DNA of 64,000 nucleotides from Xenorhabdus bovienii SS-2004 (lineage in GTDB: Bacteria > Pseudomonadota > Gammaproteobacteria > Enterobacterales > Enterobacteriaceae), in assembly GCF_000027225.1 (NCBI RefSeq), contig NC_013892.1, positions 310,001-374,000 of the forward strand, read 5' to 3'. The translations under genes were made by a program, and so were the position numbers. Under the pieces are notes generated by a model that was not told the DNA's origin, did no database searches, and saw only the letters and a list, made by a program, of their open reading frames with translations. Numbering within the stretch: position 1 is the first letter of the stretch; each line of letters opens with the position of its first letter. Below, in pieces: positions 1 through 64,000 of the stretch.

Positions 1-288
1 GTCCGGACGGCCGGTGAATGGCTGATCGTCGGCCTGTTGCCGGATGTGTGTAAAACTCCGATGGGCGCATCAACCCCGCCGATCCCCTATCCGGTGGTCG
101 CCAAACTGGCCGACAGTTCCGCACCGGAAATGTTGTGGAAAGCCTTTGTTATACAGGGCTTGAAGCTGATATCTTTGCTCGGGAGTCAACTGTCGGTACT
201 GTCTGGTTTGTTTATGCATATCAGGCTACTATGCGGCAGGAAAATGAGGGTAACAACGGGTGTAAAATGTCCACGTCACGTCAGTTAG
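1..288 (+). pseudogene. PAAR-like (DUF4150-type) protein fragment, cut by the window edge
   Basis: The frame is open from base 1 to a stop at 286-288. Its first ~45 residues carry PDVCKTPMG followed by IPYPVVAKL, which resembles the conserved core of the PAAR-like DUF4150 domain found on type VI secretion spike tips and toxin N termini. After about base 130 the resemblance ends and the reading becomes low-complexity and hydrophobic, then runs close to a tRNA promoter. I read this as the end of a truncated gene. The GC-rich first 130 bases contrast with the AT-rich DNA that follows. The upstream part lies outside the window, so a longer decayed gene is possible. Family assignment is by eye and moderate. 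Confidence 0.45.
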
Positions 289-330
289 CATGTATTTTGA
301 ACGTTTGGTATTGGGTTGTGTGCAAAGAGC

Positions 331-359
331 TTGCCATCTTCTCCAAACAAGTTCATAAT
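331..359 (+). promoter_or_regulatory. stable-RNA promoter of tRNA-Gly copy 1
   Basis: TTGCCA (331-336) and CATAAT (354-359) are separated by 17 bases and followed by a GC-rich discriminator (GGCGCC), the usual form of a stringently controlled sigma-70 promoter. The same arrangement recurs at 13792-13820 and 14593-14621. The tRNA begins about 95 bases downstream, leaving a processed 5' leader. Confidence 0.75.
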
Positions 360-459
360 GGCGCCCATCTTGGTACGTAAATATATAAAACTCCTTTAAA
401 TCAAATGGTTGTAGGATGTTCGTATCTAGAAATTAAGGCTGACAGTAGTCATCAGCAAT

Positions 460-535
<76 letters not shown>

Positions 536-577
536 AATTCAGGATTGTAGATTTTTATGAAAGTCTGCAAGCCACAG

Positions 578-602
578 AAAAAAGGACCGAAAGGTCCTTT
601 TT
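578..602 (+). terminator. intrinsic terminator of tRNA-Gly copy 1
   Basis: AAAAAGGACC, a GAAA loop, and GGTCCTTTTT form a perfect hairpin whose right arm supplies the U-tract. It lies 43 bases past the tRNA end. Confidence 0.85.
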
Positions 603-714
603 ACGTTCCAGTGATAATGACCAAAATCCATTCTCATCCAGCGCTTTTTAGTCGGTCGTTAATAACCCCCGGCCTGCGTTTACCCGAACCTTTCGGTTAT
701 CTAGGGTAAAGTCA

Positions 715-1359
715 CTAGATATCCGGCTGATTGTTTGCTGGAAAGTTGAGACCATTCTCGATAATGAGAAATACTTCATCAAGAACATCTGAGTAACGCA
801 TAGAAGAGTGTTTTTTCCGCTTCCAAACGTCATATGTAGCCCAATGCGCATAATCTAAAACGCCGGCTAAGATGCCTGGTCTAATATCTATTTTAGGGTC
901 GGTTCCCATACGTTGAGCGATTAATGAAATGATAGGGGGTTTCCGATCCTCTCCGCGCTGAAGATTTTTTGCCCGAACTAAAGGATGGTTCCTTATCAAG
1001 TCTTGAAGGGTCATGAAACAGTTTGTATTAAAGCCATAAGAACCTCCTTCACATTTTCTCATAATTTCGACAGCGGTATGCCGTAATGCTGATAACGCGG
1101 GTTCATGAGGTGGACGGCGGATGAGCGCGGCAATAAAGTCTTTGTGTTCTGCCTCTTGGTAGTCAAGGACAACATCTTCCTTTGAGGAAAAATATCGAAA
1201 AAAAGTGCGGGTAGAAACGTCAACTTTTTCAGTGATATCTTCTACTCGAGTTTCATCAAATCCCTTAATAGCAAAAAGTTCGTAAGATGTCTTAATTAGG
1301 GCATCCCTCAGCATAAGCTTCTTCCGCTCACGGCGGCCAACTTTTTCTCTATCTGTCAC
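715..1359 (-). CDS. TetR/AcrR-family transcriptional regulator
   Basis: A 214-residue TetR-type repressor. The N-terminal helix-turn-helix is clear, with the recognition helix in the stretch VSTRTFFRYFSSKEDVV (compare the usual TGTFFRYFPSKEDV). The C-terminal ligand-binding part is divergent, as usual. I chose the GTG at 1359 because AGGAGG sits 10 bases upstream; the ATG at 1476 would add 39 residues unlike the family and would overlap the operator palindromes. It is divergent from the NRPS gene, and the shared intergenic DNA holds three inverted repeats, so it probably represses the biosynthetic genes and itself. The inducing ligand is unknown and could be the pathway product or an intermediate. 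Confidence 0.85.
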   Translation of the reverse strand: MTDREKVGRRERKKLMLRDALIKTSYELFAIKGFDETRVEDITEKVDVSTRTFFRYFSSKEDVVLDYQEAEHKDFIAALIRRPPHEPALSALRHTAVEIMRKCEGGSYGFNTNCFMTLQDLIRNHPLVRAKNLQRGEDRKPPIISLIAQRMGTDPKIDIRPGILAGVLDYAHWATYDVWKRKKHSSMRYSDVLDEVFLIIENGLNFPANNQPDI

Positions 1360-1463
1360 GCGCCTGTTTCCTCCTGTCTGGAATAAGTGATCGGTGTTTG
1401 AGCCTCCATTATCGCATAAAAGGACACTTATGTAATAGTTAACTAATGATACTATCAGTAAAA

Positions 1464-1525
1464 TGTCATTTGACACAATATGTCACGCGGTGACATATTG
1501 TCGTTAGATGACATATTATGTCATC
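1464..1525. promoter_or_regulatory. operator cluster between the TetR gene and pxaA
   Basis: Three inverted repeats share TGTCA/TGACA half-sites. They are TGTCA-TT-TGACA at 1464-1475, a perfect 11-bp-arm repeat (CAATATGTCAC, 3-base centre) at 1476-1500, and a perfect 9-bp-arm palindrome (GATGACATA, 1-base centre) at 1507-1525. Their symmetry and place between divergent genes are typical of TetR-family autoregulated operators. The right-hand palindrome covers an ATG at 1518 in the NRPS frame, which argues that this ATG is in untranslated leader. Confidence 0.75.
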
Positions 1526-1667
1526 TGAAATAATTTTTTCGAATATTAAGAGCCGAGATGGAGCGGTTTGGCTTGGTTCAATCAAGGGGACAGCTTCAGC
1601 CCAGAAATACTCGGTTTGTGTCGTTATTCGTAGAGCTAATGTCATTAGTCTAAATGGAGTTCAAGCT

Positions 1668-4600
1668 ATGAGTATTGCTACCGATATTGGAGAACCGACT
1701 TCGTACGAAAGGGATTTATGGGTTGAGGAGCTACATGATCCGCACTGTCATCAGTTCACAGTGGCTCTTAGTGAATTGTTACCCAGGTCTATCGATCTTG
1801 TAAATCTGAAGGGGGTTGCTGAACAAGTTCTGGAGTCGGAGCAAGCTTCCCACAAGTCTTTTCACGAGCAAGAGGGACATCTGGTTCTGAAGAAAGCTCC
1901 TGTTGTGGTTTGTGCCGAGTTATATGAATTCAAGAATGAAGACGACTTTGCCTTATTCTTCAATGAATGGTCTCGTAAGATTTGGGATCTTTCTGTTTCA
2001 CCCTTGGTCGAGATTGCGATAGGCCAAACAGATCAAGCTACTATATTAATGGTACGTGCTCATCACATCGTTGCTGACGGTTGGGGTCTGAATCTGTTGT
2101 CCAAGAAAATACTAGGTGCTTATGCAGATAATCATTTAGGTCTAAATGAACAACTTAAAGGGGTGAAACGTTACGCGACAAAATATCCAACCCTGCAAGG
2201 CAGTAAACTTGATGAGGCAATCCACGACGTCGTCGTGAAAATCGCTGATACTGATCCCGTGTTATTTCCAAAATCTGGAGCGGCTCTTTCGACATCCCCC
2301 AGCTATATCAGACCATTCAAAATATCAGCGCACGAAGTTGCTCATGGTATTGAAAATGGTTTTACTCCTTTTTTGGCTGTTTCAACGGCTCTGGCAGTTC
2401 TGCTGTCAAATGCATACGGAAGCGAGAAATTTTTCATTGGGGTGCCGTTTCTTAACAGAACCGATGCAGAAATTACGTCAGTCAGTCACCGGGCTAATAT
2501 TCTTCCCGTGAAAGTCGAGGTATTACCTCAAAATACACTCAGAGCAATTTACTCGCAGATCAAAGATTTTATCGTCTTTCTGAAAGACAAAGAATCGGTT
2601 CCGTTAGGGGGTATTATTTCGGCTCTGGCAAGTTCCTCTCGTCAACTTTTTGATGTAACAATGTCCTATCTGCGTTATCCAGAATGGGGGGCAATTGCTG
2701 GATTTGAAGAAAAAACCCAGAATATTGCGCACATGCATACTCAGGATGCGATAGCGATTCATCTGTACACTTATGGCAATAATGCAGATGTTTGGGGAGA
2801 TGTGTGTCTGAATAGCTCAGTATTTGACACTGAGGACTCAGCGAATGCATTCTTAGATACATTCATCCATCTTATCAATAATTTTGGTAATAATGTTGAT
2901 AAGCATGTGTCGGAAGTCAACCTGCTGACATCTAAGCAAATGGAGCAGCTTCGACAGTATGAGAATGGGCCAACTAAGCAATACAGCGTGAATGAAACCG
3001 TTGTTTCGCTCTTTGAGGCTAAAGCTGAACAATTTCCTGAAAATATCGCTCTTCGAGATCAAATTGGCACATCGCTTTCTTATTCTCAATTAAATGCATG
3101 GTCATCCACCATTGCCGCTGCTTTAGAAGGACGGGGAATCGGCCAGGGGGATATTGTGGCGGTGTCAGTCGAGCGATCGCCAGAGATGTTGGCTGCAATA
3201 TTTGGTGTCCTCAAAACTGGGGCGGCATATTTACCCATTGATAGCGACTATCCCGAAGATCGTATTCAATATATGCTTAACGACAGCAACGCCAAGTTAG
3301 TCATTTCTAATCTACCCCACGTTATGAAATCTGATGATCCTCGTTTGTTCCGTCTGGACGCTCTGCCAACTGAGCTACCTTCTCATCATCAATACAGAAG
3401 CAAAGCTCAGCCTCATGAACCCGCATATGTGATCTATACATCAGGTTCTACTGGCCGCCCCAAGGGTGTCATTGTCGAGCATCACTCAGTGGTTAATCGT
3501 TTAGAGTGGATGCAGGAAATACATCCGTTAACCAGTGACGATGTGATCCTCCAGAAAACGTCGATATCATTTGACGTTTCTGTGTGGGAGCTTTTTTGGT
3601 GGGCGATGACGGGAGCTTCTGTCGCACTCCTGAAACAAGGTGCACAACGCGATCCCAGAGAATTGATCCAGACAATTTCTACACTCGGGGTAACGGTAGC
3701 GCATTTTGTGCCGTCAATGTTTGAACCCTATGTGCAAACTTTGACTGATGATAGACAGTCTCTTTTATCGGTTAGCAGTCTGAAATGCCTATTTACAAGT
3801 GGTGAAGCGTTAACCCCTGCTGTCGTGAATAAATACAGGAAGCTTTTCGGTCGCGATACCCGTCCACCAAGGCTAATTAATTTATATGGCCCGACGGAGG
3901 CAACGGTTGACGTAACCTACTATGAATTAAATCTGGAACAGGATTCGGATATCAACGCAGTACCAATCGGTTTTCCGATCAACAATACCTCAGTGAGAAT
4001 AGCCTCATTGCATGGGGTCAGGCAGCCTATAGGTATATCTGGAGAACTACAGATTGGCGGTGTGCAATTAGCGCGAGGTTATTTGAATCGCCCCGAGCTG
4101 ACGGCAGAACGTTTTATTATCGATCAGAATGACAGTTGCAGTCGCTGGTACCGAACGGGTGATCTCGCGGCTTGGGCTGAAGATGGATCCATCCTTTACC
4201 TCGGAAGGATGGATGGCCAAGTGAAGATACGCGGTAATCGCATAGAGCTTGGTGAAATCAAAAACGCCTTACTTAACCTGCCAGAGGTGCTGAACGCGGA
4301 GGTTATCGTTGAAGATGATGCTCGGGGAAAACACCTGATTGCAGTCTATGTAGGCCGACAAGACTTGAATGAGCGTGATATTCGCGCAAAGCTTGGGAAG
4401 CAGCTTCCTTCCTTCATGGTTCCTGCAAGATTTGTCCGACTGGGGGGCATTCCCCTGACACCTAATGGAAAATTTGATCGCGCCAGTGCTCTCAGAGAGG
4501 TCAGTGGAAATAAAGCATCTCCTCAGACAGTAAAACTTGATGAATCCGAAACGATTGTTGCCAAGATATGGGAGAAAGTACTCGGTCGGTCAAACATTGG

Positions 4601-7600
4601 TGCAGATGACGACTTCTATACGCTTGGTGGCGATTCCATCCTGATGTTGAAAGTGAGATCAGAACTGGAAAGTCACGGGTATGACGTTGGCTTATCCGAT
4701 CTGGCGCAGTATACGACAGTATGTAGCTTGGGAAATGTCCTCGAAAGTGTGTCACGTGTTCTCAGTAGCCCGAAAGAAGCCCTTCCTCCTTTTGCTCTCA
4801 TAAGTGCAACCGACCAAAAGATGCTGAGTTCAGTATACGATGATGCTTACCCCGTATCTCAATTACAACTTGGTTTGCTTTTCCATAGTCGTGAGATGGA
4901 AGGTGCGAGAACTTATAAAGATGTATTCCGATATACTTTAAAGTCGGCGTGGAATGAAGCCGCATTCAGATCTGCTTTGCAAGGATTGGTTCGTAGGCAC
5001 CCCGCATTACGCACAGTTTTTAACCTTAGTGACTATCATTTACCCCTTCAGCTAATCAGACCCGAGATTCTAATTGATGATGTTTTATCAATTAAAACGC
5101 CTGATGTGGTTGAGTATGAGCATACAGTTCTTGCTCATATGGATAAGTGGTCACGGTATAATTATTCGTTCTTATCGGGACCACTTTTCCACGTAGCGAT
5201 ATTTGCTAATAGTGAATCAAACTATATCGACTTAGTTTTCAGCTTTCATCATGCAATTCTTGATGGAGGAAGCGTTGCAAACCTGATACGTGAGCTTCTT
5301 TTGTCCTATTCTCAGGGGAATGATGGCGCTAATCTCGGTTACCCTGAAGACGAATTGCCGAATCCGTCAATTTTTGTCCAAAACGAAATAGAAACCCTTG
5401 AAGCAAGTGAGTCTAAGAATTACTGGAAAGAATACCTCTCTGGCGCGACGAATACATTGCCAATAGGCTTGGCTGGATATTCAACTGCTCCAGTGAAACG
5501 TATTTTTTCTTATCGTTTCCTAATAGATCCTGTACTTGATGTTGCACTTAATCAGCTGGCAAGAACTATTCGAGTCCCTATAAAGCACCTTTATCTTGCC
5601 GCTCATTGCACCACCATTGCGTTAATGAGTGGTAAAGAGGAGATCGTCACGGGTGTAGTGACACATACACGGCCGGAAATTAAGCACTCGGAGCGTATTC
5701 TGGGGCTATTTTTGAACACACTTCCTTTGAGAGTTGATATAAAAAATTGGAATTGGCTTCAGGTTGTTGAAGGGCTGTATCGAAATGAAAAAAGAAGTCA
5801 TAAACATCGGTGTTTTCCCTTAAGCCAAATCCAAGCTGACAATGAATTGCTCTCTGTCCAGACCGCTTTTAACTACGTACATTTTCATATATTGCAGGAT
5901 ATTTCTGCGAAGTCAGGTATTGAAATAGTCGCCTTTGATCCGAAGGAGGAAACAAATTTCGATATTCTGGTAAACGTAATGCGCGATGTTGATGGCGAAC
6001 GTACGAGTGTTCGGGTGGATCTCAATGGAAGCATTTATGCCAGAGAACAAGGGGCGGTTTTTTCCAGGCTCTTTAATCGTGTGTTAGAGCGAATAGCTTA
6101 TCAACCAGAATTACCCGTATCCCTCAGCCACTCGATTACTGAAGTTGGGTGCCTTGTGGAAAGGACATCGGATAAGGTATTTATTTCACTTCCAGCCATG
6201 ATTCGAAATAGCGTTCAACGTGATCCGGATGCAGTTGCCATCACGTATGATAACGTAGAGTGGAGCTATCAGCAGCTATGGGATGCGGCGACAGAGATTG
6301 CTTTTTTGCTGAGTGAACGAGGGGTCCATAAACAGGATGTGGTTGGAATTGCATTACCGAGGTCGTTTGAACAAATTGCAACTGTCTTGGCTATTCTGAG
6401 GATCGGCGCTATTTGCCTTCCAATCGACTTATCATACCCAGCCAGCCGAATCGAGCTGATATTGAAAATAGCAAATCCGGCCGTAGTTGTAACCGATCAT
6501 TCTATTACAGAGTTGCCCACAAGTGTGCGCATGCTTTTCCTTGAGCATGATTCAATCGCGGCAACTGCGGAAAGAGACGATGCGACGATAGATTCTGCTG
6601 ATGCGGCCTACATTCTATTTACTTCCGGCTCAACGGGTACGCCTAAAGGCGTGACGATGCTGCATAGGGGATTGACCAATCTTGTTGGCTGGCAAAATAA
6701 AATAAGTAGTGGCGCCAAGGTTACCTCTACACTCCAGTTTTCGCCTTTGAGTTTCGATGTTTCTTTCCAGGAAATACTCTCCACCCTCTCATCAGGTGCC
6801 ACGTTGCATCTGATTAGCGAGATGGAGCGTCGAGATCCGGTAGCTTTGGTCAGGCATCTTGATCGTAAAGGCGTTGAGCGGATATTCCTTCCGTACATCG
6901 CTTTGCAACAACTCGCTGAGACGGCCGTTATGCTGGAATTCTTTCCGAAGAAACTGCGGGTGATTGTCTCGTCCGGAGAGCAGTTGCGTGTCACCAAAGA
7001 GATACGGACGCTGGTCGATAATCTACCTGGCGGCATATTGGAAAACCAGTATGGCCCGACCGAGACTCATGTGGTGACAAGTTACACTATGAGCAGTGAT
7101 CCCAGCCAGTTCCCTGCACTTCCGCCGATTGGTATCCCGATCACGGGTGTAGGCATTGTGATCCTTGACGAGAGTTCAAATGTCGTTCCCGATGGGGTTC
7201 CTGGCGAAATCTGTGTGTTCGGAGACGCTTTGGCATCGGGATATTACCGTTCGCCGGAGGAAACCAAGAAAAAGTTTATTGCACACGCCGACGTACCAGG
7301 TGGGATGTTTTACCGGACGGGGGATATTGGCATCCGTTCAGCGTGCGGCGAGATTATCAGCCTTGGTCGCAAGGATACACTGGTCAAAGTTCGTGGCTAT
7401 AGAGTAGAACTCTCTGAAATCGAGTTAAAAATTCTCGAATTCTTTGAAAAAATTAAGAAAAATGTTGAAGTAGCGGTTGTCGCTCGGCCTCGTGACGATC
7501 TGGATTCATACTTGATCGCCTATCTGGTGGGTAAGGAAGATGGTATCGCGCTGGAGGAACTGAGGCAGTTTATCGGAGCTGAGTTACCCGCATATATGGT

Positions 7601-8822
7601 GCCGACACACATTACATGGATAAACGAGCTTCCCAAGACACCGAGTGGCAAGCGTGATGATGCGATGCTCCGGAAACTGGATATACAGCTTGTATCAGAA
7701 AAAAATTATCGTGGCCCAGCAGGCGAGTATGAAAGCAGACTTTGCGAGCTGACCGCAGAGCTCCTGAAGATCCCCGAAATAGCCCCTGAGCAGAGTATTT
7801 TTGATTGTGGTGCGACTTCTTTGACTGCAATGCGCATAGTGGTTCTTGTTGAGAAACTGTATGGCATTAACGTACCGCTTTCAGCATTTGTTAGCGCACC
7901 AACCATTGCGAAACTTGCCATGCTTATTCAAAACGGTGGTGGTCAGTTCAAATTTGACCCACTTGTTCCACTGCGCAAAGCAGGTAACAGCAGGCCACTC
8001 TTCCTGGTACATCCTATGGGAGGAAATATTCTGTCATATCTGCGAATGCTTCCGTACCTGCCATCTGATCAGCCACTTTATGCTCTTCAAGCATCGGGTG
8101 TGGATGCGGGCTCGTCACCAATAACGACTATTGAGGAGCAGGCTGCTTTTTACATTGAGGCGATCAAGAGAATTCAGCCGACGGGTCCTTATGTGATTGG
8201 TGGCTGGTCGTATGGTGGATTTATCGCCTTCGAAATGGCGAATCAGTTAATCCGATCAGGGGAAATGGTCTCTAATATTCTGATTCTTGATACGATGGCT
8301 CTGAGCTCACAGGCAAAAGGTCAGGCGAGCGATGATGCTTTGCTTAGTTGGTTCTTCTGGGAATTGCTGTGGACATCGAAGGGATCTTCGTTACCCGTTC
8401 ATGTTGTTCCTTCCTATATCGAAAGCTTGCAAGAGAAATTCGAGTACATCACTGATCATGCAACCCAGATAGGAGCGATCCCGGAAGGCAGCACAAAAGC
8501 AGTCATGCAGCGCCTTTTCGAGGTGTATAGTGCTAATTGGCAAGCCGCGGCTGAATACAACGCACAATGTCCGAATCTTGATGTGACGCTTATTCGCGCA
8601 AAGCAGCCTCTTCCTCAGATATTGCAAGAGATGCACAATACTATTCGTAGTGAATATCATGATCCTCTGAATGGCTGGGGTGGCAAGACGTCTGGCCGAG
8701 TGAACTTGATTGAAGTGGATGGCGATCATCTGACTATTATGGAAGAACCTTTCGTTGGGCCAATGGTGTCGGCAATTATTACTGAAATTAATAAAGTGAA
8801 AGGGGTGAATGCTAATGTCTAG
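1668..8822 (+). CDS. pxaA: two-module NRPS C-A-T-C-A-T-TE (pyrrolizixenamide synthetase PxaA)
   Basis: Nonribosomal peptide synthetase, about 2384 residues from the ATG at 1668. That start has GGAG 9 bases upstream and lies ~10 residues before the C1 motif; the frame also opens at 1518, inside an operator. Domains by base position: C1 ~1.7-2.95 kb (HHIVADG), A1 ~3.0-4.5 kb (YTSGSTGRPKG, YGPTEA, YRTGDLA), T1 ~4.63 kb (GGDSI), C2 ~4.85-6.1 kb (HHAILDG), A2 ~6.2-7.7 kb (FTSGSTGTPKG, YGPTET), T2 ~7.81 kb (GATSL), thioesterase ~7.97-8.8 kb (GWSYGG, GDH). The aligned specificity code of A1 is DVWHFSLVD plus K, the serine code of EntF. A2 reads DVQFVSQVV plus K, nearest to proline codes. A starter C domain acylating serine, a dehydrating second C domain and TE release match what is published for PxaA of Xenorhabdus. 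It shares an operon with the monooxygenase. The named product is inferred. Confidence 0.85.
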   Translation: MSIATDIGEPTSYERDLWVEELHDPHCHQFTVALSELLPRSIDLVNLKGVAEQVLESEQASHKSFHEQEGHLVLKKAPVVVCAELYEFKNEDDFALFFNEWSRKIWDLSVSPLVEIAIGQTDQATILMVRAHHIVADGWGLNLLSKKILGAYADNHLGLNEQLKGVKRYATKYPTLQGSKLDEAIHDVVVKIADTDPVLFPKSGAALSTSPSYIRPFKISAHEVAHGIENGFTPFLAVSTALAVLLSNAYGSEKFFIGVPFLNRTDAEITSVSHRANILPVKVEVLPQNTLRAIYSQIKDFIVFLKDKESVPLGGIISALASSSRQLFDVTMSYLRYPEWGAIAGFEEKTQNIAHMHTQDAIAIHLYTYGNNADVWGDVCLNSSVFDTEDSANAFLDTFIHLINNFGNNVDKHVSEVNLLTSKQMEQLRQYENGPTKQYSVNETVVSLFEAKAEQFPENIALRDQIGTSLSYSQLNAWSSTIAAALEGRGIGQGDIVAVSVERSPEMLAAIFGVLKTGAAYLPIDSDYPEDRIQYMLNDSNAKLVISNLPHVMKSDDPRLFRLDALPTELPSHHQYRSKAQPHEPAYVIYTSGSTGRPKGVIVEHHSVVNRLEWMQEIHPLTSDDVILQKTSISFDVSVWELFWWAMTGASVALLKQGAQRDPRELIQTISTLGVTVAHFVPSMFEPYVQTLTDDRQSLLSVSSLKCLFTSGEALTPAVVNKYRKLFGRDTRPPRLINLYGPTEATVDVTYYELNLEQDSDINAVPIGFPINNTSVRIASLHGVRQPIGISGELQIGGVQLARGYLNRPELTAERFIIDQNDSCSRWYRTGDLAAWAEDGSILYLGRMDGQVKIRGNRIELGEIKNALLNLPEVLNAEVIVEDDARGKHLIAVYVGRQDLNERDIRAKLGKQLPSFMVPARFVRLGGIPLTPNGKFDRASALREVSGNKASPQTVKLDESETIVAKIWEKVLGRSNIGADDDFYTLGGDSILMLKVRSELESHGYDVGLSDLAQYTTVCSLGNVLESVSRVLSSPKEALPPFALISATDQKMLSSVYDDAYPVSQLQLGLLFHSREMEGARTYKDVFRYTLKSAWNEAAFRSALQGLVRRHPALRTVFNLSDYHLPLQLIRPEILIDDVLSIKTPDVVEYEHTVLAHMDKWSRYNYSFLSGPLFHVAIFANSESNYIDLVFSFHHAILDGGSVANLIRELLLSYSQGNDGANLGYPEDELPNPSIFVQNEIETLEASESKNYWKEYLSGATNTLPIGLAGYSTAPVKRIFSYRFLIDPVLDVALNQLARTIRVPIKHLYLAAHCTTIALMSGKEEIVTGVVTHTRPEIKHSERILGLFLNTLPLRVDIKNWNWLQVVEGLYRNEKRSHKHRCFPLSQIQADNELLSVQTAFNYVHFHILQDISAKSGIEIVAFDPKEETNFDILVNVMRDVDGERTSVRVDLNGSIYAREQGAVFSRLFNRVLERIAYQPELPVSLSHSITEVGCLVERTSDKVFISLPAMIRNSVQRDPDAVAITYDNVEWSYQQLWDAATEIAFLLSERGVHKQDVVGIALPRSFEQIATVLAILRIGAICLPIDLSYPASRIELILKIANPAVVVTDHSITELPTSVRMLFLEHDSIAATAERDDATIDSADAAYILFTSGSTGTPKGVTMLHRGLTNLVGWQNKISSGAKVTSTLQFSPLSFDVSFQEILSTLSSGATLHLISEMERRDPVALVRHLDRKGVERIFLPYIALQQLAETAVMLEFFPKKLRVIVSSGEQLRVTKEIRTLVDNLPGGILENQYGPTETHVVTSYTMSSDPSQFPALPPIGIPITGVGIVILDESSNVVPDGVPGEICVFGDALASGYYRSPEETKKKFIAHADVPGGMFYRTGDIGIRSACGEIISLGRKDTLVKVRGYRVELSEIELKILEFFEKIKKNVEVAVVARPRDDLDSYLIAYLVGKEDGIALEELRQFIGAELPAYMVPTHITWINELPKTPSGKRDDAMLRKLDIQLVSEKNYRGPAGEYESRLCELTAELLKIPEIAPEQSIFDCGATSLTAMRIVVLVEKLYGINVPLSAFVSAPTIAKLAMLIQNGGGQFKFDPLVPLRKAGNSRPLFLVHPMGGNILSYLRMLPYLPSDQPLYALQASGVDAGSSPITTIEEQAAFYIEAIKRIQPTGPYVIGGWSYGGFIAFEMANQLIRSGEMVSNILILDTMALSSQAKGQASDDALLSWFFWELLWTSKGSSLPVHVVPSYIESLQEKFEYITDHATQIGAIPEGSTKAVMQRLFEVYSANWQAAAEYNAQCPNLDVTLIRAKQPLPQILQEMHNTIRSEYHDPLNGWGGKTSGRVNLIEVDGDHLTIMEEPFVGPMVSAIITEINKVKGVNANV

Positions 8823-9990
8823 AAAACCTTCTGCGCTCATCGTCGGTACGGGTATCGGTGGGTTGTCATGCGCGATCGCATTGAAAAAAATTGGTTGGTC
8901 TGTGCGTCTCTTTGAGAAGACGGACAGTTTACGAGCGACTGGATCGGGTTTATCGGTAATGTCAAACGCCAGTTCGGCGATGAAGAAGCTGCTTGATATC
9001 GACCTCGGGTTGAAGAATTATGGTGCTGAAGTTCGAAACTTTGAGATTCGACATAGCTCAGGATTGCTCTTGAAGCGCCTCCCTGTTCAAAAGATCTCTG
9101 ATGAGCAAGGCACTCCGAGTATTTGCATATCAAGGGAAAACCTCCAGAGAGCGTTGTTGGATCAGCTTGGCGATGCGGATATTAGTTTTGGTAAACGCGT
9201 AACTGGCTATAACGAAACGAGTGATGCTGTCCATATCAATTTCGAGGATGGCACTGTTTCATCGGGAGACATTATTGTCGGGGCTGATGGGTTTTATTCT
9301 GCAATTCGTGACGCGATCGGAACAGAATCTATTATTCAGGAAGCCGGTTATATTTGCTGGCTCGCCTTAGTTAAATACTCCCATCCCAAAATTACACCCG
9401 GCTACGTTGCCCATTATTGGGGGAGAGGGAAGCGTATGGGGATTGTAGATATCGGTGATGGCTGGGTGTATTGGTGGGGAACCGCGAATATGTCGAATGA
9501 TGACGCCAAAAGATGGAAAGGTACGAATAGGGATGTAGCTGAGTTTTATGCGGGTTGGCCGGATCTTGTTCAAGATATCATTAACTCAACTGACAGTGAA
9601 TCCATAATCACTGTAGACGCCAAAGATAGAACCTTCCCTGAACATTGGACAAAGGGACGAGTGACTCTTCTCGGTGATGCCGCTCATCCGATGCTAACCA
9701 GTCTCGGTCAAGGTGCTGGAATATCTATAGAAGATGCTGCGGTGCTGGGGTACGTGCTTAAAAATACTGAGGACTACCGTGTTGCGCTACGCCGATATGA
9801 AGCTATTCGGCAACCGCGTGCCCGTGCAATCGTCAACACCTCGCGATCTTTGAGTGATATTGAACAGCATGACCGATTTTTCCCTTGTTTAGAGCGAGAC
9901 GTTAGTATGTTGCTGACATCCAAAAAGTCCATGCGTAAACGGCTTCAGGATTCGCTGTTATTTGACGATCTCGCTATTCAAGCGCAATGA
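8815..9990 (+). CDS. pxaB: FAD-dependent monooxygenase (PxaB-type, pyrrolizidine-forming)
   Basis: Group A flavoprotein monooxygenase of about 391 residues. An N-terminal Rossmann motif GTGIGGLSCAIAL binds FAD, GADGFYSAIR is the DG motif, and GDAAHPMLTSLGQGAG is the GD motif contacting the FAD ribityl chain. The gene overlaps pxaA by 8 bases (ATG at 8815; another at 8809 is possible), so the two are translationally coupled. In the described pyrrolizixenamide and legonmycin pathways the partner enzyme performs a Baeyer-Villiger oxidation of the bicyclic NRPS product, followed by hydrolysis, decarboxylation and ring contraction to the pyrrolizidine. That role is inferred here from the operon and the NRPS architecture. 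Sequence alone would also allow an aromatic hydroxylase. Confidence 0.82.
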   Translation: MSRKPSALIVGTGIGGLSCAIALKKIGWSVRLFEKTDSLRATGSGLSVMSNASSAMKKLLDIDLGLKNYGAEVRNFEIRHSSGLLLKRLPVQKISDEQGTPSICISRENLQRALLDQLGDADISFGKRVTGYNETSDAVHINFEDGTVSSGDIIVGADGFYSAIRDAIGTESIIQEAGYICWLALVKYSHPKITPGYVAHYWGRGKRMGIVDIGDGWVYWWGTANMSNDDAKRWKGTNRDVAEFYAGWPDLVQDIINSTDSESIITVDAKDRTFPEHWTKGRVTLLGDAAHPMLTSLGQGAGISIEDAAVLGYVLKNTEDYRVALRRYEAIRQPRARAIVNTSRSLSDIEQHDRFFPCLERDVSMLLTSKKSMRKRLQDSLLFDDLAIQAQ

Positions 9991-10028
9991 ATGTGGTAGA
10001 AATATCCTTCAATTAACAGGGTGATGTC

Positions 10029-10128
10029 ATGTCAAAAAAAGCATACTGATAATGACGCATCATCTGGATTAAGCTAAACGGCTGTATGAAGACTCGCCAA
10101 CAGTGGCTTCTATGTTTTCGCAGCCGTT
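10029..10128 (+). other. structured spacer downstream of pxaB (hairpin, 6-codon ORF)
   Basis: Between the convergent pxaB and oxidoreductase genes, AACGGCTG (10077-10084) pairs perfectly with CAGCCGTT (10121-10128). Inside the loop a second hairpin (GCCA-ACAG-TGGC, 10096-10107) is flanked by GAAG/CTTC. There is no U-tract, so a plain intrinsic terminator is doubtful. A six-codon ORF, MSKKAY, runs 10029-10049 behind a GGTG. It may be a gene remnant. Confidence 0.35.
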
Positions 10129-10205
10129 CATTCATTAATAATATGGCAACCGCTTAACCTCACCGTACCCAAAATATTTTTTATCTGTGCTATCACTCTG
10201 TTTTT

Positions 10206-13200
10206 TTATAGCTTTTCCAGTAATGCCTCCTTACGCTCCATCATGTTTTTTATCGCTTTTTGCTTAACATGACCGAAGCCACGGACTTGATCGGGCAGCT
10301 CCGCGAGTTGCTGACAGATCGCTAAATTATCGCGGTTCAGTTTTTCTATCAGAAAATCAAGTAATCGCTCATATTCGAGCAGTAAATTTCTTTCCTGTCT
10401 GCGCTCTTCCTGATAGCCGAAGATATCGAACATAGTTCCACGAAGTGGCTTACATGCGGCAAGAACGCGGAAGATAGGGATGATCCATGTGCCATATTCT
10501 CGTTTTCCTCGCTCGCCTGTACGTGGATCTTTGCGATTGAAAAGGGGCAGGCTGAAGTGAAAGCGAATGTTATCCGTATTATCAAACTGTGAGCGGAGAT
10601 TTTCGAAAAAGTCGCTTTTGGCATAGAGGCGCGCGACTTCATATTCATCCTTATAAGCCATTAGTTTAAATAAATTTTCAGCGACCGCTTTGGCAATTTC
10701 TTCCGCATCAATTTGTTGCGTGACCAGTTGAATCTGAGCAACGCGACTGAGATAACGCTGTGCATATCCTTCATTCTGGTAATCAACCAAAAATTGATAT
10801 CGATGCATAATAAGATCATCCAGCGTCTTAATGCTTTCTTGCGGCTTGATGTGCAGGCGCTCATTCAGGATATCTGGCTGTACAGCAGCAATGCGACCGA
10901 TATGGAAAGCGCGTCGTGCACTGTCTGCGGCATTGCCCAGTGCTTGAATAGTATGGTCGATAGCAGAAAGCGTGATTGGAATCTTACCGAGCTGCCATGC
11001 ATAACCGATTAATACGATATTTGTTTGGTTTCGGTCACCGACCAGATCAGCGGCCATTATTTCGGCATCAATGGAATTTAATGTTTGGCAGTGTTGGTGA
11101 AGAGTCGTCATCATTTTGGGATGATCCAGATTCAGGGTGGGAGCCCGAAGCATAGTGCCGATTTGCGTTTCATGAGTATTGAGGACGCATTTCGTTGCAC
11201 TTTTTGACATCACTGTCAGTGAATTTTGTCCCGTTGCGGCCACTAAATCAGCCGCGATGATGAGATTAGCGCGCCCACGGTCAATTCTGACTTGATGTAG
11301 CTTATTCATATCATGGCATAGTCGGACATGGGTGATTGCTTCACCGCCTTTTTGTGCAAAACCCGTAAAATTGAGTAGACTGACGGAATAATTATCTGCT
11401 TCGGCCGCAATCGCCAGTAAATTCCCTGCGGTGACGATACCTGTACCACCTACGCCGACGAGCAGGATCTCATAAGGGTTATCGCTAATGATCAGTATTG
11501 GCTGGGGTAATTCACGGAGTAATTTGTCTAGATCGCCTTGCGGGATTATTTTACTGAGATCATGGCGTGGATTGGCATTTTCGACGGTGACAAAGCTGGG
11601 GCAAAACCCTTTCAGACAGGATAGATCGGAGTTGCAGACGTGTTGATCGATCTTGCGTTTAGTCCCCAGTGAGGTTTTGACCGGGATCACTGCGAGGCAA
11701 TTTGATTGTACCTGACAGTCACCACACCCCTCACAGACCAACTCGTTAATCACGGCGCGTCGTGTCGCTTTCGGCTCCAGACCCCGCTTTCTCTTACGGC
11801 GTAGTTCTGTGGCACAGGCCTGATCGTAGATAATTACGGTTACCCCCGCGATTTCTCGAAAACGTTTCTGCACCTCTTCGAGGTAATCACGTTGATAAAG
11901 CGTCACCTTAGCGGTTAGCAGGTTTTTATCCTGATATTTATCAATATCATCCGTAACAATAGCGACTTCTTTGACCCCTTCAGCCAGCATTAAGGCTACA
12001 ATCTGCGGTATGGTAAGATTACCATCCAGTGGCTGTCCTCCAGTCATGGCCACAGCCTGATTAAATAGCAATTTATAAGTAATGTGATTGCCTGCGGCTA
12101 TTGATTGGCGAATGGATAAATGGCCGGAATGGAAATAGGTCCCATCGCCTAAATTCTGAAAGAGATGGGGACGGTTAATAAAAGGTGAATGCCCGACCCA
12201 GTCGGCACCTTCCCCTCCCATTTGAACAAGACCAAATCCCGTATTACGATCCATCCAAGCCGCCATGACATGACACCCAATACCAATTTGGGCTTGGCTG
12301 CCTTCAGGTAAACGGGTTGATGTGCTATGGGGACACCCTGCGCAGAAATAAGGTGTGCGTTTGGGAAGCGTAAGATCGTGTGGTGTTGTTTTAGTTGCCC
12401 ATTCCAGAGGAACCGAGAGAAACAAATCGAGTTTGTTTAGCCATCCAGAAAGCAGGGGAGTAATCAATGAAGGACGTAACTCAATGTCTGCGGGTAAAAA
12501 TTGCTGGCCAAGATGATTGTGTTTGCCTATCAGCTTAATATTTTTCTGTGAATTAACCAGATGGCGTGCCAGCAGGATCTCGACAACAGCGTTCTTCTCC
12601 TCAATAACAAAAATATCAGTGACCTGTGAAGCAAGATCGCTGAGAAGCGGTGACAGAGGATAGACTAAGCGGACATGGACAAAAGCCACCCCTTGTTTGG
12701 CAAGTTGGGAAGGCGTTAAGCCTCCGGCACGTAAGGCTTCCAGCACATCTCGATGCGCTTTGCCAACGGTGACCAGCAGAGCACGCGGATGGGCGCACGG
12801 GGCAAGGAGTTGATCGATCGGATTAGCTCTGGCGAAGGCTTCAACGGCTTTAAGTTTATAGGCCAAGCGTTTCTCAATCTGTGGGCCGGGAAGATCCGGC
12901 CAACGCCAATGCAGCCCATCTGGGCCAGAATCGATTTCAGGTGTTTTATATTCAGGAAAGGGTTTGCTTTTTCTGATAGCACTACTTTCCACAACTTCAC
13001 TGATTGCTTTAAACCCGACCCAAGCCCCACTCGCGCGCGATGCCGCCCAGCCCCATAATCCTACATCGTGATAGTCAGAAACAGATGCTGGATGCAAAAT
13101 CGGCATACTCCAAGCCATTAAAACGAGATCAGATTGATGGGACATGGAGGAGGAGACACAACCGTGGTCATCACCGAGGATTACAAGTACGCCCCCGTGT

Positions 13201-13574
13201 GGTGAAGAGCCATAAGCGTTGCCATGCCTGAGCGCATCGCCAGAGCGATCCACTCCAGGTCCTTTGCCGTACCACATGCCAAAGACGCCGATAACATTCC
13301 GATCAGGATCGGATTCGACTTTTTGAGTACCGATAAGTGCAGTGGCGGCGAGATCTTCGTTGATAGCAGGTTGAAAGCGGATATTGGATTGAGCAAGTTC
13401 TTTACCATGCTGCCATAATGCCTGATCTAAACGGGCTAAGGGAGAGCCGCGATATCCAGCAACAAACCCCGCAGTGTTGAGATTATGGCTTTTATCCAGT
13501 TCAGCCTGAGCGAGTAAAAGCTCAGCAAGGGCATCAGTACCTGTGACAAATTTAGATGGATAATGTTGAGTCAT
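10206..13574 (-). CDS. indolepyruvate:ferredoxin oxidoreductase, single-chain (alpha-beta-gamma fusion)
   Basis: A 1122-residue fused 2-oxoacid:ferredoxin oxidoreductase, oxidatively decarboxylating indole-3-pyruvate and other aryl pyruvates to the aryl-acetyl-CoA with ferredoxin as acceptor. The N-terminal third is the pyrimidine-binding TPP domain (GYRGSPLARLD, GDDHGCVSSS). Mid-protein CAGCPHSTST and GMGGEGADW-like stretches mark the TPP pyrophosphate domain. Around residues 600-660 there are Cys clusters (CEGCGDCQVQSNC and CNSDLSCLKGFC) fit for an Fe-S cluster. Near residue 700 is the gamma domain (GVGGTGIVTAGNLLA, FAQKGGEAITHVRL), then a long C-terminal DUF6537-like extension. Length is close to the usual 1150-1190. 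It stands alone, convergent with pxaB, and there is no sign that it serves the NRPS pathway. Confidence 0.88.
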   Translation of the reverse strand: MTQHYPSKFVTGTDALAELLLAQAELDKSHNLNTAGFVAGYRGSPLARLDQALWQHGKELAQSNIRFQPAINEDLAATALIGTQKVESDPDRNVIGVFGMWYGKGPGVDRSGDALRHGNAYGSSPHGGVLVILGDDHGCVSSSMSHQSDLVLMAWSMPILHPASVSDYHDVGLWGWAASRASGAWVGFKAISEVVESSAIRKSKPFPEYKTPEIDSGPDGLHWRWPDLPGPQIEKRLAYKLKAVEAFARANPIDQLLAPCAHPRALLVTVGKAHRDVLEALRAGGLTPSQLAKQGVAFVHVRLVYPLSPLLSDLASQVTDIFVIEEKNAVVEILLARHLVNSQKNIKLIGKHNHLGQQFLPADIELRPSLITPLLSGWLNKLDLFLSVPLEWATKTTPHDLTLPKRTPYFCAGCPHSTSTRLPEGSQAQIGIGCHVMAAWMDRNTGFGLVQMGGEGADWVGHSPFINRPHLFQNLGDGTYFHSGHLSIRQSIAAGNHITYKLLFNQAVAMTGGQPLDGNLTIPQIVALMLAEGVKEVAIVTDDIDKYQDKNLLTAKVTLYQRDYLEEVQKRFREIAGVTVIIYDQACATELRRKRKRGLEPKATRRAVINELVCEGCGDCQVQSNCLAVIPVKTSLGTKRKIDQHVCNSDLSCLKGFCPSFVTVENANPRHDLSKIIPQGDLDKLLRELPQPILIISDNPYEILLVGVGGTGIVTAGNLLAIAAEADNYSVSLLNFTGFAQKGGEAITHVRLCHDMNKLHQVRIDRGRANLIIAADLVAATGQNSLTVMSKSATKCVLNTHETQIGTMLRAPTLNLDHPKMMTTLHQHCQTLNSIDAEIMAADLVGDRNQTNIVLIGYAWQLGKIPITLSAIDHTIQALGNAADSARRAFHIGRIAAVQPDILNERLHIKPQESIKTLDDLIMHRYQFLVDYQNEGYAQRYLSRVAQIQLVTQQIDAEEIAKAVAENLFKLMAYKDEYEVARLYAKSDFFENLRSQFDNTDNIRFHFSLPLFNRKDPRTGERGKREYGTWIIPIFRVLAACKPLRGTMFDIFGYQEERRQERNLLLEYERLLDFLIEKLNRDNLAICQQLAELPDQVRGFGHVKQKAIKNMMERKEALLEKL

Positions 13575-13791
13575 ACACTTGGCCCTTTTTGAGGAGCATT
13601 ATTGTCTAAGATACGACCAAAACTATCTCTAATCTATTGCCCTAAAATTATTCCGACAAGCACAAATCTTATTAGAGGTTAGTTGTATGTTTAGTGTTAA
13701 TTTTTAGAATCACAAATGTTTCTAAAATAGATGTGGACTCTCTTTCACGAGTGTTTTTTGAGCGCTTGGCATAAGAGTGGATGCAAAGGAC
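13575..13791. other. intergenic region, oxidoreductase start to tRNA-Gly copy 2 promoter
   Basis: AT-rich and without a credible gene. It should carry the promoter of the leftward oxidoreductase gene, but no convincing -35/-10 pair was picked out. A weak hairpin, ACTC-8-GAGT followed by GTTTTTT (13737-13759), could stop rightward transcription before the tRNA promoter. Confidence 0.4.
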
Positions 13792-13820
13792 TTGTCATCT
13801 TCTTTGAGCAAGTCCATAAT
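13792..13820 (+). promoter_or_regulatory. stable-RNA promoter of tRNA-Gly copy 2
   Basis: TTGTCA (13792-13797), a 17-base spacer and CATAAT (13815-13820), followed by the discriminator AGCGCC. The block from TGCAAAG through the -10 is closely similar to the one before copy 1, so promoter and tRNA were duplicated together as a unit. Confidence 0.78.
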
Positions 13821-13908
13821 AGCGCCTGTTCCTGATATGCAGATATAAAAATAGTATTATTTATCATAAGCATTCAGGCATTTCAGGCTAAATACAGCCA
13901 TAAGCGAC

Positions 13909-13984
<76 letters not shown>

Positions 13985-14180
13985 ATATCTTATCTATAAA
14001 CTTCTACTGATTTCTTGCATGTCTCTGAAATAATAGCCTGACCCATATTTCCTATCTCAACAAAGTTCATCGAAATTTAATAACGATTAATCCTGCTAAG
14101 ATTAGCAGCTATCTGATGATACCTTCTTATTATCTGGCAAGCCAAGCCTGTCGGAAAAGCGCCAACTATTCCGGCGCTGA

Positions 14181-14576
14181 CGGTCTGGGGCTAATCACCT
14201 CTCTGATTTTCATGAAATCCTGATATTTCAGCTAATTGTCTTTGACAAGACCATAAAGAAGCAGGTCAATATTCTGGATATTGGTCACGTTTTTCTGGTC
14301 GTTGGTCATTTTATGGCGTACACATATGTACGACCACTGCTCCAGACCGTCTACAAGTTCGATAATAGCTGGATTAATCCACTTTTGTTTGCCTACGGCC
14401 TTGCTGGAATAGCGGGGAATTTTCTTTCTGGCAGCGCCGCTACGAAACAACTTCGCTGGACTCTCGTGTTTATCACAATTGGCATAACTGCTGCAGTTCT
14501 CCTTTTTTCTCCTTTGGGGGGATCTATCGCAGGGAGTAACTACCTGATCCGTACCATCTATCACTACCATAAATAA
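14181..14576 (+). pseudogene. remnant of an MFS (sugar/drug efflux type) transporter
   Basis: The frame is open from just after a stop at 14178 to a stop at 14574-14576. It contains LVVGHFMAYTYVRPLLQ, then PLLFAYGLAGIAGNFLSG, then a hydrophobic segment. These are characteristic of the start of the C-terminal half of arabinose/sugar-efflux MFS permeases (TM7 with AYTYIRP, loop, TM8 and TM9). There is no start codon ahead of the homology, and only ~100 of the usual ~390 residues remain. It lies between tRNA-Gly copy 2 and an orphan tRNA-type promoter, so it is likely the remains of another insertion into the tRNA cluster. Confidence 0.6.
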
Positions 14577-14592
14577 ATTGTCGATAAAGCAC

Positions 14593-14621
14593 TTGCTATC
14601 CAGATACAACAAGTCCATAAT
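14593..14621 (+). promoter_or_regulatory. orphan tRNA-type promoter (third of the cluster, no tRNA behind it)
   Basis: TTGCTA (14593-14598), a 17-base spacer ending in AAGTC, CATAAT (14616-14621) and the discriminator GCCGCC reproduce the two tRNA-Gly promoters almost exactly. No cloverleaf follows before queG. It probably belonged to a third tRNA-Gly (the glyY counterpart). If still active it would transcribe the DnaA-box region. Confidence 0.6.
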
Positions 14622-14741
14622 GCCGCCTCATTTTTGAATAGGCAGAGGAAAATTTCTTCACCAGCGTCTAGAATGTGTGAGTGGATTCTGGTTTTATTGC
14701 TTATTTCTGATTCTTTTCCACTGAAATACAATTACTGTTTT

Positions 14742-14980
14742 TTATCCACAGTATTTAACCTTACTGCCATATTGACTTGTCTGACGATGCTCTATTTGCT
14801 GCACAGAGTTATCCACAGGCGAAATTTCTGTATCTGTATTTTTTGACCCATTATTTAAAATAATAAATCATATTTAACTTATTGATAAATTAAAATAATT
14901 TATTTCATTTAAAATGACATTGATTAATATTTAAACTTTATTTGTCTGTTGATCAACAAGGCATTTTTATTTTATTCACA
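14742..14980 (+). promoter_or_regulatory. datA: datA-like locus: three DnaA boxes and an IHF site
   Basis: Perfect DnaA boxes (TTATNCACA) lie at 14742-14750 and 14809-14817 (both TTATCCACA) and at 14972-14980 (TTATTCACA), all on the same strand. A perfect reverse IHF consensus (YAANNNNTTGATW) occupies 14875-14887, in a strongly AT-rich stretch between boxes 2 and 3. The locus is non-coding and lies between the tRNA-Gly cluster and queG. As I recall, that is where E. coli datA lies; there, DnaA boxes with bound IHF promote hydrolysis of DnaA-ATP and delay re-initiation. Function here is inferred from position and site layout. No gene is seen from 14622 to 15025. Confidence 0.7.
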
Positions 14981-15025
14981 AGGAAATAGACGGGTTTTTT
15001 GACAATAAATTCGACTGGTTAATTA

Positions 15026-16183
15026 TTAAGCATCTCTGGGTATTCCTTTGGTAATTGCCCGAATTAATCGCTTCTGCTGTGATGTTTGAACTTCAATCGT
15101 ATTGGCATTGCGGCGAGTTATTTGTTGATCGATGGCCCAGTGGATATGTTCATCCAGTACTTCACTTAAACCGATTCTTTTTTTCAGTGCCAGCACGATA
15201 TCATCCTGATAAAGAGCATTACCTAAAGCAACGGAAATATTGCGCAGCCAGCGTAAATAACCAATGCGGCGGATTGCTGATCCTTCCGTAATACGTAGAA
15301 ACTTTTCTTCGCTCCAACTGAATAAATCAAGTAATTTTGGCGTGTGCAGGGCAGCACGAGGGCTGAAATCTACTTCATCCGTTAATTGTGAAAAACGATT
15401 CCATGGGCAAATAAGCTGGCAATCGTCACAACCATAAATCCGGTTGCCCATTAACGGGCGCAATTCTTCAGGGATCACACCATCCAATTCAATGGTCAGG
15501 TAAGAAATACAGCGTCGGGCATCAATGGTATAAGGCTCAACAATGGCACCTGTTGGGCAGGTCGTCATACAGGCAACGCAACGCCCGCATTGCTCCTCTT
15601 GTGGGGCATCTATGGGAAGGGGAAGGTTAATCAACAATTCTCCGAGGAAAAACCATGAACCCGATTCTCGATTTAATATAAGTGAGTGTTTACCAACCCA
15701 GCCGAGACCAGCCTTGGCCGCCAAGGGACGCTCCATGATCGGGGCAGAATCGACAAAAGGCCGAAAATTCAGAGTTCCCTGATATTCATGAGCACTGCAA
15801 TAGTCTTGAATCTGTTCACCGAGTTTTTTGAGTCGCTGACGCAATAGCTTGTGGTAGTCTCTGCCCAGCGAATAGCGGCTGACATAACCTAATTCAGGAT
15901 TATTCAGTGTACTGGCAAAAGCTGCTTTGGCTGGCAGGTAATTCATGCGTACGCTGATGACCCGCAAGGTGTCAGGTAGTAGTTCATGGGGACGGGCGCG
16001 CATCATACCGTGACGAGCCATCCAATCCATTTCACCGTGGTATTGCTTATCAAGCCATTCCTGTAGTTTGGGTTCTTCTGCGGATAAATCGGTGTCACAG
16101 ATACCGACTTGTTGAAAGCCAAGGGAAAGGCTCCATTGTTTGATGTTTGTTGCCAGAAGATTCAGATCAAGAGGGGTTGCCAT
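15026..16183 (-). CDS. queG: epoxyqueuosine reductase QueG
   Basis: 385 residues (E. coli 379). It reduces epoxyqueuosine to queuosine in the wobble position of tRNAs reading NAY codons, using cobalamin and two [4Fe-4S] clusters. The ferredoxin-like motifs are visible at CGRCVACMTTCPTGAI and, after it, CDDCQLICPWNRF. A catalytic Asp region precedes them (FRPFVDSAPIMERPLA), and a C-terminal HEAT-like part follows. It is transcribed away from tsaE. In E. coli nnr lies next to it on the other strand, but here the space to tsaE is only 205 bases and nnr is missing. Confidence 0.96.
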   Translation of the reverse strand: MATPLDLNLLATNIKQWSLSLGFQQVGICDTDLSAEEPKLQEWLDKQYHGEMDWMARHGMMRARPHELLPDTLRVISVRMNYLPAKAAFASTLNNPELGYVSRYSLGRDYHKLLRQRLKKLGEQIQDYCSAHEYQGTLNFRPFVDSAPIMERPLAAKAGLGWVGKHSLILNRESGSWFFLGELLINLPLPIDAPQEEQCGRCVACMTTCPTGAIVEPYTIDARRCISYLTIELDGVIPEELRPLMGNRIYGCDDCQLICPWNRFSQLTDEVDFSPRAALHTPKLLDLFSWSEEKFLRITEGSAIRRIGYLRWLRNISVALGNALYQDDIVLALKKRIGLSEVLDEHIHWAIDQQITRRNANTIEVQTSQQKRLIRAITKGIPRDA

Positions 16184-16388
16184 TGAATATCAAATTACTG
16201 CTGCAAAGGGGACGTAGTTTAGCACACAGCGGATTGAATACAAAAAGTGCGGTACGTGGCAGTACGGCGGAGCAGAAGATGTTAAATGATAATGGCTGAG
16301 TTATGTTATGGTTATTGGTTAAACTATTTAACTGATAAACCTAAATCTCATTAGGCTCTAATTCAATAAATAAAATAGATACTTTTCG

Positions 16389-16853
16389 ATGAAAGAACTC
16401 GTTTTATTACTTCCAAATGAAAATGCCACGGTTGCATTGGGCAATGCAGTGGCGGCAACCGGCGATCGCGGCTATGTTATTTATTTATATGGCGATCTGG
16501 GTGCCGGAAAAACGACATTCAGTCGTGGCTTCCTACAGGCGCTTGGCCATCAGGGGCATGTGAAGAGTCCGACTTATACGCTGGTTGAACCTTATGCTTT
16601 GCTACCGCGGCCTGTCTATCATTTTGATCTTTACCGTCTGTCTGATCCTGAAGAACTGGAATTTATGGGCATTCGTGATTATTTCCATCAGGATGCTATT
16701 TGTCTGGTGGAATGGCCTCAACAGGGTGCAGGGTTTTTACCTGATGCCGATATTGAGCTGCATTTGAGCTATGACAGCGAAGGGCGGCGCGCGCGTTTTG
16801 TCGCGTTATCTGAATATGGTGAAAATCTGCTGGATAATCTGAAGTCCTTATGA
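16389..16853 (+). CDS. tsaE: tRNA t6A biosynthesis ATPase TsaE
   Basis: 154 residues, the usual length. It is the ATPase that resets the TsaB-TsaD complex in N6-threonylcarbamoyladenosine synthesis on ANN-decoding tRNAs. The Walker A motif [10 protein letters not shown] lies near residue 40, [10 protein letters not shown] near residue 60 is the conserved switch region, and FDLYRL precedes the Walker B area. It is the first gene of the tsaE-amiB-mutL-miaA-hfq-hflX superoperon, and its stop overlaps the potential amiB start ATGA. Confidence 0.97.
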
Positions 16854-16867
16854 AGGAATACCCGACC

Positions 16868-18193
16868 ATGATGAATGCTTTCTTTGTGAAAGTAATAAAG
16901 AAATGGCAAGCCCATTGGGTGATGTCCTGTGTATTGTTTGTCATGTTGAGTCAACTGATCATGATGACGGCGACAGCGGCTACGTTGTCGAATATTCATG
17001 TGAATAATAGCCCATCTGAAGCTACCGTAACGTTGGGATTCACTGGCGGGCATCCTGATTATCGGTTTTTCCCTCTGCATGCTCCTGAGCGGTTGGTGGT
17101 GGATATTCGTCAGTCTGGTCATGTCATGGGACTGCCGATGCGTTTATCAGGCCAGAATCTGGTGAAAGTGATTCGAACCAGTCAGTCCCCTGATGCACAG
17201 CATAAGCGGCTTGTATTGGAATTGGCACATCAGGCTACCGCGACTTCTTCGGTGAAAGAATCCGCCAGTGAATATCAGGTGATGTTTACGTTGAAAACTA
17301 ATAGTGCAACGGCTAAAAGTACAACGAATAGCACCTCAATGCTCAAGGGAAATACTTCATTACATGAAAGTAAGCAGTTATTAGCTAATAATGCTCAGTC
17401 ACCGAAGCAGGAGATAAAGCAAACTCCGGCTCATCATGACCAAGGAGTGAAAAAGCAGGCAACTAAGGCAGCACAGGGAAAATATCCGATTGTGATTGCC
17501 ATTGACGCAGGGCATGGTGGGACAGACCCAGGAGCCATCGGGCAAGGGGGATTGAAGGAAAAGAACGTGACCATCAGCGTTGCACGCAAGCTGGAAGTAC
17601 TTTTACACAATGATCCCATGTTCAAGCCTGTTTTGACGAGGGGTGGCGATTATTTCATCTCAGTTGCCGGACGGTCTGAGGTCGCCCGTAAGCACAAAGC
17701 CAATATGCTGGTGTCTATCCATGCGGATGCAGCACCTAACCGCAGCGCCAGAGGGGCTTCTGTTTGGGTACTATCCAACCGTCGCGCAAACAGTGAATTG
17801 GGGAATTGGCTGGAGCAGCACGAGAAACAATCGGAATTGTTGGGCGGTGCGGGAGATGTTCTATCCAATGGTATTAATCCGCTATTGAGTCAGGCTGTGT
17901 TAGATTTGCAGTTTGGTCATTCCCAGAGAGTGGGCTATGACGTTGCTGTTCAAGTATTGAGCCAGTTATCTCACATTGGCTCTTTGCATAAGCGTAGACC
18001 AGAACATGCAAGCCTGGGTGTATTACGTTCCCCGGATATTCCTTCCATCTTGGTGGAAACGGGTTTTATTAGTCATTTATCGGAAGAAGAACTGCTGGGA
18101 TCTAACGATTATCAGGCGAGACTGGCACAAGCCATTCACTTTGGGCTGCGCCACTATTTTCAGGCTAACCCGTTGCAGACTTCTCCAATGTAA
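16868..18193 (+). CDS. amiB: N-acetylmuramoyl-L-alanine amidase AmiB
   Basis: About 441 residues (E. coli 445). A periplasmic zinc amidase that splits septal peptidoglycan during daughter-cell separation, activated by EnvC. It has a signal peptide (hydrophobic core ~20-38, cleavage near ATAATL), an AMIN domain (~40-140) for septal targeting, a low-complexity linker, and the Amidase_3 domain from ~205 ([14 protein letters not shown] with the first Zn His, SIHADA with another, ETGFISH with the catalytic Glu). I chose the ATG at 16868, 10 bases after AAGGA. An ATG at 16850 overlapping the tsaE stop is possible. Confidence 0.95.
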
Positions 18194-18218
18194 TACTAAA
18201 CCGTAAAGAAGGTTGAAT

Positions 18219-20162
18219 ATGGCTATCAGGATTTTACCCCCACAATTAGCAAATCAGATTGCTGCTGGTGAAGTGGTTGAGCGCCCTGCATCGGTGGTGA
18301 AAGAATTGGTGGAAAACAGCCTTGATGCCGGCGCTACCCGCATTGATATTGAGATTGAACGCGGTGGCGCGAAATTAATCCGCATTCGTGATAACGGCTG
18401 TGGGATAGACCAGCAGGATCTGACATTAGCACTGGCACGTCATGCCACCAGTAAAATCGCTTCGCTTGATGATTTGGAGGCGATTGTCAGTATGGGATTC
18501 CGTGGGGAAGCACTGGCCAGTATCAGCTCGGTTTCACGATTGACTCTGACTTCCCGTACTGAAAGCCAGACAGAAGCGTGGCAGGCTTACGCCGAAGGCC
18601 GTGATATGGAAGTCACCGTAAAACCCGCAGCTCATCCCGTCGGTACGACGGTTGAAGTATTGGATCTGTTTTATAATACGCCAGCACGTCGCAAATTCCT
18701 GAGAACAGAAAAAACCGAATTCGGGCATCTTGATGAAGTGGTGCGCAGGATAGCTCTGGCACGGTTGGATGTGGCGATCAACCTGCATCACAACGGCAAA
18801 TTGGTTCGTCAGTATCGTCCAGCGAAAGAAGAATCTCAGCATGAGCGACGTTTGGCGGCCATTTGCGGAATGGCGTTTGTGCAGCAGGCTCTTGCGCTGT
18901 CGTGGCAGCATGATTCCTTGTCTATTAAAGGATGGGTTGCTGATCCCATGAGTGATACTGTCGGGGGCGATATTCAGTATTGTTATGTCAATGGACGTAT
19001 GATGCGGGATCGGCTGATTAATCATGCTATCCGTCAGGCCTATCAAGATTTGCTTCAGGGAGAGAAGCAGCCTGCTTATGTATTGTATCTGGAGATTGAT
19101 CCGCATCAGGTTGATGTCAATGTGCATCCAGCGAAGCATGAGGTACGCTTCCATCAGGCACGTCTGGTACATGATTTTATTTATCAGGGTGTGGCAGCAG
19201 TATTGAAACAAAGGGGGAAAGGAGCTGAACTGGCGCTTGGTTGTGAGGAGCCGGCTGCCAGTTGGGTGCCGGAAAACCGTCTTTCTGCGGGAGAGAACCA
19301 TTTTCTCCAGCAAAATACGGCTTCACTGAAGGCATCACCGCCTTCCCGCGCCGCGGCTGCCCCCTCGGTTTCATCTGGAGGGCATGACAAAGAACAGCCT
19401 CAGCTTGATCGCCCGCATTCTGGCAATGATACGCGGCAACTTCATCATGGGGAAAATTACCAGAAGAAACAGGGCGAGTTGTACCAGAAAATGATGCAAT
19501 CTGCACCAGAGGAGAAACGGCCGCTGTTTCCTGAAAGAGCTGTCTCCGTGAGGGAAAAAGCCGCTCCGATTCCTGTTGGTGCCGCACTTTTGCAGGGAAA
19601 AAACATTAGTTACAGTTTTGGCAAGGTATTGAGCATCCATGCTGCCAGTTATGCCTTGATTGAGTCTCCGTTGGGGATTGGGCTACTGTCTTTGCCAGTT
19701 GCTGAACGCTGGCTGAAACAGGTGCAGTTGACGCCAGGGGAGCTGGGGCTTAAATCGCAGCCGCTACTGATCCCGCTGAAACTGTCTCTCAGTCAGGCAG
19801 AAATCGACGCTTTAAAGCAGAATAGTGAGCTATTGAAGACTTTCGGTATTGAATCTACAGTCGCACATGGAAAAGTAACTATTCATGCGGTATCGTTGCC
19901 ACTGCGTCAACAGAACCTGCCGAAACTCCTGCCGGAGCTGTTGAACTATCTAGTGGAACAACCCTCGGCCTGTGCTGAACAGGTAGCGATTTGGCTCTCC
20001 CGTCACGTTGGGAGCGAACATGAAACGTGGAACATTGCGCAAGCCGTCCAGCTTTTAGCTGACGTCGAGCGTCTTTGCCCTCAATTGGTGGAATCCCCGC
20101 CAGAGGGCTTATTACAGTTAATTGATTTACAAGCAGTGGTGGCACTTCTCAATCATGAGTGA
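18219..20162 (+). CDS. mutL: DNA mismatch repair protein MutL
   Basis: 647 residues (E. coli 615). GHKL ATPase that links MutS mismatch recognition to MutH incision and UvrD. The N-terminal motifs are [23 protein letters not shown] (catalytic Glu), DNGCGI and GFRGEAL. The region ~335-470 is a disordered, Gln/Ser/Pro-rich linker that accounts for the extra length, followed by the C-terminal dimerisation domain. The start is ATG at 18219, six bases after AGAAGG; an in-frame TTG lies two codons earlier. The stop overlaps the miaA start by 8 bases, indicating translational coupling. Confidence 0.97.
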
Positions 20163-21096
20163 TTTAAAAACTCAACATCTACCGACAGCCATTTTCATCA
20201 TGGGGCCGACAGCTTCAGGAAAAACGGCGTTATCGATCGCCTTACATCAGCATCTTCCTGTTGAATTAATCAGTGTTGATTCTGCGTTGATTTATCGTGA
20301 AATGAATATTGGTACTGCAAAACCTACCGCAGCAGAGCAGGCACAGGCGCCTCATCGTCTGGTTGACATTCTCGATCCGGCTGAAATTTATTCCGCTGCT
20401 GATTTTCGCCGTGATGCTCTGAAAGAAATGGCGGATATCACGGCTGCTGGGAGAATTCCCCTCCTAGTTGGCGGAACCATGCTATATTTCAAAGCATTGC
20501 TGGAAGGATTATCGCCTTTACCCTCTTCTAATCTTGAGATCCGGGCGCAGATCGAGCAACAGGCGGCCAAACATGGGTGGGAAGCCTTGCATCGGCAATT
20601 GCAGGAAATTGACTCCGTTGCAGCAGCAAGAATTCACCCAAATGATCCACAACGTCTCACTCGTGCACTGGAAGTTTTTCGAATTTCGGGTAAAACTCTA
20701 ACTGCATTGACTGAAATGTCTGGAGAAATATTGCCTTATCGTGTTCATCAATTTGCGATCGCACCTGCAAGCCGTGAAATTTTGCATCAGCGCATCGCCG
20801 CCCGTTTTGAACAAATGATCAAATCAGGGTTTGAAGATGAAGTAAAAGCACTTTATGCTCGTAGTGATTTGCATACAGATTTACCTTCCATTCGTTGTGT
20901 TGGTTATCGTCAAATGTGGTCTTACCTTTCAGGCGAAATCTCTCATGATGAGATGGTTTATCGTGGCATCTGTGCGACACGCCAGCTAGCGAAGCGCCAG
21001 ATCACGTGGCTAAGAGGCTGGGACAATGTGACTTGGTTGGACAGTGACCAACCTGAACAGGCATTGAATACAGTGATGCAGGTTATTAGTACATAA
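20155..21096 (+). CDS. miaA: tRNA dimethylallyltransferase MiaA
   Basis: 313 residues (E. coli 316). It transfers a dimethylallyl group to N6 of A37 in tRNAs reading UNN codons, the first step of ms2i6A. The P-loop [11 protein letters not shown] is near residue 17; [17 protein letters not shown] carries the catalytic Asp and the substrate loop; RCVGYRQMW and the C-terminal KRQITWLR are family signatures. I use ATG 20155, which matches the family N terminus and overlaps mutL. In E. coli, hfq is transcribed from promoters inside miaA, which may hold here too. Confidence 0.97.
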
Positions 21097-21204
21097 ATTC
21101 ATTGATTGTGTACAATTGATCAGTACAAAGCGTTATTTTTGAGTAGTTACTTTTTCGAACCAACAGGTTCTTAGTTAAGAACAACAAAATAAGGAAAATA
21201 TAGA

Positions 21205-21507
21205 ATGGCTAAGGGGCAATCTTTGCAAGATCCATTCCTGAACGCGTTACGGCGTGAAAGGGTCCCGGTTTCTATTTATTTGGTCAACGGCATCAAATTA
21301 CAGGGTCAGATTGAATCTTTTGACCAATTTGTCATTTTACTGAAAAACACGGTCAGTCAGATGGTTTATAAACATGCCATTTCAACTGTTGTGCCTTCCC
21401 GTCCTGTGTCTCACCACGGCAATAATCCGAACGTGACGACTGGCGTTGGAAATTATCATGCTGGCGTTAACCCAGCAGCACCACAGGAAAGTGATGGCGC
21501 TGAATAA
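21205..21507 (+). CDS. hfq: RNA chaperone Hfq
   Basis: 100 residues (E. coli 102). A hexameric Sm-like chaperone that pairs small RNAs with mRNAs. Sm1 ([27 protein letters not shown]) and Sm2 ([11 protein letters not shown]) are intact, with the rim arginines in RRER and the uridine-binding QSLQDPF region. The tail after residue ~72 is the usual flexible, His/Asn-rich extension. A 108-base gap after miaA leaves room for its own promoter, and a strong terminator follows, so hflX is reached by read-through or a further promoter. Confidence 0.98.
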
Positions 21508-21533
21508 ATCAGTGTCCGTGCCTGACGTAAATA

Positions 21534-21568
21534 AAAACATAGGTAGGGAGACTTTACCTATGTTTTTT
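21534..21568 (+). terminator. terminator between hfq and hflX
   Basis: AACATAGGTA (21536-21545), a 9-base loop, and TACCTATGTT (21555-21564), then TTTT. The hairpin is strong and will end most hfq transcripts. Confidence 0.85.
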
Positions 21569-21604
21569 CCTATGGATTTCTACTTAGCCTGAGGGGTTGC
21601 ACCG

Positions 21605-22885
21605 TTGTTTGATCGTTATGAAGGCGGAGAATTAGCCGTTCTGGTGCATGTTTTTTTCTCACAGGAAAAAGATACGGAAAATCTCAGTGAATTCGAATCA
21701 TTGGTGACTTCCGCTGGTGTTTCTCCTGTGCAGATTGTGACGGGAAGCAGAAAGGCGCCCAATCCGAAATATTTTGTCGGAGAAGGCAAGGCAGAGGAAA
21801 TTGCTGAGGCTGTCAAGAACAGCGGTGCTGATGTGGTCTTGTTCAACCATGCACTAAGCCCTGCCCAGGAACGTAATCTTGAACGTCTTTGCCAATGTCG
21901 TGTCGTTGATCGCACGGGTGTGATCTTGGATATTTTTGCCCAACGGGCAAGAACGCACGAAGGTAAGTTGCAAGTCGAGTTGGCACAATTACGTCATTTA
22001 TCTACCCGTCTGGTACGGGGCTGGACTCACCTTGAACGTCAGAAGGGGGGGATCGGTCTGCGTGGCCCAGGGGAAACTCAGCTAGAAACTGACCGCCGCT
22101 TGCTGCGTGACAAAATCAAGCAGATTCTGGGGCGTCTCGGCAAAGTTGAAAAACAGCGCGAGCAGGGGCGTCAGGCACGTAATAAAGCTGATATTCCCAC
22201 TGTTTCTCTTGTGGGTTATACCAATGCGGGAAAATCTAGTTTATTCAACCGGATAACTTCGGCTGAGGTGTATACTGCCGATCAACTTTTTGCTACCCTC
22301 GATCCCACTTTGCGCCGGATAGACGTAAATGACGTCGGTACAGTTGTTTTGGCGGATACCGTGGGTTTTATTCGCCACTTACCTCATGATTTGGTTGCGG
22401 CGTTTAAAGCTACTTTGCAGGAAACTCGGCAGGCAAGATTGCTGTTGCATGTTGTGGATGCGGCAGACAGCCGTTTGGATGAAAACATTGTTGCAGTGGA
22501 CAGTGTTCTGGAAGAAATTGAAGCCAATGAGATCCCTTCCTTGTTGGTGATGAATAAAATTGACATGTTGGAAGATTTTGTTCCACGCATTGATCGCGAT
22601 GAGGAAAACCGCCCGATAAGGGTCTGGTTATCCGCACAAACTGGAGCAGGTATCCCTCTGTTATTTCAGGTGTTGACCGAATGTCTTTCAGGTGAAATCG
22701 CACACTATGAATTGCATCTGCCGCCTGAGGCAGGGCGTTTGCGCAGTCGTTTTTACCAGCTTCAGGCCATTGAGCGTGAATGGATAGAAGACGGTGGTCA
22801 AATTGGTATTGAAGTCAGGATGCCGATGGTTGATTGGCGCCGACTATGTAAACAAGAATTGAATTTACTTGACTATGTTGTCTGA
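21605..22885 (+). CDS. hflX: ribosome-rescue GTPase HflX
   Basis: 426 residues, the E. coli length. An OBG-HflX GTPase that splits stalled 70S ribosomes under heat stress. The N-terminal HflX domain includes [32 protein letters not shown] precedes the coiled linker. The G domain has G1 [13 protein letters not shown]3 DTVGF and G4 MNKID. Translation begins at TTG (21605), where the sequence MFDRY matches the family and GAGGGG lies ahead. No ATG fits the conserved N terminus. Confidence 0.97.
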
Positions 22886-22981
22886 TTGATTGGCTCAGGA
22901 AGACAAACAAGGTATCATTTTGTCAGCCATTTCAAGGCGTTTATAGTCGTGTAGTAGCTGTAATGGGATGGCGGTGATGAA

Positions 22982-23113
22982 ATGACTGTGACAGAATCAG
23001 TACTGTCAGAAGCATCACCCAAAAATATTGGTTGCTTACAAAACGACGAAATTTGTCGTTTCTGCCCACAGAGGCCGCTGTCAGACCTGTCAGGGACAGG
23101 CAATGGCCTGTGA
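22982..23113 (+). CDS. possible 43-residue small protein in the hflX-hflK spacer
   Basis: ATG at 22982 to TGA at 23111-23113. The product would be acidic at the N terminus with a cysteine cluster near the middle (GCLQNDEICRFCPQ). The ribosome-binding sequence is weak (GGCGGTGATGAA before the ATG). The same bases fold into several hairpins, so the conserved unit may be RNA and not protein. I know no family for it. Confidence 0.25.
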   Translation: MTVTESVLSEASPKNIGCLQNDEICRFCPQRPLSDLSGTGNGL

Positions 23114-23150
23114 AGTGGGAAGCCTCATCCGTTAGGGTGGAGAGCAGTCA
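22988..23150 (+). other. structured spacer between hflX and hflK
   Basis: The 307-base gap holds stacked inverted repeats: TGACAG-8-CTGTCA near 22988, AAACGAC-7-GTCGTTT near 23040, ACAGGC-AATG-GCCTGT near 23096, and GGTG-9-CACC near 23138 just before the hflK leader. None has a proper U-tract. It could be an RNA leader of hflK or a small RNA gene. Confidence 0.4.
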
Positions 23151-23192
23151 CCTCTGAAAAACCAGTGAAAAACTAAAAAGTGGAGCTAAAAC

Positions 23193-24437
23193 ATGGCGTG
23201 GAATCAGCCCGGTAATAACGGACAGGACCGCGACCCGTGGGGAAGCAGCAATAATAATGGCGGCAACTCCGGCGGCAACAATAAAGGTGGTCGAAACCGT
23301 GGGGCAACTAATCTCGACGATCTATTCCGTAAGCTGAGTGAAAAACTCGGTGGTTTCGGTGGAAAAAAAGGTGGAAATGGTTCTGAGCAGGGTCCTAAAT
23401 TTGGTGGACGTATTATTGGTCTTGCCGTTGCTGCTGCCGTTGCTGTCTGGGTTGTAAGTGGGTTCTATACTATCAAAGAAACAGAGCGTGGCGTTGTTAT
23501 CCGATTGGGTAAATTTAGCCATGTTGTGCAGCCTGGCTTGAACTGGAAAATGACGTTTATCGATCGAGTCCGAGCCGTTAACGTCGAATCTGTTCGCGAA
23601 CTGGCGACATCGGGTGTCATGCTGACATCGGATGAAAACGTAGTGCGTGCTGAAATGAACGTACAGTATCGTGTGACCGACCCTGCGGCTTATCTTTTCA
23701 ATGTCACCAGCCCGGACAACAGCCTGAGCCAAGCGACTGACAGCGCAGTGCGTGGTGTTGTAGGCAAATACACCATGGAAAAAATCCTGACGGCAGATCG
23801 TACCATCGTGCGTAACGATACCCAGAAAGTACTGGAAGAAACCATTCGTCCATACAACATGGGGATCACGCTGCTTGATGTTAACTTCCAAACTGCCCGT
23901 CCACCAGAAGAGGTGCAAGTGGCATTCGATGATGTTATCGCAGCGCGTGAGGAAGAGCAAAAAACCATTCGTGAAGCTGAATCCTACAAAAATGCTGTCT
24001 TGCCTATGGCTAAGGGTGATGCTCAACGCATGATTGAAGATGCCAGAGCCTATAAAGTCAGTGTGGTATTGAATGCTCAGGGTGAAGTGGCAAGTTTTGC
24101 CAAAATTCTGCCTGAGTATAAAGCTGCACCGGAAATTACCCGTGAGCGTCTTTACATTGAAACGATGGAGTATGTTCTGAGTAATACCCGTAAGGTCATT
24201 GCAAACGAAAAGAGCAATAACATGCTGGTACTGCCATTGGATCAGGTTTTTCGTAAACAAGCTGAAGTACCGAAAACGCAGTCATCAGATGCCAAAGTAG
24301 CGCCAGAGAAGAGCGGCTCTACACATTTTGCACCTGAACAAGGACAAACAGGTTATAACAACTCCAGTAATAATCATTCTAGCTATGGCAATCCCAGTAG
24401 CCTGCGTGGTGAGACGCCAAGACAAGGGAGACCATAA
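23193..24437 (+). CDS. hflK: FtsH modulator HflK
   Basis: 414 residues (E. coli 419). An inner-membrane SPFH/band 7 protein that, with HflC, forms a cage around FtsH and restrains its proteolysis of membrane proteins. The N-terminal ~70 residues are a Gly/Asn-rich cytoplasmic tail, followed by one membrane segment (~75-97) and then the band-7 domain (ETERGVVIRLGKF) with the coiled region AREEEQKTIREAE. A Ser/Asn-rich tail ends the protein. It lies 2 bases before hflC. Confidence 0.97.
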   Translation: MAWNQPGNNGQDRDPWGSSNNNGGNSGGNNKGGRNRGATNLDDLFRKLSEKLGGFGGKKGGNGSEQGPKFGGRIIGLAVAAAVAVWVVSGFYTIKETERGVVIRLGKFSHVVQPGLNWKMTFIDRVRAVNVESVRELATSGVMLTSDENVVRAEMNVQYRVTDPAAYLFNVTSPDNSLSQATDSAVRGVVGKYTMEKILTADRTIVRNDTQKVLEETIRPYNMGITLLDVNFQTARPPEEVQVAFDDVIAAREEEQKTIREAESYKNAVLPMAKGDAQRMIEDARAYKVSVVLNAQGEVASFAKILPEYKAAPEITRERLYIETMEYVLSNTRKVIANEKSNNMLVLPLDQVFRKQAEVPKTQSSDAKVAPEKSGSTHFAPEQGQTGYNNSSNNHSSYGNPSSLRGETPRQGRP

Positions 24438-24439
24438 TC

Positions 24440-25450
24440 ATGCGTAAGTCATTCGTCTTTGCTATTGCCATTATATTGGTTGTGTTGTATACGTCGATAT
24501 TCATCGTGTACGAAGGTCAGCGCGGTATTGTACTGCGTTTTGGTAAGGTTGCGCGTGATGCGGAAAATAAACCACTGGTTTATCAGCCTGGTCTGCATTT
24601 TAAAATTCCATTTATTGAGACAGTCAAAACACTTGATGCCCGTATCCAGACTATGGATATCAAAGCTGACCGTTTCCTGACGCGTGAAAATAAAGACCTG
24701 ATTGTTGATTCTTACCTGAAATGGCGGATTAAAGATTTCAGCAGATATTATCTGGCGACAGGTAATGGAGAAATTGCTCAGGCTGAACTGCTGCTAAAGC
24801 GTAAATTCAGTGACCGTTTGCGTTCTGAAATCGGTCGTTTGGATGTGCGTGGTATTGTGACGGATTCCCGTGGCCGTTTAACTACCGATGTGCGTAATTC
24901 CTTGAACTTGGGAACAAATGATGGTGGCACGGCAGAAACAGCGGATAATCCTGTTGCTTCGGCTGCGGCTAATGTCGGGCAGGAAACGAAAGACAAACAA
25001 CCCATTCTGAACCAGAATAGTATGGCCGAGCTGGGCATTGAGGTTGTGGATGTGCGTATCAAACAGATTAACTTGCCACAGGAAATTTCAGAAGCAATTT
25101 ATCAGCGTATGCGTGCAGATCGTGAAGCTGAGGCACGTCTCCTGCGCTCACAAGGTCTGGAAGAAGCTGAAAAGATCCGTGCAGTAGCAGATAAAACAGC
25201 AACTGAAATTAAAGCTAAGTCGAATAGAGAGGCACTTATCCTGCGTGGGGAAGGTGATGCGGAAGCGGCCAAGCTGTTTGCCGATGCGTTCAACAAAGAT
25301 CCTGAATTCTATGCGTTCATTCGTAGCCTGCGTGCTTATGAGAAGAGCTTCAAGAATGATGGCAATAACATTATGGTACTCAGCCCAGATAGCGATTTCT
25401 TCCGTTATATGAAAGCGCCATTTAAGCAGCACAGTAATACCAATGACTGA
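24440..25450 (+). CDS. hflC: FtsH modulator HflC
   Basis: 336 residues (E. coli 334). The partner of HflK, with one N-terminal membrane anchor (residues ~5-22), then the SPFH domain (YEGQRGIVLRFGKV) and an Ala/Glu-rich coiled coil (RADREAEARLLRSQG...). A Gly/Asn/Ala-rich insert around residues 150-190 is slightly extended. Coupled to hflK; a terminator follows. The small yjeT gene that sits between hflC and purA in E. coli is not present. Confidence 0.97.
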   Translation: MRKSFVFAIAIILVVLYTSIFIVYEGQRGIVLRFGKVARDAENKPLVYQPGLHFKIPFIETVKTLDARIQTMDIKADRFLTRENKDLIVDSYLKWRIKDFSRYYLATGNGEIAQAELLLKRKFSDRLRSEIGRLDVRGIVTDSRGRLTTDVRNSLNLGTNDGGTAETADNPVASAAANVGQETKDKQPILNQNSMAELGIEVVDVRIKQINLPQEISEAIYQRMRADREAEARLLRSQGLEEAEKIRAVADKTATEIKAKSNREALILRGEGDAEAAKLFADAFNKDPEFYAFIRSLRAYEKSFKNDGNNIMVLSPDSDFFRYMKAPFKQHSNTND

Positions 25451-25524
25451 GTCGTTCAGATAGGCGAATTGCCTTATTAATGAACAAAAAGAAATCTAAC
25501 GCGGCGGAATGAATAACCGCTGCC

Positions 25525-25559
25525 TAAGCCACTGTAAGAAAACTTGCAGTGGCTTTTTT
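25525..25559 (+). terminator. terminator after hflC
   Basis: AAGCCACTG, a 12-base loop, CAGTGGCTT and a run of six T. It ends the hflK-hflC transcript about 80 bases past the hflC stop. Confidence 0.88.
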
Positions 25560-25688
25560 GTTACTAGCATCATTACGAATGCTTACTTAACAGCCCGTTA
25601 ATATGACGAAACGAAATAACAGAAGTGAGAAAAAATACTGAAAGGTGCTAAATGAGATGGTAGAATCCATTTTTAAGCAACCGAGTGA

Positions 25689-26996
<1,308 letters not shown>

Positions 26997-27025
26997 TTGC
27001 TAGTTTAATCTTTTAAGCATGTATA

Positions 27026-27049
27026 ACCGGGCCTTATGCCCGGTTTTTT
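27026..27049 (+). terminator. terminator after purA
   Basis: ACCGGGC, loop CTTAT, GCCCGGT, then six T. A compact GC-rich intrinsic terminator. Confidence 0.92.
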
Positions 27050-27216
27050 ACTTTTTGGGGATAGGCTTTTGGGTGAGAGGTTATAAAACGCAGCTCGTTT
27101 TGCTTAATTTTTAAAATGCCCACATAATGTGAACAGATAATGATAAACCAATAAACATATATTTTATTTCTTGGTTCTAAATAACCGCTGTTATATCCGG
27201 TCGTCCAGAGGTAAGT

Positions 27217-27636
27217 GTGCAGTTAACCAGTTTTACCGATTATGGCTTGCGCGCCCTGATTTATATGGCTTCTCTGCCTGAAGGCCAGATGACTAGCATT
27301 ACTGAAGTAACTGAAGTTTATGGTGTTTCACGTAATCATATGGTGAAGATAATTAACCAGCTCAGTAATTTAGGCCTAGTTAATGCTATCAGGGGAAAAA
27401 ATGGCGGCATTAGTCTGGGTAAGCCTGCCAGCGAGATCAAAATTGGCGATGTAGTCCGTTCACTGGAACCGCTTTCATTGGTTAACTGTAGTGCTTGCTA
27501 TATCACGCCCGCATGTCGCTTAAAATTAGTGTTGAATCAAGCGGTAGAAAATTTTTTGCAAGAGTTGGATAAACATACTTTGGCTGATATGGTCAAAGAT
27601 AATCGTCCCCTTTATCAGTTGCTTCTGGCTAAGTGA
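27217..27636 (+). CDS. nsrR: nitric oxide-sensing repressor NsrR
   Basis: 139 residues of the Rrf2 family (E. coli 141). An iron-sulfur repressor that loses DNA binding when NO attacks its cluster, derepressing NO detoxification genes. The N-terminal winged helix includes [18 protein letters not shown]. The three cluster cysteines are visible as [10 protein letters not shown] near residues 90-102. The start is GTG at 27217, matching the family N terminus [18 protein letters not shown]. It is followed closely by rnr, as in E. coli. Confidence 0.96.
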
Positions 27637-27691
27637 AGCGAGAATGAAGCACGGGGAGCAACAGCTTGCTGATGACAACAGAGGAATTACG

Positions 27692-30124
27692 ATGTCAAAA
27701 GATCCTTTTCAGGAACGAGAAGCTGAAAAATACGAATCTCCTATCCCAAGCCGTGAATACATCTTGGATATACTTTCTAAACACACCACTCCGGTAAGCC
27801 GTCAGGAATTAGCAAAAGAACTTCAGTTAACCAGTGCAGATGCACAGGAAGCGTTTCGACGTCGCCTGCGGGCAATGGAGCGTGATGGACAGTTGATTTT
27901 CACTCGTCGTCAATGTTATGCATTGCCGGAAAGACTGGATTTGTTGAAAGGTACGGTGATTGGACATCGTGATGGTTACGGTTTCCTGCGTGCGGAAGGC
28001 CACAAAGAAGATTTCTATCTGCCAGCAGAACAAATGAAAATGGCAATTCATGGCGATGTCATATTGGCACAGCCTTTGCAACCAGACCGTAAAGGTCGCG
28101 TTGAAGTGCGTATCGTTCGGGTATTGGAGCCAAAAAACAGTCAGATTGTCGGGCGATATTTTGTCGATGCGGGTATGGGATTCGTTGTCCCTGATGACAG
28201 TCGGCTAAGTTTCGATATTTTGATCCCAAAAGAAGAAATTTGCGGTGCAAGAATGGGCAATGTCGTCGTCGTTGAATTGACGAGTCGTCCGACCCGCCGA
28301 ACTAAAGCTATCGGTAAGATCGTTGAAGTGCTCGGTGAAACGATGGGAACGAACATGGCGGTTGAAATTGCTCTTCGTACCCATGAAATTCCACATAGCT
28401 GGCCACCAATGGTAGAAAAACAGGTGGTTGATCTTGATGAAAATGTACCGGACTCGGCGAAAAAAGGCCGTGTTGACCTGCGTGGACTGCCACTGGTTAC
28501 GATTGATGGTGAAGACGCCCGTGACTTTGATGATGCGGTTTATTGTGAAAGAAAACGTGGCGGCGGCTGGCGTTTATGGGTAGCGATTGCGGATGTCAGC
28601 TATTATGTTCGTCCGCAAACACCTCTTGATACAGAGGCGCGTAGCCGTGGTAACTCAGTCTATTTCCCATCTCAAGTCGTACCGATGCTGCCGGAAATTT
28701 TGTCGAATGGGCTGTGTTCTCTGAACCCAGAAGTTGATCGCTTGTGTATGGTGTGTGAAATGACCATTTCTGCCCAAGGCAAGCTGTCTTCTTATAAGTT
28801 CTATGAAGCTGTGATGAACTCTCATGCCCGTTTGACTTACACCAAGGTATGGAAAATATTGCAGGGTGATCAAGAGCTGCGTGAGCATTACCAGCCGTTG
28901 GTGACACATATCGAGTATCTGCATGAACTTTATCAGGCACTGGAGCAAGCACGGGAGCAGCGTGGAGCCATTTCGTTTGAATCTGAAGAAGCGAAATTTA
29001 TTTTTAATGCAGAACGTCGCATTGAGCGTATTGAACCCGTTACGCGCAATGATGCCCATAAACTGATCGAAGAGTGCATGATTCTGGCCAATATTGCGGC
29101 GGCACGTTTTGTTGAGAAAAATAATGAGCCAGCGTTATACCGCGTCCATGATCAGCCTAGAGAGGAAAGTATCTTAAATCTGCGTTCAGTCTTCAACGAA
29201 CTGGGTTTGAGCTTATTGGGTGGAATGAAACCTGAACCGAAAGACTTCGCTCAATTGATGAAAGATGTGGCTGAACGGCCGGATCATGAATTACTACAAA
29301 CCATGTTGCTGCGCTCTATGAAACAGGCGATTTATGATCCGGAAAACCGTGGTCACTTTGGTCTGGCTCTGAGTTCTTATGCGCACTTTACGTCGCCAAT
29401 CCGCCGTTATCCTGATCTGGCATTGCATCGAGCGATCAAATACTTATTGGCACAAGAGAATGGTGTCGTTGAACAGCATTGGACACCAACTGGCGGCTGG
29501 CATAACGATATGGACCACATGCTGCAATTGGGTAACCATTGCTCCATGACTGAGCGCCGTGCGGATGAAGCAACAAGAGACGTGGCAGACTGGCTGAAAT
29601 GTGATTTTATGCAGGATCAAGTGGGCAATGTTTTCACTGGCTTGATTACTAGCGTAACGGGTTTCGGTTTCTTTGTCAGGTTGAATGAGCTGTTTATTGA
29701 CGGCTTGGTACATGTTTCAACACTGGATAATGATTACTACAGATATGATAATGTTGGCCAGCGTCTGATTGGTGAGTCTTCTGGTCAGACTTATCGGCTT
29801 GGTGATGAAGTAGAGATCCGTGTCGAAGCGGTTCACATGGATGAACGCAATATTGATTTCACCTTGCTTTCTTCGACCCGAAAGGCGCGTAATCAAGGTA
29901 AGACCGCGCGCGATAAATCGAAAAGAGGCACACCAGAACGTAACAGTGGCAAAAAAGGGTATGATCATAAAAAATCAGCCAATTTTGAGCCAGACAACGC
30001 CTCCAGTAAAAAGAAAAAAGCGGAAAAGCCTAAAGCAAGCAAGAAGAAAACGTCAGACAAAACCAAAAAGATTACTGCAAAATTGAAAGCGAAACGCGTG
30101 AAAAAAACGCAGGAAAAAAGCTGA
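27692..30124 (+). CDS. rnr: exoribonuclease R
   Basis: 810 residues (E. coli 813). A 3'-to-5' processive RNase able to degrade structured RNA, active in stable RNA quality control and trans-translation. Order: N-terminal helix-turn-helix (~20-90), cold-shock domains, the RNB catalytic domain ([13 protein letters not shown] with four metal-binding Asp, [14 protein letters not shown]), the S1 domain, and a Lys-rich tail of ~90 residues. I use ATG 27692, which has AGAGGAA just upstream and matches the family N terminus [15 protein letters not shown]. The frame also opens 16 codons earlier. Confidence 0.97.
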
Positions 30125-30210
30125 CAAATACAGAGAATCAGGGCGGCTTCTGCTGCCCTCCATTTTTCAGGTATCATTTAAGATATCAGTGAGTTAGGTA
30201 TCAACCAGCC

Positions 30211-30948
30211 ATGAGTGAAATTATCTACGGTATTCATGCCGTTAAAGCCTTACTGGATCGCGAACCTCAGCGATTCATGGAAGTTTATGTATTGAAGGGA
30301 CGTGAAGATCGTCGCTTAACCCCATTGTTACGGGAATTGGAAGATATTGGTATTACAGTTCAACTGGCCAATCGTCAATGGCTGGATACTCAGACAGAAA
30401 GTGCGGTACACCAAGGGATCATTGCCAAAGTTAAACCTGGGCGTCAGTATCAGGAAAGCGATTTACCGGATTTTCTATCACAGTTAGATCGCCCTTTTTT
30501 ACTGGTACTGGATGGCGTTACTGATCCACATAATCTTGGGGCTTGTCTGCGTACTGCGGATGCCGCTGGCGTTGATGCAGTCATTATTCCTCGTGACCGC
30601 TCCGCACAACTGAATGCAACCACCAAAAAAGTCGCCTGTGGTGCAGCAGAAAACGTACCGCTCATTCGGGTGACCAACCTTGCCCGTACTCTGCGTTTGC
30701 TGCAAGAAAGCAATATCTGGATTGTGGGAACCGCAGGTGAAGCTACCCATTCTCTGTATCAGAGCAAGCTTACTGGCCCGGTGGCCTTGGTGATGGGTGC
30801 TGAAGGAGAAGGAATGCGCCGCCTGACTCGCGAACATTGTGATGAATTGATCAGTATCCCAATGGCAGGTTCTGTTTCTTCTCTGAACGTATCGGTTGCG
30901 ACCGGGGTTTGCTTGTTTGAAATCATGCGTCAGAGAAGCGCCCAGTAA
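30211..30948 (+). CDS. rlmB: 23S rRNA (guanosine-2'-O-)-methyltransferase RlmB
   Basis: 245 residues (E. coli 243). A SpoU-type methyltransferase for the ribose of G2251 in the peptidyl-transferase loop. The N-terminal L30e-like domain starts at [10 protein letters not shown]. The SPOUT knot motifs are [33 protein letters not shown] and [16 protein letters not shown]. It follows rnr after 86 bases containing a weak hairpin (AGGGCGGC...GCTGCCCT, 30137-30157). Confidence 0.97.
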
Positions 30949-31027
30949 TTTTTTTGTCCCGCATGATACATTTCATTGGGGCATTATTGGAATTAAGGAT
31001 AAACGCGTTTTTTCTTTCACCCGTACC

Positions 31028-31056
31028 TTGAGTTTTTTTTATTGTGCGGGTATAGT
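31028..31056 (+). promoter_or_regulatory. promoter of the rpsF-priB-rpsR-rplI operon
   Basis: TTGAGT (31028-31033), a 17-base spacer containing TGCGGG, and TATAGT (31051-31056). It lies 99 bases ahead of rpsF, far enough upstream to include the leader hairpin. Confidence 0.65.
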
Positions 31057-31094
31057 TACGCGTCGATTTTTCAGCCGTATTCAACACGTTCCTT

Positions 31095-31129
31095 GCCTCC
31101 ATGGGCCACGGCTGACCCTGACAGGAGGC
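31095..31129 (+). promoter_or_regulatory. S6:S18-type leader RNA of rpsF
   Basis: GCCTCC (31095-31100) pairs with GGAGGC (31124-31129). Inside, GGG (31103-31105) pairs with CCC (31116-31118), closing a loop with CCACGG and leaving an asymmetric internal loop (TGACA). This is the layout of the known rpsF leader element bound by the S6:S18 complex for feedback repression in many bacteria. Assignment is by structure and position. Confidence 0.65.
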
Positions 31130-31154
31130 TAATAATCCGTAAGGAGCAATGCTA

Positions 31155-31553
31155 ATGCGTCATTACGAAATCGTTTTTATGGTCCATCCTGACCAAAGCG
31201 AACAGGTTCCGGGCATGATCGAGCGTTACAGTGCGACTATCACTAACGCGCAAGGTCAGATTCACCGTCTGGAAGACTGGGGCCGCCGTCAACTGGCTTA
31301 CCCAATCAACAAACTGCACAAGGCTCACTACGTTCTGCTGAACGTTGAAGCGCCACAGGAAGCGATTGATGAGCTGGAAACTAACTTCCGCTTCAACGAT
31401 GCCGTTATCCGCAGCATGGTTATGCGCGTTAAGCACGCAGTAACTGAACCATCACCAATGGTTAAAGCTAAAGACGAACGTCGTAGCCGTGACCTGGTCT
31501 TAGAAGAAGACATGGCTGATGATGCTGATGAAGCTGGGGACTCTGAAGAGTAA
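31155..31553 (+). CDS. rpsF: 30S ribosomal protein S6
   Basis: 132 residues (E. coli 131 before glutamylation). S6 binds the 16S central domain as a heterodimer with S18. The start [18 protein letters not shown] is typical; the chosen ATG at 31155 lies 8 bases after AAGGAG, and the ATG at 31149 is too close to that site. The C terminus is highly acidic and ends in Glu-Glu, the substrate type for RimK polyglutamylation. First gene of the rpsF-priB-rpsR-rplI operon. Confidence 0.98.
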
Positions 31554-31558
31554 TTACT

Positions 31559-32108
<550 letters not shown>

Positions 32109-32146
32109 TAGGCTCAGTCCATTAACGACTTTGAGAGGATAAGGTA

Positions 32147-32599
32147 ATGCAAGTTATTCTGCTTGATAAAGTAGCGAACCTGGGTAGCCTGGGTGACCAA
32201 GTTAACGTTAAAGCGGGTTATGCCCGTAACTTCTTAGTTCCACAGGGCAAAGCTGTTCCTGCGACTAAGAAAAACATCGAATTCTTCGAAGCTCGCCGTG
32301 TTGAACTGGAAGCCAAATTGGCTGACGTTCTGACAGCAGCAGAAGCTCGTGCAGCACAAATTAACGCACTGGGCTCTGTCACCATCGCTTCTAAAGCGGG
32401 TGACGAAGGTAAACTGTTCGGTTCTATTGGTACTCGTGACATCGCTGACGCAGTTTCTGCTGCTGGCGTTGCGGTATCTAAGAGCGAAGTTCGCCTGTCT
32501 AACGGCGTTCTGCGTACCACTGGTGAGCACGAAGTTCACTTCCAGGTACACAGCGATGTATTCGCACAGTTGAACGTTAACATCGTTCCTGAAGCTTAA
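32147..32599 (+). CDS. rplI: 50S ribosomal protein L9
   Basis: 150 residues (E. coli 149). Two globular domains joined by a long helix; the N domain ([32 protein letters not shown]) binds 23S rRNA domain V. GAGAGGAT-like Shine-Dalgarno sequence (GAGAGGATAAGGTA) precedes the start. Last gene of the operon, followed by a strong terminator. Confidence 0.98.
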
Positions 32600-32626
32600 T
32601 CTTTGATTAGCTAAAGCGAACATGTG

Positions 32627-32659
32627 ACAAAAAACGCTGGCAATGCCAGCGTTTTTTGT
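32627..32659 (+). terminator. terminator after rplI
   Basis: AAAAAACGCTGGC, loop AAT, GCCAGCGTTTTTT. A very strong hairpin with A- and T-tracts on both sides. Confidence 0.95.
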
Positions 32660-32764
32660 TTGTATTTTTTCATTACCTATCTCGATTAAAATCCTTCGCG
32701 CGTTTACCCATTCTGGCAGGGCTGTTATGCTTGAGTCTTCATTCATTTAATAACAGGTATTTTC

Positions 32765-33385
32765 ATGACAACACCTTCTTTTGAGTCTATTGAAGCGCGG
32801 GCGAGTTACGGCATTGGTTTACAGGTTGGGCAACAATTGCAGGAATCGGGTTTACAGGGATTGGAACCAGAAGCATTACTGGCAGGTCTGTGTGATGCTC
32901 TGGAAAATCGTTCTCCGGCTATTCCTGTAGAAGAACTGCATCGTGCGTTGCGCGAAATTCATGAACGTGCTGATAGTGTTCGTCATGAACATCAGCAGAC
33001 GATGGCAGAAGAAGGCAAAAAGTTTCTGGCAGAAAATGCAGAACGTGAAGGCGTCAGCAGCACAGAGTCTGGTTTGCAGTTCTCTGTTCTGACACAAGGT
33101 GATGGTGCGATACCTGCTCGTAGTGACCGTGTTCGTGTGCATTATACTGGTCGCCTGATGGATGGCTCTGTGTTTGATAGCTCCGTGCAGCGTGGGACAC
33201 CAGCAGAATTCCCAGTGAGTGGTGTTATTCCTGGTTGGATTGAAGCGCTGACCCTGATGCCTGTTGGTTCCAAGTGGGAACTCTATATCCCTCATAATCT
33301 GGCTTATGGTGAGCGTGGCGCAGGCGCGTCAATTCCTCCTTACAGCACACTGATCTTTGAAGTAGAATTACTGGAAATCCTGTAA
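32765..33385 (+). CDS. fklB: FKBP-type peptidyl-prolyl isomerase FklB
   Basis: 206 residues, as in E. coli. The N-terminal ~85 residues form the helical dimerisation region; the C-terminal FKBP domain includes [30 protein letters not shown] and [14 protein letters not shown], with the active-site Tyr, Phe, Asp and Trp present. No signal peptide, so it is cytoplasmic. It has its own terminator. Confidence 0.96.
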
Positions 33386-33403
33386 TTTTATCTTTCATCC
33401 ATA

Positions 33404-33431
33404 AAATAGCCGGTTATCCGGCTATTTTTTT
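33404..33431 (+). terminator. terminator after fklB
   Basis: AAATAGCCGG, loop TTAT, CCGGCTATTT followed by T-tract. Confidence 0.93.
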
Positions 33432-33528
33432 GCGCGTTTTTTGAGATAAAGTATTCGCTATTCCAGTACAAAATACGCTAAAAATGTAATCTAAAGTTAT
33501 AGCTGAATAATGAATGCAGAGGTGTATG

Positions 33529-34269
33529 ATGCTACAACAGATCTGCCAATTGGCGCGGGAAGCTGGAGCTGCCATCATGGTGGTTTATCAGGATGAGCAG
33601 CCGTTGAAAGTAGAGCATAAAATGGATGATTCACCTGTTACTGCTGCGGATATTGCCGCCCACAAGATTATTAAAGCGGGGTTGATGCGTATTGCACCGG
33701 ATATCCCGTTGCTGTCAGAAGAAGATCCCCCTGTATGGGAGGAGCGCAAAAACTGGCAGCGCTACTGGCTGGTCGATCCGCTGGATGGTACGAAAGAGTT
33801 TATCCAGCGAAACGGTGAATTTACCGTTAATATTGCATTGATTGAGGATGGTGTTCCGGTGATGGGCGTCGTTTATGTTCCTGTGCTGAATGTTTTGTAC
33901 GCAGGGCAGGGACATCAGGCTTGGAAGGAAACCAATGGGCAGACAATTCCTATTAAGGTTGCTGCTGCAGTGCTGCCGACTGTGGTGATCAGCCGTTCTC
34001 ACATAGACGAGGAATTGAAGGATTATCTTACTCAATTAGGAACCCATCAGACAGTTTCGGTCGGATCTTCACTTAAATTTTGTATGGTTGCAGAAGGAAA
34101 AGCTCAACTTTACCCGCGCTTTGGGCCAACTAATATTTGGGATACCGCCGCAGGTCACGCTGTTGCGATTGCCGCAGGTGCACATGTCACGGATTGGGAA
34201 GGTAAGAAGCTCAATTACGCGCCGCGTGAATCTTTTCTGAATCCGGGGTTCAGAGTCACTATTTTTTAG
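33529..34269 (+). CDS. cysQ: 3'(2'),5'-bisphosphate nucleotidase CysQ
   Basis: 246 residues, the E. coli length. An inositol-monophosphatase-fold enzyme that hydrolyses PAP (and PAPS) to AMP (and APS), preventing PAP build-up during sulfate assimilation. The metal-site motifs are [15 protein letters not shown] and WDTAAGHA. I use the ATG at 33529 giving [13 protein letters not shown], which matches the family; an ATG directly before it and the frame opening at 33514 are less likely. Convergent with ytfJ across a palindrome. Confidence 0.97.
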
Positions 34270-34295
34270 TTATTAGTTTCTTCATTATTAAGGTG

Positions 34296-34323
34296 ATAAT
34301 GGTTCCTGTTTTGGAACCATTAT
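34296..34323. terminator. perfect hairpin between convergent cysQ and ytfJ
   Basis: ATAATGGTTCC, loop TGTTTT, GGAACCATTAT: 11-bp perfect arms. Neither side has a clear T-tract, so termination may be Rho-assisted; the position between convergent genes still favours a bidirectional terminator. Confidence 0.6.
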
Positions 34324-34363
34324 GACTAAATTATAATTACTAAGGTGTTAATGGAACTACAGG

Positions 34364-34921
34364 TTAGTTGTTCAATTCTTCTTTGATCAGATTGAGAACA
34401 TGGGTGATGTCTTCGTTGCTCAATTTACCATCTTTAACAAATTTCACGTTACCGTTTTTATCCAACACGATGATTGCCGAACTTTTGGGTTCCAGACCCC
34501 AGGCTTTCTTAGCTAAACCTTCACTATCGACAATAAACTGTGACCACGGAAACTCTTTTTTACTGTCTTCGAGACTATTACGAACGAAGACGCTGGTACC
34601 AAAAATAGCATCATCAGTATTCACGATGCTGGTTGTTTGATATTTTTCCTTTGGAAGGTCGGCTTGTTTCAACGCTTGAATCAGAGGATCATTCATCTCT
34701 TTTGCAGAACTGCGGCCAGCAATATGCTGGATGGTTCTTACTTTTCCAGGAAGTTCTGTACTGTTCCAATTTTGGTAGCTGAACTTGTCATTGTTGAGCA
34801 GTAACTCACCTTTATCTGTCACGCTGACCGTAGGGACTGGCTGTCCTACTGCGATGTTATGGGCAGATGCGAATACTGAAGTTAAGCTCAGTATTGCATA
34901 TAACATAATGTTTTTTATCAT
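34364..34921 (-). CDS. ytfJ: YtfJ family periplasmic protein
   Basis: 185 residues (E. coli 184). Signal peptide with hydrophobic core (IMLYAILSLTSVFASAHN), then a thioredoxin-like fold of the YtfJ family (YQNWNSTELPGKVRTIQHIAGR, WGLEPKSSAIIVLDKNGNVKFV). No CXXC motif is present, so it is not an ordinary thiol oxidoreductase. Function is not established; position between cysQ and ytfK is as in E. coli. Confidence 0.93.
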   Translation of the reverse strand: MIKNIMLYAILSLTSVFASAHNIAVGQPVPTVSVTDKGELLLNNDKFSYQNWNSTELPGKVRTIQHIAGRSSAKEMNDPLIQALKQADLPKEKYQTTSIVNTDDAIFGTSVFVRNSLEDSKKEFPWSQFIVDSEGLAKKAWGLEPKSSAIIVLDKNGNVKFVKDGKLSNEDITHVLNLIKEELNN

Positions 34922-35242
34922 ATTTATTCCTTATTTAGCATGGTGAAGCATGTTATCAGGGAACATCACATTCAGCATAGCGCTTGTTAACTGGTCTGTC
35001 CTCATAAAAATAAACAAATTGATAACATTTGAAACAAAATATAAGGCAATTCCATGTTAAAGCAACATAATGCTCTATATTTTCATTACGTTACGTAAAA
35101 TGAGTGATTGAATCATTTAAAATCAGGGAACAAATTTCTATATGTGTAGTCTATACATCTTACACAACAGTGATGTGTCTTCACTGATGGTGTAATGCAG
35201 AAGAAATAGTATCGTAAGCAGAATGGGAGGAGAAAAAAATAA
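34922..35242. other. intergenic region between divergent ytfJ and ytfK
   Basis: 320 bases, AT-rich, without a further gene. It must hold both promoters. A hairpin CAGTGA-7-TCACTG (35168-35186) lies in the ytfK leader, and GGGAGGAG (about 35225-35232) is a strong ribosome-binding site ahead of ytfK. I found no convincing Pho box, although E. coli ytfK is PhoB-controlled. Confidence 0.45.
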
Positions 35243-35449
35243 ATGAAAATCTTTCACCATTATAACCCACTGAAAGTTGCTCTTTACGTAAAAACTCTAT
35301 TTCGTGGGCGTTTGTATATTAAGGACATGGGCGCTTTTGAATTTAACTACGGGAAGATCTTGCCACCCAAGATAAAAGATAAACGTCACTTGAATGTAAT
35401 GAGTGAAATTAATCAGCAGGTGTTGCGCCTACAGGCCGAAATGGGGTAG
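35243..35449 (+). CDS. ytfK: YtfK (DUF1107), SpoT-activating small protein
   Basis: 68 residues, the same length as E. coli YtfK, with the conserved stretches [28 protein letters not shown] and [13 protein letters not shown]. In E. coli the protein binds SpoT and tips it toward (p)ppGpp synthesis during phosphate or fatty-acid starvation. A strong GGGAGGAG lies 10 bases before the ATG. It stands as a single gene with its own terminator. Confidence 0.95.
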
Positions 35450-35516
35450 TTTTTCTGTAACGGCTAACTCGCCGAACGATATGTGTCAGAGTTGACAGCG
35501 CATGATGAGTATAATT

Positions 35517-35538
35517 AACGGCCTCGCGGCCGTTTTTG
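35517..35538 (+). terminator. terminator between ytfK and ytfL
   Basis: AACGGCC, loop TCGC, GGCCGTT followed by TTT. It lies just beyond the end of the convergent ytfL gene. Confidence 0.85.
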
Positions 35539-35548
35539 ATCGGATTTT

Positions 35549-36880
35549 TTACTGGACCTGTGCTTGACTGCTGGGAGATGGGTTGGATTGGGCAGGCGTG
35601 TCCACAATTTTCGTCACCAGCAATTGGTCGATTTTGTAATTATCAATATCCACCACTTCAAATTTGTAGCCGCTGAATTTCACAAAATCCGTACGCTTTG
35701 GAATTTTCCGCAGGCGAAACATCATAAATCCTGCGATGGTTTCATAATTGTTGGAGTCTGGGAAATCATCGATATCCAGTACTCGCAACACATCTTCTAT
35801 TGGTGTGCCACCTTCAACAAGCCATGAATTTTCATCGCGGACAACAATCTGCTCTTCCTGCCCCTGATCAACTAAATCGCCCATTAAGGTGGTCATTACG
35901 TCATTCAAAGTAATGACTCCCATCACCAATGCATACTCGTTGAGGATGATCGCAAAATCTTCACCAGCCGCTTTGAAACTTTCTAGCGTATCAGAGAGTG
36001 AGAGCGTATCAGGAATCATCAAGGCATTGCGGGTTTGAACACCATCTTTCAAGCTGAGGCTCTGCCCGTTCAGAACACGGTTGAGTAAGTCTTTGGAATC
36101 CACATAGCCAGTAACATGGTCAATACCGCCATCACAAACGAGAAATTTTGAATGCGGATGGGTGGATATTTTTTCCTTGATACTGTTTTCGTCTTCATTC
36201 TTGTCAAAATAAATAACGCTTTCACGGGAAGTCATGGCAGAAGGCACGGTACGGGATTCCAGTTCGAAAACATTTTCAATCAGCTCATGCTCCTGTTTAC
36301 GTAATACACCCGCTAACGCTCCGGCTGCAACAACGGCATAAATATCATCGGAAGTGATATCTTCATTACGTGCCATAGGAATTTTAAATATTTTGAAGAA
36401 ACAGTCAGCAAGGCCATTGAACAGCCATACCAGCGGGCGAAAAGTTGCCAGACAGAAACGCATTGGATTGACAATTCTCACTGCAACGGCTTCGGGCTTA
36501 ATCATGCCAATACGTTTAGGAATCAAATCAGCAAGCAGAATAAAGAAACTGGTGACGATAATGAAAGAACAGATAAAGCCAAGTTGATCGGCCCATTCCT
36601 GACGCATGAAGTTCGAGAATAGTGTTTTCAGGGCGGGTGAAAATGCAGATTCTCCCACGACGCCCGCGAGGATCGCAACTGCATTCAGACCAATTTGAAC
36701 AATAGTAAAGAACATGCCTGGCGTTTCTTGTAACTTAAGCACATGGGCAGCATTGAGGTTCCCTTCATCGGCCATGAGTTTTAATTTGATCCTTCTTGAG
36801 GCGGCCAGAGAAATTTCAGATAGCGAAAAAAATGCGCTGATTGCACATAGCAAAAGTATTATTAATAAACTATTTAACAT
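35549..36880 (-). CDS. ytfL: CNNM/CBS-domain inner-membrane exporter YtfL (PaeA)
   Basis: 443 residues (E. coli 447). UPF0053/CNNM family: an N-terminal DUF21 membrane domain (segments ~3-25, 55-80, 95-120, 135-160), a pair of CBS domains (~210-340; PHSKFLVCDG, GEDFAIILNEYALVMG), and a C-terminal CorC_HlyC domain (WLVEGGTPIEDVLRVLDIDDFP). In E. coli the orthologue is reported to export cadaverine and putrescine under stress. The tail after residue ~425 is a variable Ser/Gln stretch. Convergent with ytfK; msrA lies behind it on the same strand with its own terminator. Confidence 0.96.
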   Translation of the reverse strand: MLNSLLIILLLCAISAFFSLSEISLAASRRIKLKLMADEGNLNAAHVLKLQETPGMFFTIVQIGLNAVAILAGVVGESAFSPALKTLFSNFMRQEWADQLGFICSFIIVTSFFILLADLIPKRIGMIKPEAVAVRIVNPMRFCLATFRPLVWLFNGLADCFFKIFKIPMARNEDITSDDIYAVVAAGALAGVLRKQEHELIENVFELESRTVPSAMTSRESVIYFDKNEDENSIKEKISTHPHSKFLVCDGGIDHVTGYVDSKDLLNRVLNGQSLSLKDGVQTRNALMIPDTLSLSDTLESFKAAGEDFAIILNEYALVMGVITLNDVMTTLMGDLVDQGQEEQIVVRDENSWLVEGGTPIEDVLRVLDIDDFPDSNNYETIAGFMMFRLRKIPKRTDFVKFSGYKFEVVDIDNYKIDQLLVTKIVDTPAQSNPSPSSQAQVQ

Positions 36881-36964
36881 AAGGCACCCGTGTTTTATCT
36901 CCAGCGGTAGGGCAGGTTTTATTTGAATAACACCGGAGGGGAGATGAAAAATTATACAAATAAA

Positions 36965-36989
36965 ATCTTACGGCATTTTACCGTAAGAT
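36965..36989 (-). terminator. terminator of msrA
   Basis: ATCTTACGG-7-CCGTAAGAT with 9-bp perfect arms. Read on the minus strand the hairpin is followed by TTTATTTG, fitting msrA termination before ytfL. Confidence 0.78.
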
Positions 36990-37035
36990 ATATAAATTTA
37001 GTCTAATGATTATAACACTGAGCTGACTAAATCGG

Positions 37036-37683
37036 CTAGTTTTTGTGCGTAGGGAGGAGGCATACCCCAATACCACCGAGTCCACAATACCCTTCAGGAT
37101 TTTTGAAGAGATACTGCTGGTGATAATCTTCCGCAAAATAGAATGGCTTCGCTGCGTGGATCTCCGTGGTGATTGTGCGCTGGTCGCCATTTTCATTCAT
37201 CGCTTGCTGGAATTGTTCGCGGGTAGCGAGTGCCTGCTCATATTGTTGAGATGAAATAGTATAAATGGCAGAGCGGTACTGTGTACCGATATCACCATGT
37301 TGACGCATACCTTGGGCGGGATCGTGATTTTCCCAGAAAAGCGTCAATAACTGCCCATAAGTGATTTTGGTTGGATCAAATACGATCCTGACTACTTCGG
37401 CATGTCCGGTTAACCCTGTGCAGACTTCTTCATAAGTTGGATTTGGCGTAGTACCACCACTGTAACCCACAGAGGTCGTGTAGATACCTTCCTGTTGCCA
37501 GAACAGGCGCTCAACTCCCCAGAAACACCCCATTCCTATATAGGCTATCTCCATGTTTTCAGGAATGTCGTTTATCGAATGCTGTGTGATGACATGGTAG
37601 GGTGATACAGTTAATGGGATTGCCCTACCCAGTAATGCATCCTGTGTGGAAACATGTTGGCTTTCGTTGGCTGAATTTGGCAA
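37036..37683 (-). CDS. msrA: peptide methionine-S-sulfoxide reductase MsrA
   Basis: 215 residues (E. coli 212). It reduces the S-sulfoxide of methionine in proteins. The catalytic motif [11 protein letters not shown] is near residue 52; [25 protein letters not shown] and the C-terminal recycling cysteines ([11 protein letters not shown]) are intact. The start is TTG at 37683, with GGGAGAG five to nine bases upstream and no ATG that keeps the family N terminus. Divergent from tamA, as in E. coli. Confidence 0.96.
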
Positions 37684-37819
37684 GATTCTCTCCCGTTATT
37701 TATAGATTTTATGGTTATTAGTTGCTTGTATATCTTTCAAACTTTACCAGAATTAATTTATTGCAGCATTTTTATATCGTTGGATTTTACCCCCAGATAG
37801 ATAAATATTAGGAGTTTGC

Positions 37820-39562
37820 GTGTCACGATACCCCTTCATATTTGTGCTTTGCGTGTCTGTCGCAACTCCATCGGCCTATAGTGCAAATTTACGATTGAAA
37901 GTGGAAGGTCTTTCTGGCGAACTGGAAAAAAATGCCAGAGTACAGCTCTCAAACATAAGTACCGAGGAAGTCGCTCCCGATGCGCGCTTTCAGGCCCGTG
38001 TCGAGAAAGCCATACAGCAAGGGTTAAGGCCATTGGGATACTACGATCCCACTGTTGAATTCACTTATCAGGAGAAAACACCACCTTCCCGCCCTGTTTT
38101 GACAGCGAACGTGACACCGGGTGAACCGGTACGGGTAGTCGAAGTCAATGTTGATTTGGAAGGTAGCGCAAAAACTGATAAAGATTATGCAGCACTCATC
38201 AAAAAAAATATGCCAAAGGAAGGGGCGATCCTGAATCATGGTGAATACGAACATTTCAAGGGTGCATTGAATAGTCTGGCAGTTAGAAAGGGTTATTTTG
38301 ATGCTGTGATGAAAAAAAGTGAATTAGAAGTATCACAGGAGCAGCATAAATCCTATTGGAACTTCGATTTCGACAGCGGAGATCGTTACCGCTTTGGCTC
38401 CGTGAGATACCACGGCTCGCAAATTCGTGAAAATTACCTGAACAATCTTTTGCCGTTTAAACAAGGTGAGTATTACACTTCGGATCAACTTGCGGAATTC
38501 AACAGTCGTCTGGCGAATACCGGATGGTTCAATTCTGTGGTGGTCGTGCCTGATTTTAAGGTAGGCCACACGAGCCAGGATAAGTTATTGCCACTGGATG
38601 CTTTCTTGGTTCCCAGCTCTGCCAATTATGTTGAACTAGGGGGAGGTTATGCAACGGATGTTGGCCCCCGCGTTAAAGCAAAATGGAAAAAGCCATGGCT
38701 TAACTCTCGTGGGCATAGCCTGAGTACCAATATTAACCTGTCGGCACCTGAACAAGTTATTGATGCATCCTACAAAATGCCACTCAAATCTAATCCGCTT
38801 GAACAATATTATGAGTTGCAGACAGGTTATAAACGTAAAGATATTAACGATACCATTTCTGATACGGCAACATTGAACCTTTCCCGCAATTGGGATCTCT
38901 TCACCGGATGGCAATATGGTGTCAACTTACGCTGGAGTCTTAGTCACTTTACGCAGGCTAACGTGACAAATACGACGATGCTACTCTATCCGGGAGCGAC
39001 TGTCAGCCGAATTCGCCAGCGTGGTGGCACTATGCCTTATTGGGGAGATAGTCAGCGTTATTCAATAGATTTTTCCGACAAAACCTGGGATTCGAATGTG
39101 GATTTCTTGGTGTTACAGGCCCATCACGTCTGGATCAGGACTTATAAGGATAAGCACCGCTTTGTGGTACGGGGTGATCTAGGCTGGATTGAAACCAATG
39201 AATTCAACAAAGTTCCACCGGGTTTACGTTTCTTCGCCGGGGGGGATCGCAGCATCCGTGGTTATAAATACCAAAAAATTTCACCGAAAAATAGTGAGGG
39301 AAAACTGACTGGGGCATCGAAACTAGCCGTTGGCTCACTGGAATATCAATACAATATCTATGGAAACTGGTGGAGTGCGTTGTTTGTGGATACTGGCGAA
39401 GCGGTGGATGATATTAAAAAGAGTGATTTTAAAACCGGCGCAGGGATTGGTGTGCGTTGGGCCTCACCCGTTGGGCCAATTAAATTTGATCTTGCGACGC
39501 CAGTAGGAGACGCAAGCAATCATGGTATTGAGTTTTACATCGGTTTAGGGGCTGAACTATGA
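37820..39562 (+). CDS. tamA: outer-membrane translocation and assembly module protein TamA
   Basis: 580 residues (E. coli 577). An Omp85-family outer-membrane protein with a signal peptide (cleavage near YSANLR), three POTRA domains (~25-270), and a 16-stranded barrel ([17 protein letters not shown] carries the conserved RGY lid motif, and the C terminus ends in [10 protein letters not shown]). It works with TamB in assembly of autotransporters and in phospholipid transport. The start is GTG at 37820 after AGGAG. Overlaps tamB by four bases (ATGA). Confidence 0.97.
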
Positions 39563-42500
39563 GGTGGGTCAAAAGGCTCAGTATGACTTTTCTGCTGCTT
39601 GTTGGCCTGCTGCTGATAACCATTGTGGGATTGGTTGGCACACAAACCGGACTGCATTTTATGATTAACAGCGCAGCACGTTGGGTTCCCGGACTGGATA
39701 TCGCCAATGTCAGCGGAGGATGGCGTGATTTAACCTTAAAAGGTGTTAAATATCAGATGCCGGGAGTGAGTGTTAGTGCTGACAATTTATACCTTTCGCT
39801 ACGTTTATCCTGCTTGAAACACAGTCACCTGTGTGTCAATGCGTTAACTACGGAAGGCGTGGCAGTCTCGGTGAATACGGCTGATCTTCCTCCATCAGAA
39901 AAGTCGCCTGCATCAGAGCCATTGACTGAATTGAAAACACCGTATCCTATTTCACTGGATTTGCTTTCTTTGAAGAATATCCACGTCAAGGTTGACGATA
40001 TAGTGATTGCGTTGGATGAATTTAAAACAGGGGCGCAGTGGCGGGAAAAACAGCTGACATTGAAACCAACGAAAATCAGCAATCTATTGGTTGCTCTGCC
40101 TAAAACGCGGCCTGAACAAAGCGGTACAGTGCAAAAGGGCAAACAAAAGCCTGAACCTGAAAAATCATTGGGTGAAACCTTGAAAGCGCTATTTGCCAAA
40201 CCTTTCTTAGCTGAATTGCCCAATGTTCCTATTCCTCTCGATATTATGGCAGAAAACATTCATGGCAGTCAGCTTCGCCTGACAGGTGATACAGATATCA
40301 CGATTAATGATCTACGGTTGCAAGCCAGTAATCAGGGACAGCAGGTTGATGTGAAAACCTTCAGTGTAAGTGCACCGGAAGGCTCACTTTCGCTACAGGG
40401 GACGGCGGGGCTATCTGAACAGTGGCCAGTCAAACTGGTGATTAAGAGCAATACGAATCTGAATGAACTAAAAGGACAAAAGCTTGATTTAACCCTGAAT
40501 GGTGCTCTGTTGCAGCAGCTTAATCTGGCATTGCATCTTTCAGGACCTATTATTGCCAATCTGAGTGCTCAGACTGAGTTGGCGAAGGCGGGTTTGCCTG
40601 TACGCCTGACATTGGAAAGCAAACAACTTCAGTGGCCATTGACGGGTGAACCGGAATATCGACTTGATGGTGTTAAGCTTCGACTGAATGGCAAAGCCAG
40701 TGGCTACGATCTCTCCCTCCGTTCAGATATTAAAGGTCGTGATATTCCTCCTGCATTACTAATGTTGGATGCGAAGGGTAATGAAGAATTGCTCAGGCTA
40801 ACCCGTCTGCGTCTGTCTGCATTGCAGGGGAAAGCGGAGATCACTGGCATCGTTGACTGGAGCAAAGCGATTAGCTGGAATGCGAACCTGATTCTGGATG
40901 GCATCAATACCGCTAAACAATGGCCAGAGTGGCCAGCCAAAATGAATGGCAAAATGGCAATACGCGGTAGCTTGTATGGCGGCAGTTGGCAACTCCAGAT
41001 CCCTGAAATTGCTCTTGATGGTTATGTGAAACAGAATATCGTCAAAGCACATGGCAAGGCGTCTGGCAATGCGGCGGGACAATGGAATATTCCTCAGTTT
41101 GACCTCACTTTTGGCCGTAATAGGCTGAATGTTCAAGGGCAGCTTACAGATGAAAAGTGGAAGTTGGATGGTGAAATTAATGCGCCACAGTTAAATGGAT
41201 TACTGCCAGGATTGTCCGGTGTGGTTATCGGTAATGTGAAACTGCGCGGTAACATGAAAGCACCACAAATAGTGGCAGATTTAAATGCACGTAATGTGCG
41301 GTGGCAGAATGATCTGAAAGTGGATAGCGCCACGATTAAGGGAGATGTGCGCTCGGCTGAACAGATTGAAGGACAGCTCTCAGTTGCTGTTCATCAATTG
41401 AAACAGGCGGATTTAATCATCAATAATTTGATGCTAAATGCTAAGGGCACGGAAAAGCAGCATGATTTACATTTGAACATTGAGGGCAACCCCGTATCAG
41501 GTCAATTGGCACTCAGTGGTCGCTTTGACCGCAGTCAGGAACGCTGGCAAGGAACTATCAACAATACCTACTTTGATACTCCTGTCGGTGAGTGGCGCCT
41601 AAATAAGGCGATGGTCATTGATTACCTGAATCCACAGCAGAAAGTAACAATAGGAACACATTGCTGGCTTAACCCGAATGCACAGATCTGTGTTCCCAAA
41701 CCGATTGAGGCGGGAGCCAGTGGCCATGCTGAAGTGGTGCTTAAACGTTTTGATTTGGCCATGATTCAGCCATTCCTTGATAAAATGACTCAAGTTAAAG
41801 GCGTGTTCAGCGGGAATGCCAATGTCAAATGGACGGCGGGACAGGCTTTGCCACAGGCTAAAGTCGTCTTGCAAGGAAATGGGGTTCAGCTTCACCAAAT
41901 GGTTGAGGGAGCTGCATTACCTGTTGATTTTGAAACGTTAACAGTGAATGCAGGACTAACAAATGGTAAGGCAAATGTGGCATGGCTATTTAAGCTGGCA
42001 GGCAATGGGCAATTAAATGGCAATGTTCAGGTGGATGATCTGGAAGGCCGCCGCAAGCTATCTGGGAATGTGGATATTCGAGCTCTTTCTTTAAAGCTGA
42101 TTAAACCGATCTTGGGTAAAGACGAAAAAGCGGAAGGAGGCTTGAATGCCAACCTGCGTTTCGGTGGTAATGTAAAAAATCCGCTGTTGTTTGGTCAGCT
42201 TAAGACGGATGACCTTCAAATCGTAAGTCACTGGTTACCTTTTGATATCACTCAAGGCCAGCTAGCTATCTATTTTGATGGTGTCCGCTCTGGCTTGGAG
42301 GGTGTTATCAAAACGCCTAAAGGGCAGCTGAACCTTAACGGCAATGCTGACTGGCGTAATTTGAACGCATGGTATGCCAAAATTGCCGCGAATGGTGAAA
42401 AATTGCGTGTGACAGTGCCGCCAATGGTGAAAATTGATGTTAGCCCTAATTTGGTACTTGAAGCTACGCCTGATTTACTGAAACTTGATGGGAATGTGGA

Positions 42501-43326
42501 TATTCCGTGGGCACGCATTACGGTGCAGGAATTACCAGAGTCTGCTGTGGGTATTTCTTCTGACGAAGTCATGCTAGATAAAAATCTCCAGCCGATAGAA
42601 AAGAAAAAATCGTCCATTCTGGTTAAAAGTAACTTAAATATTCGCATTGGTGATGATGTCCGTTTGAATGCATTTGGTCTGAAAGCTCAACTTAAGGGGG
42701 TCTTGAAAGTCATTCAGGATAAACAGGGGCTGGGGTTGAATGGTCAAATTGATATTCCAGATGGTCGTTTCCATGCCTACGGGCAGGATTTGCTGGTACG
42801 CAAGGGCACAATTATATTTTCCGGCCCGCCGGAACAGCCAATGCTGAACATTGAAGCGATCCGTAACCCCGACTCGACGGCGAATAAGGTTGTCGCTGGT
42901 GTGAAAGTTACGGGATTGGCGGATAAACCCAAAGTTGAAATTTTCTCTGAGCCAGCAAAATCACAGCAGGAAGCACTGTCTTATCTTCTGCGTGGTGAAG
43001 GTTTGGAGAAGAGTGGTTCTGACAATAACCAAATGACTTCCATGCTAATTGGTTTGGGCGTTTCCCAAAGTGGTCAATTGGTTGGCAAGATTGGTGAAAC
43101 TTTTGGTGTTTCTGATTTAGCTTTAGATACTCAGGGTGTGGGTGACAAATCTCAGGTTGTCGTCAGCGGCAAGATAACCAACAACTTGCAGGTGAAATAC
43201 GGTGTTGGTATTTTTGATTCTCTGGCGACCTTGACATTACGCTATCGTGTAATGCCAAGATTGTATCTCGATGCGGTATCTGGTATTGATCAGGCTTTAG
43301 ATCTGCTCTATGAGTTTGAGTTTTAA
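39559..43326 (+). CDS. tamB: translocation and assembly module protein TamB
   Basis: 1255 residues (E. coli 1259). An AsmA-like/DUF490 bridge protein anchored by an N-terminal helix (residues ~9-30) in the inner membrane; the long middle is repetitive beta-strand (a hydrophobic groove spanning the periplasm) and the C-terminal DUF490 domain contacts TamA (LLYEFEF end). A Lys/Glu/Pro-rich loop near residues 190-210 and repeated GKLNLNG-like turns are typical. Involved in anterograde phospholipid transport with YhdP and YdbH. Coupled to tamA and two bases from ytfP. Confidence 0.97.
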
Positions 43327-43328
43327 AA

Positions 43329-43676
43329 ATGCGAGTAATTGTTTATGGCAGCCTGAGGCGCAAACAAGGTAACCACCACTGGATGACCTATGCCCAACTT
43401 CTAGGAGAACATAGGTTAGAAGGTTATGAAATTTATGACCTGGGACATTATCCAGCGGTGATCCGTGGCGAAGGGACAATTGAATGCGAAGTATATCGCA
43501 TTACGCCATCCATCCTGACAGAACTGGATGCTTTGAAAAAGAATTATCAGGAATACGAAAGGGAATTGATTAAAACACCTTACGGCAGTGCATGGATCTA
43601 TTTATATAGACTGCCTGTTGATGGACTGCATCGGATAACATGTGGTGACTGGATCAAGCGCCACGAAGAAGAATAA
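43329..43676 (+). CDS. ytfP: gamma-glutamylcyclotransferase-fold protein YtfP
   Basis: 115 residues (E. coli 113). GGCT/AIG2-like fold: VIVYGSLRRKQGNHHWM gives the YGSLR substrate loop; the acidic residue ELDALKKNYQEYERE is in the place of the proposed catalytic Glu. Precise substrate is not established. It begins two bases after tamB, so it is cotranscribed with tamA-tamB. Confidence 0.94.
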   Translation: MRVIVYGSLRRKQGNHHWMTYAQLLGEHRLEGYEIYDLGHYPAVIRGEGTIECEVYRITPSILTELDALKKNYQEYERELIKTPYGSAWIYLYRLPVDGLHRITCGDWIKRHEEE

Positions 43677-43679
43677 ATA

Positions 43680-43715
43680 AAAACCTCTGCCTCTATGTGG
43701 TGGCAGAGGTTTTTT
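43680..43715. terminator. bidirectional terminator between ytfP and ppa
   Basis: AAACCTCTGCC, a 10-base loop, GGCAGAGGTTTTTT. A- and T-tracts flank both arms, fitting the convergent genes. Confidence 0.92.
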
Positions 43716-43745
43716 ATGACCAAAACTCGCTGTTATCCCTCAGGA

Positions 43746-44276
43746 TTATTTTTTAGCAGCGCGTTCGAAAGAAGACAGGATTTCAGCTTTAGCGGCTTCG
43801 ACATTGTCCCAACCGTCAACTTTCACCCATTTGCCTTTTTCCAGATCTTTATAATGTTCAAAGAAATGGGTGATTTGGGCACGCAGCAGTTCTGGCAGAT
43901 CGTTCACATCTTTGATGTGATCGTATTCTTTGCTCAGTTTGGTGTGAGGAACAGCGACCAATTTCGCATCTTCACCGGATTCGTCGGACATTTTCAGAAC
44001 ACCAACGGGACGGCAGCGAATAACGGAACCTGGCTGTAATGGGTATGGGGTAGGAACCAGCACGTCAACAGGGTCACCATCAAGGGACAGAGTATTGTTG
44101 ATGTAACCGTAGTTGCAAGGATAGAACATTGCAGTAGACATGAAACGGTCTACAAACAGTGCGCCAGATTCTTTATCTACTTCATATTTGATCGGATCTG
44201 CATTCGCAGGGATCTCAATGATGACATAGATATCTTCAGGCAGTTCTTTACCGGCCGGTACATTGTTCAGGCTCAT
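43746..44276 (-). CDS. ppa: inorganic pyrophosphatase
   Basis: 176 residues, as in E. coli. A hexameric family I pyrophosphatase that drives biosynthesis by PPi hydrolysis. The active-site motifs are [35 protein letters not shown] and the later KLVAVPHTK. It is followed on the minus strand by ytfP's terminator and preceded by a long spacer with a large palindrome. Confidence 0.98.
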
Positions 44277-44690
44277 AAAAGGTTTCCTTTAATTTCAAAC
44301 CAAAATGGAGTGCGGGCTATTATAGCCAAAACAGACTTAAAGTCCCCGCATTTTTCCAGTCGTTGAACGCCATACAGCTCAGTAATTGGGTGTTATAAAA
44401 TCTGTTGTATTGGATAAAAAGTGATTATTTACTTTTTTATTGTTCACATTTCTGTCTGGTTCATGAGTCATGAACAGAATGATTTCGTGAACAAATATAA
44501 ATAGAAAAAGAGTATGTATAGAACTTAAGGGAACAATATAGATAATCGGCAGGAAAAAGTGACGTTAACGTTGAGAGCAAGTCGTTGCGTTAAGCGTGTT
44601 GCTCAACAAATTAAAGGATAAGTCGCGTTGTTAATAAAGAGGCGACACTTCGCCCCTTCATTAAATTAACTATTCAATCAACAAACCTAC
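44277..44690. other. ppa upstream spacer with four-half-site palindrome at 44440-44494
   Basis: No gene is seen in these 414 bases. A symmetric element is centred on 44467: an inner perfect palindrome GTTCATGA-G-TCATGAAC (44459-44475) and an outer pair TTGTTCAC (44440-44447) and GTGAACAA (44487-44494), equidistant from the centre. The four half-sites share GTTCA. It lies about 165 bases upstream of ppa and looks like an operator or a cruciform-forming site. In E. coli the ytfQRT-yjfF sugar transporter occupies this gap. Confidence 0.5.
44641..44654 (-). terminator. terminator of fbp
   Basis: On the minus strand GGCGA-AGTG-TCGCC is followed by TCTTTATT, 37 bases past the fbp stop. A short, moderate hairpin. 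Confidence 0.6.
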
Positions 44691-45695
44691 TTACTCACCT
44701 GGAAATTCAGCCATAAAGCTTTCGGCTTTTTCCACCATTGATTTTGTTCCCACGAAGAAAGGAACACGCTGATGCAGTTGGGTTGGTGTGATATCTAGAA
44801 TTCGGTTTTTGCCATCACTGGCCTTGCCGCCAGCCTGCTCAGCCAAAAAAGCAATCGGGTTGCATTCATACAGCAGACGCAATTTTCCTGTTGGATTACT
44901 TGCGGTGCTTGGATAAATATAGATGCCGCCTTTCAGCAGGTTGCGGTGGAAATCTGCAACCAGCGAGCCAATATAACGGGTGGTGTAAGGGCGCTGGGTG
45001 GCTTCGTCTTGCTCTTGGCAATATTTGATGTACTTTTTCACGCCCATCGGGAATTTGATGTAGTTTCCTTCGTTGATGGAGTACATATTGCCTTTGGCAG
45101 GGAATTGAACTTTTTCATGAGTCAGGCAGAATACGCCGAGTGAGGGATCGTAAGTGAATGTATGAACTCCGTAACCTGTGGTGTAAACCAACATAGTGGA
45201 TGAGCCATAGACCACATAACCCGCCGCAACCTGACGATTTCCCGGTTGCAGGAAATCGTCTTCGGTAACTGGCTGCCCAATAGGTGTAATTCTATGGTAA
45301 ATTGAGAAAATAGTCCCGACGGAAACGTTTACATCAATATTCGAAGAACCATCCAGTGGGTCCATCAAAACAACATACTTCGCATTTTCTGCACGGTCGC
45401 CATCAAAGACAACGATCTCATCTTCTTCTTCAGAAGCAATACCTGCTACTTCACCGCGCGCTTTCAATGCAGCCTTCAGTTTTTCATTGGCATACAAATC
45501 CAGCTTCATCTGAACTTCGCCCTGAACATTCGATACGCCGCTGGTACCTAAAATATCCACCAGACCAGCTTTATTGATGTCCCGATGAATGATTTTGGCA
45601 CCCAGTTTGATGGCAGAAAGCAGTGCGGTCAGTTCACCCGTAGCATGAGGAAAGTCTTGCTGTTTCTCGACGATGAATTCGCCTAATGTTTTCAT
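44691..45695 (-). CDS. fbp: fructose-1,6-bisphosphatase class I
   Basis: 334 residues (E. coli 332). The gluconeogenic enzyme that hydrolyses FBP to F6P, inhibited by AMP. The metal-site motifs are ASEEEDEIV and [29 protein letters not shown] and [19 protein letters not shown] follow. The true start is ATG 45695 ([15 protein letters not shown]); the frame is open a further 61 codons upstream, but these lack family similarity and run into the mpl promoter. Divergent from mpl, as in E. coli. Confidence 0.97.
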
Positions 45696-45866
45696 GACGA
45701 AAGCCCTGAATTTTGTTGTGGTTTTAGAGAGCGTGCTGCACTTGCGTGTCGCACTCATGCGCGGCAGTTTAGCTAAAGAATGGGATGATTGATAGGCTAT
45801 TGCATTTCTAATCTCAGCATTGATGGTTAGAATAGTGACACACTTCATGATATTGGATAGAAATAA

Positions 45867-47237
45867 ATGCGTATTCATATTCTTGGCATCTGCGGTACTT
45901 TCATGGGAGGGCTAGCGATCCTCGCTCGTTCATTAGGTCATGAAGTTACTGGTTCTGATGCCAATGTGTATCCCCCAATGAGTACCCTTCTGGAAAAACA
46001 GGGCATTGAGCTGATTCAAGGATATGATCCTTCACAGCTCGATCCTGAGCCAGATATGGTAATCATTGGCAATGCCATGACACGTGGTAATCCCTGTGTG
46101 GAAGCGGTGCTGGATCGTGGCATTCCTTATACATCTGGCCCACAGTGGCTACATGATCATGTTTTGCCAGAACGCTGGGTGTTAGCCGTCGCTGGAACGC
46201 ATGGTAAAACGACAACCGCAGGAATGTTAGCATGGATCTTAGAAGCCTGCGGTTATAAGCCGGGGTTCCTGATCGGCGGTGTGCCGGGTAATTTTGACGT
46301 TTCAGCACAAATCGGTGAAAGTCCATTTTTCGTGATTGAAGCGGATGAGTATGACTGCGCGTTTTTTGATAAGCGTTCAAAATTTGTGCATTACGGCCCC
46401 CGCACGCTAATCATGAATAACCTTGAATTTGATCATGCTGATATTTTTGAAAATTTAGCGGCCGTCCAAAAGCAGTTCCACCATCTCGTCAGGGTTGTGC
46501 CGGGAAGTGGTAAGATTCTGGTACCCGATAATGACATTAACCTGAAACATGTGATAGGAATGGGATGCTGGAGTGAGCTGGAACATGTCGGGGAAACAGG
46601 TAACTGGCAAACGAAGAAAGTCAGTCAGGATAGCAGCATCTACCAAGTGTTCCATCAAAGTGAACAGGTTGGTGAAGTGAACTGGTCATTGGTGGGTGAA
46701 CACAACATGCACAATGGTTTGATCGCAATTGCGGCTGCCCATCATGTTGGTGTTCAGCCTGCGGATGCTTGTCAGGTACTGGGCGATTTTATCAATGCGC
46801 GCCGCCGTCTTGAATTGCGTGGTGAAGTGAATGGTATCTCAGTTTATGACGATTTTGCTCATCATCCCACTGCAATTTTGGTGACACTGGCAGCGCTGAG
46901 AAGTAAAGTTGGCGGTGTCGCTCGTATTCTTGCTGTGCTAGAACCGCGTTCAAATACCATGAAAATGGGCATGAGCAAAAATGATATTGCGCCTTCTCTG
47001 GGGCGTGCTGATGAAGTCTTCTTGTATCAACCTGCCAATATTCCGTGGCAGGTAGCAGAAATTGCAGAACACTGCATCCAACCTGCTCGTTGGAGTGCAG
47101 ATATTGATGCTTTGGTACGTATGATTGTTGAGGCGGCACAACCGGGTGATTACATTCTTATCATGAGTAATGGTGGATTCGATGGCATTCACGAGAAGTT
47201 GCTGACTGAGCTGGGTAAGAAAGTGCACGAGGCTTGA
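45867..47237 (+). CDS. mpl: UDP-MurNAc:L-Ala-gamma-D-Glu-meso-DAP ligase Mpl
   Basis: 456 residues (E. coli 457). The murein-recycling ligase that attaches recovered tripeptide to UDP-MurNAc. Mur ligase motifs: [13 protein letters not shown] nucleotide loop, [16 protein letters not shown]-loop, [22 protein letters not shown] and the C-terminal [10 protein letters not shown] and EPRSNTMK. It is the last gene with E. coli 96-min neighbours here; the next gene, argR, belongs to the 73-min region. Confidence 0.97.
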
Positions 47238-47260
47238 TTGTCAAAATCGTCAGAGTGGGG

Positions 47261-47288
47261 GGATCGCATTAGCTGTGCGATCCTCTTT
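47261..47288 (+). terminator. terminator between mpl and argR
   Basis: GGATCGCA-7-TGCGATCC followed by TCTTT, 24 bases past mpl. It may also act on the convergent argR. Confidence 0.8.
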
Positions 47289-47363
47289 AATCTATATATT
47301 CCCAGGGTTCCGTTTGTCTGCCGCCGTGCTGCAACTTGAAATCTATTGGGTTATACGACAGGG

Positions 47364-47837
<474 letters not shown>

Positions 47838-47882
47838 TCACCATCATTGAATCCGTTATGAAGCTATGATTATGCGAAAGAG

Positions 47883-47896
47883 TGAATTTTTATTCA
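47883..47896. promoter_or_regulatory. ARG box upstream of argR
   Basis: TGAATTTTTATTCA matches the 14-bp core of the ArgR operator (TGAAT-4 A/T-ATTCA) exactly. Placed 49 bases before argR on the divergent mdh side. A second, weaker box is expected 3 bp away and was not clear. Confidence 0.75.
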
Positions 47897-48038
47897 AGGA
47901 AGAGAAGAAAAAACTAAAATAATAATCATAATTACATTATTTTCATTCTCCCAATATATCTTTATTAGTCGTCAGTAATACTCATGTGTACATTTTCTCT
48001 GCGTTTCCTTTCCCACATTTTGAGTATGGTAAATATAT

Positions 48039-48048
48039 TGTTAATTAA
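48039..48048 (+). promoter_or_regulatory. ArcA-like site upstream of mdh
   Basis: TGTTAATTAA matches the ArcA direct-repeat core (WGTTAATTAW). In E. coli, mdh is repressed by ArcA under anaerobiosis. No good second repeat was found 11 bp away, so this is a candidate only. Confidence 0.35.
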
Positions 48049-48259
48049 ATGGTGTTGTTTGGTTTGGGAGATAAGAGTAAGGTAATCAACTAAGTTATTA
48101 ATAATATAACAGGATTAATTCTCAAAAAAGTGTCCGTTATCTCATTAACAGATAAGCCTTTTGTCTAGAATAAAATAACTTTGGTGTTTCATCATCAAGC
48201 CATTAGGTAGATAATCTGTCTGTTAACAGATTGTTCTTAATACGTAGTGATCAGTGGGG

Positions 48260-48307
48260 CTGAGAATCTATCCCATACATGCATTGAATGTAGGGAAATA
48301 GGTTCAG
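48260..48307 (+). other. hairpin in the mdh leader
   Basis: CTGA...CTAT.CCC.TACAT pairs with ATGTA.GGG..ATAG..TCAG around a 7-base loop (GCATTGA), with small bulges. It lies 55 bases before the mdh ATG. The 528-base argR-mdh gap contains no other gene, only the regulatory sites listed. No U-tract follows, so it is more likely an mRNA-stabilising or regulatory structure than a terminator. Confidence 0.45.
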
Positions 48308-48362
48308 GCTCTTAACCAGACAGGTTTAAGTTTTTTACAGCACTTATTTAAGGAGTATCAGG

Positions 48363-49301
48363 ATGAAAGTTGCAGTTCTCGGTGCAGCCGGTGGTATTGG
48401 TCAGGCACTTGCCCTTCTACTCAAGACCCAGCTTCCTTCAGGTTCAGAACTTTCCTTGTATGACATTGCTCCGGTGACTCCAGGTGTGGCAGCCGATCTT
48501 AGTCATATCCCAACGGAAGTGAAAGTCACTGGTTTTGCTGGTGAAGATGCAACCCCTGCATTGGTAGGCGCAGATGTTGTATTAATCTCTGCAGGTGTGG
48601 CGCGTAAACCAGGCATGGATCGTTCAGATCTGTTCAATATCAATGCGGGTATCATCCGTAATCTGGTTCAGCAGGTAGCTAAGGCTTGTCCAAAAGCATT
48701 AATCGGTATTATCACGAACCCTGTGAATACTACTGTGGCGATAGCGGCTGAGGTTCTGAAAAAAGAAGGTGTTTACGACAGAAACCGTCTGTTCGGTATT
48801 ACAACGCTGGATATCATTCGTTCCAATACTTTTGTTGCAGAACTGAAAGGTAAGAACTCTGAGGAATTGGAAGTGCCTGTTATTGGTGGGCACTCTGGTG
48901 TGACTATCCTGCCATTGCTGTCGCAAATTCAGGGCGTCAGCTTCACTGATGAAGAAGTTGAAGCGTTAACCAAACGTATTCAGAACGCAGGTACTGAAGT
49001 GGTTGAAGCGAAAGCAGGTGGCGGATCTGCAACTCTGTCTATGGGGCAGGCAGCGGCACGTCTGGGTCTTTCTTTGATCCGTGGCTTGCAGGGTGAAAGC
49101 AATGTCATCGAGTGCAGTTATGTAGAAGGTGATGGTAAATATGCCCGTTTCTTCGCTCAGCCTGTTCGTTTAGGTAAAAATGGTATCGAAGAACGTTTAG
49201 ATATCGGCAAACTTAGCGATTTTGAACAGAAGTCACTGGATAGTATGTTGGGCGTTCTCAAAAAAGATATCGAATTAGGCGAGAAATTTATTAACGGTTA
49301 A
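48363..49301 (+). CDS. mdh: malate dehydrogenase
   Basis: 312 residues, the E. coli length. NAD-dependent TCA-cycle enzyme interconverting malate and oxaloacetate. The Rossmann loop [16 protein letters not shown], the mobile loop [15 protein letters not shown] with substrate arginines, [10 protein letters not shown], and the catalytic His in [16 protein letters not shown] are present. AAGGAG precedes the start. It is followed by its own terminator. Confidence 0.98.
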
Positions 49302-49358
49302 TTCATTTAATTTGTAATTTATTAATATACGAATTAAGTTAAATATATTAGATAACTG

Positions 49359-49391
49359 AAACCGCTAGCTCAAAAATAACTAGCGGTTTTT
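49359..49391 (+). terminator. terminator after mdh
   Basis: AAACCGCTAG, an 11-base A-rich loop, CTAGCGGTTT followed by TT. Lies before the convergent sfsB-like gene. Confidence 0.88.
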
Positions 49392-49413
49392 CTTTCAATA
49401 ATTATATTGATAG

Positions 49414-49680
49414 CTAATTATTCTTTTTTTCTCTAATTTTCCTTTCTAATAGTTCTCCTGTATGTGGATCGAAATAACGACTAGGCCATATTTCAGCCGG
49501 ATGTAATCCTAAGTAATTCGCTATTATCCATTCTCCCTTAGGCCATGGGCGAGAAAGTGTATTCGCCAAAGTTGATGAGCTTAACCCTGCTTCGCGTGAA
49601 ACGGCAGCCAGTGTCGTTCCGCGTTTACGTAAAGCAGCAATAATATCAGCAGGATGCCAATCCGATTTCATAGAAATCAT
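49414..49680 (-). CDS. sfsB: Ner-like DNA-binding regulator (SfsB/Nlp)
   Basis: 88 residues (E. coli SfsB 92). A helix-turn-helix protein of the Mu Ner family: DWHPADIIAALRKRGTTLAAVSREAGLSSSTLANTLSRPWPKGE spans the HTH (given in two parts by the usual turn), and the C-terminal GLHPAEIWPSRYFDP is the family signature. In E. coli, sfsB lies next to ispB and influences maltose gene expression. Here it is divergent from two Mu-type DNA-binding genes that separate it from ispB. Its target may be the inverted repeat at 49767-49829. Confidence 0.88.
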   Translation of the reverse strand: MISMKSDWHPADIIAALRKRGTTLAAVSREAGLSSSTLANTLSRPWPKGEWIIANYLGLHPAEIWPSRYFDPHTGELLERKIREKKNN

Positions 49681-49746
49681 TTTTTTAATCCTTTCCTATT
49701 AAATTTGAAGCCACATTAGTGGTATAACTAAAGCGTTAGTGTGAAA

Positions 49747-49829
49747 TTAATAACGAACACGAATCTGTTATTAAGAAAATAAAATAACATTATTTTTCCT
49801 AAAAATATTTCTAATTTTTTCTTAATAAC
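49747..49829. promoter_or_regulatory. candidate operator: GTTATTAA/TTAATAAC repeats between sfsB and the Mu-type genes
   Basis: A perfect 13-bp inverted repeat, GTTATTAAGAAAA (49767-49779) and TTTTCTTAATAAC (49817-49829), is separated by 37 AT-rich bases. A third TTAATAAC is at 49747-49754. Positioned between divergent regulator genes, it is a natural operator for one or more of them. Confidence 0.5.
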
Positions 49830-49867
49830 TTCTTTTTTGAACTTGGTTACAAAAATAGAGAAACATT

Positions 49868-50215
49868 ATGAAAAAAGAGTGGTATACGGCAATGGAGTTG
49901 ACCGGTGTAGGTGAGTTACCTAGATCACCACAAGGAGTTAATGCCAGAGCAAAACGTGAAGAATGGTTGAGACAGAAACGAGCAGGTGTTCAAGGCAGGG
50001 CTATTGAATATCACTATTCTTGTTTTCCTGAATCAACATTGTCGGCTCTGGAGCTTCATGAAATATCACCTGAATATCAGGTTCAGAAACAAGATCCTCT
50101 ATCCATTTGGGTGAGTGCATTTAATTTACTCTCCGATGAAGAAAAGGAGGCGATTACAGAAGTGATATTACGAGATGGCATAAGAAGTTTTTTGGAAAAA
50201 ATCATAGCTACTTGA
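49868..50215 (+). CDS. Mu-type DNA-binding-domain protein, copy 1
   Basis: 115 residues. Residues 1-60 match the N-terminal DNA-binding fold of Mu transposase and Mu c repressor (HTH_Tnp_Mu_1 type): WYTAMELTGVGELPRSPQGV, AKREEW, QKRAGVQGRAIEYHYS. The C-terminal half (DPLSIWVSAFNLLSDEEKEAI...) is a short helical part without any transposase catalytic domain. It is a free-standing regulator-like protein, paralogous to the next gene. No other phage gene is nearby. Function unknown; a repressor of the c type is plausible. Confidence 0.75.
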   Translation: MKKEWYTAMELTGVGELPRSPQGVNARAKREEWLRQKRAGVQGRAIEYHYSCFPESTLSALELHEISPEYQVQKQDPLSIWVSAFNLLSDEEKEAITEVILRDGIRSFLEKIIAT

Positions 50216-50290
50216 GGCAGCTTTTGAAAAGCCAAATGTTTAAAATTTGGCTTCCTCTACACTGCTCCGATGTAAAGCGAGGATAAAAAG

Positions 50291-50671
50291 ATGAAAAAAG
50301 ATTGGTATTCTGCAAAAGAACTCATTGGCCTCGCAGGTCTGCCATCGTCTCCCCAAGGCGTCAATTTGATGGCAAGGCGCGAAGGTTGGGAGCAACGCCG
50401 TAAGCGCGGAGTACAGGGGAAAGCTCTCGAATATCATGTCAACAGCTTGCCCGAAGAAGTTCTGAATGTACTGGCCGTCAGTGAAAGTTCGGTCGAGTAT
50501 TATCGGAATAAGCGTCAGGATCCGTTCATGATTTGGATTGAAGCTTATTATCAATTAACCAAACCCGAAAGGGAACGCATGGTTAAGTTCATTTTGAGGA
50601 AAGGGCTGGCTAGCCTAGTCCAATACATAGGAATTCAAGAGGTTGAAAATAAAGACAGTATCCCAGATTGA
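50291..50671 (+). CDS. Mu-type DNA-binding-domain protein, copy 2
   Basis: 126 residues. Same architecture as the gene 75 bases upstream: Mu-type HTH (WYSAKELIGLAGLPSSPQGV, ARREGW, RRKRGVQGKALEYHVN) and a C-terminal segment (RQDPFMIWIEAYYQLTKPERERM) that aligns with the copy-1 tail. GAGGATAAAAAG precedes the start. It ends 28 bases from the convergent ispB end. Likely product of tandem duplication followed by divergence. Confidence 0.75.
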   Translation: MKKDWYSAKELIGLAGLPSSPQGVNLMARREGWEQRRKRGVQGKALEYHVNSLPEEVLNVLAVSESSVEYYRNKRQDPFMIWIEAYYQLTKPERERMVKFILRKGLASLVQYIGIQEVENKDSIPD

Positions 50672-50698
50672 GCAATCTGGGATACTGATTAGCTCAGA

Positions 50699-51670
50699 TC
50701 AGGAAAGTCGCTGTACCGCGACATGGGCTAATCCCACAAGGGCCGCCTTATATGGAGACTCATCCAGTACTTGTAACGCTGAAATGGCTTTATCTGCTTC
50801 TTCTTCCGCCCGTTGGCGGGTGTACTTAAGTGAACCACACTGTTTCATTGTTGCTAGTACGGTATCTAACAAATGGCGGCCATTGCCTTGCTCAATGGCA
50901 CTGCGTATCAGTGCAGACTGCTCCGGGACTCCATGATGCATGGCATGCAGAAGGGGCAGTGTAGGTTTGCCTTCGTTTAAGTCGTCCCCTGTGTTTTTAC
51001 CGAGTGTGCTGTCATCTGAATCGTAATCCAGCAGATCATCAATCAATTGAAACGCCGTGCCAAGATAACGGCCATAGTCACGCAGTGCAGCTTCCTGCTC
51101 TGGTGTCGCACCGGATAAAATGGCCGCAGAGTGTGCCGCTACCTCAAACAGGCGAGCGGTTTTACTGTAAATCACACGCATATAATCATCTTCTGAGGTA
51201 TCAGGATCATTGCAGTTCATCAACTGCATCACCTCACCTTCGGCAATGACATTCGTGGCGTCGGACATCAATTTCAGTACCCGCATAGAATCGAGATCAG
51301 TCATCATCTGAAACGATCGGGTGTAGATGAAATCACCAACCAGAACACTGGCCGCATTGCCATACATAGCGTTGGCTGTCGCTTTGCCTCGGCGCATGTC
51401 GGATTCATCGACAACATCGTCATGCAATAGCGTTGCAGTGTGAATAAATTCGATTAAGGCGGCAACTTTGATATGTTTTTCTTTTTCACAATGAAGTGCT
51501 TTTCCGGCCAGTACCGCAATCATTGGGCGAATACGCTTACCACCGCCGCTGATAATGTAGTAGCCAAGTTGGTTGATCAGCGCAACATCAGAATTTAATT
51601 GATTAAGAATGGTTTCATTAACCGCTGCCATATCATCAGCGGTAAGTTTAATTATTGATTCTAAATTCAT
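50699..51670 (-). CDS. ispB: octaprenyl diphosphate synthase
   Basis: 323 residues, the E. coli length. A trans-prenyltransferase making the C40 side chain of ubiquinone and menaquinone. The first Asp-rich motif (LLHDDVVDESDMRRG) and the second (FQLIDDLLDYDSD) are intact, as is the GGGKRIRP substrate loop. Divergent from rplU, as in E. coli. Confidence 0.98.
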   Translation of the reverse strand: MNLESIIKLTADDMAAVNETILNQLNSDVALINQLGYYIISGGGKRIRPMIAVLAGKALHCEKEKHIKVAALIEFIHTATLLHDDVVDESDMRRGKATANAMYGNAASVLVGDFIYTRSFQMMTDLDSMRVLKLMSDATNVIAEGEVMQLMNCNDPDTSEDDYMRVIYSKTARLFEVAAHSAAILSGATPEQEAALRDYGRYLGTAFQLIDDLLDYDSDDSTLGKNTGDDLNEGKPTLPLLHAMHHGVPEQSALIRSAIEQGNGRHLLDTVLATMKQCGSLKYTRQRAEEEADKAISALQVLDESPYKAALVGLAHVAVQRLS

Positions 51671-51922
51671 GTTTTGGCTTTGGACTCTGATTCAGAGCTG
51701 TGCTCATTAAATTAGCATATCAACAGATATCACGATGTATCGATTGTACTTGAAAAACCGTTCAAATAAATGACAATCGAAAAACTCTGTTTTTTTCTCA
51801 TCTGTTCTAATTCTGCACTTGTCTTCGAATCGGTTTTTGCGTAGAATTCGCGCCCTATTGTGAATATTTTATAGCGCGCTCTGGAAAGATATTTTAGGGG
51901 GTGCGCGGAAAGCGGAGTTTAT

Positions 51923-52231
51923 ATGTACGCAGTTTTCCAAAGTGGTGGTAAACAACACCGAGTAAGCGAAGGTCAGACAATTCGCTTGGAAAAGCTGGAC
52001 ATCGCAACCGGTGAAACTGTTGAGTTTGACCAGGTTCTGATGGTCGCTAATGGTGAAGATATTAAGATCGGCGCTCCAGTAGTTGAAGGCGTTAAAGTTA
52101 AAGCTGAAGTTGTTGCTCATGGCCGTGGCGAGAAAATTAAAATCGTTAAGTTTCGTCGTCGTAAACACAGCCGTAAGCAGCAGGGCCACCGTCAGTGGTT
52201 CACTGATGTTAAAATCACTGGCATCGCTTAA
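51923..52231 (+). CDS. rplU: 50S ribosomal protein L21
   Basis: 102 residues (E. coli 103). Binds 23S rRNA near L20. [20 protein letters not shown] and the C-terminal [23 protein letters not shown] (canonical basic tail) are diagnostic. First gene of the rplU-rpmA-obgE group, with a 250-base divergent promoter region shared with ispB. Confidence 0.98.
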
Positions 52232-52239
52232 GATTTTAG

Positions 52240-52509
<270 letters not shown>

Positions 52510-52518
52510 ATTTTTTGA

Positions 52519-53817
<1,299 letters not shown>

Positions 53818-53846
53818 ATCTTCGTTCCTGATGTATAAGAATGATA

Positions 53847-53873
53847 AAAGGGCGCTTTTTAAGCGCCCTTTTT
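53847..53873. terminator. bidirectional terminator between obgE and dacB
   Basis: AAAGGGCGCTT, loop TTT, AAGCGCCCTTT and further T. It lies four bases from the end of the convergent dacB. Confidence 0.92.
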
Positions 53874-53876
53874 CGA

Positions 53877-55325
53877 TCAATGATTTTGGTATAACGATTT
53901 ATATAAATGGCTTTCGAAACGAGCCAAAGGAATACGGCGGGTACGTTGATCGTCAGGTAAAACAGAATAAGAAGAGATAAATTGGACAAAAGCAATCTTC
54001 TGCCCGCTGGCAGCGGTAATAAAGCCTGCAAGATTATAAACCCCTTGCAGTGACCCTGTTTTTGCAAAGACTTTACCATTTACACCCGCTTCATGGAGTC
54101 CCGGACGATAGGACAGAGTACCGTCATAACCTGATTTTGGTAGCATGGAGATAAAGTCGAGATCATCATTATGTTGCGCGATAAATTGCAAGATCTCCAT
54201 CATGGTTGCTGGTGTGATTAAATTGTGGCGTGAAAGGCCGGAACCATCAACCATGATGGTACTGCCTAGATCGATGCCTGCTTTTTGTTTCAGTATGTGA
54301 CGAATGGCATCAGAACCAGTCCGCCATGTTCCGGGCACGTTGAAATAGCGATGGCCGAGGGTGCGAAAGAGGGTATCGGCAATCATGTTATCTGATTTTT
54401 TCAGCATGGTTTTGAGCAGAACATGCAATGGAGCAGATTCATTCAAAGCGAGAATCTTCTCTGGTTGCTCAGGATCTGATTGGCGACGTAGGTGACCTTT
54501 TAGCTCAATGCCAGCGATATGTAGTTCATTTTTCAAAATGGCACCTGCATAACTAGCTCCATTCTGGATGGCGAATGCCAGTGGTAGTGGCTCACTGCGT
54601 TGTGTCAGACAGCCTGTCAGAGTAAATCTGTTTAATTCACCTGAAGTAACATCCAGTTCACAGTATTTTGCTTCTGGAGAGCCTTTAGACAGCGTTTTTA
54701 CTTCACTGAATATATTGACAGGATAAAAAGAAGGAACACGGACAAACGCCAGTTCACCGGGTTGTTCTGAACTGTACAGCGAAACAGAAAAGCAGTTTTT
54801 ATCGACAATTGCGGCGGCTGGAGGTGCACTGAAGCATTGGGTCATGTCATTCCACACCCAACCCGGAGCTTTATCATGGCTTGAGAAAATTGAACTGTCT
54901 ATGATGAGGTCGCCATCAATCTGTTTTATGCCGGATTGTTTCAACGTTTCTACCATATTGCGCAGTTGCGAACGTGTCAGCGTTGGATCACCAACAAAAC
55001 GGGCAGTTAGGTTGCCTCTCAATATCCCATCTGAAATATCAGCATTACTTTCCAGTGTGGTGATAAAACGGTAATCCTTGCCAAGCTGTAACAGGGCTGC
55101 CAATGCCGTCACAATTTTCTGCGTACTGGCAGGTAATGCCAATTGCTGCCCATTATAATCAAGTAAGGGCGTTTTTGAGCCAATTTTCTGGGCAATAAAT
55201 GAGAAGTCAGTTCCCGCAGGCAAATATTGAGCATCTTCTTCTATTGAGGAAGCATTTGCACTGAAAATGCTCAGACTAAAACTGAGCATACAAGCTATTC
55301 TGCTGGTAATCTTTAAAAGAGCCAT
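53877..55325 (-). CDS. dacB: D-alanyl-D-alanine carboxypeptidase/endopeptidase PBP4
   Basis: 482 residues (E. coli 477). Periplasmic class C penicillin-binding protein that trims and cleaves peptidoglycan cross-links. Signal peptide (IACMLSFSLSIFSANA), then SxxK motif (ASTQK) near residue 67, SDN triad (KKSDN) in the middle and KTG (AKTGSLQG) near the end; an insert of ~200 residues lies between the first two, as usual for the family. I use ATG 55325 (MALLKITSRIA), which matches the signal peptide; the frame is open 32 codons more. Confidence 0.95.
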   Translation of the reverse strand: MALLKITSRIACMLSFSLSIFSANASSIEEDAQYLPAGTDFSFIAQKIGSKTPLLDYNGQQLALPASTQKIVTALAALLQLGKDYRFITTLESNADISDGILRGNLTARFVGDPTLTRSQLRNMVETLKQSGIKQIDGDLIIDSSIFSSHDKAPGWVWNDMTQCFSAPPAAAIVDKNCFSVSLYSSEQPGELAFVRVPSFYPVNIFSEVKTLSKGSPEAKYCELDVTSGELNRFTLTGCLTQRSEPLPLAFAIQNGASYAGAILKNELHIAGIELKGHLRRQSDPEQPEKILALNESAPLHVLLKTMLKKSDNMIADTLFRTLGHRYFNVPGTWRTGSDAIRHILKQKAGIDLGSTIMVDGSGLSRHNLITPATMMEILQFIAQHNDDLDFISMLPKSGYDGTLSYRPGLHEAGVNGKVFAKTGSLQGVYNLAGFITAASGQKIAFVQFISSYSVLPDDQRTRRIPLARFESHLYKSLYQNH

Positions 55326-55599
55326 AGATCTCGCATATGAAGGTGAAAGTATTCTAAAAATATTTACATCAATAATACTAAGGTGAAATTCAGGAAAAAG
55401 TAAACGATGATCCATTATCAACTCTACGTTAGAATAATAGATTAGCAGGCAAAATAGATATGTGAACTTCAGGGTATACTGTAGTTTGCTCTCTTTTTAT
55501 TGTCTGGAGACTCGCCTGATAAGGTGTGCTCATTATGCTGTTATTGCAAAAATCAGGAAGATGTTGTTTGGTCTTAGGATTGATTTAGAGGTTTGATAA

Positions 55600-56076
55600 A
55601 TGAAACAAATTCCGATGACGGTACGTGGCGCGGATAAATTGCGCGAAGAATTAGAAAATCTGAAAAATGTACGTCGCCCTAAAATTATTACCGCAATCGC
55701 TGATGCGCGTGCGCATGGTGATTTGAAAGAAAATGCGGAATATCATGCTGCTCGTGAGCAGCAAGGGTTCTGCGAAGGCCGTATTCAGGAAATCGAAGCT
55801 AAACTTTCCAATGCGCAGGTGATTGATATCACGAAGATGATTAATAATGGTCGTGTGATCTTTGGGGCAACGGTAACGGTATTGAATATGGGTTCTGATG
55901 AAGAACAGACTTACCGTATCGTGGGTGACGATGAAGCGAATATCAAAGAGAACCTGATTTCGGTGAATTCACCTATTGCTCGTGGGCTGATTGGTAAAGA
56001 AGTGGATGATGTTGCTGTGATCAGTACGCCAGGCGGCAAAGTGGAATATGAAGTTCTGAATGTCGAGTATCTCTGA
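55600..56076 (+). CDS. greA: transcript cleavage factor GreA
   Basis: 158 residues, as in E. coli. It rescues backtracked RNA polymerase by stimulating transcript cleavage. The coiled-coil N domain has the acidic tip ([16 protein letters not shown] with the two catalytic acids); the C domain ends in [14 protein letters not shown]. Divergent from dacB, with a terminator 90 bases on. Confidence 0.98.
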
Positions 56077-56164
56077 TGTTGGGAAACAGTTTAATCCTGC
56101 CTGTGAGGGTGAGAAACTGTTACAGAGAAATCGTGGCAAGCGGCCATTATGCTGATATGGAAAT

Positions 56165-56190
56165 AAAAAAGGCCTGAGATGGCCTTTTTT
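56165..56190. terminator. terminator between greA and yhbY
   Basis: AAAAAAGGCC, loop TGAGAT, GGCCTTTTTT. Symmetric A/T tracts allow it to act in both directions between the convergent genes. Confidence 0.93.
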
Positions 56191-56230
56191 ATCATGGTAG
56201 ATATGGCACTTTTGTATAAATATGCTGTGA

Positions 56231-56524
56231 TTATTTCGGTAAACTAATCCTGCGTTCTTTCGATGGACGGTAGAGAACTAGCATTTTCCCAATGATTTGC
56301 ACATTATATGCACCAGTTTCACGAACAATCGCTTCAGCGATCAAAGTTTTGATTTCACGGTCTTCGCCTGCAACTTTGACTTTGATAAGCTCGTGATGCG
56401 AAAGAGTTTGCTCGATTTCAGCCAACACGCCTTCAGTCAGCCCGTTGTTACCAATCATAACGACAGGCTTTAATGAATGAGCGAGACTTTTCAGGTATTG
56501 CACTTGTTTCTTGTTAAGAGTCAT
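56231..56524 (-). CDS. yhbY: ribosome assembly RNA-binding protein YhbY
   Basis: 97 residues, as in E. coli. A CRM-domain protein associated with pre-50S particles. The N terminus LNKKQVQYLKSLAHSLKP and the GxxG-containing loop (IGNNGLTEGVLAEI) are typical, and the tail is basic. Divergent from rlmE. Confidence 0.96.
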   Translation of the reverse strand: MTLNKKQVQYLKSLAHSLKPVVMIGNNGLTEGVLAEIEQTLSHHELIKVKVAGEDREIKTLIAEAIVRETGAYNVQIIGKMLVLYRPSKERRISLPK

Positions 56525-56658
56525 CGTTTTTTTGCTTATGTTGGGATTGAAAACGGCCTATTCTACCGCCATCTCGTATCTATCACCATAAAAGTATGGC
56601 GTGATTTGATAGGAGAGTGCAAAAATATAGCTCTCTATTCGTATAGTTGGAAAGAACA

Positions 56659-57288
56659 ATGGCCAATAAAAAACGCTCAGCAAGCTCTAGTCGCTGGTTA
56701 CAGGAACATTTTAGTGATAAATATGTTCTTCAGGCGCAGAAAAAAGGGCTTCGCTCTCGCGCTTGGTTTAAACTTGATGGGATACAACAAAGCGACAAAA
56801 TCTTTAAACCGGGTATGACCGTTGTTGATTTAGGCGCTTCTCCGGGAGGGTGGTCTCAATATGTAGTCAATCAGATTGGTGATCGTGGGCGGGTGATTGC
56901 TTGCGACCTTTTACCAATGGATCCGATTGTTGGAGTTGATTTCCTTCAAGGCGATTTTCGTGATGAACTTGTATTGAAAGCATTGCTTGAGAGAGTGGGT
57001 GATAATAAAGTCCAGGTTGTCATGTCGGATATGGCTCCCAATATGAGTGGAACCCCCGCGGTCGATATTCCTCGATCCATGTATCTGATTGAGTTAGCGT
57101 TAGGTATGTGTCGTGATGTGCTGGCCCCTGGCGGCAGTTTTATCGTTAAAGTGTTTCAGGGAGAAGGCTTTGATGAATACCTGAGGGAAATACGCTCCCT
57201 TTTTACGAAGGTTAAAATTCGTAAACCAGAAGCTTCGCGGGCACGATCGCGTGAAGTATACATTGTAGCGACAGGGCGGAAACTGTAG
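56659..57288 (+). CDS. rlmE: 23S rRNA 2'-O-ribose U2552 methyltransferase RlmE (FtsJ)
   Basis: 209 residues, the E. coli length. A Rossmann methyltransferase modifying U2552 in the A-loop. SAM motif [12 protein letters not shown], catalytic K-D-K-E in [20 protein letters not shown] and EVYIVA. I use ATG 56659 ([18 protein letters not shown]); a TTG four codons earlier is unlikely. Followed by ftsH after 48 bases, the conserved heat-inducible pair. Confidence 0.97.
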
Positions 57289-57336
57289 TACCCTGACTAC
57301 TATTTGTTAACACAGTTGTAATATGAGGTTAATCCC

Positions 57337-59253
57337 TTGAGTGACATGGCGAAAAACCTGATTCTCTGGTTAGTCATCGCAGTTGTCTTGATGGTATTGT
57401 TCCAGAGTTTTGGTCCTGGCGACTCTAGCGGTCGTAGGGTAGATTACTCTAATTTCATCAGTGAGTTATCTCAGAATCAAGTGCGAGAAGTACGTATATC
57501 GGGTCGTGATATTGATTACAGTAAGAAAGACGACGGTAAAAAATACAGCACTTACATGCCAATTCAGGATGAGAAGCTGCTGGATACTCTACTGAATAAG
57601 CAGGTGAAAGTTATTGGTGAACCACCAGAACAACAGGGCCTGCTCGCGACTCTCTTTATTTCCTGGTTCCCAATGCTATTGCTGATTGGCGTCTGGATAT
57701 TCTTTATGCGCCAAATGCAAGGTGGTGGCGGTAAAGGGGCGATGTCTTTTGGTAAGAGCAAAGCCCGCATGTTGACAGAAGATCAGATTAAAACCACGTT
57801 TGCGGATGTTGCTGGCTGCGACGAAGCAAAAGAAGAAGTGGGAGAACTGGTGGAATATCTGCGTGAACCTGGCCGTTTCCAGAAACTGGGTGGTAAGATC
57901 CCGAAAGGTATCTTAATGGTTGGTCCTCCTGGTACAGGTAAAACGTTGCTGGCAAAAGCCATCGCAGGTGAGGCTAAAGTGCCTTTCTTTACCATTTCCG
58001 GTTCTGACTTCGTTGAAATGTTCGTTGGTGTGGGAGCTTCCCGTGTTCGTGATATGTTTGAACAGGCGAAAAAATCTGCGCCTTGTATCATCTTCATCGA
58101 CGAAATTGATGCTGTAGGCCGTCAACGTGGTGCTGGTCTGGGTGGTGGACACGATGAACGTGAACAGACACTGAACCAGATGCTGGTTGAAATGGATGGT
58201 TTCGAAGGTAATGAAGGCATCATCGTTATTGCCGCAACTAACCGTCCTGATGTGCTGGACCCTGCATTGCTGCGTCCGGGTCGCTTCGACCGCCAAGTCG
58301 TTGTTGGCCTGCCAGATGTTCGCGGTCGTGAGCAGATTTTGAAAGTGCATATGCGCCGTATCCCGCTGGATACCGACGTTGACGCTTCCATCATTGCTCG
58401 TGGTACACCAGGTTTCTCTGGTGCAGATCTTGCGAACCTTGCGAACGAAGCTGCCTTGTTTGCCGCTCGTGGCAATAAGCGCGTTGTTTCCATGGTGGAG
58501 TTTGAAAAAGCAAAAGATAAGATCATGATGGGTGCAGAACGCCGTTCCATGGTCATGACGGAAGAGCAGAAAGAATCCACGGCTTATCATGAAGCAGGAC
58601 ACGCCATCATTGGCCGTCTAGTGCCAGAACATGATCCTGTTCATAAAGTCACGATTATTCCTCGCGGTCGTGCATTGGGTGTGACTTTCTTCCTGCCAGA
58701 AGGTGATCAGATCAGCGCGAGCCGCCAGAAACTGGAAAGCCAGCTTTCAACATTATACGGTGGCCGTCTGGCAGAAGAAATTATCTACGGTGTAGACAGT
58801 GTTTCTACTGGCGCATCCAACGATATTAAGGTGGCGACATCCATTGCCCGTAACATGGTGACACAGTGGGGCTTTTCGGAAAAACTGGGCCCACTGCTGT
58901 ATGCGGAAGAAGAAGGCGAAATCTTCCTTGGCCGTTCGGTTGCTAAAGCAAAACACATGTCGGAAGATACTGCGCGTTTAATTGATCAGGAAGTGAAAGC
59001 TATCGTCGATCGTAACTATCAACGCGCCCGTAAAATTCTGATGGATAATCTGGATATCCTGCATTCGATGAAAGATGCGTTGATGAAGTATGAAACCATT
59101 GATGTATCTCAGATTGATGACTTGATGAATCGAACAACAGTGCGTTCACCAGCAGGTTGGGAAGGTGACAACAATAATGGCGGTAATAACCGTCATAATA
59201 TGTCATCTCCGCAGCAGACTGTGAAACCTGCGGATGGTAATCCAACCGCATAA
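57337..59253 (+). CDS. ftsH: ATP-dependent zinc metalloprotease FtsH
   Basis: 638 residues (E. coli 644-647). Membrane-anchored AAA+ protease that degrades LpxC, sigma-32 and misassembled membrane proteins, held in check by HflK-HflC encoded 33 kb away. Two membrane segments (~7-24 and ~98-120), AAA domain ([35 protein letters not shown]), M41 protease domain with HEAGH zinc motif and the third ligand Asp in [11 protein letters not shown] Gly/Asn-rich tail ends it. Start TTG 57337 is favoured by ATGAGG 8-9 bases upstream; ATG 57346 is the alternative. Confidence 0.97.
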
Positions 59254-59327
59254 TACAGTTAACAACCTTTATCAAATTAAGGGCAATTACAGACTGTTGC
59301 CCTTGGATTTGACAGACTGTACTTATT

Positions 59328-59352
59328 AAACCCCAGATCTTTCTGGGGTTTT
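59328..59352 (+). terminator. terminator between ftsH and folP
   Basis: AAACCCCAGA, loop TCTT, TCTGGGGTTT plus T. A second weaker hairpin, AGGGCAA-10-TTGCCCT, lies 50 bases before it (59280-59303). Confidence 0.88.
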
Positions 59353-59372
59353 GACATTAAGGCACCCTAGCG

Positions 59373-60230
59373 ATGAAACTGACAGCCAGAGGCAGTGTCC
59401 TCGATCTTTCCCGTCCACAAGTAATGGGGATTCTGAACGTTACTCCTGATTCTTTTTCAGATGGAGGCAATCACAGTACCTTTGATGCCGCGTTGCGGCA
59501 CGCAGCCACAATGATCGAGGAAGGTGCAGCCATTATTGATGTGGGTGGAGAATCGACACGCCCTGGTGCCGTGGATGTGAGTGAGCAGGAAGAACTGGAT
59601 CGCGTTGTCCCCGTGGTTGAAGCACTGGCGCGGCGTTTTGATGCATGGATCTCCATCGATACCTCAAAAGCCATAGTGATGCAGGAATCTGCTAAAGTCG
59701 GGGCTCATATGATCAATGATATTCGTTCGTTGCAGGAGTTTGGTGCACTTGACGCAGCAGTAAAGACGGGATTGCCTGTTTGCCTGATGCACATGCAGGG
59801 ACAACCCAGCACTATGCAGGCAGAGCCATACTATGAAGATGCCGTTTGGGAAACCAAAACATTTTTGACGAGGCAAATTGATCGCTGTGTTGCGGCAGGC
59901 ATCGCAAAAAACAAACTGATCCTTGATCCAGGCTTCGGCTTCGGGAAGAACTTATCGCATAATTATCAGCTATTGGCTCATTTGGAAGAATTCCATCATC
60001 TTGGCTTGCCTATTCTGGCTGGAATGTCACGCAAATCAATGATTGGCCAATTACTTCATGTACCACCGCAGGAGTGTGTAACAGGAAGTATCGCCTGCGC
60101 TGTGATTGCAGCGATGCAAGGTGCCCAGATTATTCGTGTGCATGATGTAAAAGAAACCGTACAGACAATGCAAATTGTTCAGGCAACACTGTCAGCGAAA
60201 AACATACTGGCTGTCAAGAACACGCTGTGA
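59373..60230 (+). CDS. folP: dihydropteroate synthase
   Basis: 285 residues (E. coli 282). Condenses 6-hydroxymethyl-dihydropterin pyrophosphate with p-aminobenzoate; the sulfonamide target. TIM-barrel motifs: [49 protein letters not shown] and the last RVHDV. It overlaps the frame leading into glmM, and both are cotranscribed as in E. coli. Confidence 0.97.
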
Positions 60231-60265
60231 GCAAAGAACACGTTCAGCAAAGGAAGAAAAAATTT

Positions 60266-61603
60266 ATGAGTAGCCGTAAATATTTTGGTACTGATGGTAT
60301 TCGTGGCAAAGTGGGTGATAGCCCAATTACCCCTGATTTTGTTTTGAAACTCGGTTGGGCTGCGGGAAAAGTACTGGCGCGTCATGGTTCTCGCAAGATT
60401 ATCATTGGTAAAGATACGCGTATTTCCGGCTATATGCTGGAGTCTGCTCTAGAAGCAGGGTTGGCAGCAGCGGGTCTATCAGCATCTTTTACTGGCCCCA
60501 TGCCAACACCAGCTGTGGCCTATTTGACACGTACTTTCCGCGCAGAAGCGGGAATTGTCATTTCAGCCTCTCACAATCCTTACTATGACAACGGTATTAA
60601 ATTCTTCTCTATCGATGGAACCAAACTGCCTGATAATGTTGAAGAAGCCATTGAAGCTGAAATGGAAAAACCACTGACCTGCGTAGAATCTGCTGAGTTG
60701 GGGCGTGCCAATCGGATTGTTGATGCGGCTGGTCGTTATATTGAATTTTGTAAAGGCACATTCCCGAGTGAACAAAGCCTGAATGGATTGAAAGTTGTAT
60801 TAGATTGTGCCAATGGTGCAACCTATCATATTGCCCCGAACGTTCTCAGAGAGCTGGGTGCGAATGTTGTGACCATTGGCTGTGAGCCGAATGGCATCAA
60901 CATTAATGAAGAGTGTGGTGCAACAGATGTTCGCTTGTTACAGAAGCGGGTACAGGAAGAACAGGCTGATGTTGGTCTGGCATTTGATGGTGATGGTGAT
61001 CGCATTATCATGGTTGATCATCTGGGACAGAAAGTGGATGGAGACCAGATCCTCTATATCATTGCACGTGAGGCATTGAGACAGGGGCAACTGCGCGGTG
61101 GTGCGGTTGGTACTCTAATGAGCAATATAGGGCTGGAATTGGCTCTTAAACAGCTTGGCATCCCATTTGAGCGAGCAAAAGTGGGCGATCGCTACGTACT
61201 GGAAAAATTGCAAGAAAAAGGTTGGCGTCTAGGGGCGGAAAATTCCGGTCATGTGATTTTGCTGGATAAAACTACGACTGGCGATGGCATTGTGGCAGGA
61301 TTGCAGATACTGAGCGCGATGGTACGGAATAATATGAGCCTGCATGACCTTTGCAGCGGCATGAAACTTCTGCCACAAATTTTGGTAAATGTCCGTTTTG
61401 CAGGTGACAACGATCCTCTGCAATCAGAATCTGTGCTAGAAGCCGTTAAATCGGTTGAGGCTGAATTGAACGGCCGTGGTCGAGTACTGCTACGTAAATC
61501 GGGCACAGAGCCACTTATCCGTGTGATGGTGGAAGGTGAAGATGAAGAATTGGTCACTGCATTGGCACACCGTATTGCTGATGCCGTGAAAAAAACAGGG
61601 TAA
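60266..61603 (+). CDS. glmM: phosphoglucosamine mutase
   Basis: 445 residues, as in E. coli. Converts glucosamine-6-P to glucosamine-1-P for UDP-GlcNAc. The catalytic serine is in [15 protein letters not shown], the Mg loop is [12 protein letters not shown], and the C-terminal phosphate loop is [13 protein letters not shown] use ATG 60266 ([14 protein letters not shown]), with AAGGAAG upstream; the frame opens earlier at a GTG overlapping folP. Confidence 0.97.
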
Positions 61604-61680
61604 TTTGTTGATTTTTTCTTCGAACAACGCCAGTATTTGAAATTAACCTTGCTTGTCTGAAACGCTTTGGTTAGTATTCA

Positions 61681-61721
61681 CACCCGCTCAATAAGTTAAT
61701 TTTTCTAATTATGAGCGGGTG
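61681..61721. repeat. inverted repeat between glmM and secG
   Basis: CACCCGCTCA (61681-61690) and TGAGCGGGTG (61712-61721) form a perfect 10-bp stem around a 21-base AT-rich loop. No T-tract follows on either strand at once, so it is not a clear terminator; it may be an mRNA 3' stabiliser or protein site near the secG promoter. Confidence 0.55.
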
Positions 61722-61781
61722 ATGCAGTATAACGTTGCTACAGAATTGTGGTAAATCCCCACGAGGAAACAGGTACGACAT

Positions 61782-62120
61782 ATGTATGAAGCTCTTTTAG
61801 GTGTATTCTTGCTGGCTGGTCTTGGAGTAATTGCTCTGGTTCTGCTACAGCAGGGTAAAGGTGCTGATATGGGTGCTTCTTTCGGTGCGGGTGCGTCTGC
61901 AACACTGTTTGGTTCATCGGGATCTAGTAATTTTATGACCCGTATGACGGCTATTTTTGCTACATTGTTTTTTGTTATCAGTTTGATTCTGGGTAACATG
62001 AGCAGCAACCGAACTGGTTCAGACAGTAAGTGGGAAAATCTTGCTGAGCCTGTAAAAGTTGAAAAACAAGCAGAAGTACCAGCATCGCCAGCAAAACCAA
62101 ATAGTGATATCCCACAGTAA
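61782..62120 (+). CDS. secG: preprotein translocase subunit SecG
   Basis: 112 residues (E. coli 110). Small SecYEG subunit with two membrane helices (~2-22 and ~51-71) linked by a Gly/Ser-rich cytoplasmic loop (QQGKGADMGASFGAG). The C-terminal tail is polar. Neighbour tRNA-Leu(GAG) follows directly, as in E. coli. Confidence 0.97.
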   Translation: MYEALLGVFLLAGLGVIALVLLQQGKGADMGASFGAGASATLFGSSGSSNFMTRMTAIFATLFFVISLILGNMSSNRTGSDSKWENLAEPVKVEKQAEVPASPAKPNSDIPQ

Positions 62121-62221
62121 TTTTCAGTAAAAGAATTAAAATGGAGTTGTTAGTTTAACCAGGTTATTAGTTTAAGCAGTAAGTATAAGCGACAGGTTGA
62201 AATAACAGTTCTATAATCAGT

Positions 62222-62311
62222 GCCGAGGTGGTGAAATTGGTATACACGCTACCTTGAGGTGGTAGTGCCTAAACAACGGGCGTACGGGTTCAAGTCCCGT
62301 CCTCGGCACCA
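62222..62311 (+). tRNA. leuU: tRNA-Leu (anticodon GAG)
   Basis: A 90-base class II tRNA. Acceptor GCCGAGG pairs with CCTCGGC, then ACCA; anticodon arm CTACCTTGAGGTGGTAG with anticodon GAG; long variable arm; T-loop GTTCAAGTC. E. coli leuU sits in the same place after secG. Confidence 0.97.
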
Positions 62312-62368
62312 TAATCTAGAAACTTGCGTTTTTAGTATTATCAGCGTAAGATTTGCCACGTTTTCGAA

Positions 62369-62445
<77 letters not shown>

Positions 62446-62586
62446 CTTCTTAACAACATATACCTTTTCAAGAGTTATAATTCAGCAGCCATAGAGACAT
62501 CGATCCTGATTTGAAAGGTTGTTTTGATAGGTATAAAAGAAGTTGGTTGAGACCACTGGCAGTAAACAGGGTCCAGTTACATAAAG

Positions 62587-62607
62587 CCCCGAGTATCGGG
62601 GTTTTTT
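62587..62607 (+). terminator. terminator between metY and rimP
   Basis: CCCCGA, loop GTA, TCGGGG, six T. In E. coli the corresponding terminator lets part of transcription read into rimP-nusA. Confidence 0.9.
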
Positions 62608-62668
62608 GTTATTTGACAGCAGAACTACTGGGCTAATATAGCCCTTTTTTTATGTCTTGGGGGTGGGC

Positions 62669-63121
62669 TTGTCCACATTAGAGCAAAAATTAACAGCGAT
62701 GATTTCAGCACCAGTTGAAGCTTTGGGGTTTGAATTAGTGGGCCTGGAGTTTATCCGTGCACGTGTATCAACACTGCGGGTCTATATCGATAGTGAGGAG
62801 GGTATCACTGTTGATAATTGTGCTGATGTGAGCCACCAGGTCAGTGCAGTACTCGATGTCGAAGATCCGATCTCAGTGCTTTATAACCTGGAAATATCTT
62901 CACCAGGACTTGAACGTCCACTGTTTAAGGCTGAACATTACCAGCGTTTTATGGGTGAAGAAGTTAGTCTGGTTTTACGTATGGCAATGCAGAATCGCCG
63001 TAGATGGCAAGGTATTATTAAAGTTGTCGATGGTGAAATGATTACGGTTACGGTGGATGGAAAAGACGAAGTGTTCGCACTGAGCAACATCCAGAAAGCG
63101 AACCTGGTACCCCACTTTTAA
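62669..63121 (+). CDS. rimP: ribosome maturation factor RimP
   Basis: 150 residues, the E. coli length. Needed for 30S maturation. Conserved stretches: [40 protein letters not shown] and [11 protein letters not shown]. The start is TTG at 62669, behind a GGGGG run, giving MSTLEQ as in the family; another TTG at 62657 adds only MGVG. Followed by nusA after 21 bases. Confidence 0.96.

Positions 63122-64000
<879 letters not shown>

What the first reader, a model, noticed from the sequence alone, without database searches (positions are those of the whole stretch)
1464..9990. Pyrrolizixenamide-type locus: bimodular Ser-Pro NRPS plus FAD monooxygenase under a TetR repressor
C-A-T-C-A-T-TE with serine and proline-like codes, translationally coupled to a group A flavin monooxygenase, is the published architecture of PxaA/PxaB from Xenorhabdus (bacterial pyrrolizidine alkaloids) and of the legonmycin enzymes. 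The dedicated TetR gene and triple operator add a local control layer that I do not recall being described for pxa.
Basis: partly seen in the sequence, partly recalled or inferred. Interest (0 to 1): 0.72.

Follow-up and report, generated by a model that had tools for sequence, protein, structure and literature searches.

The report
TetR-controlled Pxa-like alkaloid gene cluster
This is a small gene cluster, probably for an acylated bicyclic alkaloid, in an insect-killing Xenorhabdus bacterium; it is a cousin of the known pyrrolizixenamide genes and carries its own repressor gene, whose predicted DNA switch also turns up in front of other biosynthetic genes.

Summary
The anatomy is real: a divergent TetR gene, a bimodular C-A-T-C-A-T-TE NRPS (serine code, proline-like second code) and an overlapping flavin monooxygenase with the H/Y/W residues important in LgnC. 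"Pyrrolizixenamide-type" holds for the likely chemistry, not for orthology. Among 30 Xenorhabdus genomes there are two monooxygenase lineages: a common one (15 genomes; it holds X. szentirmaii, species of the MIBiG pyrrolizixenamide reference) and the window's (4 genomes; also Pseudomonas, Vibrio, Brenneria). X. hominickii has both. The window NRPS is 60-65% identical to its own lineage (95% to T228) but 43-45% to the common one. A related TetR accompanies 9 of 10 window-lineage loci and 0 of 15 common ones. The exact composite occurs in 8 of 9 genomes with the TetR and 2 of 37 without. In X. hominickii a second copy precedes the unlinked common pxa NRPS; in two Pseudomonas it lies beside a TetR relative that faces other genes. 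Product, DNA binding and repression are untested. An X. bovienii cluster, probably this one, is already in print as 43% similar to pyrrolizixenamide A.

The parts
715..1359 (-). TetR-family regulator, 214 aa, divergent from the NRPS
1464..1475 (.). upstream palindrome TGTCA-N2-TGACA
   Evidence: also before the X. hominickii common pxa NRPS, not conserved in most relatives
1470..1499 (+). predicted promoter: -35 TTGACA (1470-1475), 18-nt spacer, -10 CATATT (1494-1499)
   Evidence: composite found in 9 of 10 lineage intergenic regions, 0 in 2000 shuffles; pattern fitted after inspection
1481..1495 (.). predicted TetR operator TGTC-N7-GACA inside the promoter spacer; lies in a 27-bp palindrome 1475-1501
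1499..1513 (.). second TGTC-N7-GACA, not exact in T228
1506..1526 (.). third palindrome, 10-bp perfect arms
1668..8822 (+). bimodular NRPS, C-A-T-C-A-T-TE, about 2384 aa
   Evidence: start
1695..2807 (+). starter C domain (approximate bounds set by me)
   Evidence: HHIVADG motif; 27-31% identical to common Xenorhabdus loci
3012..4517 (+). A1 domain, code DVWHFSLVDK (serine; code meaning recalled)
4830..6137 (+). C2 domain, HHAILDG
6195..7682 (+). A2 domain, code DVQFVSQVVK (proline-like; code meaning recalled)
7980..8762 (+). thioesterase domain, GWSYGG
8809..9990 (+). FAD monooxygenase, PxaB/BraC/LgnC-like, H202 Y221 W223
   Evidence: FAD_binding_3 88 bits; residues
460..535 (+). tRNA-Gly (GCC) at the left edge of the inserted stretch

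Best explanation
A horizontally acquired, TetR-repressed two-enzyme pathway for an N-acylated bicyclic (pyrrolizidine-type) alkaloid, from a sister lineage of pxaAB. Inferred chemistry, from the characterised relatives: the starter C domain acylates Ser on module 1; Ser is dehydrated and joined to Pro or a Pro analogue; the TE releases an indolizidinone; the flavin enzyme ring-expands it, and hydrolysis and decarboxylation give the pyrrolizidine. Inferred control: a TetR dimer on TGTC-N7-GACA between the -35 and -10 boxes blocks RNA polymerase until a ligand (pathway product or an acyl-CoA) releases it. Shown here by sequence: anatomy, codes, active-site conservation, lineage split, conserved promoter-operator and its genome-wide tracking of the TetR, an insertion site that is uninterrupted in relatives. 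Not shown: product, DNA binding, repression, ligand.
For: Domains and codes; H/Y/W conserved in 27 of 27 rows, three of them duplicates; lineage trees, NRPS support 1.0, monooxygenase 0.988 with metagenome protein P0015 included; TetR in 9 of 10 window-lineage loci and 0 of 15 common loci; composite promoter-operator exact in 8 of 9 TetR genomes and 2 of 37 others (Fisher p 1.5e-6); orn-tRNA-Gly-tRNA-Gly-oxidoreductase without the cluster in 15 of 30 genomes.
Against: No product or binding data. The first C domain is divergent (27-31% to common loci, 42-50% within the lineage outside T228), so the acyl group may differ. A2 code is not the textbook proline code (recalled). X. lircayensis keeps the enzymes without a TetR at E <= 1e-15. 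Two TetR-less Xenorhabdus genomes have an exact composite match, and the reversed control pattern has 7 matches in 30 genomes. Rows of the Fisher table are related genomes and part of them were used to draw the pattern.
Confidence: 0.75

Rival explanations
1. It is the ordinary pxaAB pathway, merely diverged, and makes pyrrolizixenamides.
For: Same architecture and catalytic residues; an X. bovienii cluster was annotated this way.
Against: 43-45% NRPS and 49-54% monooxygenase identity to the common loci; X. hominickii holds both; starter C domain 27-31% identical.
Confidence: 0.25
2. The monooxygenase stops at or diverts to a carbamate (brabantamide- or oxazepine-type) rather than a pyrrolizidine. 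For PxaB and BraC the outcome depends on enzyme and acyl chain.
For: PMC11177316 abstract: shared oxazepine-dione intermediate; PxaB makes the carbamate only with the brabantamide-type chain. The window's acyl chain is unknown.
Against: Window enzymes are closer to the common Xenorhabdus lineage than to the glycosyltransferase-linked Pseudomonas lineage (NRPS 43-45% against 31-32%); no glycosyltransferase ORF seen beside it.
Confidence: 0.2
3. The conserved motif is a promoter feature or the site of another regulator, not the TetR operator.
For: X. lircayensis keeps a degenerate site (TGTC-N7-GACA intact, composite not) without the TetR.
Against: Exact composite in 8 of 9 TetR genomes against 2 of 37 others, and beside the TetR relative in G565 and G491 where the neighbouring genes differ.
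Confidence: 0.1

Closest known systems
pxaA/pxaB, pyrrolizixenamides (X. stockiae; MIBiG BGC0001873, X. szentirmaii)
   Same: Bimodular Ser/Pro-type NRPS plus overlapping monooxygenase; same catalytic residues in the common Xenorhabdus lineage
   Different: About 44% NRPS identity; no relative of this TetR in 15 of 15 common loci; different A2 pocket letters. The X. stockiae sequence itself was not seen; that it lies in the common lineage is inferred
braA-C, brabantamides (Pseudomonas)
   Same: Same NRPS architecture and homologous monooxygenase
   Different: Pseudomonas loci with an adjacent glycosyltransferase (10 of 14 lower-identity loci fetched; taken as bra-like by me) are 31-32% identical in the NRPS; no such gene beside the window cluster
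lgnA-D, legonmycins (Streptomyces)
   Same: Monooxygenase residues H/Y/W; same kind of intermediate
   Different: Split NRPS with separate A-T protein and LgnA thioesterase
MftR (TetR family, Mycobacterium)
   Different: 21% identity; different targets; ligand here unknown. NCBIfam MftR model 69 bits, below its 224.9 cut-off

Membership tests
pxaAB (pyrrolizixenamide) | C-A-T-C-A-T-TE NRPS with serine code in module 1 | tested here: met
pxaAB (pyrrolizixenamide) | proline-specific A2 | tested here: inconclusive
   DVQFVSQVVK here, DVQYISQVIK in 14 of 15 common loci; no assay
pxaAB (pyrrolizixenamide) | adjacent BVMO with the H/Y/W residues | tested here: met
pxaAB (pyrrolizixenamide) | orthology to the reference lineage | tested here: not met
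   separate clade and both types in X. hominickii
pxaAB (pyrrolizixenamide) | acyl pyrrolizidine product | not testable with these tools
   needs mass spectrometry
brabantamide cluster | glycosyltransferase gene beside the NRPS | tested here: not met
   ORFs of 1-16183; neighbours TetR, oxidoreductase, QueG
legonmycin cluster | split NRPS plus LgnA | tested here: not met
   single NRPS ORF; definition
azetidomonamide-type cluster | AZE synthase gene | not tested
   no such gene noticed among the ORFs of 1-16183; no search of the genome for it
C* dehydrating condensation domain | C2 groups with LgnD-C2 | not tested
   no LgnD sequence at hand
TetR repressor | TetR_N domain and TetR fold | tested here: met
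TetR repressor | binds the palindrome and represses | not testable with these tools
   only indirect: the site tracks the TetR across genomes

The most novel reading that the evidence does not exclude
A mobile repressor-operator cassette: one TetR subfamily with a composite promoter-operator (TTGAC-N6-TGTC-N7-GACA) travels among gammaproteobacteria attached to different biosynthetic or efflux genes, and its operator has been captured by a second, unlinked alkaloid cluster in X. hominickii, so that one repressor co-ordinates two homologous alkaloid pathways of different ancestry. The window cluster makes an undescribed acyl variant.
Probability: 0.45. Interest if true: 0.68.

Novelty: new variant of a known kind. 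Interest (0 to 1): 0.55.

Why it matters
It shows that 'pyrrolizixenamide-like' annotations in Xenorhabdus cover two lineages, which one genome can hold side by side. It gives a concrete predicted switch for a pathway family for which I found no local regulator in the papers searched, and a simple test: deleting one tetR in X. hominickii should raise both clusters.

Tried and rejected
Rejected: NRPS start 1518 and TetR start 1476. Rejected as part of the cluster: the 10206-13574 oxidoreductase, present in 30 of 30 Xenorhabdus genomes. The Pseudomonas loci carry SDR, aldehyde dehydrogenase, PPTase and MFS genes downstream (L012); the dehydrogenase was found at E <= 1e-20 in 4 of 8 genomes searched, the four Pseudomonas and none of the four Xenorhabdus. 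Led nowhere: plasmid search (745 records, all below 60% identity); order-wide search (1 of 394 sampled genomes, the window's own).

Mistakes mended: my first composite pattern had a wrong spacing and matched 0 of 10; I corrected it after looking at the sequences, so that pattern is post hoc; G565 and G491 are sites not used to draw it. One search printed A1 with a wrong fourth letter; corrected. For the chance of a composite match before the 15 common NRPS genes, one search used 8 control matches and a factor of two; the control count is 7 and the corrected value is 0.00034. Rows dropped from the NRPS alignment (36 rows): L013 (NRPS split over frames), L036, L049, L050 (duplicates of L011, L010, L009), L081 and L094 (longer NRPS). 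The window-lineage node of the monooxygenase tree without metagenome protein P0015 has support of only 0.52; with it 0.988. The common loci lack a relative of this TetR (BLAST E <= 1e-5 among ORFs of at least 90 aa in 17-20 kb loci); an unrelated TetR-type gene does lie beside L048.

Recalled, from no call: A-domain pocket positions and the meaning of the codes, promoter hexamers, the names orn and braA. Papers: PMC11177316 (abstract, section 3, part 1 of section 4, passages), PMC11457151 (section 4, passages), PMC8748450, PMC11794875, PMC12377575, PMC13208338, PMC12383660, PMC10371910, PMC10892061 (passages), PMC7820566 and PMC8728441 (abstract and outline). 'No local regulator in print' rests only: one search matched any word beginning with tetr and is unspecific; the whole word TetR had 0 occurrences in six listed papers touching these pathways (PMC11457151, PMC11177316, PMC7820566, PMC12038845, PMC10880069, PMC11794875).

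Full report
WHAT IS THERE. The window lies in a 4,225,498-base single-contig genome, close to Xenorhabdus bovienii T228 (monooxygenase 97% identical). The locus holds a divergent TetR gene (715-1359, minus strand), a bimodular NRPS (1668-8822) and an overlapping flavin monooxygenase (8809-9990). Pfam gives two AMP-binding, two carrier and one thioesterase domain, and condensation matches of which the first domain is weak and split. The longest ORFs start too far upstream: T228 has a TGA inside the extra NRPS leader and homologues start at the inner Met; TetR relatives start at the inner GTG equivalent.

ENZYMES. The A1 code DVWHFSLVDK occurs in 24 of 36 aligned NRPSs and reads as serine (recalled). 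The A2 code is DVQFVSQVVK; the window lineage reads DVQF[VAG]SQV[VI]K, the common Xenorhabdus lineage DVQYISQVIK in 14 of 15, the glycosyltransferase-linked Pseudomonas lineage DVQF[NS]AHVVK. The monooxygenase has H202, Y221 and W223 at the spacing of LgnC H200/Y219/W221, conserved in 27 of 27 rows, three of them duplicates and none from Streptomyces or the glycosyltransferase-linked lineage; mutagenesis indicated that these residues matter in LgnC. PxaB and BraC act on the indolizinone made by the same kind of NRPS.

TWO LINEAGES. Of 30 Xenorhabdus genomes, 18 have a monooxygenase at E <= 1e-60: four have one at 74-100% identity (window, T228, X. lircayensis, X. hominickii), and 15 have one at 49-54%, X. 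hominickii being in both groups. The common kind includes X. szentirmaii and X. budapestensis proteins, the species of the MIBiG pyrrolizixenamide reference and a species reported with a 100% similar cluster (passages). NRPS identity to the window is 95% (T228) and 60-65% (seven other window-lineage loci), against 43-45% (15 common), 38% (L086, L092) and 31-32% (10 glycosyltransferase-linked); by domain, common loci show C1 27-31, A1 49-52, C2 38-41, A2 48-51, TE 56-61%. Both trees separate the lineages: NRPS support 1.0, monooxygenase 0.988 with metagenome protein P0015 included. Vibrio mimicus, V. spartinae, Brenneria and Pseudomonas proteins fall in the window lineage. X. hominickii G010 is flagged 7% contaminated, but a contig of 4,522,699 bases is given for both the X. 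hominickii common monooxygenase (P0027) and its TetR (P0129), which puts both on one chromosome if the two entries mean the same contig.

HORIZONTAL ORIGIN. In 15 of 30 genomes orn lies within the fetched flank and the order is orn, tRNA-Gly, tRNA-Gly, oxidoreductase. In the window and T228 the cluster lies between the second tRNA-Gly and the oxidoreductase, about 9.7 kb in the window. In the other 13 genomes orn is not within the 1.5 kb flank, so they neither support nor oppose. In X. hominickii and X. lircayensis the cluster is not next to the oxidoreductase.

THE SWITCH. A relative of the TetR is in 9 of 10 window-lineage loci (missing in X. lircayensis L010) and 0 of 15 common loci; genus-wide 3 of 30 genomes have it at E <= 1e-15. 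In 398 sampled Pseudomonas genomes six have it at E <= 1e-50; four of these are the four with a window-lineage monooxygenase. TGTC-N7-GACA is in 9 of 10 intergenic regions (shuffle mean 0.03) and the composite with -35 and -10 boxes in 9 of 10 (0 in 2000 shuffles); the miss is L016 in the first test (one base off) and L010 in the second. The exact pattern TTGACN6TGTCN7GACA occurs six times in 30 Xenorhabdus genomes (reversed-pattern control: seven): window, T228, X. hominickii twice, and two sites in genomes without the TetR. In 16 chosen Pseudomonas genomes it occurs five times (control: none), each time beside a gene for this TetR or its relative: three in window-lineage loci and two (G565, G491) beside a 57-61% relative without a window-lineage monooxygenase; G423 has the TetR and only an inexact site. 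Together 8 of 9 TetR genomes against 2 of 37 others (p = 1.5e-6; not corrected for relatedness, and the pattern was drawn from some of these loci).

OPERATOR CAPTURE. The second X. hominickii site lies 208-233 bases before the NRPS start of its common pxa cluster, on another contig. Of 15 common loci only this one has it; the best partial matches of the other 14 miss 4-6 of 14 fixed bases. From the control rate, 0.00034 matches would be expected in the 15 upstream stretches. It is the only common locus in a genome with the TetR.

STATUS. An X. bovienii MEL2.2 cluster is in print as 43% similar to pyrrolizixenamide A (passage); that it is this locus is inferred from the low similarity and low locus number. 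What is added here is the lineage split, the conserved switch and the second operator; all are predictions from sequence.

Noticed in passing
L037 5583-5612 (X. hominickii G010 C111): Full promoter-operator of the other cluster's TetR in front of the common-lineage pxa NRPS, the only one of 15 common loci to have it.
   Followed up: partly
L149 5775-16022 (Pseudomonas G565) and L150 13122-15926 (G491): A 57-61% relative of the TetR with the same composite site beside a phenazine-like set (isochorismatase, chorismate-binding, MFS, A-T-reductase, DAHP synthase) and beside an MFS gene.
   Followed up: partly
L012 11216-15909 and other Pseudomonas window-lineage loci: SDR, aldehyde dehydrogenase, PPTase and MFS genes follow the monooxygenase in Pseudomonas; X. 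hominickii has two SDR genes and a PapA-like gene; the window has none of these beside it.
   Followed up: partly
L086, L092 (Pseudomonas): A further bimodular NRPS-monooxygenase lineage with A2 code DMQLVSQQVK; a PapA-like acyltransferase was checked in L092 and a ketoacyl synthase III in L086.
   Followed up: no
L081, L094 (Pseudomonas G719, G565): Monooxygenase next to a longer NRPS of about 3540-3570 aa.
   Followed up: no
L013 2816-9980 (Pseudomonas cedrina): The NRPS is split over several reading frames, by sequencing error or decay.
   Followed up: no
   Followed up: no
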